Positions 1-40,387 of a stretch of 40,387 bases of DNA are shown here, piece after piece; the first letter of the stretch is position 1, and every line of letters starts with the position of its first letter. Source of the DNA: Granulosicoccus sp. (GTDB lineage: Bacteria > Pseudomonadota > Gammaproteobacteria > Granulosicoccales > Granulosicoccaceae); the NCBI GenBank assembly GCA_023300375.1, contig JALZWO010000106.1:1-40387 (forward strand), given 5' to 3'. The position numbers and the translations under genes were made by a program. The notes under the pieces were generated by a model, which had not been told where the DNA came from, did not search any database, and was given only the letters and a program-made list of their open reading frames with translations.

Positions 1-308
1 CTCGTGTGATGTATCGTCACCCATTGAGCTTTACCTGAGCTCAATTTCCCATCGTTTAGTGGTACGTATCGTTTACGCAGCTGCCAACGCCAAAGCATTA
101 ACGCGGCAATACTAATGCCGCTCCAAGAGTGAATACTCGTTACCAGAAATGCCGTAAATCCGAGTGTTTGGTCGTCCTCTATCGCCTCCATTGCAGCTCG
201 CATTGGATTTTGCAACAGATATTGCCCAGATATCAGAAGAATAACCAGCCAGTGCAACCGTCGCTGCAATTTTGTGTAGAACACGGCAGGAGCTCGCTCG
301 GTTTGCAT
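1..308 (-). CDS. Cytochrome b561 family protein, N-terminal part (cut by window edge)
   Basis: Reading leftward from an ATG at 308, 102 codons stay open to the window edge. The product begins MQTERAPAVFYTKLQRRLHW, followed by a hydrophobic stretch and a second segment starting HSWSGIS. An RLHW motif just before the first membrane helix and a second His at the next helix are typical of di-haem cytochrome b561 (CybB/YodB-type) proteins, where the histidines bind haem b. These inner-membrane proteins pass electrons between quinols and periplasmic acceptors. The gene diverges from the unknown gene at 368 across 59 bp. The C-terminal helices lie outside the window, so the family call rests on two helices. 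A YceI-family lipoprotein, a frequent partner of cytochrome b561, lies elsewhere in the window at 20162-20779. Confidence 0.6.
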   Translation of the reverse strand, partial: MQTERAPAVFYTKLQRRLHWLVILLISGQYLLQNPMRAAMEAIEDDQTLGFTAFLVTSIHSWSGISIAALMLWRWQLRKRYVPLNDGKLSSGKAQWVTIHHT

Positions 309-334
309 AATATCAGTCTGTTGGTTCAACCTCG

Positions 335-340
335 TATAAT
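335..340 (+). promoter_or_regulatory. Candidate -10 box upstream of the gene at 368
   Basis: TATAAT, a perfect sigma-70 -10 hexamer, lies 27 bp before the ATG at 368. Transcription would start near 347 and leave a leader of about 20 nt. I see no convincing -35 hexamer at 16-18 bp spacing, so the call rests on the -10 box and its position in the divergent gap. Confidence 0.35.
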
Positions 341-367
341 ACGTGTAAACCCAGCAGGACGTGCACT

Positions 368-823
368 ATGACAAACCAGATTCTTGACCCGATAAAAGCG
401 GCCGCTGTGCTGATCGCCCCAGACTCACCCGAGGCACTGGAGCGGCGCATGAAGAACGATGTTTTCAACAGCATCGCCAGAATAAAGCCCGATGTGGCTG
501 CCGATGTAGATTTTGAACGTGATGTCATGAGCGGACAGTTTTTTGAACATCTAACAGCACCACTGCAGGGCATTGCCATCGCACGCGTTGAAGGCGCACT
601 AGCGTTCTATAACCGGGTCGGTTGGCATTCGAAATTCCTAGACACAGAGCTAGAAGCTTGTGTGCCTGATGAAGGCATCGAGCCACTGACTAACAGGTAT
701 CATGCAAAAACAATGCACGACTTGGCCTATGTCCACCCCAAGCATTTCGTGAAAATGTTGGGCAAAGCAGGAGCTGCGTCATTATGGGAAACAATCGGAC
801 GGTTTTCGTCATCAAATGATTGA
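368..823 (+). CDS. Hypothetical cytosolic protein, 151 aa
   Basis: I do not recognise this family. The 151-residue product has no signal peptide or membrane segment. It starts MTNQILDPIKAAAVLIAPDS and looks alpha-helical and mildly acidic; a run near residues 110-130 contains several His (NRYHAKTMHDLAYVHPKHF). It begins after AGGA (356-359) and is preceded by a perfect -10 box. It ends 21 bp before the ABC ATPase gene on the same strand, so it is likely the first gene of that operon. It could be an accessory factor for the exporter or merely co-transcribed; the sequence does not decide. Confidence 0.65.
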   Translation: MTNQILDPIKAAAVLIAPDSPEALERRMKNDVFNSIARIKPDVAADVDFERDVMSGQFFEHLTAPLQGIAIARVEGALAFYNRVGWHSKFLDTELEACVPDEGIEPLTNRYHAKTMHDLAYVHPKHFVKMLGKAGAASLWETIGRFSSSND

Positions 824-844
824 CGCGCAACGTACAAGTTATCT

Positions 845-1555
845 ATGACTAACGCTATTCACGTTGAAGCATTAACACACTCGTACACTCGAGCGGACAG
901 TCGCACGTTGATCCTCGACTCCGTAGAGATGTCCGTACCATCTGGCCAATCAGTGGCGCTGATAGGGCGCAGCGGATCGGGCAAATCAACGTTGTTAAAT
1001 TTAATCAGCGGACTGGAACCTGTAAAGCAGGGCAATGTCAGCATTAATGGTCAGTCACTTCTCAACCTTAACGATCATCAACGCACACGCCTTCGGGGTA
1101 GGCAAATAGGATTCATTTATCAAGCTTTCAACCTTATTCATACTCTAAGCGTTAAAGACAATGTAGCTCTACCGCTGGCGCTCAGTGGTGTGCACAGTGG
1201 TACAGCCTATGCTCGCGTAAAACAATTGATGGATGCCGTCGGGCTAGCTGGGCGAGAAGAGGATTACCCCGATCGTCTTTCAGGGGGTGAACAACAACGA
1301 GTGGCAATTGCACGCGCGTTGGTGCATGAACCCGCACTCATTCTGGCTGATGAACCCACTGGAAATCTCGATGCCAATAGTGGTCGACAAGTCATGCAGT
1401 TGCTACGTGATCTTGTTCAACAACAAGGCTCAGCCATGCTGCTCGTCACTCACAGTCAGGAAGTGGCTCGTAGTGCAGATAGTGCATTGTTACTAAACAA
1501 TGGCAAAGTCGAAGTGGTCGATACGCTCGCATTGGAGCAAAGTGCGGCATGGTGA
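845..1555 (+). CDS. ABC transporter ATP-binding protein, LolD/YbbA type
   Basis: This 236-residue ATPase has a complete nucleotide-binding domain: Walker [10 protein letters not shown] (41-49), Q-loop Gln93, ABC signature LSGGEQQ (145-151), Walker B ALILADE (164-170) and switch His203. The phrase ADEPTGNLD after the Walker B is typical of the MacB/LolD/FtsE branch, whose partners are FtsX-fold permeases that move lipids, lipoproteins or peptides by mechanotransmission rather than through a channel. The permease follows 49 bp downstream. With YbbA-type proteins the usual partner is a YbbP-like permease of about 800 aa, as here. The substrate is unknown. Confidence 0.9.
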
Positions 1556-1604
1556 TCGCCGAAGCGTTCGACAGTAAGATCTCAGCCTTACCATTGAACC
1601 CTCC

Positions 1605-4157
1605 ATGCTAGCGCATATCCTTGCGCGTTCAAGCTGGCGGTTCTATCGTCAGCACCCAGCGCAGCTTTTGCTATCGATAATTGGCATCGTTCTTGGCGTC
1701 GGTGTCGTGTGCGCGGTGCTCATCACCAACAACAGCTCTCAACGAGCATTTGCCTTGTCAACCGAAGCACTCTACGGAAACACAACACACGAACTTATTG
1801 GTGCCAACGGGGTAGATCAGCAATTCTACGTAGAGCTGCGAAACCGTTTTACAAGCATAAACATGGCCCCGGTGATCGTCGGAAATATTGCTATAAACGA
1901 CGAAGTGTATTCCCTACTAGGATTAGATCCATTCGCAGAATTGGCCTTCAACAGGGCCTCTAACTCACCTTTTGCAAGTGCTACAACAAGCCAGCAGCAA
2001 GCCGAATCAAATGGCAGCTCGTTAACTGATCTGTTACGCACCGACGCCTTGTTAATCAGTGAAAAAAGTGCCAGAGACAAGCAGCTTTCTGTAGGACAAA
2101 TGATCACCTTAGATGTCGCAGGGCAGAAACACAGCGCGTACCTGGCCGCCACCTACCAATCCGACAACCCGGTTGCCGCTACAGGCTTGTTGCTAGGAGA
2201 CATCGCCTTTGTACAAAAGCTGTTGCAACGCGGTGACAAAATTAGTCGAATAGATCTGATCTTAGACGATGAGCAAGAACTGGCTCTACAGGAATACTTG
2301 CCACAAACCTTACAACTAAAACAAGCGGGATCACGAACCGACACCATGCGCGCTATGACGCGAGGGTTTCACATTAACCTCACTGCCATGAGCTTGTTGG
2401 CTTTGCTGGTGGGTATATTCCTGATTCACAACACCATGACATTTGCCGTGGTGCAGCGCCGCGAACTATTTGCCATTATGCGTATTACTGGCATTACATC
2501 GCGCACACTAATGAAAAACATTCTGATTGAGGCGGTCGCTATCAGTTCAATAGCATCCATGATCGGTATCGCATTAGGGTATTTTCTTTCATCAGCACTG
2601 GTGAAACTGACCACACGCACCATCAACGATTTGTATTTTGTACTGCATGTACAAGAGGTCTGGTTTAGCCCATGGCTCATTGCTCTTGGTCTTGCACTGG
2701 GCATTGGTAGCAGTGTCATAGCTGCCAGCATTGCGGCAATAGATGCAGCCTCAACTAATCCCGTTCAAGCTCGTCAACGCTCGTTAATCGAGGAACGTTC
2801 ACAGCGCCTCTTGCCACTGTTAGCCATGATAGGTGTGGTCATTATGGCGGCGGGCGCACTGTTATCAGTTTTACCCTTGCGATCACTGGTTGCCGGGTTT
2901 ATCGCAATGATGCTTATCATTCTGGGCTTTGGGCTTTTGATCCCATGGCTGGTTCTGCATATCACTCGCAGCCTTAAACCATTAATCGACAAATTAGGAA
3001 TTAGCCTGTCACTTGCTGCAGGTGGGATATACCGAAACATCAGTCGCACAGGCCTTGCGATTGCCGCACTAAGCATAGCGGTCTCGGCCACATTCGGCGT
3101 AGATGTAATGATAGGCAGCTTCAGAAGTAGTGTTGATAACTGGCTAAAAGCCACGTTGCAAAGTGATATTTATATTACAGCGCCAGCAGCCGCATCAACA
3201 CAAACTGCGTCCATGCTCTCACCCGACAGCTATAGCAGAGCAACAGGCACTTTAGGCGTCGCCAGTGTGAGCAGTGGCCGCACGTTACAGGTAAGCACGT
3301 CAGTGGGCGACATAAGCATGTTAGTCATCAAACCGCACAGCAGTGACGGTGGCGGATTTGAATTGCTCGAAACCGATGGAGATAGTCCGTGGCAACTCTG
3401 GAGCGCTGATCAGAGTCTGATGATTAGCGAACCACTTGCCACTAAACACAAGCTGCAGGCTGGAGGCTCAATTGATGTTTTCACGCAAAATAAAGGCTTT
3501 ACTTCATTTAACATCGCAGCCGTGTTTCGTGACTACGGTTCAAGTCAGGGAAAACTACTCATGGCCAGAGATGTTTTCGATCTCTATTGGCAGGCGCCAG
3601 GAATTAGTTCATTAGGCATAGTACTTAATAATTCTGTTGAAGTTGAACTAGTTATCGACCAACTGCGTGCAACACTTGCCTCCAGCGAGCGCCCATTGTC
3701 GATTCAAAGCAATACTGCGATTCATGAGCAGTCGCTTATTGTTTTTGATCGTACGTTTGAAGTGACCCGTGTACTGAGATGGTTAACGGTAGGGGTTGCC
3801 TTTGTTGGTATATTCAGTGCTTTGTTGGCATTGCATCTGGAGCGTGCCAAGGAATTTGCCATACTGCGAGCGAGCGGTGCCACACGACAGACTGTGCTTA
3901 TGATTGTGATGGCGCAAACATTCATCATGGGGCTACTTGCAGGCACGCTAGCTCTGCCTTTAGGCTGGATGATGTCTGAGGTGCTCATTAAAGTCATTAA
4001 CCTGCGCTCGTTTGGCTGGAGTATGCAAAGCATGTTGCCAGTAGACGCTATTGGCGAGACCTTGGTATTAGCTGTTGCGTCAGCCATGCTCGCAGGGATC
4101 TACCCAGCATATAAATTATCAAGAACTGGAATAGCTGAACAACTGCGCGATGACTAG
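1605..4157 (+). CDS. FtsX-like ABC permease, large two-domain (YbbP-like)
   Basis: An 850-residue inner-membrane permease with the duplicated FtsX layout. There is one N-terminal helix (about 20-42), a large periplasmic domain (about 43-255), a helix cluster at about 258-450, a second periplasmic domain (about 520-710) and three C-terminal helices. Conserved FtsX core text is visible in both halves (RRELFAIMRITGITSRTLMK; RAKEFAILRASGATRQTVLM), and the protein ends with PAYKLSRTGIAEQLRDD, typical of this family. It works with the LolD/YbbA-type ATPase just upstream. The first ATG (1605) is used; no strong ribosome binding site is visible. It could act in lipid or lipoprotein handling; the substrate is not evident. 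Confidence 0.88.
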   Translation: MLAHILARSSWRFYRQHPAQLLLSIIGIVLGVGVVCAVLITNNSSQRAFALSTEALYGNTTHELIGANGVDQQFYVELRNRFTSINMAPVIVGNIAINDEVYSLLGLDPFAELAFNRASNSPFASATTSQQQAESNGSSLTDLLRTDALLISEKSARDKQLSVGQMITLDVAGQKHSAYLAATYQSDNPVAATGLLLGDIAFVQKLLQRGDKISRIDLILDDEQELALQEYLPQTLQLKQAGSRTDTMRAMTRGFHINLTAMSLLALLVGIFLIHNTMTFAVVQRRELFAIMRITGITSRTLMKNILIEAVAISSIASMIGIALGYFLSSALVKLTTRTINDLYFVLHVQEVWFSPWLIALGLALGIGSSVIAASIAAIDAASTNPVQARQRSLIEERSQRLLPLLAMIGVVIMAAGALLSVLPLRSLVAGFIAMMLIILGFGLLIPWLVLHITRSLKPLIDKLGISLSLAAGGIYRNISRTGLAIAALSIAVSATFGVDVMIGSFRSSVDNWLKATLQSDIYITAPAAASTQTASMLSPDSYSRATGTLGVASVSSGRTLQVSTSVGDISMLVIKPHSSDGGGFELLETDGDSPWQLWSADQSLMISEPLATKHKLQAGGSIDVFTQNKGFTSFNIAAVFRDYGSSQGKLLMARDVFDLYWQAPGISSLGIVLNNSVEVELVIDQLRATLASSERPLSIQSNTAIHEQSLIVFDRTFEVTRVLRWLTVGVAFVGIFSALLALHLERAKEFAILRASGATRQTVLMIVMAQTFIMGLLAGTLALPLGWMMSEVLIKVINLRSFGWSMQSMLPVDAIGETLVLAVASAMLAGIYPAYKLSRTGIAEQLRDD

Positions 4158-4397
4158 ATAGTCAAACAGCCTGATCATGACATGCTGATGTACGAAAGCT
4201 GGCGACTCAAAGACAAGTGGAAACAGCGACATCTGTAGGCCGCATCACAAACCAGATTTATTATTTGAATACTCGGTTTACAAATGCAATTCACAACACT
4301 TGAAAATTGAACTCTCAATCGGTACGGTTCAAAAAAGCACAAGTTGCAGTGATAACCAGCCGATACACATCAGGCAAACTACCGAAACCGATCCGAT

Positions 4398-4724
4398 ATG
4401 AAAGCCCCCGTAGACTATCCCCTAGACGCCAGCTCTCTATTAAAGGATCTACAGGGAGATGAATTAATACAATTGAGCATGCTCGATAGAATGGTGGTGA
4501 ATGCACAGCCTATCGAGGTAAGCTCGGGACCAGCGACACCCAAGGCGGGCCTCAAAAGGCGCAGAGTCAAAAGACGCAAAATCAGTGCAAAACCCGCTAT
4601 TATCGACGCACCAATGAATATCAACGACACGGCACAAACCACCCCACACGTCGAAAACACCACCCAACAGCGCGTATTCCTTGACATAGCCCAAAACGAG
4701 ACGGGCGCTGTCGAAGCCCACTAG
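4398..4724 (+). CDS. Small hypothetical protein with basic cluster, 108 aa
   Basis: I do not recognise this protein. It starts MKAPVDYPLDASSLLKDLQG, has a short amphipathic N-terminal part and then a strongly basic block near residues 50-65 (LKRRRVKRRKISAK). The tail is low in hydrophobic residues and ends in an acidic, Thr/Asn-rich stretch. There is no signal peptide or membrane helix. The basic patch could bind nucleic acid or membrane phosphate, but this is inference. It stands alone, 240 bp after the ABC permease and 114 bp before the MFS gene. Overlapping minus-strand frames are also open, so coding status is not certain. Confidence 0.4.
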   Translation: MKAPVDYPLDASSLLKDLQGDELIQLSMLDRMVVNAQPIEVSSGPATPKAGLKRRRVKRRKISAKPAIIDAPMNINDTAQTTPHVENTTQQRVFLDIAQNETGAVEAH

Positions 4725-4838
4725 TCACGTCGCTCTTACAGAACACTCTTGCGGCGGCGCAGTTATCAACTGCTAGCTTCCCTACACTGCAGCAAATACA
4801 CGTACCATCTCTACTGAACAAAGCTTCAGGTTTTAGGT

Positions 4839-6110
4839 ATGAAACAAGAGCGAACGCGCTCGCAGATGTCTTGGGCATTCTACGACTGGGCCAATTCAGC
4901 ATTTGCCACAACCGTCATGGCCGGATTTTTCCCTCTCTTCTTCAAGCAATACTGGAGTCAGGGAAGCGAGGCAACAACAAGCACTTTCTGGCTGGGCGTC
5001 GGTAACTCTGGCGCTAGTTTTCTCATTTTACTCATGGCACCGCTTCTAGGCGCGCTAGCGGATAGTGGCGGGTTACACAAAAGACTACTTGCAGGATTTG
5101 CCTTACTGGGTATTGTTTGTACCGCTGGCTTCTTTTTGGTGGGTGCAGGTGAGTGGCAATGGGCCATTTTGCTCTACGTAGTCGCCATCATTGGTTTCTC
5201 CGGCGCTAATGTTTTCTACGACGCCATGCTGCCATCGTTGACTGGCGCAGCCGATTTCCACAAATTATCAGCCCTTGGATACTCGCTAGGCTACCTTGGT
5301 GGCGGCGTGCTTTTTCTGCTCAACGTGGCCATGACACTCTCTCCAGAGCTATTCGGCTTAGCCGATGCCGCAGAGGCTGTACGTTACTCCTTCTTAAGCG
5401 TTGCCGTGTGGTGGTTTGTCTTTATGCTGCCGTTGCTATTGGGTGTCCCAGAGCAAAGTGCAACGAGTACCGGTCGATTATCGGTTCGTAGCGAGACCAG
5501 CAAACTTTTAGACACGCTGAAACAAATTCGACGTCAGCGCAACCTGTGGATGTTTCTACTAGCCTACTGGCTTTATATCGATGGGGTTGCCACCATCATC
5601 CGCATGGCTGTGGACTATGGCTTGGCAATTGGATTGCCACAGAACACACTAATCACAGCGCTATTGCTAGTTCAATTTATCGGCTTTCCTGCCACACTTG
5701 TATTTGGTCGGATTGGACAACGCTATGGCGCCAAGACCGGACTTTGGATTGGCCTTTGGGCCTACGTTATTGCAACCATAGGAGCTGCGTTTATGACAAG
5801 CAGCATTGAATTCTACGTGCTTGCGGTCGCACTAGGGCTAGTTCAAGGTGGCGTGCAATCACTGAGTCGTTCATTATTCAGCCAGTTAATTCCACCTGGA
5901 AAAAATGGCGAGTACTTCGGGTTTCTGAATATGCTTGGCAAAGCCGCTGCGGTCATGGGCCCACTATTAGTTGGCGTTGTTGCGGCAACTACAGGCAACT
6001 CACGAGTCGGGCTACTCTCTATCTTGCTCTTGTTTCTGGCGGGGATGTACTTTTTGCGAAAGGTCGATGATTCGCTACAAACACAAACACAAACACCAAC
6101 CCCAGCATAA
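4839..6110 (+). CDS. MFS transporter, UMF1/Atg22-like family
   Basis: A 423-residue inner-membrane protein with about 12 predicted helices. The N-terminus, with FYDWANSAFATTV followed by FFPLFFKQYW, is the hallmark of the UMF1 (Atg22-like) branch of the major facilitator superfamily. Atg22 in yeast effluxes amino acids from the vacuole; bacterial members are poorly characterised exporters. A second-half motif GLVQGGVQSLSRSLFSQLIP fits the same family. Length is normal. The C-terminus ends in a QTQTQTPTPA tail encoded by a short hexanucleotide repeat. The gene stands 56 bp before the PqiA-like gene. The substrate is unknown. Confidence 0.85.
   Translation: MKQERTRSQMSWAFYDWANSAFATTVMAGFFPLFFKQYWSQGSEATTSTFWLGVGNSGASFLILLMAPLLGALADSGGLHKRLLAGFALLGIVCTAGFFLVGAGEWQWAILLYVVAIIGFSGANVFYDAMLPSLTGAADFHKLSALGYSLGYLGGGVLFLLNVAMTLSPELFGLADAAEAVRYSFLSVAVWWFVFMLPLLLGVPEQSATSTGRLSVRSETSKLLDTLKQIRRQRNLWMFLLAYWLYIDGVATIIRMAVDYGLAIGLPQNTLITALLLVQFIGFPATLVFGRIGQRYGAKTGLWIGLWAYVIATIGAAFMTSSIEFYVLAVALGLVQGGVQSLSRSLFSQLIPPGKNGEYFGFLNMLGKAAAVMGPLLVGVVAATTGNSRVGLLSILLLFLAGMYFLRKVDDSLQTQTQTPTPA
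6077..6100 (+). repeat. Hexanucleotide repeat (ACAAAC)x3 plus one variant unit
   Basis: Three perfect ACAAAC units (6077-6094) and one ACCAAC unit (6095-6100) encode the Gln-Thr/Pro-Thr tail of the UMF1-type transporter. Unit gain or loss would keep the reading frame and change only tail length. Confidence 0.7.
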
Positions 6111-6166
6111 AGTCAAATTCTGACACTATTGCAACTTGATGTTTCTAGCTAAAGAACACGATTGAT

Positions 6167-6784
6167 ATGAAAACCCTCGTCGGCATCTTGTTGCTCATCT
6201 GCGCCTATGCCCTGCTATATCCTGGACTCACGCTGCCGATGCTCAGCGTCTCGGGAAGTGTTGAAAAAATCGAACTTGTCGATGTTGGGCGTGACCTGAT
6301 TCGTCAAAGCCCGAACACACCAAATTTTTTGAACAACTTGATAGATTTAATCGTTGATGCTCTAGAGATAAGCGGCAGCATCAATGTCTTCGACAAGACT
6401 CGCAGTATTATTGGCACAGCTTCAGAGCTGTATAAAAACAACCATGTGCCTGTCGCCGTTCTTATTGTAGTGTTTAGCGTAGTGGTGCCGTTGGTCAAGG
6501 CACTGATCTTAATGGCATTGCTTCTACCTTTTAATTCACGCATACGTCTAGCGTTGATGTGGTTCAGCAATAATGCCAGTAAGTGGTCAATGGTTGATGT
6601 TTTTGTTATTGCTATATTTGTGGCATTTCTAGCAGGTAACGGCATGCAAGATAGCGGCGGCTTAGTTCAGTTCACCGCTGAGCTGGGGCAAGGTTTCTGG
6701 TATTTTCTCGGCTATTGTCTTGTGGCTATTGTAGGCACACAAGTGCTTAATGCCAGCATTCAAGATAAGCACAATCATGCTTGA
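6167..6784 (+). CDS. PqiA-like integral membrane protein (single module)
   Basis: A 205-residue protein with a hydrophobic N-terminus (TLVGILLLICAYALLYPGLT) and three further helices. The sequence SKWSMVDVFVIAIFVAFLA (about 143-161) matches the most conserved part of PqiA/YebS proteins (W-S-M-x-D-V-F). PqiA works with the MCE protein PqiB in lipid transport and envelope stress, but no MCE-domain gene is present here. Full-length PqiA has two such modules and zinc-ribbon Cys motifs; this protein has one module and no Cys-x-x-Cys pair, so it belongs to the short stand-alone group. The next gene begins inside its last codons, so the two are probably translated together. Confidence 0.75.
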   Translation: MKTLVGILLLICAYALLYPGLTLPMLSVSGSVEKIELVDVGRDLIRQSPNTPNFLNNLIDLIVDALEISGSINVFDKTRSIIGTASELYKNNHVPVAVLIVVFSVVVPLVKALILMALLLPFNSRIRLALMWFSNNASKWSMVDVFVIAIFVAFLAGNGMQDSGGLVQFTAELGQGFWYFLGYCLVAIVGTQVLNASIQDKHNHA

Positions 6785-7688
6785 ACACTTTCAATTTGCC
6801 TTCGCCATTACAGGTCCAATCCTGTTGTTACTTGGCGTGGGATGGCTTGTCAAACTGCTTGGGTGGGTACAAGAGGAATTTGTTTCTCAATCCAATACAG
6901 TGGTATTCAATGTTGCCATGCCAGTGATGCTTTTTTTTGCTATCTCCGGAAGCACATTTGGGGAAGCAGTTGATTTATCGCTAACCATGATAGGTGCCTT
7001 TGGCACCTTACTGCTTATTGGTTTATTACTGCTGGTTGGAAAACTACTGCCAAGCGATCAGCGTGGCGTTTTTGTTCAAGGATCATACCGAGGCAACCTG
7101 GCCATTCTCGGTGTCGCCTTATGTGTTGCCACCTACGGTGATGACATTCTACCCATGGTTGCCATATACATTGGTGTTGTAACCACTTTGTACAATGTGC
7201 TAGCTGTCTGGGTGCTCAACTCATCCGGAGCACTGAGTAAAATTTTAAAAAACCCTATCCTTATTGGCATCTCGCTCGGCGCTATTGCCTCGTTGGTTCA
7301 ACTGCCCATACCGCAGTTCGTCCGTTCAACCGGCAGCTACCTGAGTGCTATGACATTACCGCTAGCGTTGTTGTGTATTGGCGCAAGTCTTGACTTTAGC
7401 TCATTGCGATCACACTGGCGCTCCATCTCGTTGGCGGTCTTATTCAAACTCATCGTCTCGCCCGTGCTTCTGGTTAGCATGGGCTTGTGGGGCGCACTGG
7501 ACAATAAAGCACTCGGTGTTTTGTTTTTTATGTCTGCATCACCAACAGCCACAGCCAGCTATATCATGGCGCGACAAATGACCAAACATGGAGCACTTGC
7601 CGCCGAGATTGTCGCTGTCACAACAACTCTTGGGGTTCTGACTTATACGTTTGGGCTTGTGCTGCTTAGAACTCTGAATAAAATCTAG
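6777..7688 (+). CDS. AEC (auxin efflux carrier) family transporter
   Basis: A 303-residue membrane protein with about 10 helices. It has the AEC-family pattern: an N-terminal helix, then a segment with NVAMPVMLFFAIS, and QGSYRGNLAILGVAL in the middle (Q...RGN...G). Bacterial AEC proteins (YfdV/MdcF type) move carboxylates such as malate, malonate or oxalate, or related anions. I chose the ATG at 6777, which overlaps the end of the PqiA-like gene by 8 nt; an upstream ATG at 6750 would extend it nine residues into that gene. The second half has conserved SASPTATASYIMARQM. The substrate is unknown. Confidence 0.85.
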   Translation: MLEHFQFAFAITGPILLLLGVGWLVKLLGWVQEEFVSQSNTVVFNVAMPVMLFFAISGSTFGEAVDLSLTMIGAFGTLLLIGLLLLVGKLLPSDQRGVFVQGSYRGNLAILGVALCVATYGDDILPMVAIYIGVVTTLYNVLAVWVLNSSGALSKILKNPILIGISLGAIASLVQLPIPQFVRSTGSYLSAMTLPLALLCIGASLDFSSLRSHWRSISLAVLFKLIVSPVLLVSMGLWGALDNKALGVLFFMSASPTATASYIMARQMTKHGALAAEIVAVTTTLGVLTYTFGLVLLRTLNKI

Positions 7689-7719
7689 AACAAGCTAGCT
7701 GGTCAAAACAAGCCGCTAC

Positions 7720-8145
7720 TTAGTTAGCAACTGCAAAGATGCTTCTGGACCAGCTAGAAAAACCTGCGTTGTTTGTAGCACGTACTCGCCAAGCATGACC
7801 GGCATCGATTGGCATCGACAGAGTAGTGGTCAAGGAGCATATACCACCGCTACATACCGAAGAAGGCTTCAGCTGTGCTTGAGCGTAACGCGTGATATCA
7901 GAATTTATACGGTCAAAAATATGAAATTCATAGAACTCAGTATTGGGGGTCTCTCGCCAGACAAAACGCACAGGCGCACCATTGACAAGCACAGTATCAA
8001 CCACAGGCTCTAACGGCTCGGGCATGAAAGGCGGCGCGTCGTAGTACGGGCGACTTGCACAACCACCTAATAACAACGTAGCAGCTGCCAAGGTCAACAA
8101 ACAAGAGCACGCTATTCCGTTACACGCTATTTTGATCGATTTCAT
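7720..8145 (-). CDS. Small lipoprotein with possible fibronectin III-like fold
   Basis: A 141-residue protein with a lipoprotein signal peptide ending in LLLGGC, so Cys29 is the likely lipidated residue; Ala at +2 predicts outer-membrane sorting. The mature part (about 113 aa) has a Pro-rich start and then alternating strands. These include VRFVWRETPNTEFYEFHIFD and a late HAWRVRATNNAGFSSWS, which resemble the strands of a fibronectin type III domain. Two further Cys (SSVCSGGIC) could form a disulfide. No specific family is recognised. It is convergent with the AEC gene (31 bp apart) and diverges from the LysE-type gene. An AT-rich inverted repeat (8148-8172) lies just upstream of its start. 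Confidence 0.7.
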   Translation of the reverse strand: MKSIKIACNGIACSCLLTLAAATLLLGGCASRPYYDAPPFMPEPLEPVVDTVLVNGAPVRFVWRETPNTEFYEFHIFDRINSDITRYAQAQLKPSSVCSGGICSLTTTLSMPIDAGHAWRVRATNNAGFSSWSRSIFAVAN

Positions 8146-8263
8146 CTAATTTTTTGATTTTTCTAAAAAATTGGAAGACCCTGTATTCTGGATACGTAAT
8201 TTGACTGCATGAATTCAAAATTCACAGGAATCACAATACTAAAATCAATATAACGATTACCCT

Positions 8264-8866
8264 ATGATAATGGAAGTATTCATTCTCGCAGTCTTCTTTC
8301 TGCTAATCACACCAGGCCCTGGCGTTTTGTCAACGGCAGGCGTTGGCGCATCGTTCGGTAGTCATGCCGGTTATCGTTACGTTTTCGGGTTATTCATCGG
8401 TACTAATCTGGTGGCCCTTGCCGTGGTTACTGGTCTTGCAGGGCTGCTGCTAACCATCCCCCTTTTGCGCATCGTGCTGCTCTACGCATCCATTGCCTAT
8501 CTTTGTTACCTTGCTCTTCGGATTGCTCTGGCCGGCAGTAATATTGCGTTTATCAAAAGCGCAAAACCGCCGGGCATTGTTGACGCACTTATTTTACAGG
8601 CAATAAATCCAAAAGCTTATGTTGTCAATATAACTCTGTTTACCGGATTCCAGATTTCTAGCATGCCTATATGGCAAGAGGTGCTTTGGAAATTCGCCAT
8701 TATCAACATTATCTGGATACCCATACATTTGCTGTGGCTGGCAGTAGGTATTGGCTTAAAAAAACTGGCCCTTCCTGCCCGTATACAACGCAGCATCAAT
8801 ATGGTTATGGCGCTGGCATTACTGGCAGTAGTCGCGCTCGCCGCACGTGTGGGGCAAACCGCCTAA
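8264..8866 (+). CDS. LysE/RhtB family amino-acid exporter
   Basis: A 200-residue membrane protein with about six helices. The N-terminus FILAVFFLLITPGPGVLSTAG carries the TPGP motif of the LysE/RhtB superfamily, and QAINPKAYVVNITLF matches the conserved NPK segment of the central loop. Members export amino acids such as lysine, homoserine or threonine, or related compounds. An alternative ATG two codons in (8270) is equally possible. The gene ends 7 bp before the convergent class V aminotransferase gene, with no terminator between them. The exact substrate cannot be read from sequence. Confidence 0.85.
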   Translation: MIMEVFILAVFFLLITPGPGVLSTAGVGASFGSHAGYRYVFGLFIGTNLVALAVVTGLAGLLLTIPLLRIVLLYASIAYLCYLALRIALAGSNIAFIKSAKPPGIVDALILQAINPKAYVVNITLFTGFQISSMPIWQEVLWKFAIINIIWIPIHLLWLAVGIGLKKLALPARIQRSINMVMALALLAVVALAARVGQTA

Positions 8867-8873
8867 CAAACAT

Positions 8874-10088
8874 CTAGGCAAGTACATCATCCAAGGCGCA
8901 CAACAGTTGTTGCATGTCTTCCTCATCAGTGAAGAAGCCAGGAGAAAGTCTAACGGTACCGCCACCGTCTGCGGTGTTAGCGTCCACATGCACAAGCGGT
9001 GCACACTGCAATCCGGCTCTGACACACACCTGATGATCAGCATCAAATTGATCTGCCACTTGTTGAGCCGTGATGCCATCCACCGTGAAGCTCAAAGTGG
9101 CCACGCGGGCAGTATCAAGCGCCTGCCCCACAATACGCACTTTTGCAAATGTGTTAAGTCGAGCTTCAATGCGCTTCAAGTGTGATAACTCAACCGCATG
9201 AATGTGTTGCACTGCCAACCGACAGCAAAGCACATCGTCAGCATCAATCTGACTTGCCCGAGCGAGCTCGGCACCCAACTCACGAAACCATAACTGTGCT
9301 GCGTGTAAACCGGCAATACCCGGCAGCGACACAGTGCCGGCCTCCAGCTTGTGGGGATAACCCTCGGGCTGAAAGTGTGAAAGCGAATCTACGCCTGTGC
9401 CCCCAAAACGCTGAGGTGCCAAATCCACCGAATCGGATACGATCATCCCACCGATCCCCATTGGGCCAAACAGCCCCTTATGGCCGGTAAATGTCAAAAC
9501 ACCGATACCCAGCGATGTCATATCGATGGGAATAACTCCCGCTGTTTGAGCGGAATCGACGACCAACGGTATACCCGCATCTCGGGCTATTTGTGCAACG
9601 TCTTCCAACGGCTGAACGGTGCCTATGACATTGGATGCATGGTTGATCACGATAAGCTTTGTGTCAGCTTTTATAGCCTTACGTATTGCATCTGGATCGA
9701 CATAACCTGCCCCACTGACCACTACTCGGGTTACACCCACCTCCATATCGCGCTCAAAATGATTCGCAGGCCTGAGCACGGCGTTATGTTCAACACGCGT
9801 AACAATCATATGATCGCCTCGTGATAACAACCCCCTCATGGCCAGATTGAGGGCATCAGTGCCGTTGAGTGTAAAAATGACACGCGATGAATGGCTCTCA
9901 AATCCGAAGAACTGGGCCAACATCGATCGAGTAGCTGTGATCATTTGTTCAGCTTCAACCGCTAACAAACCTCCGCTACGGCCGGGATTGACTCCATGCG
10001 AGCGAAAAAAACTATCCATGAACCGGTAAACCGATTCTGGTTTAGGCCAGGTAGTCGCGGCGTTATCGAAGTAGGCGTTCTCTTTCAT
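8874..10088 (-). CDS. Class V aminotransferase, cysteine-desulfurase-like
   Basis: A 404-residue PLP enzyme. It begins with YFDNAATTWPKPESVY, the signature of the cysteine-desulfurase-like group within the class V (SufS/IscS) fold. Visible residues are His101, Asp178 and Gln181 in the cofactor site, Lys204 in TGHKG as the Schiff-base lysine, and Cys362 in GLQCAP as the likely persulfide cysteine. Such enzymes take sulfur from cysteine (alanine product) for Fe-S or thio-cofactor synthesis, but members of this subgroup often have unknown substrates. No suf or isc gene is nearby. Its start lies 3 nt after the stop of the polymerase gene, with AAGGT upstream, so it is translationally coupled to an envelope-polysaccharide gene, which is unusual. 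Confidence 0.85.
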   Translation of the reverse strand: MKENAYFDNAATTWPKPESVYRFMDSFFRSHGVNPGRSGGLLAVEAEQMITATRSMLAQFFGFESHSSRVIFTLNGTDALNLAMRGLLSRGDHMIVTRVEHNAVLRPANHFERDMEVGVTRVVVSGAGYVDPDAIRKAIKADTKLIVINHASNVIGTVQPLEDVAQIARDAGIPLVVDSAQTAGVIPIDMTSLGIGVLTFTGHKGLFGPMGIGGMIVSDSVDLAPQRFGGTGVDSLSHFQPEGYPHKLEAGTVSLPGIAGLHAAQLWFRELGAELARASQIDADDVLCCRLAVQHIHAVELSHLKRIEARLNTFAKVRIVGQALDTARVATLSFTVDGITAQQVADQFDADHQVCVRAGLQCAPLVHVDANTADGGGTVRLSPGFFTDEEDMQQLLCALDDVLA

Positions 10089-10091
10089 TGT

Positions 10092-11816
10092 TCACTTACC
10101 TTCGTCCAGATCGATATCCACCCACACTTCTGGACCATCCAGATCGATGTCGTAACGATCAATTTCGAATGTGTCGTCATGATCAAAGGTCTGAGGCACT
10201 CTGGGCGCCGCTGTGATTCGCGACCGTTTTTGATCTTCCACAAAGCTCTCGTCCAAATCACTGATCGTGTCAGCACCGACAACACGGGTTCTGTTGGTCT
10301 CATCAAGAATGCCGCCTAAATCAATATCTGTGACGGTCAGCGACAGGGTGGCGGTCTTCAGATCGAAATCGTCATCGATTGCCTCATCGGTACCAGATTG
10401 ATAACTGAGCAGAGGTGCACTGGCATGATCGGAATGGACGCCCGCACTAGACTGTTGAAGTTCACGAGGCAGAGGGCCTAGCCATGGCTTCCCAGGAACG
10501 CCCTCATAAGGTTCTGGCGCAAGTCCACCCGAGGAAGTTGTCTCATCTGTGTCCAATAGCTGCTCATCTATCAAATTGACCTGTCTGAGCATACTGATAG
10601 GAAGCGCTAAAAAGAAAATCCAGAACAACTCGCGGGTAATTAAAAATCTGGCTTCGGAGAAATTGCTCACTAAAAAAGCGACTACGAAACCCAGAACAAA
10701 CAGCACGCCAACCTGTCTTCGCTCGTACTGGCAATAAAAAATTTCTATAAGCTGCTGAGCAACCATGAGTAAAGCAATAAGCGCTAAGGGAATCCCCACC
10801 TCAGAAGCCACTTGCAACAAACCGTTATGGGCATGGTAGACAATCCATGTGAAATCGAAAAAACTCTGCTGTATCCACAGAGTGGCGTCGGTCGGATACC
10901 ACAAGGAACCATAACCCACTCCCGTCAGTGGGTAGTTGAGTATCAGCTTCATCACCTGTCTCCACACTTCGCCACGCCCTGTCAGATCGCCCGAACGCCC
11001 GACCAACTCGGATGTTTCGATATTGGCAATGGCCAGACCTGTCAACGCCACAAACAGAACAGCGACTATGGCCATACGAATAAAGCCCAGTTGAAAGCGA
11101 CCAGCTATGTACAAGTATGCACACAAGGAGCCTGCGACTAACAACGCTAACAATGAGGTTGCCGATTCACTGAAATACAGCACGCCAAGACAAACAACGC
11201 TCATGGCAAAGCACACAGCCTTTGTCGACACATTGTGAAATGACTCACTAAGAGTGAGATAGAGCAAAACACCCGCTGCCGCCCAGAAACCCAGATCATT
11301 TTTCGAATTGAAGACGCCTCGCCAAACGCGAGTTCCTTCGTAGTTTTGTACACCCAAATCGGGAAGTGCAAATACAGCTCCAAGACTGGCGAGCATGGCC
11401 CCTCCCAGAATCAGTGCAAGCACCCGCAGCGTTGTCAGCAATGGCACGCTAAAGCCGATGTAAATCGCAATGAGGGAGCTGCCAATTAGATGCACCACTC
11501 GCTCGGCCGAGACCTGAGCATCGATAGACCAAGACACCGAGATTATCGTGCCAACGAGAAGCAATACCAACAGAATACGGTACCGCACTAGCCATGAAAT
11601 CCAATTGATGCCATTCGTGAACATCAGCCCTAGAAATGCACTGAGGTAGAGCAAAAGCCAAAGCGGAGTCATCAAACTAGGTAAGAATCCCCCCGCAAAC
11701 ACCGCAATGGTGGGAATCACACCCGTACCCAGCAAAATCGTTAATAACAGCACGCCTAGTGCAAACACAGATCCACGTGTGGCTGCGGCGCGCTCGGTAT
11801 AAGTGGCTACGCGCAT
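10092..11816 (-). CDS. O-antigen ligase/polymerase-like membrane protein with acidic tail
   Basis: A 574-residue protein with about 10-12 helices in residues 15-410, followed by a cytosolic tail of roughly 150 residues. The segment TRVWRGVFNSKNDLGFWAA and a later large periplasmic loop with GRGEVWRQVMKLILNYPLTG match the Wzy/WaaL/ExoQ (O-antigen ligase) family, which joins undecaprenyl-linked sugar chains to lipid A or each other. The tail is highly acidic with repeated D-x-D-L motifs (FDLKT, DIDLGG, DIDLDG, DIDLDE), which is not usual for this family. I chose the ATG at 11816; an in-frame TTG at 11858 would add 14 residues. No glycosyltransferase genes are adjacent, so this is not a full polysaccharide cluster. 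Confidence 0.8.
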   Translation of the reverse strand: MRVATYTERAAATRGSVFALGVLLLTILLGTGVIPTIAVFAGGFLPSLMTPLWLLLYLSAFLGLMFTNGINWISWLVRYRILLVLLLVGTIISVSWSIDAQVSAERVVHLIGSSLIAIYIGFSVPLLTTLRVLALILGGAMLASLGAVFALPDLGVQNYEGTRVWRGVFNSKNDLGFWAAAGVLLYLTLSESFHNVSTKAVCFAMSVVCLGVLYFSESATSLLALLVAGSLCAYLYIAGRFQLGFIRMAIVAVLFVALTGLAIANIETSELVGRSGDLTGRGEVWRQVMKLILNYPLTGVGYGSLWYPTDATLWIQQSFFDFTWIVYHAHNGLLQVASEVGIPLALIALLMVAQQLIEIFYCQYERRQVGVLFVLGFVVAFLVSNFSEARFLITRELFWIFFLALPISMLRQVNLIDEQLLDTDETTSSGGLAPEPYEGVPGKPWLGPLPRELQQSSAGVHSDHASAPLLSYQSGTDEAIDDDFDLKTATLSLTVTDIDLGGILDETNRTRVVGADTISDLDESFVEDQKRSRITAAPRVPQTFDHDDTFEIDRYDIDLDGPEVWVDIDLDEGK

Positions 11817-12088
11817 ATCACGCCCGAGGCACCCTGTGCCTACAACACTTACCAACAATGGGGGATCTGTTAATCATCTGCCTATGATAGCGGCTGCAGG
11901 GTAGATATGCTTGCGCACAAAAACGCAAACGATGGTCCAGCTTGTGATCAAAGTAAGGTATGGCCATAACACGCTTTCTAAACTCGGTGATAGGCACGAT
12001 TTGCCTGCAATGACTCAACCAGCCATCGACTAATCAGGCAAGACATGTCCGACACCATCATTGATCACATCTGAAAACAGCGTGGCTG

Positions 12089-12394
12089 CTATTTCAGATC
12101 GCCGTCTTGGCGCAGTTTGCACGTGTAGCCTACCGCACAAAAATTGGAATCTTTAGTGCGCCAGCCTGTACTAACAGGCTCTGAAAAGTAGTCGCAAGAA
12201 TCAAGGTCGGAGTAGACCGCAGTGGCTCCAAGCCACACTTTGAATGTTAACTGCTTTTCTAGCTCAAGTAATTCCTGAAGCTCGACACACGTGTGCTCTT
12301 TAGTCTTTATTAAGTCGCGTGCAAATAGGTTTAGCGACGCGGCCATCAGTACCACGGTAAAAGTTGAAAGTATAATTTTTTTCACGACCACCAC
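12089..12394 (-). CDS. Small exported Cys-containing hypothetical protein
   Basis: A 101-residue protein with a signal peptide (KKIILSTFTVVLMAASLNLFA, cleavage expected near residues 24-26). The mature part is about 76 aa with four Cys (ELHTC-type site at about 36, LDSC, NFC, YTC), enough for two periplasmic disulfides. I do not recognise the family. The text LELEKQLTFKVWLGATAVYSDLDSCDYF suggests a helix followed by strands. It stands alone between ComM (119 bp away) and the polymerase gene, with an imperfect hairpin directly after its stop (about 12063-12089). Confidence 0.55.
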   Translation of the reverse strand: MVVVKKIILSTFTVVLMAASLNLFARDLIKTKEHTCVELQELLELEKQLTFKVWLGATAVYSDLDSCDYFSEPVSTGWRTKDSNFCAVGYTCKLRQDGDLK

Positions 12395-12513
12395 CTGAAA
12401 TTTTCGGAAAAGCGCTTGGTGTTAAGACCAGCGTAACTTTACTACGTTCCAGCATTAGTTGACGGTTGTCTGAGAGACTATGTTGGGCAAATATTCTTTG
12501 TTTTTCAAGTACC

Positions 12514-14058
12514 CTACAGTTCATCGAGCGCAGGAGCTCGGCGGTAGCACAGGCATTCAGCCAGATGTGCTTTCCCGACCATGGGAGATTTTTCCAGATC
12601 GGCAATAGTGCGAGCCACACGTAATAGGCGATGTTGAGCTCTGAGGGACAAATTCATTGACGCACTAGCTTTGGAAAACAGTGCCTTGGACTCGCTAGAC
12701 AGATGCGAATGCTCTCGGAGTGCTGCAGCATCTAAAAACGCATTGCCCACACCCTGCCGTCGAATCTGCGCGGCGCGGGCTTGCTCTACGCGCATTCTGA
12801 TTGTTTCACTCGCCTCATTAAGCTCAACGCCCTGTAACGCCCCGTCTTTGTGAGTCTCTCTCTGCAATTGAATATGCAAATCAATGCGATCCAGAAATGG
12901 ACCAGAAACACGCGACTGATAACGCACGATCTGCTCAGCACCACAGCGGCAAGCGATGGCAGGATCATCGTGATACCCACACGGGCAGGGATTCATAGCA
13001 GCAACAAGCTGAAACCGAGACGGGAATGTGGCTTGCCGGGCAGCACGCGACACCGTGATTTCACCGGTTTCCATTGGCTCACGCAGCACATCGAGCACGC
13101 TGCGAGAAAACTCAGGCAATTCATCAAGAAACAAGACGCCGTGATGTGCCAGTGAGATCTCACCTGGCATGGGATTGGAGCCCCCTCCCACTAAAGCCAC
13201 GCCCGAGGCTGTGTGATGTGGGGCTCTAAATGGGCGAACACCCCAGCCGCCATCTCTGAAACCTCGATGACTGATGGAGGCGATGGAAGCGGATTCCATG
13301 CTCTCCACCTCGCTCATCGCTGGCTGTATGCTGGGCAATCGACTAGCCAACATGGATTTGCCTGTACCCGGCGGTCCCACCATAAGCAAGTTGTGTGACC
13401 CAGCTGCAGTGATTTCCAGCGCTCGCCGCGCCTTGAATTGGCCAAATACATCACGCATGTCAGCGCTCTGTGAACCTCCATTTGTGCAACCCTGCGCTAT
13501 TGGTGTATCCATTGCCACGGCTTGCAAGCGCTGCAAAGGCGCACGCTTGCGTTGTTTTAACTGATCACACGCATCGCGCAGATACCCCACAGCAAACACA
13601 CTTGTGCCAGAGCTGCGAAGCGCTTCAGCCGCATTCACGCAAGGAATATAGAGCGATAACGGCGAGCCCGCGAAGGCGTGTGAGGTAGGCAATATGCCGC
13701 TGATCAATCGAAGCTCACCATTGAGTCCAAGCTCCCCGAGCACGACCAGATCACTGACGCAACCTTCTGGTAATTGTCCGGTTGCCAAGAGAATTCCCAA
13801 TGCAATAGGAAAATCGAATCGTCCACCGTGTTTAGGTAAGTCGGCAGGCGCCAGATTGATAATCACCTTGCGTTGAGGCCAGGTATACCCTGAATTTTCG
13901 ATAGCAGCTCGGACTCGTTCCTTACTCTCTCGCACCGACGACTGCGGAAGCCCAACCAAAGACAATCCCGGTAAACCGCCTGCTGTGTGTACTTCCACGG
14001 TGACAGGAAGTGCATTGACTCCGGCCAAGGTAGACGAACGAACCGTGGCGTACGACAT
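12514..14058 (-). CDS. comM: ComM/YifB family Mg-chelatase-like AAA+ ATPase
   Basis: A 514-residue protein with the full YifB/ComM layout. There is an N-terminal Lon-protease-like ChlI domain (about 1-165; SYATVRSSTLAGVNALPVTVE), a central AAA+ core with Walker A GPPGTGKS (228-235) and Walker B LFLDE (309-313), a Cys-rich CPCGYHDDPAIACRC segment (358-372), and a C-terminal helical domain. ComM is a hexameric helicase that drives branch migration during natural transformation. I chose the ATG at 14058 because GGAGG stands 5 nt upstream (14064-14068); an ATG nine codons earlier is less likely. In pseudomonads this gene lies close to ubiK and glnK-amtB, as here except for an intervening gene pair. 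Confidence 0.93.
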   Translation of the reverse strand: MSYATVRSSTLAGVNALPVTVEVHTAGGLPGLSLVGLPQSSVRESKERVRAAIENSGYTWPQRKVIINLAPADLPKHGGRFDFPIALGILLATGQLPEGCVSDLVVLGELGLNGELRLISGILPTSHAFAGSPLSLYIPCVNAAEALRSSGTSVFAVGYLRDACDQLKQRKRAPLQRLQAVAMDTPIAQGCTNGGSQSADMRDVFGQFKARRALEITAAGSHNLLMVGPPGTGKSMLASRLPSIQPAMSEVESMESASIASISHRGFRDGGWGVRPFRAPHHTASGVALVGGGSNPMPGEISLAHHGVLFLDELPEFSRSVLDVLREPMETGEITVSRAARQATFPSRFQLVAAMNPCPCGYHDDPAIACRCGAEQIVRYQSRVSGPFLDRIDLHIQLQRETHKDGALQGVELNEASETIRMRVEQARAAQIRRQGVGNAFLDAAALREHSHLSSESKALFSKASASMNLSLRAQHRLLRVARTIADLEKSPMVGKAHLAECLCYRRAPALDEL

Positions 14059-14242
14059 GAAAACCTCCGTGTTCTCAACATGCATGGTGAATGCATTATG
14101 CGAGAAGAAACTCAGAGGTAAGGACTAAGGTCTCTAGATAGCTAGCTTTATGTACAGTACTTACGAAGGAGAATGAAGCAAACGCTCAATTCTAGAAAGC
14201 GCACATGCAAACCGTAGAAATTCAGAACAACCATCAAACTGA

Positions 14243-14887
14243 CTAGATATTCAAAAAATTGGATAACAACTTACTGCCACCTTCAGTGGCAAATGACTCA
14301 GGATGAAACTGAATCCCTTCAATAGGGTAAGTGTTGTGTCGGATGCCCATAATTTCAGCTCCTTCACCCACAAGCGTATCGATGTTTTTAGTGCAAGATT
14401 GATCTTCACAATAAACCGACGTTATTGAAAAACAGTCCGGCAAAGACTCTGGCTCTACAATTAAAGAGTGGTAGCGCATGACTTCCAAGTACTGAGGCAT
14501 AGTTTGATACACACCCTGTTCATCGTGCTTGATCAGCGAGACTTTGCCATGCATAGGTATTTTCGCCATCGCGATCGAACCACCGAAACAGTGAGCGATA
14601 CCCTGCATACCCAGACAAACACCTAACAGCGGTGTGCTTTTTCCCATCTCCAGTATGGTTTCAGCACAGACACCGAAATATTGGCTATCGGCAGGGGAAC
14701 CTGGCCCAGGAGAGATAATGATTCGGTCGGGCTTATAAGACCTTATAGCATCAAGAGAAATGGCGTCATTTCTCTTTACAGTGATATCAAATTGATTGCT
14801 GCTTAGCTTAGCGCTAAGAAGCTCCCCAACATTTTGATATAAGTTGTAGGTGAACGAATCGTAGTTATCGATGATTAATATGCGCAT
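14243..14887 (-). CDS. Glutamine amidotransferase subunit, TrpG/PabA-like
   Basis: A 214-residue class I glutamine amidotransferase. It starts MRILIIDNYDSFTYNLYQNVGE, has the oxyanion motif SPGPGSP, the nucleophile in LLGVCLGMQ and the catalytic His-Glu in IQFHPESF. It would supply ammonia to the chorismate-binding partner encoded 3 nt upstream, for anthranilate (TrpG) or aminodeoxychorismate (PabA) synthesis. It is slightly longer than a standard TrpG because of an insertion near residues 150-165 (SVYCEDQSCTKNIDTLVGEG). The usual TrpD/TrpC genes are absent. The local base use appears more AT-rich than the flanking comM and glnK-amtB genes, judged by eye. Confidence 0.85.
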   Translation of the reverse strand: MRILIIDNYDSFTYNLYQNVGELLSAKLSSNQFDITVKRNDAISLDAIRSYKPDRIIISPGPGSPADSQYFGVCAETILEMGKSTPLLGVCLGMQGIAHCFGGSIAMAKIPMHGKVSLIKHDEQGVYQTMPQYLEVMRYHSLIVEPESLPDCFSITSVYCEDQSCTKNIDTLVGEGAEIMGIRHNTYPIEGIQFHPESFATEGGSKLLSNFLNI

Positions 14888-14890
14888 GAT

Positions 14891-16294
14891 TCAACTGTTG
14901 AGATTTTTCAATACGTTATTCATAGCCGAGAGCTTCCTCTCTATTTCCACATATTCGGCACCGGGGTCTGAATCGTAGACATTACCTCCACAGGTTTGTG
15001 CATAGGCATCCTCCCCCTTGATAAATATTGATCGAATAGGTATCGCAAATGTACAGTCGCGGCTGAAGCTGAATTGCCCAACACCCCCACCATAGGGGCC
15101 TCGACCATCAGGCTCGATACCCTCGATGATTTTCATCGCCTCAATTTTGGGAGCGCCGCTCAAGGTGCCCGCCGGAAAATTAGCTGCCAAGGCAGAAAAC
15201 ATATCAACATCGTCTCTTATAATTCCACAGATTTCTGATGAGATGTGCTGTACGTGTGAGTAGCGCTTTATGTCCATAAGACGACGTACTTTCACGGTAC
15301 CGTATTTAGCAACCTTGCCTATGTCGTTCCTGTGTAGATCGACCAGCATATTGTGCTCAGCAATTTCCTTCGGGTCGTTTAGCAATTGCCGCGCAAGGGT
15401 AAGATCTTCCTGCTTATTACTCCCCCGTTTAGCGGTGCCCGCCAGCGGAAATGACTCCATCTCACCATTACGCAGGCGGAACAAAAGCTCAGGAGACGCC
15501 CCTATGATGTACTGATCCTCGAACCGGAGAAAGTACATATGGGGAGATGGATTTAGCTCTCGCAATTTTGCATAGATTTGCGTTTTATCACCGGTAATTT
15601 TAAACCGAGATTTGAACCCAACCTCACACTGAAATATCAACCCGGCGGCGATATCGTCCTTAACCTTGAGGACAGCATTTTCATGCTGCTCCCGACTCAT
15701 TGAGTCTCCCAGAAACTCACATTCAGTTCCAGCAAATTCCGGCTCAGCTTCATGCAGTAGCTTCTCGATGTCAGCAAATCGGTTTGTTTCGTAGAAGAAG
15801 TAGAAAACTTCACCTGACATTTGATCGTAAATCAATCCGTCACGGTAGACGCCAAACTTGAACGGCTCAAAGTAGTCACTCGCTTTTATCTGCAGAGATG
15901 GCTCAAAATAGTTGACACAGTCATAGCCAAGATAACCCACCAGCCCGCCCGCATAGCGCCTGGAAATAATGTTCTGAGGGAAAATGTCCCGCAATGCGTA
16001 GTAGGGATTCTCAACAACATAGTTCTTTTTGATTTTCGTACCGGTATCCAGTATTGAAAGCTCAGTCGCGCCCTCTGCGGCGATGATCTCAGCAGGATCA
16101 AATCCGATGACATGATGACGCGAGGCATAACTCTCTTCACCCAGCGATTCAAGCAAGAAGCAGTTGTTATAACGTTGCTCTATTTTTCGGAACAACTGAA
16201 AAAAATCACAATCCTCAGTCATTTTCAAATACGTAGGCTTCCCTGACAAAGCTATCTTGGGAAGCTCAATGTTTTCTGAATCTAAATGCGCCAT
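14891..16294 (-). CDS. Chorismate-binding enzyme, TrpE/PabB-like (component I)
   Basis: A 467-residue protein with an N-terminal TrpE-type domain (FLLESLGEESYASRHHVIGF near residue 35) and a full chorismate-binding domain. The latter includes FPLAGTAKRG, the DPKEIAEHNMLVDLHRNDIG block, SGAPKIEAMKIIEGIE and PYGGGVGQFSFSRD. The enzyme aminates chorismate to anthranilate or 4-amino-4-deoxychorismate with its glutaminase partner. The LLES text resembles the tryptophan-feedback site of TrpE, favouring anthranilate synthase, but the late GGNVYDSDPGAEY is unusual and PabB cannot be excluded. I chose the ATG at 16294; an in-frame GTG at 16345 would add 17 residues, and neither start has a clear ribosome binding site. 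It is coupled to the downstream amidotransferase gene. Confidence 0.82.
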   Translation of the reverse strand: MAHLDSENIELPKIALSGKPTYLKMTEDCDFFQLFRKIEQRYNNCFLLESLGEESYASRHHVIGFDPAEIIAAEGATELSILDTGTKIKKNYVVENPYYALRDIFPQNIISRRYAGGLVGYLGYDCVNYFEPSLQIKASDYFEPFKFGVYRDGLIYDQMSGEVFYFFYETNRFADIEKLLHEAEPEFAGTECEFLGDSMSREQHENAVLKVKDDIAAGLIFQCEVGFKSRFKITGDKTQIYAKLRELNPSPHMYFLRFEDQYIIGASPELLFRLRNGEMESFPLAGTAKRGSNKQEDLTLARQLLNDPKEIAEHNMLVDLHRNDIGKVAKYGTVKVRRLMDIKRYSHVQHISSEICGIIRDDVDMFSALAANFPAGTLSGAPKIEAMKIIEGIEPDGRGPYGGGVGQFSFSRDCTFAIPIRSIFIKGEDAYAQTCGGNVYDSDPGAEYVEIERKLSAMNNVLKNLNS

Positions 16295-16472
16295 AAATAT
16301 TCGTGAGGACTGTTTGATTTGCAGGACTTGTCCAGCTAGCAACACTTATCGTTACTGGCGTGTTCAAGCCCCCTATACTGGTGCCGAGCCGAGGACTATA
16401 TCCTCAAAGGCTTACTCCACGCATCACGATAACTATCCCAACGCCAAGCGCACTGGCAATGTCTCTGCTGCA

Positions 16473-16493
16473 GTTTGCTCTGACAGAGCAAAC
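16473..16493. repeat. 21-bp palindrome, 9-bp perfect stem, 3-nt loop
   Basis: GTTTGCTCT, loop GAC, AGAGCAAAC. It lies about 180 bp upstream of the TrpE-like start. It may act as a repressor operator or as an RNA hairpin in the minus-strand leader; no U-tract follows on either strand, so it is not a standard terminator. Confidence 0.6.
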
Positions 16494-16545
16494 TAAAAAG
16501 ACTCAGACAATTAGTGAGCGCATGTGTTTCTTTTTCTGTCAGAGG

Positions 16546-16559
16546 AGTGCTTGAGCACT
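16546..16559. repeat. Inverted repeat, 6-bp stem
   Basis: AGTGCT, 2-nt loop, AGCACT, with an outer GAGG/CCTC pairing (16542-16545 and 16562-16565 region) that extends it imperfectly. It is the middle one of three hairpins in this gap. Confidence 0.4.
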
Positions 16560-16594
16560 AGGCCTCTATCTTTCGAGCAAGAAATTTCGCTGAG

Positions 16595-16618
16595 GATGCC
16601 CATAAGAGTGTGGGCATC
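16595..16618. repeat. Inverted repeat, 8-bp perfect stem, 8-nt loop
   Basis: GATGCCCA, loop TAAGAGTG, TGGGCATC. It lies about 250 bp after the end of ubiK on the minus strand. No T-run follows in either direction, so a terminator role is uncertain. Confidence 0.45.
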
Positions 16619-16866
16619 ATATCTTGTATTCATGGGCTAGTCCACTGACGCATGACAACAGATTTGTCAAGCGCTCGCTTGCCTATACGCTCGCCTATAT
16701 CTCCACAATTGGCATTAAACACGCAGCTTTGCGGCTATCAGTTTCGCCCCCTCACGGACACATCGCACTTGCTAGTGTCAAACCTGTAGCGTGTTTGGGA
16801 CATTGACTTTGCCACTCAGCGCAAATGGCTAAACACCTCGTTCAGCATCTTGATAGCAAGTTGAAC

Positions 16867-17142
16867 TCAACTGCCACCCAACATAGATTTGTCACTAGAA
16901 CCGCCAGTTGATTCGAGCGCTTCAATGCGCGCCTCTAGAGATTTCAACTGTTGTTTCGTACTTCGCAGCAACTCAGTTTGCACATCAAATTCTTCACGGC
17001 TCACCAAATCAAGATTCCCCAACGCACTTTGCATGGTTGACTTGGCATTGCGTTCGAAATCCTCCTTCATTTCTGCGACTCCGGGAGGTAGCAGCTTGCC
17101 GAGGGTGTTTGAAATTTCATCAAAAACGCGAGCATCGATCAT
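16867..17142 (-). CDS. ubiK: UbiK family ubiquinone-biosynthesis accessory factor (BMFP)
   Basis: A 91-residue protein with the two parts of the YqiC/UbiK (DUF526, BMFP) family. There is an N-terminal amphipathic helix (IDARVFDEISNTLGKLLPPG) and a C-terminal coiled coil beginning VSREEFDVQTELLRSTKQQL and ending in LEARIEALE. UbiK binds UbiJ and membranes, and helps the ubiquinone-biosynthesis complex under aerobic conditions; homologues form trimers. I chose the ATG at 17142, which gives the normal family length; a longer upstream reading has no family support. It diverges from glnK, sharing a 266-bp control region. Confidence 0.88.
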   Translation of the reverse strand: MIDARVFDEISNTLGKLLPPGVAEMKEDFERNAKSTMQSALGNLDLVSREEFDVQTELLRSTKQQLKSLEARIEALESTGGSSDKSMLGGS

Positions 17143-17238
17143 AACGTGGTTCTCGTCTGTATAAAAAATGGTGCGCAGGCACCGTGGCTGGTTGTGAATG
17201 TAACGACATTCCACCGAACATCAATGGGCTTACTAACT

Positions 17239-17255
17239 TGCCCTATTTTGGTGCA
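17239..17255 (+). promoter_or_regulatory. Candidate NtrC binding site upstream of glnK
   Basis: TGCCCT-ATTTT-GGTGCA matches the NtrC consensus TGCACC-N5-GGTGCA at 10 of 12 defined positions, with a perfect right half. It lies about 110 bp upstream of the candidate -24 element, the usual distance for an NtrC enhancer. A weaker related palindrome (GCCCT-N5-AGGGC, 17271-17285) is centred 31 bp downstream, close to three helical turns, as in tandem NtrC enhancers. Confidence 0.55.
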
Positions 17256-17348
17256 AAAAGAATTTTAATGGCCCTCTAAAAGGGCGCATCAAGAGCATAA
17301 TTTAGTAAAAATAACACTAACTATTTGTTTTATAACCACTTTATTAGC

Positions 17349-17747
<399 letters not shown>

Positions 17748-17796
17748 ACGCATGCAACTTTTCGTCACCCTATTCACTTAGCTAAAGAGATTTATA

Positions 17797-19029
17797 ATGG
17801 AACAACTCAACGAGCTGAGCTACGCGCTCGATACTTTCTACTTTCTGATGGCCGGAGCGTTGGTCATGTGGATGGCTGCAGGCTTTGCCATGCTCGAGGC
17901 GGGTATGGTGCGCGCCAAGAACACCGCAGAGATCCTGACTAAAAACATCGTCCTGTATGCCGTGGCCTGCATTCTTTTCATGCTGGTGGGATATAACATT
18001 ATGTACCCGGGCGATGCCGCAATCAGCCCCTACTTCCCGGGCTTAAGCTTCCTGCTAGGTTCTGAAAACGTAGCTATTGACGATAGTTATTACTCAGCAC
18101 GCTCCGACTTTTTCTTTCAGGTGGTGTTTGTTGCTGCTGGCATGTCTATCGTTTCAGGTGCAGTGGCTGAACGAATGAAGCTGTGGTCTTTTCTGGGATT
18201 TGCTGTTGTCTTCACCGCTTTCATCTACCCAATACAAGGGTATTGGAAGTGGGGTGGCGGCTGGTTAGACGCTGCAGGTTTTAATGATTTTGCAGGCTCT
18301 GGCATCGTTCACATGTGCGGTGCAAGTGCAGCTTTGGCAGGTGTACTGCTGTTAGGGCCTAGAAAAGGCAAGTATGGCCCCAACGGATCTGTCATGCCGA
18401 TTCCTGGCGCTAACATGCCATTGGCAACACTTGGCACCTTCATTTTGTGGATGGGCTGGTTTGGTTTTAATGGCGGCTCTCAGCTTGCAGTGTCGAATTT
18501 CGAAAATGCTAACGCTGTTGCGGCGATATTCGTCAACACCAACATGTCTGCAGCTGGCGGCGTAGTGGCTGCCCTTTTAACCGTGCGTCTGATCTGGGGA
18601 AAAGCTGATTTGACAATGGCGCTAAACGGCGCACTCGCAGGGCTTGTGGCGATCACGGCTGAGCCACTTACCCCCAGCCCACTAGAAGCAACATTGATCG
18701 GCGCTGTAGGTGGATTGTTAGTGGTGTTTGCGATAACAACGCTGGACCGATTGCGCATTGACGATCCTGTAGGAGCTATTTCTGTTCACGGTGTTGTCGG
18801 TATGTTCGGCCTTATGGTGGTGCCGTTGACTAACACTGACGCCAGCTTCGCTGCTCAGGCTCTAGGGCTTGTCGCTATATTTGCTTGGACATTCGTCGCT
18901 AGCCTGATCGTCTGGGGCATTATTAAAATGATCTTTGGCTTGAGAGTCACTGAAGAGGAAGAGTACGAAGGCGTTGATATCTCTGAGTGCGGTCTAGAAG
19001 CCTATCCTGAGTTTTCTAACCGGAGCTAA
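17797..19029 (+). CDS. amtB: Ammonium transporter AmtB
   Basis: A 410-residue Amt/Rh-family channel with 11 expected helices. Family blocks are clear: MLEAGMVRAKNTAEILTKN near the N-terminus, His172 in GIVHMCGASAALAG and His331 in SVHGVVGMFG. These two are the pore twin histidines (His168 and His318 in the E. coli protein). No cleavable signal peptide is obvious. It forms trimers in the inner membrane, moves ammonium and is blocked by GlnK, encoded 49 bp upstream. AAAGAG precedes the start. The C-terminal tail (VTEEEEYEGVDISECGLEAY) holds the conserved GlnK-interaction text. A strong terminator follows at 19166-19195. Confidence 0.96.
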   Translation: MEQLNELSYALDTFYFLMAGALVMWMAAGFAMLEAGMVRAKNTAEILTKNIVLYAVACILFMLVGYNIMYPGDAAISPYFPGLSFLLGSENVAIDDSYYSARSDFFFQVVFVAAGMSIVSGAVAERMKLWSFLGFAVVFTAFIYPIQGYWKWGGGWLDAAGFNDFAGSGIVHMCGASAALAGVLLLGPRKGKYGPNGSVMPIPGANMPLATLGTFILWMGWFGFNGGSQLAVSNFENANAVAAIFVNTNMSAAGGVVAALLTVRLIWGKADLTMALNGALAGLVAITAEPLTPSPLEATLIGAVGGLLVVFAITTLDRLRIDDPVGAISVHGVVGMFGLMVVPLTNTDASFAAQALGLVAIFAWTFVASLIVWGIIKMIFGLRVTEEEEYEGVDISECGLEAYPEFSNRS

Positions 19030-19165
19030 TTCGCTCAATAGACCCTCTTCGGCAAACTGAGTGGGATTCGATGAGAACAAGCAAAAGGGATGCAGGACTG
19101 GCTTTCAGCCACTATGAGGGCCCCTTGATATGATGAATTGTTCACGTTAATCCAGGCCAAAAAAA

Positions 19166-19195
19166 GGCGCCCTACCAGTAGGGCGCCTTTTTTTT
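19166..19195. terminator. Bidirectional rho-independent terminator
   Basis: GGCGCCCTA, loop CCAG, TAGGGCGCC form a 9-bp GC-rich stem (19166-19187) followed by eight T (19188-19195). On the other strand seven A (19159-19165) give a T-run for minus-strand transcripts. It separates the convergent amtB and yaaA genes and should terminate both. Confidence 0.93.
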
Positions 19196-19319
19196 CGATG
19201 ATGAACTAGCTAAAACTTATGAATACCTCAAGCTCAGACATTCTCTGGCCGCTATGAGCAGTATGATTATTATGGCCCTTTTAGGAACTCTTCTGATTTA
19301 CGGTGAGCTGTCTTTTCAG

Positions 19320-20114
19320 TTACGCCAGATACGGTTGCGCCGCCTTCTCCGAGCGAATGAAGACCGGAAGAGCTTCTGAAGATTGCTCAGGATCATGCTG
19401 ATAGCCTAGAGCGTCGAACTCCAAAACATTGTCGAGCGATATGGCACGCGTTTTTATGAGATGTCTAGCCATTGCCCCACGGGCCTTCTTGGCGAAAAAA
19501 CTAATCACTTTGTAATTGCCGTTTTTCTCATCTTTGAATACGGGAGACACAGCTGGCGAGCTAAGATCCTTCTTCTTGACAGATTTAAAGTACTCGTTAG
19601 AGGCAAGATTAACCAGCAACGGTTGCTCCAGCTGACTCAATTCCGAGTTGATGTAGTCGGTAATGGTAGAACCCCAAAAGTCATACAGCGACTTCCCGTA
19701 ACGCGTTTTCAGCGATGTGCCCATCTCCAGTCGATGAGCTTGCATCAAATCGAAAGGCCTGAGAACACCATACAAACCTGACAATATACGTAGATGATTC
19801 TGAGCGAAGTTAAGATCCCTCTTACCAAGAGTATCAACGTCTAGTCCAACATACACATCCCCACGAAACGCCTCAATGGCCGGGCGTGCCAGCTCAGGAT
19901 CAATTTCTGGTTGCCACTGTTTGTAACGTTGCGCATTGAGCTCAGTCAAGTTGTCGCTTATATGCATCAACTCACCCAGCTCTTTCTTAGAGTAGCGCCT
20001 CAGTGTTTTGATAAGTCGTTCAGGTTCTTCTGTGAAATGCGGAAAACTGGGCTTTTCAACGCGGGAGGCGCTCTGCATGTCCAGTGTTTTCGCCGGTGAT
20101 AATAGAATCAACAT
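19320..20114 (-). CDS. yaaA: YaaA (DUF328) peroxide-stress protein
   Basis: A 264-residue cytosolic protein of normal family length. It begins MLILLSPAKTLDMQSA, and SPAKTLD is diagnostic. ILSGLYGVLRPFDLMQAHRLEMG in the middle and FFAKKARGAMARHLIKTRA near the end are also family blocks. E. coli YaaA is induced by OxyR and lowers free iron during hydrogen peroxide stress; it has a DNA-binding fold. The gene faces amtB across the bidirectional terminator and is followed upstream on the same strand by the YceI-like lipoprotein gene, 47 bp away. I see no OxyR box by eye. Confidence 0.93.
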   Translation of the reverse strand: MLILLSPAKTLDMQSASRVEKPSFPHFTEEPERLIKTLRRYSKKELGELMHISDNLTELNAQRYKQWQPEIDPELARPAIEAFRGDVYVGLDVDTLGKRDLNFAQNHLRILSGLYGVLRPFDLMQAHRLEMGTSLKTRYGKSLYDFWGSTITDYINSELSQLEQPLLVNLASNEYFKSVKKKDLSSPAVSPVFKDEKNGNYKVISFFAKKARGAMARHLIKTRAISLDNVLEFDALGYQHDPEQSSEALPVFIRSEKAAQPYLA

Positions 20115-20161
20115 TGATGGATAATTGCTAGTGAAAATTAGTGATGGTTAAGAAGGTTAAA

Positions 20162-20779
20162 CTAATTCTGGCGTTGAAACTCTGCATGAATTTCCAGAAG
20201 AATTTCATCGCCAACCAACGCGGCAAATGAATCGATACCATATTGCGATCGAGAAATAGAGCCTGTAGCCGAAAAACCTAATGTGTACTTACCCGTTAGC
20301 ACGTTGTCAGCCCCACCTTTGAACGAACCCAGCAGCTGTACAGGTTGTGTCACACCTCGCAACGTAAAATCGCCAGTGACGACAAAGGAGTTTCCTTGCG
20401 TCGCCTCAACAGCCGTAGTTTTGAACGTTGCCTGCGGGAACTGAGCCGTGTTTAACCAACCACGTCCTTGCAGTTGCTGAGCAAGAGAGTCATTGTTTAG
20501 ATCAATGCTAGTCACATCGATGCTCCCTTCGAGCACGAGCTCCGAGATAGCATCAGGATTGAAATCTAATGTAGCGTCAAGGGTGTTGAATCGGCCAACG
20601 ACAAAGGACAAGCCCAGATGCTCTACTTTGAAGTTGAGGTACGCATGCTCTTTGTCTAGGGTATATGCCCCTTCGCGTAACTCGGTAATCTGCTGCGTAA
20701 AGTTAGGCCTGATGAGACTTGCACAGCCTGTGATGGCTAACGCCAAAAAGAGGAGTAGTAATACGCGCTTTTTAGTCAT
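20162..20779 (-). CDS. YceI family lipoprotein
   Basis: A 205-residue protein with a lipoprotein signal peptide ending AITGC (Cys19), followed by a YceI domain. Family text includes GAYTLDKEHAYLNFKVEHLG at the start of the domain, VGRFNTLDATLDF, and FTLRGVTQPVQLLGSF near the end. YceI proteins form a lipocalin-like barrel that binds polyprenyl chains such as ubiquinone analogues in the periplasm. Most are soluble periplasmic proteins, so the lipid anchor is a variation. Ala at +2 predicts outer-membrane placement. The cytochrome b561 that often accompanies YceI is not adjacent but occurs at 1-308. Confidence 0.9.
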   Translation of the reverse strand: MTKKRVLLLLFLALAITGCASLIRPNFTQQITELREGAYTLDKEHAYLNFKVEHLGLSFVVGRFNTLDATLDFNPDAISELVLEGSIDVTSIDLNNDSLAQQLQGRGWLNTAQFPQATFKTTAVEATQGNSFVVTGDFTLRGVTQPVQLLGSFKGGADNVLTGKYTLGFSATGSISRSQYGIDSFAALVGDEILLEIHAEFQRQN

Positions 20780-20911
20780 AGCTCAATATACACTGCAAAC
20801 AGCACACATCGTTACGACACACATTATTGCGGCGAATAATTGACAGCTTACGCCAAACTCACGTTAGAATTGAATCACCGCCCTTTGCGGACTACTTGTG
20901 TATCCAGAAAC

Positions 20912-22564
20912 ATGCTGCGACATAAAAAACGGCGCTTGCCGGAACTGGCTTTTTTGCTAAAACGACGGCCAAAAACCAAGAATATACCAATGGTATTGCT
21001 GCTTCTCACAGCGGCGGCTGGCTTTACAAGCCAACCTGCGATCTCTGAAGACCTGTTTGAAGATATCGGTGCAAGTGCACAAATTGCCATAACTCGTATT
21101 TGCCAGCCTCTACAGTTTTTCAAGTCTAGCCAGGCCTATCGCGCCTGCTTGCTTCAACAGTTAAAAAACATCAACCCATCAGCAGAACCATTTTTCCGTC
21201 AACTAGCCTCACTCAATGCCGAACAGGGTACAGCCCAGAACACCGCAGCATCGACGTCTTCTGCACAAACACAAACAACAGCACCCAGTGAGAGCAATGC
21301 GGCAACGACCACTGAGCCTGCCACTTTACCGGCGCAACCCTCTCAGCTAGAGCCCTCAAGCACACCTAACCCCAATACCACCAATGATCTCGCCAAGCTC
21401 AGCACCACCGTTAGTGAAGCAATAGCGCCATGGCTAGAGAAAATTCCAGGAAAACCATTAAGTTTAGTGCTGCTCCCCCTAGCTCTACTTATCCTCCTGC
21501 TCACGGCCATTGCACTACGATTAAGACGCAAAGCATCCGCTAGGAAACGCGTCAAAATAGCCGAGGCAAAGGCTACATTCCAATTACGGCCAGATCCAGC
21601 TGGCAAACCTGCCAAACCCAATACAGGAACTGCTACCCGTGCAACGGGCACTAGCCATCAGGAATCACCTAATCAACCTCGTCACCCGCACGACAACACA
21701 GAAACTACTAACGATACGGGTGTCAGTACAGGTGTCAGTACGGGTGCAAGCAAAGGAGTCATTGCAAGTGCAGAAGCAGAGACCGTTGCAGTTGCCAACA
21801 CAACCACGCCTTCGCAAAATCAGGTAAGCGAGTCAGAACTAGCGATTTTTGAAACATCGCGCCATGGGTTTGAAAACTGGTTAAGCAGCGCCACACCGCA
21901 AAGACGGCGTGAGATGTGCTCAGAGCTTTTCATTCTCACTATGGCTTATACCGATAACCGTTTCGACCCTGAATTGAAAAAACGAATCTTCAAAACCAAA
22001 GAGCGTGACGCCAACACGTTGATAAAACGCTGGGCATTCAAACATGATAGCCAAGCTCTAGCCTACGCGATCCGTGTCTTTCAAACCGACACCAATAAAG
22101 ACCAACGCAGCCAGTTTATCGATCTACTCATGGCCTTGTTGGTTACCGAAAAGGCCCTAACGCCCGTCCAAAACAATTTCCTCAGATTCTTGTCAGATGC
22201 CTTCGGTATGGGTCGGGAGCAATTGGAACGCCAATACCTCAGAGCATTCGGCGAACAAATGCCCAGCATGCCCAGACCTGACAAACTCACTTGGTGGGAA
22301 CCCATTGACGAAGAAACCCTGTTCCGTTGGGATGCTCAGTCAGTGGCTCTACAACCGACAAAAATTCGCTATCTTGTACTTTTGGGCCTTCCGCTGCAAG
22401 GTAAGCTCGACCAAGAGTCTATGCTTGCCAACTATCGACGAGCCGTTGGCCGCTGTCATCGCGAGCGCGTCAATCAATTGGGCGAATTCGAGCAAGAATT
22501 GCTTACTACTCGACGCAAGCAATTCGAACTGGCTCGTGATGCACTGATGGAGATAACTGCGTGA
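20912..22564 (+). CDS. Membrane-anchored protein with TerB-like and degenerate J-like C-terminus
   Basis: A 550-residue protein. A basic N-terminus and hydrophobic segment (about 27-45) are followed by a small periplasmic part with SEDLFEDIGASAQIAI, a Thr/Ala/Ser/Pro-rich linker, one membrane helix (about 183-204) and a cytosolic half. Residues about 315-435 are helical and resemble TerB/DjlA domains (SQFIDLLMALLVTEKALTP). Residues 485-550 resemble a J domain (LVLLGLPLQ; ANYRRAVGRCHRERV) in which the HPD motif is His516-Arg-Glu. DjlA, a membrane co-chaperone of DnaK, has the same TM-TerB-J order. Without HPD, DnaK stimulation is not expected. An upstream ATG at 20840 is less likely. The next gene overlaps by 4 nt. 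Confidence 0.75.
   Translation: MLRHKKRRLPELAFLLKRRPKTKNIPMVLLLLTAAAGFTSQPAISEDLFEDIGASAQIAITRICQPLQFFKSSQAYRACLLQQLKNINPSAEPFFRQLASLNAEQGTAQNTAASTSSAQTQTTAPSESNAATTTEPATLPAQPSQLEPSSTPNPNTTNDLAKLSTTVSEAIAPWLEKIPGKPLSLVLLPLALLILLLTAIALRLRRKASARKRVKIAEAKATFQLRPDPAGKPAKPNTGTATRATGTSHQESPNQPRHPHDNTETTNDTGVSTGVSTGASKGVIASAEAETVAVANTTTPSQNQVSESELAIFETSRHGFENWLSSATPQRRREMCSELFILTMAYTDNRFDPELKKRIFKTKERDANTLIKRWAFKHDSQALAYAIRVFQTDTNKDQRSQFIDLLMALLVTEKALTPVQNNFLRFLSDAFGMGREQLERQYLRAFGEQMPSMPRPDKLTWWEPIDEETLFRWDAQSVALQPTKIRYLVLLGLPLQGKLDQESMLANYRRAVGRCHRERVNQLGEFEQELLTTRRKQFELARDALMEITA
21716..21751 (+). repeat. Three 12-bp tandem units in the linker
   Basis: Units ACGGGTGTCAGT, ACAGGTGTCAGT and the diverged ACGGGTGCAAGC encode a TGVS-type repeat in the cytosolic linker of the TerB/J-like protein. 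Changes in copy number would stay in frame. Confidence 0.6.
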
Positions 22565-22908
22565 GAAATTATTTCAAGGCACTGAATATTTCAAGTGCAG
22601 CGAAACGTGAGGAGATTGCTCACGCACTGCGCCCTAATTCAGATGTAACCCATTCATTGAGTGAAAAACACCTATCGGACGCTCAAGAAATTCTGATGCA
22701 CGATAAGCGGAGGCAGGTATACACCAACAACGTTAATTTTTTCCAGACTCTACACGAGGCGAAACACTGCCTCGCAACTCCGTTCGCTGTGGATACCCAT
22801 CAATGGGATTATCGCCTTGAAGAGTTCGATTGCTCCGAACACGAATCGCATGCCAATCTGAGCGATGTAGAGCCGAATAGTGATGTCGAAATACCAAAGC
22901 AACTCTAA
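22561..22908 (+). CDS. Small degenerate J-domain-like protein, 115 aa
   Basis: A 115-residue cytosolic protein starting at a GTG that overlaps the TGA of the previous gene (GTGA), so translation is coupled. The N-terminus NYFKALNISSAAKREEIAHAL follows helix I of a J domain (Y-x-x-L-x-x-x-x-x-A-x-x-x-E-I). DAQEILMHDKRRQVYTNN follows helix IV (A-x-x-x-L-x-D-x-x-x-R-x-x-Y). The helix II-III part with HPD is shortened and lacks the motif. The C-terminal 50 residues are acidic and unrecognised. It is probably a partner of the membrane protein encoded upstream. Confidence 0.65.
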   Translation: MRNYFKALNISSAAKREEIAHALRPNSDVTHSLSEKHLSDAQEILMHDKRRQVYTNNVNFFQTLHEAKHCLATPFAVDTHQWDYRLEEFDCSEHESHANLSDVEPNSDVEIPKQL

Positions 22909-22945
22909 CGATGCCTGAAGCGTTGCGTAAGCGCGCCCTCAGTAC

Positions 22946-23527
22946 CTACTGGTAATCTTGGGGCGAATGTCTTTGGCAGTGTAATTCTGTAGCCTTTGTA
23001 CTCATTGCTGAGCCAAATAGCGAAAATGCCGAATCGGCAACGGTTGTTTGAGTATCAGCAGATTGTACATTTTCGGTGAGTACACGAACGCGCACCGTTG
23101 ATGATACGTCCAGTTTTTCGCGCAATGCAATCAATTTATCGGCAGGGGCAGCAATCGAGTAAACCTGCTTGTCGCCATTGGTGTCGCGGAAACCATTATA
23201 AATGAATGGTTCTGAACCCAGATACACCTCTATTGACAGAACGCTGTCCTCATCCAAATCATCAGCAGGCACAAGCACGCTTAGCATGGGCACACACTTA
23301 AACCGGGGGATAAAGGAGATAGACAAGGCAGAACCTGCTGTATCAAGCGGCGACGATTGAGCGGAATACTCAAAGAGCTTGGAACCGTCCCTCAACTCAA
23401 CAGATTCTACAAAGCCTGCCCAATCTCTAAACGAAGCGTCTGGCAATGCTTCTGCAATCAGTATCCGAGGCAAGGCTATGAGCAACCATCCAGTCACGAC
23501 CCATGGATACGCTACTGCGACTTTCAT
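22946..23527 (-). CDS. Exported hypothetical protein, 193 aa
   Basis: I do not recognise this family. The first 25 residues (VAYPWVVTGWLLIALPRILIA) look like a signal peptide with cleavage near AEA. The mature part has beta-rich text (SALSISFIPRFKCVPMLSVL; VLSIEVYLGSEPFIYNGFRD), two Cys and no membrane segment, so it is likely periplasmic. It is convergent with the J-like pair (37 bp apart) and diverges from the coiled-coil gene at 23767. No motif points to enzymatic activity. Confidence 0.6.
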   Translation of the reverse strand: MKVAVAYPWVVTGWLLIALPRILIAEALPDASFRDWAGFVESVELRDGSKLFEYSAQSSPLDTAGSALSISFIPRFKCVPMLSVLVPADDLDEDSVLSIEVYLGSEPFIYNGFRDTNGDKQVYSIAAPADKLIALREKLDVSSTVRVRVLTENVQSADTQTTVADSAFSLFGSAMSTKATELHCQRHSPQDYQ

Positions 23528-23766
23528 ACAAGCTGTCCGTTTGACACGTAATCGCGCAGTGTAAACCTTTGTAACTTTCTTTGTACGTTTTAAACCATGA
23601 ATTAGTTTTTTTTACCTATGCTTCAGCGGAGCACTTCTCGGCACTTCGCCCGCCAGCCTCGCGATCACCGCGTCAATTAAGCAAAACATTTCAGCGACAC
23701 GACACGTATCGGGGCATTCATTTTGCAACGTGGTTCTCAACATAACTTCTTTGCGGCTATCGGCAA

Positions 23767-24984
23767 ATGACTTTGGTTCTCGTTAACTACATTTTTCCAG
23801 CGCTGGTTGGGTACTTACTATTCACCGGCATCTCTGGTCTGCTAAATCCACTGAATCCCTCGCAGCATGAGGTAGACAGGGCGTCCTGGCGCCTAGGCAT
23901 CTGGGCCGGTCTTTGCGTCGGACTCGTGCTGGGTGTGGCCATCTACATGACCACAAAAGCCCCCATCAACAGTGTGTTAGTCACCATCCGCCCTCTACTT
24001 GTGCTGCTTGTCTGTTTATTGGCACCTGCGCTTTATCTGCATATTTCAAATCGCTCCCGCAAAAAACGCCATCAAATGGCAGCTGGCAGATTTGACTGGG
24101 CGTTAAGCGAAGACAATCTGCAGCAAGCATCCGGACTTGACGTCGATGTGGCTGCACAACGTCCGCTAGATCCCCCAGTCCAGCAGAAACCTGAGCCTGC
24201 CTCCGAGGTCGGTCTGGCCTATCTGGAAACGGTTGATATGAGTCAGCTGACTCATGATTCAACCCAAGAAGCAGTAAATGACTCCAACACCACATCGGCT
24301 TATTTTGAACAACCGCCTCAGCACGATAATGTCGAGCTCGAGAAAAAGCTCCTTGCGGAAACTGAGACCCGAATAGAAACAGAAAAACATTTACGCATCA
24401 CTCGCAAAGCGCTATCCATTCTCGAAGTGAGCACCCGAGACATGCCAGAAGACTCTTCAGAATTAGTCATAGAGCTTGAGGAGTCGCTTGCCAAATCTCT
24501 GGAAAACACAGCCTCTCTGGAGGCCAAAGTTATCTCGTCACAAACCTATAGGATGAAACTCGAGCAAAAAAGCATCAGCATAAAACAACGCTTGGTGTCT
24601 GCTAAAACTGAAATTCGACGCAGCGCCGCAGCCAGAGCCAAAGCCCTTGGAACTGCTAACAAGTCAATCGCGTTTGCTCGCCAATCGGTGAAGATACGGG
24701 AGCGCTTAGAGAACGAGTTAGACGATGCTCAAACCACACTGAAAAACCAACAGAAAACCATTAGCAGTCTAATTCGTGCCCTGGAAAAGGAGAAAAACAG
24801 GACACAGGAAGAAATCTCTTCAACGGCTCGGCAACTTGTGCTTCATGAAAAGCAAGTTCGCACCAGACGCTCGGTGGAAGCTGTTGCACGTAGTGTGGAA
24901 AACAACCTAGCTACCCGATTAGTCAAAAAAGTAGCGAAGGCTCGGCCATTGATTTCTGATGTGAATCACGGTGAGCCAAGCTAA
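23767..24984 (+). CDS. Membrane-anchored coiled-coil protein, 405 aa
   Basis: I do not recognise the family. Three hydrophobic segments (about 4-26, 42-61 and 70-93) anchor the protein. A basic stretch (NRSRKKRH) follows, predicting the rest to be cytosolic. Residues about 100-185 are an acidic, Gln/Asp/Pro-containing linker. Residues about 187-375 are rich in Lys, Glu, Gln and Ala with heptad-like leucine spacing (ELEKKLLAETETRIETEKH; RERLENELDDAQTTL), a long coiled coil. Its design recalls cell-pole or division-site organisers, but no such homology is evident. It stands alone between two oppositely oriented unknown genes, and a 13-bp perfect hairpin follows it. Confidence 0.65.
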   Translation: MTLVLVNYIFPALVGYLLFTGISGLLNPLNPSQHEVDRASWRLGIWAGLCVGLVLGVAIYMTTKAPINSVLVTIRPLLVLLVCLLAPALYLHISNRSRKKRHQMAAGRFDWALSEDNLQQASGLDVDVAAQRPLDPPVQQKPEPASEVGLAYLETVDMSQLTHDSTQEAVNDSNTTSAYFEQPPQHDNVELEKKLLAETETRIETEKHLRITRKALSILEVSTRDMPEDSSELVIELEESLAKSLENTASLEAKVISSQTYRMKLEQKSISIKQRLVSAKTEIRRSAAARAKALGTANKSIAFARQSVKIRERLENELDDAQTTLKNQQKTISSLIRALEKEKNRTQEEISSTARQLVLHEKQVRTRRSVEAVARSVENNLATRLVKKVAKARPLISDVNHGEPS

Positions 24985-25025
24985 GCGGCCAACCCTCTGA
25001 GCGGCCAGTTTATTAGCAACTAGCG

Positions 25026-25056
25026 CTTGGCGGCTGATCTGGAATCAGCCGCCAAG
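25026..25056. terminator. Strong hairpin between convergent genes (13-bp perfect stem)
   Basis: CTTGGCGGCTGAT, loop CTGGA, ATCAGCCGCCAAG. The stem is perfect and GC-rich, and sits between the coiled-coil gene (ends 24984) and the small membrane protein gene (ends 25066 on the other strand). No clear T-run follows in either direction, so it may be a terminator without U-tract, a transcript-end protector or a protein-binding site. Confidence 0.55.
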
Positions 25057-25065
25057 AACAAATTT

Positions 25066-25329
25066 CTAACTTTCTGTAGAACCGAAATCGATCACGCGAG
25101 CACGGTATCTTGGGCCAAGACTATCGAGATGTCTCCTCTGGTCATCAGTAGCAACGCGAAAGCTGTTTCTAGCTTTGCGCTGCATACTCAGCATACTCCA
25201 CACAGCGAACAGATACACCCCGAGAAGAGCAAGCAATATGTGTACGCCCTGCGCGGTCAACAGTGTAACTACCCCTGAGAACAACACCATACAAATCGTG
25301 ATAATTCCCATGACTTGGTACGGGTTCAT
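25066..25329 (-). CDS. Small two-helix membrane protein, 87 aa
   Basis: An 87-residue protein with two hydrophobic helices (about 7-27 and 31-50; GIITICMVLFSGVVTLL and HILLALLGVYLFAVW), followed by a basic, hydrophilic tail (QRKARNSFRVATDDQRRHLD) likely in the cytosol. I do not recognise it. I chose the ATG at 25329 because AGGTGA stands just upstream; a start at 25389 would add 20 residues without a ribosome binding site. The 142-bp gap to the gene at 25472 has no clear content. Confidence 0.5.
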   Translation of the reverse strand: MNPYQVMGIITICMVLFSGVVTLLTAQGVHILLALLGVYLFAVWSMLSMQRKARNSFRVATDDQRRHLDSLGPRYRARVIDFGSTES

Positions 25330-25471
25330 GGCTTCACCTACGTTGTGACAATTGGTAACAAATATACCCATCAAAGCAGAGTAGCGCAAGCACGCCTTAA
25401 CACAAGTAACACTATGACTTCTATATTAAAAACTTTCCAAAATTTAATGTCTTGTTTAAGTTTGAATCGCA

Positions 25472-25783
25472 TTACAGTTGACGCAAGCCAGGGACGCTGA
25501 TGCCCAGTGATCCATAAAGGTAATTGGCTAAAGGCTCGTTTCCAAAAAAATCGTAAATAGCGAAGTTGTCAGAGCAGTGTGCACCCCAAAAACGGACATC
25601 TAGTGTGTTGGGGTAATCCACTCTTTCAGCGACAAATCCGGCTCCACAGGCATACACAGAAAATTGCCGACGCACTGTGTCGTCGTGATTTAAGGCTGCC
25701 ACTCGCGCCAAACATTCACCGTTAAACTCCAGTGTATCGCTGCGCGACAACTTCACAGAAAAGTGCATTGAGCGACTAGACAT
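25472..25783 (-). CDS. Hypothetical protein overlapping the dehydratase gene, 103 aa
   Basis: I do not recognise this family. The ATG at 25783 lies inside the last codons of the dehydratase gene (8-nt overlap), so it is probably translated by coupling. The product is 103 residues without signal peptide or membrane helix. It has beta-like text (MHFSVKLSRSDTLEFNGECL; RRQFSVYACGAGFVAERVDY) and three Cys. The tight overlap suggests a role linked to amino-acid catabolism, but nothing in the sequence shows it. Confidence 0.55.
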   Translation of the reverse strand: MSSRSMHFSVKLSRSDTLEFNGECLARVAALNHDDTVRRQFSVYACGAGFVAERVDYPNTLDVRFWGAHCSDNFAIYDFFGNEPLANYLYGSLGISVPGLRQL

Positions 25784-26786
25784 CTGCGCCACTGGAATCA
25801 ATCAATCGACAGTAGGTTGACGGATCAATGTTGCTGCCACAGGCAATCAGCGCAACTCGCTGGCCACCTAAACTAGTTGCCAATGGCCCAAACAGCGCCG
25901 CAATTGACGCTGCACAAGCAGGCTCAACAGCCAGCTTCATGTCAGTCAACATACGCCTCATGCCTTCACGTATCTGGCTATCACTCACAGTAATGACCTC
26001 ATCGACGTAACGCTCGACCAATCCGTAGGACAAGGGCGCATGCATAGGTGCTCCCAAACTATCTGCCACTGTATTGATCTGTACTTTAGCCAGCGGCGAA
26101 CCTTGGGCTAACGATTGCTGCATTCCATTCGCTCCCTCAGGCTCGACTCCAATGACCCGACATTCTGGTTGCATCTGTTTTACTGCTGCAGCCACACCTG
26201 CAATGAGTCCACCACCGCCCACTGGCACAATCACGGCATCCAACGCAGGTACATCCGCGCATAGCTCCAGACCCACCGTGGCGGTTCCTTCGATAGTGTG
26301 GACACCTTCGAAAGGATGCACAAGAAAACGCCCCTCTACATCTTGTATCTGCTTAACCGTGTCTAACAGGTCGCCGATTGTGTCGCCAAAAACTAGTTCA
26401 GCTCCGTAGGCTTTGCACAGTTGTCTGCGAATTGCGTAAGCATTTTTGGGCATCACGACCTTGGCGCTGGTACCCAACCTATTTGCAGCAAATGCAGTGG
26501 CAATGGCATGGTTGCCCGCTGAGAATGCGGTAACACCTTTGAATTCGCCACTAGATTGAGTAGCCATAGCTTGAGAGATAACATTGATTGCGCCCCTGGC
26601 TTTGAAGGTCCCTGTTTTTTGCAGAAGCTCCAGCTTTACGAAAAGCTGCATGTCAGGGCCTCCAGCCGTTGTAGGCACCGGCCATGGAACCGTCGGTGTG
26701 CGGATCAGAAAGCGACCCAGTTGCTCAGCTACTTGCTCAATTTTGGCAACACTTGGTGGTTGAACGGGCACGGCAATGTTGTTCAT
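25776..26786 (-). CDS. Threonine/serine dehydratase (fold-type II PLP enzyme)
   Basis: A 336-residue enzyme of the IlvA/TdcB/serine-racemase family. LQKTGTFKARGA gives the PLP lysine (Lys62), SAGNHA the cofactor-contact Asn, and PVGGGGLIAG (from about 188) the phosphate-binding glycine loop; a late IACGSNID is also typical. It deaminates threonine or serine to the 2-oxo acid and ammonia, or may racemise serine. The length matches catabolic dehydratases and lacks the ACT domain of biosynthetic IlvA. I chose the ATG at 26786, with CAGGG just upstream. The downstream gene overlaps it. Confidence 0.85.
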   Translation of the reverse strand: MNNIAVPVQPPSVAKIEQVAEQLGRFLIRTPTVPWPVPTTAGGPDMQLFVKLELLQKTGTFKARGAINVISQAMATQSSGEFKGVTAFSAGNHAIATAFAANRLGTSAKVVMPKNAYAIRRQLCKAYGAELVFGDTIGDLLDTVKQIQDVEGRFLVHPFEGVHTIEGTATVGLELCADVPALDAVIVPVGGGGLIAGVAAAVKQMQPECRVIGVEPEGANGMQQSLAQGSPLAKVQINTVADSLGAPMHAPLSYGLVERYVDEVITVSDSQIREGMRRMLTDMKLAVEPACAASIAALFGPLATSLGGQRVALIACGSNIDPSTYCRLIDSSGADV

Positions 26787-26909
26787 GATCAAGCCCTGAA
26801 GTTTTAATAAGTTACCGTTGACACAAATCGAAGACTAAGCGCACACAAGCAGCGAACAAAATTAGCCGCAAAATACATCTAATACACTTTTCAATCGTAT
26901 TCTACATTT

Positions 26910-27728
26910 ATGTGTCGTTTGAAAAATCCACTGCTTATTTGTATTCTGGCAGCACTTATTGCCAGTGGCTGCCTAACCCTGGGCGGAGGCTCCTCACGAG
27001 CCCAACCGCGCGCCGAGATCGATCAATACACGCTTAGCGAGCAGGTCGCAGTTTCATCAAGCGGATGCCATTACCGCTACCGACTCTATAGCCCTAGCCC
27101 TGCGAGAGTAAAGAGCCAAACCAATGTCATTCTGGGTCATGGCTTTCTGCGAGATCAAAATAATCTTATAGACATGGCACGTGCGCTGGCGAACCACGGC
27201 ATTCCAGTTGTTACCCTGAATTTCTGCAACATGCGCCCATGGAATGGTCATCATCAGGAAAACGCTGTCGATATGCAGGACATTGCAAAAAAAATCGGCG
27301 TAGACAATGATGTCATTTACGCTGGTTTTTCAGCCGGCGCACTGGCGGCTGTGCTGGCAGCAAATGAGCAGACACGCGCTATTCTTGCGCTCGATCTTGT
27401 CGACCAGAAAAACCTAGGACTCAACGCAATAAATCAATTAAATACGCCATTGATTGGTTTGGCTGGAGACAATTCGAGTTGCAACGCTGATGGCCGCGGG
27501 GATGCACTATTCTCGGCTCGAGAAAATACGAGCCTGTCTACACTGACTCATCAAAAGGGCGCAAGTCATTGTGAATTTGAATCGCCAAGCGATTGGTTAT
27601 GCGAGCTCGCTTGTGGAGATGATGATAGTGCGGCGGTATCAGCTGCCACCCGAAACAGCATTATTCAGCAGACTATAAAAAGCATAGTCCCATTCTTGTC
27701 GCCATTGCACACCTCTGTTGACGGATAG
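26910..27728 (+). CDS. Lipoprotein with alpha/beta hydrolase fold
   Basis: A 272-residue protein with a lipobox IASGC (Cys21), then an alpha/beta hydrolase domain. HGF at 77-79 (GHGFLRD) is the oxyanion segment, and GFSAG at 139-143 gives the nucleophile Ser141. A late GASHCEFES near residue 220 supplies the probable catalytic His. An acid residue is likely Asp in GLAGDNSS. It would be an outer-membrane-anchored esterase or related hydrolase facing the periplasm (Leu at +2 is consistent with outer-membrane sorting). The substrate is unknown. It is 155 bp before the RND operon and may be separate from it. Confidence 0.75.
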   Translation: MCRLKNPLLICILAALIASGCLTLGGGSSRAQPRAEIDQYTLSEQVAVSSSGCHYRYRLYSPSPARVKSQTNVILGHGFLRDQNNLIDMARALANHGIPVVTLNFCNMRPWNGHHQENAVDMQDIAKKIGVDNDVIYAGFSAGALAAVLAANEQTRAILALDLVDQKNLGLNAINQLNTPLIGLAGDNSSCNADGRGDALFSARENTSLSTLTHQKGASHCEFESPSDWLCELACGDDDSAAVSAATRNSIIQQTIKSIVPFLSPLHTSVDG

Positions 27729-27883
27729 CCACTTATCATCAAGAAAAAGAGCCGTGCGTACGCATATACTGTCATTTGATCTGTGACGTAGTGGTCGGTT
27801 TCCAACTCGCCTTTCGCACGTAACAAACAAATGACGCACTAAATACCCAGCGTTGAATGTACTTAACTGATTGTGCCTGACTC

Positions 27884-29014
27884 ATGAAAAAACGAATCGC
27901 CTTAGCTATCTTTGGCCTGCTAGTTGTCATCGGAACTCTCGGTGGTGTAAAAACCCTGCAAATTAAGGATCTGATCGCTGCTGGCGAAGGCATGGTTCCA
28001 CCGCCAACCAGTATTACCGCCGTCGATGTTGAAAAAGACGAGTGGGAGACCACTCTGGGTGCTATTGGCACACTAGAGGCCTCTCAAGGCGTTGTGATAA
28101 CAGCCGACCTACCGGGACGAGTTTCACGACTGTATTTTGATGGTGGTGAAGAAGTCACATCTGGTGCTCTTTTGGTCGAGCAAGAAACCAGCACAGAAGA
28201 TACGCAACTCAGTGCAGCGGCATCTGATCTTGAGCTAGCTCAGAGTAACTTGGATAGAGTCACCCGATTGTGGAACAGTAAAGTGGTGTCGCGCTCCGAA
28301 TTCGACGCGGCACGATCAGAGGCCTCAGCTGCGCAGGCGCAGGTCGATAACATCAACGCATCGTTGTCCAAAAAACAAATCACCGCCCCCTTCGACGGCC
28401 GACTTGGCTTGAGATTGGTTGACATAGGACAAGACCTTTCCTCCGGAATCGCTATTGTCTCTCTGCAAGCATTCGATCCTATGAGAGTCAACTTTTCACT
28501 TCCACAAGGCGCTTTAGCGCAAATTAGACAAGGCGTTGAAGTGCGCGTCACCACCAATGCGGTCCCAGACAAAGTGTTTGCAGGTAACATCACCGCCATA
28601 GATACCGAGATCGATTCAGCCACGCGCACAGTGCGCGTCCAAGCAACGCTTGATGTAAGCGACGACACCGATACCACCATGCCTGAGTTGCTACCGGGTA
28701 TGTTTGCTCGCGTGCAAGTCGTCCTGACTGAGGTCAAGCCCGTACTCACAGTGCCACTCACCTCAGTCAGCTTCGCCACTTACGGTGATTCAGTCTTTGT
28801 GCTTGAGGCCAATGAAGATGACCAACTCATAGCGCGGCAACAGTTTGTTCAGCTAGGCGAACGGCGTGGTGACTTTGTAGATGTCATAAAAGGTGTTAAC
28901 GAAGGAGAGTCAGTGGCAAAAGATGGTGTTTTCAAACTACGCAACGGTGCACCGGTAAACATTAATGAAGGTGGATCCGAGCCAAGCTTGATCCCGCAAC
29001 CTGACAACGCTTAA
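27884..29014 (+). CDS. RND efflux periplasmic adaptor (membrane fusion protein)
   Basis: A 376-residue adaptor with an N-terminal signal anchor (IALAIFGLLVVIGTLGGV). It has a lipoyl half-motif (GVVITADLPGRVSRLYFDGG), an alpha-helical hairpin (about 95-145), the second lipoyl half (ITAPFDGRLGLRLVDIGQ) and beta-barrel and membrane-proximal regions. This is the standard HlyD/AcrA-type order of a Gram-negative RND pump adaptor. No lipobox Cys is seen, so it is probably anchored by an uncleaved helix. It is 10 bp before the RND permease gene and forms an operon with it. No TolC-like gene or regulator is next to it. Confidence 0.92.
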   Translation: MKKRIALAIFGLLVVIGTLGGVKTLQIKDLIAAGEGMVPPPTSITAVDVEKDEWETTLGAIGTLEASQGVVITADLPGRVSRLYFDGGEEVTSGALLVEQETSTEDTQLSAAASDLELAQSNLDRVTRLWNSKVVSRSEFDAARSEASAAQAQVDNINASLSKKQITAPFDGRLGLRLVDIGQDLSSGIAIVSLQAFDPMRVNFSLPQGALAQIRQGVEVRVTTNAVPDKVFAGNITAIDTEIDSATRTVRVQATLDVSDDTDTTMPELLPGMFARVQVVLTEVKPVLTVPLTSVSFATYGDSVFVLEANEDDQLIARQQFVQLGERRGDFVDVIKGVNEGESVAKDGVFKLRNGAPVNINEGGSEPSLIPQPDNA

Positions 29015-29024
29015 GGATACCGCT

Positions 29025-32000
29025 ATGCGTTTTACAGACATTTTTGTCAGACGACCGGTACTGGCTATTGTCGTTAGCCTATTGATACTGATTGCTGGTA
29101 TCCAAGCGATCAATAACCTGAGTGTGCGTCAGTATCCACGTAACGACAACGCCACAGTGACTATTAACACAGTCTATATAGGTGCCAGCGCAGAGCTGGT
29201 TCGTGGTTTTATCACCACACCTATTGAGCGTGCTGTATCAGGTGCAGACGGTGTTGACTATGTATCGTCACTTAGCGAACAAAGCAGCTCAACGGTCAGC
29301 GTACGTCTGGCGCTGAACTACGACCCCATCAAAGCCTTATCCGAGATCAGCTCTAAAGTTAATCAAGTGCGCGGTGACTTACCCCCGGAAGCCGAAGTAC
29401 CTGTAATCAATGTGGAATCCGCCGATAGTACTTTCGCCTCGGCCTACCTGAGCTTTACCTCCGACATTCTCGAACCCAACCAGGTCACCGATTTTTTGAC
29501 CCGCGTTGTGCAGCCCAGGCTTGCGGCACGCGACGGTGTGCAACGAGCAGATATTTTGGGAGGACGAGATTTTGCAATGCGCATCTGGCTCGATTCTGAG
29601 TTGCTGGCTGCCCATGGCGTTACTCCTACCCAAGTTCGCTCAGCGCTGGCTGCCAACAATTATCTCTCTGCACTAGGCAAAACTAAAGGTGCGCAGGTAG
29701 AGATCAATCTGTCAGCAAATACCGATATATCAACCGTTGAAGAGTTTGAAAATCTGGCTGTGAAGTCACAAAACGGTGCCGTTGTTCGCATCAAGGATAT
29801 CGGTACTGTTGAATTAGGCGCAAGCTTTACCGATGTGGACGTGCGCTACGACGGAGCCGCCGCCACCTTCATGGGCATCTGGCCTCAGCCTAATGCAAAC
29901 ACGCTTGATGTCATTGCCGGGGTACGAGAAGAACTTGACGCCATCAAGAGCACACTGCCAACAGGCATGACAGCCGATGTCGCCTTTGATGCATCTCAGT
30001 ACATCGCCAGCTCAATAGATGAAGTGGTAAAGACACTGGTTGAAACACTGATTATCGTCATGCTGGTGATCTTCTTATTTATGGGCTCATTGCGCTCTGT
30101 CATAGTGCCCATCATGGCCATACCGATCTCACTGATTGGTGCCGTCTTTCTGATGCAGGCCTTCGGGTTTAGCGTCAATCTGCTTACTCTGTTAGCCATT
30201 GTATTATCAGTGGGTCTAGTAGTTGACGATGCTATTGTTGTGGTCGAAAATGTTGAGCGACATATCAGCGAAGGCAAGTCACGCATAGATGCAGCCTTGC
30301 TGGGCGCACGCGAACTGGTAGGCCCAGTCATCGCCATGACAGCAACACTTGTCGCGGTGTATTTACCTATCGGATTACAAGGTGGCTTGACCGGCTCACT
30401 GTTTCGCGAATTCGCGTTTACATTAGCGGGTGCTGTCACCATCTCGGGCGTAGTCGCACTCACCCTATCCCCTATGATGTCAGCAGCCTTGTTACGCGAA
30501 GGCGACGGTGAACGTGGGTTCCAGAAAAAAGTAAACGATGCCTTTGCCAATGTACGCAGCAAATACACAAAACTTTTGTATGGCACATTAAAAGCACGAC
30601 CTGCCGTGTATGTTGTGTGGATTGTAATCACCTTGCTTTGCGTGCCCATGTTTATCCTCTCGGCCAAGGAGCTAGCGCCTACCGAAGATCAAGGCATTAT
30701 CTTTGGCATCGTCGATGGCTCTGGAAATTCCACCATCGAGACCGCATCCCTGTACGCCTCGCAGGCACAAGACGCATTTAACAGCGTTGAAGAAAAAGCG
30801 TTTACCTTTCAGCTTACATTTCCTTCCTCTGGGTTTGGCGGCATGATTCTGGAAGACTGGTCGAAGCGTGACCGAACGGTATTCGAAATAAAGCCAGAAG
30901 TGGCCGGAAAGCTAAACAACATTGCAGGCATCAGGATGTTTCCAGTTACGCCTCCTGCACTACCTGGAGGCGGCGATTTCCCTGTTGAATTTATCTTGGC
31001 ATCAACTGCAGAACCTGAAGAAATTTTGGGCTTTGCACAGCAAATTCAATTGGCTGCCATGCAGTCAGGTAAATTCGCATTCCCACCTATCATTGATACC
31101 AAAATTGATAAGGCGCAAACTGAAGTTGTGTTCGATCGTGATCGCGTCGCCGATATGGGCTTGAGCATGCAACAAGTGGGTGCAGATGTAGGTACTTTGC
31201 TAGGAGGCGGATTCGTCAATCGCTTTAACATCGAAGGCAGGAGCTATCAGGTTATCCCACAAGCCTTACGCGCTACACGTCTTAACCCTGATCAACTCAA
31301 TGAGTTATATGTGTCTGGACCAACTGGTGAAATGATTCAGTTAGGTTCAATCGCAACACTGGAAAGCAGCACAGTGCCCAGATCACTGAACCGGTTCCAA
31401 CAGCTCAATGCAGTCAAACTCAGTGGCGTATCCATCAGACCTCTCGATGAGGCACTGACTTTTCTCGAAGAGACTGCTGCTGAGATTCTACCCACAGGCT
31501 ACACGCTCGATTACACCGGCGAGTCCAGACAGCTTCGCTTAGAAGGTAATAAATTCTTGCCAGCATTCGCCCTTGCAGTGGTGCTTATCTATCTCACACT
31601 AGCTGCGCAATTCAATAGCTTTCGCGATCCGTTCGTTATTCTTGCGGGCTCAGTGCCGTTGGCGATGTTTGGTGCGTTGATTTTTACGTTTCTACGTATG
31701 CCCAATCCAGAGCTACCGTACTGGACCAACAATTTTACAACGACTCTGAACATCTACTCACAGGTTGGCCTCGTCACACTCATTGGTTTAGTCGCCAAAA
31801 ACGGCATTCTAGTGGTTGAGTTTGCCAAACAGATGCAGCAGCGTGGCCTGACCAAACTGGCATCTATCAAAGCTGCCTCGACAACCCGCTTCCGGCCTAT
31901 TCTGATGACAACGTTTGCAACCGTTGCAGGCCATTTTCCTCTGGTGTTAGTGAGTGGACCGGGGGCTGAGGCGCGTAACTCTATCGGTCTTGTTCTGGTT

Positions 32001-32258
32001 GGTGGCATGGCAATCGGCACACTCTTCACGTTGTTTGTTATCCCTTCAATCTACATGCTGATTGCACGCGATCTGGGCGGGAAACTCGAAGAGCTACCTG
32101 AAGACGAAGACAGCGATTTACATGAAGGCCTTGGCCAAAGCTACAAGCGAACCTCACCCAATGAGTTAGCGGGCAAGCTTAGCGGTGACAAGCGCTTAGA
32201 CAATAATACAGCCTCTGACGATCACGATCGTCTGGAAAGCAGTCCGGCGATGAGTTGA
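29025..32258 (+). CDS. RND efflux transporter permease (HAE1 family)
   Basis: A 1077-residue pump with the full RND layout: 12 helices and two large periplasmic loops. It starts MRFTDIFVRRPVLAIVVSLL. The proton-relay pair Asp401-Asp402 is in LVVDDAIVVVENVERH, and Lys925 lies in GLVAKNGILVVEFAKQ; both match the essential residues of AcrB/MexB. It exports drugs, detergents or toxic lipids from the periplasm and inner leaflet across an outer-membrane channel encoded elsewhere. The C-terminal tail of about 45 residues is hydrophilic and unusual in sequence, and its role is unknown. A 10-bp hairpin follows at 32295. Confidence 0.94.
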   Translation: MRFTDIFVRRPVLAIVVSLLILIAGIQAINNLSVRQYPRNDNATVTINTVYIGASAELVRGFITTPIERAVSGADGVDYVSSLSEQSSSTVSVRLALNYDPIKALSEISSKVNQVRGDLPPEAEVPVINVESADSTFASAYLSFTSDILEPNQVTDFLTRVVQPRLAARDGVQRADILGGRDFAMRIWLDSELLAAHGVTPTQVRSALAANNYLSALGKTKGAQVEINLSANTDISTVEEFENLAVKSQNGAVVRIKDIGTVELGASFTDVDVRYDGAAATFMGIWPQPNANTLDVIAGVREELDAIKSTLPTGMTADVAFDASQYIASSIDEVVKTLVETLIIVMLVIFLFMGSLRSVIVPIMAIPISLIGAVFLMQAFGFSVNLLTLLAIVLSVGLVVDDAIVVVENVERHISEGKSRIDAALLGARELVGPVIAMTATLVAVYLPIGLQGGLTGSLFREFAFTLAGAVTISGVVALTLSPMMSAALLREGDGERGFQKKVNDAFANVRSKYTKLLYGTLKARPAVYVVWIVITLLCVPMFILSAKELAPTEDQGIIFGIVDGSGNSTIETASLYASQAQDAFNSVEEKAFTFQLTFPSSGFGGMILEDWSKRDRTVFEIKPEVAGKLNNIAGIRMFPVTPPALPGGGDFPVEFILASTAEPEEILGFAQQIQLAAMQSGKFAFPPIIDTKIDKAQTEVVFDRDRVADMGLSMQQVGADVGTLLGGGFVNRFNIEGRSYQVIPQALRATRLNPDQLNELYVSGPTGEMIQLGSIATLESSTVPRSLNRFQQLNAVKLSGVSIRPLDEALTFLEETAAEILPTGYTLDYTGESRQLRLEGNKFLPAFALAVVLIYLTLAAQFNSFRDPFVILAGSVPLAMFGALIFTFLRMPNPELPYWTNNFTTTLNIYSQVGLVTLIGLVAKNGILVVEFAKQMQQRGLTKLASIKAASTTRFRPILMTTFATVAGHFPLVLVSGPGAEARNSIGLVLVGGMAIGTLFTLFVIPSIYMLIARDLGGKLEELPEDEDSDLHEGLGQSYKRTSPNELAGKLSGDKRLDNNTASDDHDRLESSPAMS

Positions 32259-32294
32259 GACTGCATTCAGAGTTACGTCAAAATTGACTTGGAC

Positions 32295-32323
32295 AGCGTT
32301 TGCGTGTGTTCTGCGCAAACGCT
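32295..32323. terminator. Hairpin between convergent RND and lipoprotein genes
   Basis: AGCGTTTGCG, 9-nt loop, CGCAAACGCT: a 10-bp perfect stem. It lies 36 bp after the RND stop and touches the stop codon of the minus-strand lipoprotein gene. No T-run follows in either direction, so a terminator role is likely from position but not proven. Confidence 0.5.
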
Positions 32324-32960
32324 AAAAGCGTTGAGTAAAGTCGTAGAGTCCGGAGTAATTGCCAGTCACAAGCTGTCCACTACTTAATGTGACTGAAAAT
32401 TCAATGACGATATCAGGTAAAACACCAGTAAGCTGAACAAGACCATCTACAACGTTGAACTGCTCATCGAGCTCTACGCGGTCATCAAAGTTGGTATCTA
32501 CACCAACGTAAGAATCAGTAAAGTAGGCAACCCCGGATAGAGAACTATCAGGTACGGAAGCAGCATAGGCATAGCTACCAAGATCGAAGCTATCTCCAGG
32601 ACTAAACATCCTTGCATGAAATACGGCAGTGGTTTGCGCAGGTACGAGCAGAGAGTGCTCTACGCCATCTATGAGCGCTAACTCCACCCTGAAATTTCCA
32701 TTGCTTAACGTAAAGTCGAGGCGGTAGTGTTCATTCTCAGGACCCCATTGATCAGCCAAACCTACATTAAGCGGATATCGAACCGTTTCCACGCTCAGAC
32801 CACTGTTACCTGCCGGACCGTTGTTCACTGAAGCAGTCGTTTGTACTTGATCATTAGGTGCCGAATTGCCAGGCTGACTTCCATCACAACCCACTAGCAC
32901 CGCACAAAGCACGCAGGCAGCAATTTTGACTATGGAGTGCCGATAAGATTCTTCTAGCAT
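32322..32960 (-). CDS. Hypothetical lipoprotein, 212 aa
   Basis: A 212-residue protein with a lipobox VLVGC (Cys25 from the chosen start), followed by an Asn/Gly/Ser-rich linker and a beta-rich domain. It has EF-hand-like text DTNFDDRVELDEQF (Asp/Asn at alternating positions), which might bind calcium, but this is inference. The family is unknown. Starts at 33005 or 32993 would place 11-15 extra residues before the signal; 32960 gives a normal signal peptide, though no strong ribosome binding site is seen. Asp at +2 could favour inner-membrane retention. Confidence 0.6.
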   Translation of the reverse strand: MLEESYRHSIVKIAACVLCAVLVGCDGSQPGNSAPNDQVQTTASVNNGPAGNSGLSVETVRYPLNVGLADQWGPENEHYRLDFTLSNGNFRVELALIDGVEHSLLVPAQTTAVFHARMFSPGDSFDLGSYAYAASVPDSSLSGVAYFTDSYVGVDTNFDDRVELDEQFNVVDGLVQLTGVLPDIVIEFSVTLSSGQLVTGNYSGLYDFTQRF

Positions 32961-33097
32961 TAGTGGCTCGAACGAATTTTTTATTGAAACCATTCTCATA
33001 CGCAACCACTTATTTTCTAGAAGTCAGGAGTTCAGGTTATATCTCACTGACAAAGCGCTGAACCACTTATGAAGTACGAGCGTTGCATACAAAGGTA

Positions 33098-33706
33098 TCA
33101 ATCACCCAACGTTGTATAACCAGAATACACCCTGTTAATTGCTGTCAAAACACAAATAGTGGCAAAAATTCCGGCAATCAACGCAAAATTTGCTGGAAAT
33201 AAACACATCAGCACAAAGCAAATGATGGTCTCCGTGCCTTCAGCCAGACCATCAAGATAATACAGTCCCTTGTGCGAAAAATGCTGACTCTTAATATCGT
33301 GCTTTTCAGCCTGCGAGGCAAACGCTAGAAAGCTTGCACCAGTGCCAACAAAGCTGGCGATCAAGACAGCAGCAATCACCGCATTGTTGGCTGGATCAAG
33401 CAACGCAAATCCTAATGGGAAAGCGGCATAGAAAATAAAGTCCAACGTTATATCCAGAAAACTGCCAGCGTCAGTAGAACCCGACAAGCGCGCAAGTTCG
33501 CCATCTAGCCCATCCGCCATTCGGTTCAGTGCGAGGAAAACTAGCGCCAATGTGGTGTAACCAAAAGCGACAGCAGGGACCGCAGCCATACCAATCAGAA
33601 ATCCACACAACGTCACTTGGTCGGCACTGATATTTTTAGCATGCAGCGCTTTAGCGCCATTGGCAAGAACCGGCTTTATCAGAGGTACGATATATTTATC
33701 AAGCAT
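33098..33706 (-). CDS. CDP-alcohol phosphatidyltransferase, YnjF-like
   Basis: A 202-residue membrane protein with about six helices. The complete CDP-alcohol phosphotransferase motif is visible: Asp65, Asp68-Gly69, Ala72-Arg73, Gly81, Asp85 and Asp89. These residues bind the metal and the CDP-activated lipid head. Length is close to E. coli YnjF. Enzymes of this family make phospholipids such as PG, PS or PI-like species; the acceptor alcohol here is unknown. It starts 8 nt after the ABC ATPase gene and is the last gene of the ynjB-C-D-F-like operon. Confidence 0.87.
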   Translation of the reverse strand: MLDKYIVPLIKPVLANGAKALHAKNISADQVTLCGFLIGMAAVPAVAFGYTTLALVFLALNRMADGLDGELARLSGSTDAGSFLDITLDFIFYAAFPLGFALLDPANNAVIAAVLIASFVGTGASFLAFASQAEKHDIKSQHFSHKGLYYLDGLAEGTETIICFVLMCLFPANFALIAGIFATICVLTAINRVYSGYTTLGD

Positions 33707-33714
33707 GAGGGGAG

Positions 33715-34380
33715 TTACGATTTATCAGTCGGTGGGCATTGCTCACCCTGCGGCAGATTGCCAATATCAAGAATGCGAGCCCCCGGTGGCACATCACTGA
33801 CATCGTGAGTCACTAGCAACACAGGCAGCTTACTAGCAGATGCCCAAGTAAACGAACGAATCTGGCTTCTCATCGCGGCATCCAAACGAGAAAAAGGCTC
33901 ATCAAGCAACAGCGCACAAGGGCTCGATAATAACGTTCTCAACAAACTGACTCGAGCTCGTTGCCCACCGGATAAGGTCGCTGGATCTCGTTGCGCCATA
34001 TCGCCTAAGCCTGCATCTTGCAAACTGCGTTGCACACGCTCCAATCTCTCTGATCGTGTGCCGCCACGTAAACCGAACAGTAGATTGTCACGCACGCTCA
34101 TGTGTGGAAAGAGATAGTCCTGCTGTAACATAAGACCTAATCGCCGTTTCTCTGTAGGTAGATCCGAGATGCAGGCGTTGTCCAGCCAGATTGATCCACT
34201 TCCGCAGATTTGCGGCGAGCTGGTGCCGGTAAGCCAGGCAAGAATACTCGACTTACCACTACCGCTAGGTCCCATGAGTACAAGCACCTCACCCGGCTCA
34301 ATGCTAAACGATAAATCACAAACCAGTGACTGATCGTGGGCAAGGCTCAGTGAGAGTCCTTCTATTCGCAAGGTGTTCAT
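33715..34380 (-). CDS. ynjD: ABC transporter ATP-binding protein, YnjD-like
   Basis: A 221-residue ATPase with Walker A GPSGSGKS (37-44), signature LSGGQ (136-140) and Walker B ALLLDE (156-161) with a downstream switch His in VTHDV. It energises the YnjC-like permease, whose gene overlaps it by 4 nt (ATGA). Its short length and lack of a C-terminal regulatory domain match YnjD. The symbol is given from operon order plus motif fit, not from an alignment. Confidence 0.85.
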   Translation of the reverse strand: MNTLRIEGLSLSLAHDQSLVCDLSFSIEPGEVLVLMGPSGSGKSSILAWLTGTSSPQICGSGSIWLDNACISDLPTEKRRLGLMLQQDYLFPHMSVRDNLLFGLRGGTRSERLERVQRSLQDAGLGDMAQRDPATLSGGQRARVSLLRTLLSSPCALLLDEPFSRLDAAMRSQIRSFTWASASKLPVLLVTHDVSDVPPGARILDIGNLPQGEQCPPTDKS

Positions 34381-36080
34381 TCAAATGCTCCACCAGCAGG
34401 CACTGCTCGTGCGTTGTTGCGGGCTTGCTTCATTGATCGATGATACGGATAAGCTAGAGCTAAAACAAATGCACACAGCGGTAGCAAACTTTGCAACACC
34501 GCTAACGCGGCAATTGCACGTCTATCACCACCACCGAAACTGGTCACTAACTCTATCGCTAACGTTTGGTGTCGACCTGCGCCCAGCAACAAGGTTGGCA
34601 GGTACTGAGCAACACTCACAGCAATAGCTACTGCTGCGGCCTGACACAAAGGCTTAATCATTAGCGGCAAGCGAACACGAAAAAGAACACGAAAGTAGCC
34701 AGCGCCCAAGGTATGCGCAGCATGGTTCCAGTAGGGATCAAATTCCCGCCAGGCAACGGCAAGAATCAATACCACGTAAGGCATAGAGAACAGCCAGTGT
34801 GAGTAGACTACGGTGATCCATAACCCGTCGGCACCCGCCCAGTAAGCCATCGCTTGCCAACCAAATATCAAACTCACTTGCGGCACAAGCAGAGGCACAT
34901 ACCAAAGCCCATCCAGTTTGGGCGCATGACCAAGCCGTTCTAACTCTAGCCAAACCACCGTTGCCAACATAGCGAGTACCGCAACCGATAACGATATGCT
35001 TAAAGTGGATAACGCAGGGCTCAGTAAATCAGCACCCTCAGAGATCCAAGCATGTAACGACCACGTGCTTGGATACATATCTGGGAACCGCCAACGACGC
35101 GTCACACTCCAAATTAGTAACACCAACATGGAAGCGATGCTTAACACCACCATCAACACGACCACAACCTTGCCAAGAATACGGAATAATCTGGAGCCTT
35201 TACCACGAGCTCCGCTACGACGACGAGCACGCGCAACTCTCGACACTAAGCCCTCGAGCAAGCGTAAGCTTGCGAAACAAGCGGCCACCAGAACACACAA
35301 CAACAGCGCGCCCGCTGATGCCGCTGCCCGCGACCCCGGATCGTTGACCAGACTCATCAAGAAGACCGAGAACGTGGGAGGCGTTGACGGACCAAGCAAC
35401 AAGGCCATATCAACTACCGTCAGGTTGAACCCCATGATAATCAACAGCACCAGACGAATACGTGGGTATAGCCTGGGCAAGATTAGCCGGCTCCAACATC
35501 TAGCAGGTGAATAGCCCAGAGTTCGGCCAATTTTTAGCGATGCATCAACATTTAAATGAGACAGTTGCGCCGCCGCTGCCAAGATAAGAAATGGTACCTC
35601 CTTGATAACAAGACCCAATATCAATGACAGCCCCAAAGCATCTGGGACAATCCACGCATCAGGAGGTTTTGACCAACCCGTTAAGGACGGTGAAATCATT
35701 CTGACAACGGCACCACTAGGCGATATCAAAAACACCAACCCAACAGCGATGGCAGCATGTGGTACGGCGAGTAGTGGTGGCATCGCTGCGGAGAGCCAGC
35801 TCCACAAACGTGACCTGTGTAGAGACACAAGCGCAATGATACTTAACAACAACACAAGTGCCGTGGCACTTAAACCAGTAAACAAGGTAAGCAACACTGC
35901 GCGTGGAAAACGAGAATCACTGACTACGTCCAGAAAACCGTTGCCAGGCGCCAGAGTTGGCATATAGCCAAAAGCTGGCAGCACAGTACCTGCCATACCT
36001 AATGTTATAGGCACGACAAAAAGTATCAGCATGGCACCTGTCAGAAGTCGCAATAACGCACGACCAGACATCAATTGCAT
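34377..36080 (-). CDS. ynjC: ABC permease, fused dimer, YnjC-like
   Basis: A 567-residue inner-membrane protein with about 12 helices made of two binding-protein-dependent permease domains fused head to tail. EAA-loop-like text occurs in both: SLKIGRTLGYSPARCWSRLI in the first half and AAHTLGAGYFRVLFRVRLPL in the second. This fused arrangement is typical of iron, thiamine and YnjC-type importers. It should bind the YnjB-like protein on the periplasmic side and the YnjD-like ATPase inside. The next gene overlaps its stop by 4 nt. A second ATG at residue 4 is possible. The gap to the binding protein gene is 67 bp. Confidence 0.87.
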   Translation of the reverse strand: MQLMSGRALLRLLTGAMLILFVVPITLGMAGTVLPAFGYMPTLAPGNGFLDVVSDSRFPRAVLLTLFTGLSATALVLLLSIIALVSLHRSRLWSWLSAAMPPLLAVPHAAIAVGLVFLISPSGAVVRMISPSLTGWSKPPDAWIVPDALGLSLILGLVIKEVPFLILAAAAQLSHLNVDASLKIGRTLGYSPARCWSRLILPRLYPRIRLVLLIIMGFNLTVVDMALLLGPSTPPTFSVFLMSLVNDPGSRAAASAGALLLCVLVAACFASLRLLEGLVSRVARARRRSGARGKGSRLFRILGKVVVVLMVVLSIASMLVLLIWSVTRRWRFPDMYPSTWSLHAWISEGADLLSPALSTLSISLSVAVLAMLATVVWLELERLGHAPKLDGLWYVPLLVPQVSLIFGWQAMAYWAGADGLWITVVYSHWLFSMPYVVLILAVAWREFDPYWNHAAHTLGAGYFRVLFRVRLPLMIKPLCQAAAVAIAVSVAQYLPTLLLGAGRHQTLAIELVTSFGGGDRRAIAALAVLQSLLPLCAFVLALAYPYHRSMKQARNNARAVPAGGAFE

Positions 36081-36147
36081 GTGTGCAAACGCAACAGGAG
36101 TACCGCAGCAGGTTTGTCAGTGCTTACGCGCACAGAAGTAATTTGAT

Positions 36148-37377
36148 CTATTGCCCATAGCGCTCAATCCATGCCTGCTCTAAGGCGTTTGCCCATGAGG
36201 CATGCGGTTCAGGCAGTACGTTTCCATCACCTATAGGCAGCGCCCAGATACCGATATCTATCGCATCAAACAATGCACGATCTGAGTCATTTAACGCATT
36301 GACGTCAAGCACTGTGGGTTCACCCCAAAATTCCGGATCTGCCTTACGCGCTTGCGCCTCTGGAGACTGCAAGAAATTAGCAACCACCATTGCACCCGCC
36401 TTAGCGGTTGCATTCCAAGGGATGGTCACAAAATGCGTATTGCCTATAGTGCCGTTATCAAAAACATACGTGCGTGCAGAGTCTGGCAGCTGATTTTTTT
36501 TGACTGCCGCGGAGGCTTCGTTGGGATTGAATGATATGGCGATATCCAACTCACCATCGTCAAGCAGTTGGCGCGTCATCTCTGCACTGTTGGGCCACGT
36601 TTTACCCTTGCCTCGGAGCGCTGGATGGAGTTGATCAAGGTACGCCCATAGCGGCGCTGTTAACGCCTCGAAATCAGCTTGATCCACAGGCGCTGCTAGC
36701 ATGGCGGAGGATGCCTCGCTTGGACCCAGTAACTCAATCAGAAACTGCTTTACCAAGGTAGTGCCGTGAAAGGCAGGAGGTGCCGGGTATGAAAAACGAC
36801 CACCTGCCTCTACAAACGACAGTAGCTCAGCGGCTGATTTGGGTGGCGTGTCAGTAGTGGCAGAATCAACAATAAATACTAGCTGCGCTCCACCCCATGC
36901 CGCTTCCAAACCATCGACAGGCACTGAAAAATCATACTTTATGGCCTCTGATGATTGCAGCAGGCTCGCACTGGGAAGAGCCTCCGCGAACGCACCCCAA
37001 AGCAAGTCGTTCGATTTGAGAGAAGCAAAATTTTCACCATTGACCCACATGAGGTCAACGTTTCCATTTTCGTTGCGCCCTGCCAGTCGGGCCGCTTCTA
37101 ACTGACCCACTATTTCCGCAATATCACCTATCTTGACGTGCTCAAGCTTAACCCCATACTCATCGTTAATTCGACCAGCTGACCATTGCAAGTACTTGTT
37201 TATGTTGTCGCTTCCACCCCAAGCGTTGAAATACACTGTTTGCCCTCTTGCCTCCTCTAACACCGACTCCCAACAAGAATCTGGCTCAACTGATTGTGCT
37301 TGAACAACGGTAGTAGCCAGCACTGTTGTAAGAGCACACGCGCGAAATCCATTGAACAGAAAAGAATTTATATTCAT
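36148..37377 (-). CDS. ynjB: ABC transporter substrate-binding protein, YnjB-like
   Basis: A 409-residue exported protein with a signal peptide (FRACALTTVLATTVVQAQ, cleavage near residue 28). The mature N-terminus ARGQTVYFNAWGGSDNINKY and the later VDLMWVNGENFASLKSNDLL match the YnjB family of periplasmic binding proteins (type II fold). The ligand of YnjB is not established; thiamine-like and metal-related substrates have been suggested for related systems, and I do not assign one. I chose the ATG at 37377; an upstream TTG at 37407 would break the signal peptide. The gene heads a four-gene minus-strand operon (B, C, D, F order). Confidence 0.85.
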   Translation of the reverse strand: MNINSFLFNGFRACALTTVLATTVVQAQSVEPDSCWESVLEEARGQTVYFNAWGGSDNINKYLQWSAGRINDEYGVKLEHVKIGDIAEIVGQLEAARLAGRNENGNVDLMWVNGENFASLKSNDLLWGAFAEALPSASLLQSSEAIKYDFSVPVDGLEAAWGGAQLVFIVDSATTDTPPKSAAELLSFVEAGGRFSYPAPPAFHGTTLVKQFLIELLGPSEASSAMLAAPVDQADFEALTAPLWAYLDQLHPALRGKGKTWPNSAEMTRQLLDDGELDIAISFNPNEASAAVKKNQLPDSARTYVFDNGTIGNTHFVTIPWNATAKAGAMVVANFLQSPEAQARKADPEFWGEPTVLDVNALNDSDRALFDAIDIGIWALPIGDGNVLPEPHASWANALEQAWIERYGQ

Positions 37378-37521
37378 AAAGGGGGAGATAAAAAACAAGT
37401 TGAACAACTGTCATGCAGCCGCTGGATTTGAAGCTAGCATCTGAAAATCGCAGCCAGTGTCTACATATTCTGTAGCCATTGGCCAATCAAAGTTCAAAGG
37501 CTAGATTATGAGTTCTCTAGC

Positions 37522-37621
37522 AAATGCAGTACCGGAGGTATTGGATAGACTGCCACTGTTGCTTGATGCAACCGCACAAAGCCCAACCACGAGGCAATAT
37601 GATACACCCGGTACTGCATTT
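37522..37621. repeat. 100-bp element bounded by 14-bp perfect inverted repeats
   Basis: AAATGCAGTACCGG (37522-37535) and CCGGTACTGCATTT (37608-37621) are exact reverse complements separated by 72 bp. No target-site duplication is apparent, and the interior has no recognisable transposase or integrase. It could be a tiny non-autonomous element, an invertible segment or paired operator half-sites. A chance match of this size at this spacing is unlikely in a 40-kb window. Confidence 0.75.
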
Positions 37622-37761
37622 ATCGGAGCACCTTATGTTGTTGGAGCTGGCACCTCAGCAGGAAGGGCAATGAGAACCAAATTCGTCAAGCACCGTTGAT
37701 CCCACACCGTGCCTATAGGCAAAGCAACGTTCTCCGCACCTTTTCTGGCGTTTCACTCCAA

Positions 37762-37781
37762 TATAATATATGCAATATAAT
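37762..37781 (+). promoter_or_regulatory. Two perfect TATAAT boxes upstream of the sigma factor gene
   Basis: TATAAT occurs at 37762-37767 and 37776-37781 inside a direct repeat CAATATAAT (14-bp period). TTCACT at 37752-37757 could serve as a weak -35 for the second box at 18 bp spacing. These suit a housekeeping promoter for the sigma/anti-sigma operon, with a leader of about 130-140 nt. Confidence 0.35.
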
Positions 37782-37922
37782 GCCTTTCATGGCAAAGTAG
37801 CAACCATCAAGCAAGCAAATAGTAGTAAAAATCTACCAGTACGAACCCCATACTCTGCCAAACTTAGATAATCAGACGACAGCCCAATACCTTCTTCAGA
37901 CACCCACCATGCAAACATCCTG

Positions 37923-38516
37923 ATGAACCCCAGCGTCACAACCAAACCGCTGGATGATCTGAACAAACTCAACGAGCGCATCGCTGTGCTATTAATTGAG
38001 TGTGAATCAGGTAGTGAAACGGCACTCGAGGAGCTCTACAGATTAAGTTCAGCGCAACTCTACGGCGCGCTCATACGTATTCTCAGAATTGAGGCTGTAG
38101 CCGAGGAAGCATTGCAAGACACGTTCATCAACATCTGGCAAAACGCCGGAAAATTCAAACCCGCCTCCGGGACACCAATGGTGTGGCTTTACAGCATTGC
38201 TAGGCATCGAGCATTAGACATACTCCGCCAACGTCAGTCTCGGGAAAACCTCGAATCAGCTGACACTTCAGGATTGATTGAAGCAACACCAGATCTCTCC
38301 AAACCAGCCCACGAAATGAGTGAAGATGCAGCACTACTCATCGAGTGCTTGGAGACACTGCCAGAAGGTCCAAAATATTGCATCACCAAAGCCTACTGCG
38401 AAGGCTATTCCTACCGAGAGCTTGCGCAATTGTGTGACAAACCGGGTAACACCATAAAAAGCTGGCTGCGACGTGGCTTGTTATCTTTAAAGGAGTGTCT
38501 AGATGGCCACGCCTGA
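37923..38516 (+). CDS. ECF RNA polymerase sigma factor (sigma-70 family)
   Basis: A 197-residue ECF sigma factor. Region 2 is visible as ALEELYRLSSAQLYGALIRI and TFINIWQNAGKFKPASGTPM with YSIARHRALDILRQ. Region 4 is CLETLPEGPKYCITKAYCEG and YSYRELAQLCDKPGNTIKSW, a helix-turn-helix. ECF factors direct RNA polymerase to a small stress regulon. The anti-sigma gene overlaps its end by 14 nt, preceded by a strong AAAGGAG ribosome site (38489-38495). The DUF4331-like genes downstream on the same strand are probable regulon members. Confidence 0.93.
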   Translation: MNPSVTTKPLDDLNKLNERIAVLLIECESGSETALEELYRLSSAQLYGALIRILRIEAVAEEALQDTFINIWQNAGKFKPASGTPMVWLYSIARHRALDILRQRQSRENLESADTSGLIEATPDLSKPAHEMSEDAALLIECLETLPEGPKYCITKAYCEGYSYRELAQLCDKPGNTIKSWLRRGLLSLKECLDGHA

Positions 38517-39321
38517 AGAGCAATGGTGGAGTGTTCGCGCAGCTGAGTATCTGCTCGGAACCCTGACAAATGCAGACCACAAGCTGTTTGAAAAAATTCT
38601 CGAGCATGACACTGACCTTCAACTTGAAACTGCTCGCTGGGCGCAACGCTTAGCCGGTCTCAATGAGACCACAGAGGCTATTGTGCCAAACGAGCGTGTG
38701 TGGAAAAGCATCAGCCAGATTGTGCAGCAAGGTAATGGCCGTGAATTCCATCAGACCAACACTACATCTGGTCTAACTCAACTTGATGGGCCATCACATT
38801 CAACGAGTGGCTCAGCTGTTTCCGACTTGTCTGCTGAGCGTGTCAATCGAGCACCCACGACGCGCTCCACTCAATGGAAAATAGTCGCCGCTTTTTCAAC
38901 TGCGGCGAGCTTGGTACTTGGAGTTTTGTTGTTTCAAAGTAAATTTAGCCCTGATCCAACGGCCTTTAAAACAGACGGCGTGGCGGTTGTGCTCAGCGAT
39001 GACAGCGGCGTACCCTATTTCTTGATTGAAACTGATTACCTCAATGCCAAGGTTCGGGTAACCACACTGGCCCCACCTGAGCTGACAACTGATGACGCCT
39101 TTCAGCTTTGGCAAGCAATGCCAGATCGTTCCTCTGTCAGAGCCGTATCACGACTTCCTAAGCAGGTCGGATCGACAGCAATATTCGACGCTACCACATT
39201 GATTGAGGGTTCAGATCTCTTTGGCGTCAGTATTGAATCTATTGATGCCTCTACTTTAGAGGGGCCCCTCGGCCCCGTAGTTGCCCATGGCGATTTTTTA
39301 CAAACCCAACCTAGCGATTGA
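38503..39321 (+). CDS. RskA-like transmembrane anti-sigma factor
   Basis: A 272-residue protein. The N-terminal cytosolic part (about 1-60, WWSVRAAEYLLGTLTNADHK) should bind the sigma factor. It lacks the His/Cys zinc motif of ZAS-type anti-sigma factors. A single membrane helix (about 126-145, IVAAFSTAASLVLGVLLFQ) leads to a periplasmic RskA C-terminal domain (LAPPELTTDDAFQLWQAMPD; LFGVSIESID). RskA proteins release their sigma factor after regulated proteolysis. The 14-nt overlap with the sigma gene supports co-translation. A Ser/Thr-rich linker lies before the helix. Confidence 0.88.
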   Translation: MATPEEQWWSVRAAEYLLGTLTNADHKLFEKILEHDTDLQLETARWAQRLAGLNETTEAIVPNERVWKSISQIVQQGNGREFHQTNTTSGLTQLDGPSHSTSGSAVSDLSAERVNRAPTTRSTQWKIVAAFSTAASLVLGVLLFQSKFSPDPTAFKTDGVAVVLSDDSGVPYFLIETDYLNAKVRVTTLAPPELTTDDAFQLWQAMPDRSSVRAVSRLPKQVGSTAIFDATTLIEGSDLFGVSIESIDASTLEGPLGPVVAHGDFLQTQPSD

Positions 39322-39447
39322 TTAAACGTTCACAACCAAGCTCAAAGGACTGAGCATGGCTTGAAGGTTTTGCCGCAACCCTAGCGATCGACCGCTAGCT
39401 CTATTATCAAGCGTCGATTCGAATCCCAATATTGTGAAGCATTGCGT

Positions 39448-39475
39448 GCAACTTATTTGAGTATTGAGACGTATC
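39448..39475 (+). promoter_or_regulatory. Candidate ECF-type promoter before the DUF4331-like gene
   Basis: GCAAC (39448-39452), 17-bp spacer and CGTATC (39470-39475) resemble ECF -35 (AAC-containing) and -10 (CGT-type) elements. The position, 43 bp before the start of the DUF4331-like gene, is suitable. A looser match (GCAAC...CGTTTC, about 37724-37754) lies before the sigma gene but with 20-bp spacing, so autoregulation is only a possibility. Confidence 0.3.
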
Positions 39476-39517
39476 GCTCAGTGACGCACCAAACTACACT
39501 TAAAGCAGGAAATCTCA

Positions 39518-40138
39518 ATGACTCTCAAGAACCTCACTGCAACCGTTGGGCTGATCGCTAGCTCAGCTCTAGCGGTAACACTGACCACATCATCCAGCTT
39601 CGCAGCTGACCATGCAGAAGCACCAGACGCAACTGCGCAGCCCAGTGCTGATATTGCTGACTACTATGCATGGCATGCAGATGATCGACTCAATATGATC
39701 TTGACTTTCTCATCGCTTGGCGCTCCAGGTGCACCAGCAGACTTCGATGCTAGCCGTCTATACACATTTCATTTCGACACATCAGTACCTGCTGATGGGA
39801 TATCTGAAATGGAAATCTACGCACGCTTTGCACAAAATGCAGCTGGCCAGTGGGGCGTTCAGGTCACAGGCGCTGATACAGATGTCATTGAAGGCGGTGT
39901 AGAGACAATTCTGAACCAAGGCGACACCAGTGTTTGGGCCGGACTGGCAGACGATCCATTTTTCTTTGACCAGACAGGCTTTAGAGCAACGGTTGCTAGC
40001 GGCGATTTATCGTTCGACAATACGAATAACGATTTCGCGGGCACCAATGTCACTGCAATCGTAGTTCAGTTGCCTCTTACTACGATCATGGGCGCAGGCA
40101 CAGCACTGCAGACGTGGACAACCACTTCAACACTATAA
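39518..40138 (+). CDS. DUF4331-like exported protein
   Basis: A 206-residue protein with a signal peptide (cleavage after SSFA, near residue 29). The mature protein begins ADHAEAPDATAQPSADIADY, which matches the conserved start of DUF4331 proteins (D-H-x-E-A-P...A-D-I-x-D-x-Y). DDPFFFDQTGFRATV and NVTAIVVQLPLTTI are also family blocks. Full DUF4331 proteins are longer; this looks like a first half, with the next gene possibly supplying the second half. No enzymatic function is known. It is preceded by GCAGGA and by a possible ECF promoter. Confidence 0.8.
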   Translation: MTLKNLTATVGLIASSALAVTLTTSSSFAADHAEAPDATAQPSADIADYYAWHADDRLNMILTFSSLGAPGAPADFDASRLYTFHFDTSVPADGISEMEIYARFAQNAAGQWGVQVTGADTDVIEGGVETILNQGDTSVWAGLADDPFFFDQTGFRATVASGDLSFDNTNNDFAGTNVTAIVVQLPLTTIMGAGTALQTWTTTSTL

Positions 40139-40149
40139 GGGATACGACA

Positions 40150-40387
40150 ATGAAACATTCAGTTTACAAAACACTCGCTATCACCTTGCTCAGTAGTGTA
40201 CTCATTGCAGGTTGTTCTGACGATGATGACGACGATGGTGCTGGGACTGATACCGGTACTGGGACAGATACTGGAGGCGTTATACCAAACGACGTTTTTG
40301 CATTCAGCACTGATGCATTTGACTCGTATGCGCGCGTTGACAGAATGGGCATGCCTGCGATTGCGACAGCACTTATCGCCAGTGATG
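40150..40387 (+). CDS. DUF4331-like lipoprotein, N-terminal part (cut by window edge)
   Basis: The frame opens at the ATG at 40150 and runs to the window edge (79 codons). A lipoprotein signal ends LIAGC (Cys21), followed by an Asp-rich run and a Gly/Thr/Asp linker. Text near the edge, YARVDRMGMPAIATALI, resembles the second half of DUF4331 proteins. It starts 11 bp after the previous gene, so the two form one operon and perhaps a split DUF4331 pair. Ser at +2 suggests outer-membrane placement. The rest is outside the window. Confidence 0.7.
   Translation, partial: MKHSVYKTLAITLLSSVLIAGCSDDDDDDGAGTDTGTGTDTGGVIPNDVFAFSTDAFDSYARVDRMGMPAIATALIASD

Follow-up and report, generated by a model that had tools for sequence, protein, structure and literature searches.

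Two overlapping genes of a Granulosicoccus sp., here called A and B, encode products that look like J-domain proteins, whose J domain normally switches on the chaperone Hsp70, and neither product carries the HPD motif. Are such genes relics of a co-chaperone on the way to loss, or are they parts of a conserved device, and, in the second case, what might two J-like domains do together at a membrane? Both genes lie in the window, i.e., the whole stretch of 40,387 nucleotides that was analyzed.

Domain structure of the two products

A first-pass annotation of this DNA had described a coupled pair joined by a GTGA overlap, with HRE in place of HPD in the first product. Reading frames and positions agree with that description (Table 1), and an in-frame TTG at 20840 is a possible alternative start of gene A.

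Table 1. Positions of genes A and B and of their recognizable parts in the window
Feature	Position	Strand	Basis
Gene A, membrane-anchored TerB-like/J-like protein, 550 aa	20912..22564	+	ORF, ATG 20912
Hydrophobic N-terminal segment of A, residues about 25-45	20984..21046	+	By eye, below hydropathy cut-off
Paired-Cys repeat of A, single copy, C64-x14-C79, residues about 48-88	21053..21175	+	Sequence
TM segment of A, residues 183-201, then basic stretch	21458..21514	+	Hydropathy 2.82
TerB-like helical domain of A, residues about 321-446	21872..22249	+	Model, 2h5n match, Pfam TerB in relatives
J-like domain of A, helices I-III, residues about 483-549	22358..22558	+	Model, fold matches, PDB profile search
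HRE where HPD is expected in A, residues 516-518	22457..22465	+	Sequence, alignment
GTGA start/stop overlap, couples A and B	22561..22564	+	Sequence
Gene B, HPD-less J-like protein, 115 aa	22561..22908	+	ORF from GTG 22561
J-like domain of B, residues about 1-62	22561..22746	+	Alignment, model, fold match, profile
Conserved motif DTHQWDYRLEEF C-terminal to J-like domain of B	22792..22827	+	Alignment

The TM helix previously assigned to A was recovered by hydropathy as one strong segment, and at least one TM segment is present in A in 25 of 28 rows from the window's family, the remaining three being cut by contig ends. The more N-terminal hydrophobic segment exceeds the hydropathy cut-off in 16 of 28 rows of this family and appears signal-anchor-like, a function suggested by its sequence. 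The paired-Cys region is predicted from topology to be periplasmic. It had been described as a small periplasmic part, which is true of the window, with its one Cys-pair copy, but not of most relatives, in which the region before the TM segment is longer and holds up to four stretches with two Cys residues about 10 to 18 residues apart. No Pfam domain was found in the Cys-repeat region at E values up to 1 in the two full-length A relatives scanned. The link to the envelope proposed earlier is plausible, and the Cys-repeat region might, at a guess, be a disulfide-stapled sensor. In three genomes (loci L053, L054, and L057) the contig ends within an (AEA)n repeat inside gene A; a tandem repeat in the coding sequence probably interrupted the assembly there.

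A TerB-like region and a C-terminal J-like segment had also been recognized in A, and both are supported by the model, by fold matches, and by Pfam matches in relatives. Domains were settled by profiles and models, single-sequence Pfam and NCBIfam scans being too weak: the products of the window, taken alone, both fall under the Pfam cut-off. A single-sequence scan of A gave a weak TerB match (E = 0.088), and neither DnaJ nor TerB was among the Pfam matches of full-length A alone at E values up to 10. Among the 27 A rows of the window's family, an HMM search of the kind proposed with the first-pass annotation matched TerB in eight (best, 1.1e-4) and DnaJ in nine (best, 6.1e-5) at E values up to 1, and a PDB profile search with A reached HscB (E = 0.0016). 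For A, the C-terminal 243 aa were modeled with a pLDDT of 91. The top structural match of this model is 6jmg (xRbj; Z 6.1, rmsd 2.5 over 75). Two further matches share a Z of 5.2: 2h5n, which we take to be TerB-like in fold (rmsd 4.7 over 107), and 4it5, the J domain of the co-chaperone HscB (rmsd 2.3 over 65). Lower matches, such as ferritin/Dps, were mostly generic helical bundles and were excluded as evidence.

B had been thought to keep J helices I and IV and to have lost the HPD loop. This holds, and in addition helix III and a shortened helix II are retained, only the HPD stretch being absent. The model of B (pLDDT 83) matches J domains, the best being CbpA (3ucs_C; Z 6.0, rmsd 2.4 over 60). 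Structure prediction of each protein, another of the checks proposed earlier, thus found the J fold in both A and B, with matches that are modest (Z 5 to 6). Sequence homology is consistent with the fold. The window's B matches Pfam DnaJ, although below the curated cut-off (E = 0.0037), DnaJ is matched by 7 of 27 B rows of the family at E values up to 1, and a B profile with relatives from both families described below finds solved J domains at 9.5e-7. In NCBIfam, B has a weak match to the cold-adaptation J protein family NF050028 (E = 0.025; 15.1 of 150 bits). B, like A, therefore combines a J fold with J-domain sequence homology (PF00226), but HPD, which is expected of J-domain proteins, is replaced by HRE in A and missing with its loop in B, so both are termed J-like rather than J.

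Beyond its J-like domain, B carries a conserved motif whose family form is D-[TS]-[HN]-x-W-xx-R-[LV]-x-E-F, with exceptions. W82, R85, E88, and F89 are invariant in the 27 rows of the window's family, and W and F are invariant across 31 rows drawn from this family and the second one. Such conservation points to a possible binding motif.

Linkage of A and B in two families

Relatives of A were found in 28 of the 57 genomes searched, the window's own included; these were 28 of the 36 genomes inside the window's family and none of the 21 elsewhere. A Granulosicoccus assembly carries an A-relative locus that is 79% identical. A precedes B in all 28 loci; B is complete in 27 and is cut by a contig end in the 28th. 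The 4-base overlap is found in 26 of the 27 loci with a complete B, and in the remaining locus B begins 35 bases on. Counts of 27 for A arise from the omission from the A alignments of locus L076, which holds only the last 56 codons of A. When 22 genomes of the same genus (own included) were searched with both profiles, 20 had both genes, 2 had neither, and none had one alone.

Comparison with the nearest relative (G008) gave a dN of 0.12 and a dS of 1.6 for A (C-terminal 243 codons) and a dN of 0.12 and a dS of 2.1 for B (first 100 codons). Within A, dN/dS is about 0.08 over the J-like part and 0.07 over the TerB part, and the ratio of B is about 0.06; these values indicate purifying selection on both genes, neither of which is decaying. 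The pair is a conserved module and not a local accident.

Three further genes accompany the pair in most loci of the window's family: 22946-23527 (-) in 23 of 28, 23767-24984 (+) in 25 of 28, and 25066-25389 (-) in 23 of 28. The product of the second has hydrophobic segments at its start and a coiled-coil look. No NCBIfam match was found for the first or second product at E values up to 0.01, and these conserved neighbors gave no clue to the function of the pair.

A second gammaproteobacterial family, f171, also has the pair. Among the matches listed for the B profile in 369 genomes of the class, three members of the window's family scored 1e-26 to 1e-30, and the next was an outlier from f171 (G397) at 4.7e-7, ahead of ordinary J proteins. 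The B of this outlier (P0003, 143 aa) is J-like, lacks HPD, and has a C-terminal hydrophobic segment; it lies directly downstream of an A (P0004) of 337 aa with a TerB-like part and an HPD-bearing J domain. P0003-type B was recognized in 34 of 58 relatives of the outlier, all of the same genus, with 2 of the 34 matches short. In the 30 f171 loci read, B was recognized by its start in 29 and an upstream A in 27, and all 27 A proteins have HPD. Across 151 f171 genomes, 82 have both genes and none has one alone; in all 82, A is the immediate upstream neighbor of B on the same strand. The B match starts at or inside the end of A in 34 of the 82, and gaps between A and B reach 198 bases, so the argument from translational coupling is weaker in f171. 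A survey of whether the two genes always occur together had been suggested previously, and wherever this could be tested the answer is yes. Such co-occurrence and adjacency establish functional linkage, not binding.

Profile comparisons between the two families indicate that A and B are each homologous across them. The B profiles align with a probability of 97.4 and an E value of 1.1e-11 over 85 columns, part of which is owed to the common J fold; the HPD stretch is absent in both, and the match extends past the J domain through the common W and F. The A profiles align with a probability of 98.1 and an E value of 7.9e-14 over 214 columns. The families differ in the partner that carries the membrane segment. 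By hydropathy, a TM segment is found in A in 25 of 28 rows of the window's family versus 0 of 18 in f171, and in B in 0 of 27 rows versus 24 of 24. One partner per pair is thus predicted to be anchored, A in the window's family and B in f171. A single anchor per pair, on either partner, is what would be expected if A and B form one membrane complex, and this is the main inference drawn from the comparison.

Among the matches listed for 369 genomes of the class, 398 of the phylum, and 292 of the class (overlapping draws), no HPD-less B was found outside the two families. Most other strong B-profile matches span about 12 to 14 more codons than profile positions and lie in frames of DnaJ or CbpA size; most non-family matches were judged by this span, a measure by which very divergent members could be missed. 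A few matches with a short span or a very long frame (e.g., G211 and G085) in the 369-genome scan fall outside the loci read. The combined B profile, run over the fetched loci (27 plus 27 at most), returned HPD-bearing or partial J matches only, except for the f171 outlier.

HPD state and helix II charge

Conservation of HPD loss, which the first-pass annotation had raised as a further point to survey, was found for B and not for A. HPD is absent from B in 27 of 27 aligned rows of the window's family, and this absence is common to both families in all rows read. HPD is present in A in 8 of 27 aligned rows of the window's family, the others reading HRE, EHE, NPE, NPA, RAE, HPE, and other variants. 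In f171, one locus per genus (14 of 16 loci fetched, 14 genera) gave HPD in 14 of 14 A proteins and in no B, and all 18 aligned A rows have both HPD and a basic helix II. The f171 A also matches the NCBIfam DjlA model (E = 3.1e-9; 36.8 of 162 bits). On the tree of A, the HPD label requires three changes, two of them forced by well-supported branches, and more losses are needed if HPD was never regained. Loss of HPD from A, as read from these sequences, is lineage-specific and has probably been repeated. The HRE of the window as a simple local mutation was ruled out by the alignment, tree, and selection data.

The basic region of helix II in known J domains contacts DnaK and docks on it. Over the 12 residues of helix II that precede the motif, the mean net charge of A is +4.0 in the 8 HPD rows versus +1.3 in the 19 others (rank test, P about 8e-5, relatedness ignored). 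The window's own A, at +3 and with three basic residues kept, is among the less eroded rows. The helix II region of B is negative on average in both families. With HPD absent from A and from B, no HPD-driven stimulation of DnaK is expected from either product in the window's genome, which agrees with the first-pass annotation.

Known systems and possible roles

Pam18 (J) and Pam16 (J-like) form a pair in the mitochondrial import motor (PMC5773037, PMC2695266), and Pam16 lowers the activity of Pam18 (PMC2695266). Like Pam18/Tim14 and Pam16/Tim16, A and B are two J-type proteins, one HPD-less, with membrane anchoring and an Hsp70-system partner. In Trypanosoma brucei, TbPam18 also lacks HPD, and TbPam18/TbPam16 serve mitochondrial DNA replication (PMC11349236); the window's branch is similar in that both J domains are HPD-less. 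Unlike the mitochondrial pair, A and B are bacterial, are encoded by neighboring genes, have a TerB-like domain in A and an anchor on either partner, and are known from sequence linkage. No Pfam match of the window's B to the Pam16 family was found at E values up to 10, nor was Pam16 among the 21 Pfam families matched by any of the 27 B rows at E values up to 1. Pam16 was also not among the chains listed for the B model, a listing that does not exclude likeness to Pam16. The A/B pair therefore resembles Pam18/Pam16 by predicted anatomy and is not a member of that family, and bacteria seem to have evolved it separately from the import-motor pair. A literature search found no other bacterial J/J-like pair and no HPD-less J partner in bacteria beyond ZipN in the accessible text, with subscription papers and preprints poorly covered.

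On balance, and with little better than even confidence, we regard A and B as two subunits of a membrane-tethered J/J-like module akin to Pam18/Pam16. B would bind A, most likely with its J-like domain against the J domain and with help from the conserved W...EF motif, and would position and restrain the J domain of A at the inner membrane in the way that Pam16 acts on Pam18. On this view the f171 pair would serve DnaK as a regulated co-chaperone. In the window's branch, where A has also lost HPD together with some of the basic patch of helix II, the pair may act as a scaffold or regulator that itself no longer stimulates DnaK, and the paired-Cys region of A, predicted to be periplasmic, might supply an input from the envelope. 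As both J domains are HPD-less in this branch, as in TbPam18/TbPam16, its direct drive on DnaK is probably gone. A fuller version, which is tentative and which we consider somewhat likelier to be wrong than right, is that of an independent bacterial Pam18/Pam16-like heterodimer whose anchor switched between lineages, the Granulosicoccus pair having moved off Hsp70 control to become a redox- or envelope-linked regulator.

B could instead be a dedicated antagonist that covers the J domain of A in competition with DnaK until a signal releases it. The precedent is CbpM, whose gene follows cbpA in the same operon and whose acidic patch binds the basic helix II/HPD face (PMC4063869); A and B likewise comprise a J-type protein and a small downstream operon partner, the helix II region of B is acidic on average in both families, and Pam16 similarly lowers Pam18 activity (PMC2695266). 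CbpM resembles MerR regulators and not J domains (PMC4063869), whereas B has a J fold. B has also been kept although the 19 of 27 A rows without HPD leave little to antagonize, and the anchor swap suggests a stable complex, not a releasable inhibitor, so we consider this reading unlikely. Those same 19 rows, in which helix II charge is lower as well, fit the possibility that both J-like domains are plain interaction scaffolds unrelated to DnaK, in a module that localizes or senses at the envelope. ZipN and ARC6 offer a parallel as membrane-linked J-like domains thought to be Hsp70-independent; ZipN has its J-like domain at the membrane, although the paper calls the J-like assignment unclear (PMC6391411). 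ZipN/ARC6 is, unlike A/B, a single FtsZ-tethering protein for which no paired J-like partner is described in the accessible text (PMC6391411), and f171 A, with HPD in 14 of 14 loci and HPD and a basic helix II in 18 of 18 rows, has a DnaK-type J domain. A pair of pure scaffolds is accordingly also improbable.

A short AtcJ-type J-protein network, in which the C-terminal motif of the small protein binds an operon partner, would account for the conserved motif after the J part of B and for its weak NCBIfam match (E = 0.025). The last 21 residues of AtcJ bind AtcC (PMC6715715), and B is likewise short and of J type, has a C-terminal motif, and has a partner in its operon. B has no HPD, unlike AtcJ, whose J domain is functional (PMC6715715), its score of 15.1 of 150 bits lies far below the NF050028 cut-off, and the operon differs, all of which makes this network very unlikely. 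Least credible is decay, in which A and B would be former DjlA-like co-chaperone genes heading for loss. The absence of HPD from both products here would agree with it, but dN/dS is about 0.06 to 0.08 on both genes, the pair is conserved through the family, and HPD is absent from B in every row read.

For the membrane-tethered J/J-like module favored here, natural versions with and without HPD would offer a direct way to ask how a dead J domain serves a live one and whether the pair can persist once its Hsp70 role has gone. For comparisons of this kind there are many near-complete f171 genomes.

The first-pass annotation had interpreted the products as degenerate relatives of DjlA that act as a J-like adaptor. 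The pairing with a J-type partner stands, as linkage, but A is not simply a degenerate DjlA: relatives keep HPD, and the window's genome has a separate canonical DjlA-type gene with HPD (L003). E. coli DjlA has the order TM-TerB-J (PMC11709261; see also PMC10754441 and PMC8215388). A has the same order in the window and differs in the added periplasmic Cys-repeat region, the HPD loss, and the constant neighbor B; f171 A, unlike DjlA, has no TM segment. A as a DjlA orthologue was ruled out by the separate HPD-bearing gene and by its own HRE.

The window's genome also encodes DnaJ. With DnaJ and other J proteins present, DnaK could work without A, which is an additional protein. In one further J-domain protein, of about 280 aa (L002:1468-2307 [G000:C233]), HPD is preceded by an unusual insertion (KLKHHPDK), and the C-terminal part looks PilZ-like by eye. 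Another J protein, of 205 aa (L004:1453-2067 [G000:C1]), has HPD and a single C-terminal hydrophobic segment and is probably, from its sequence, also membrane tethered.
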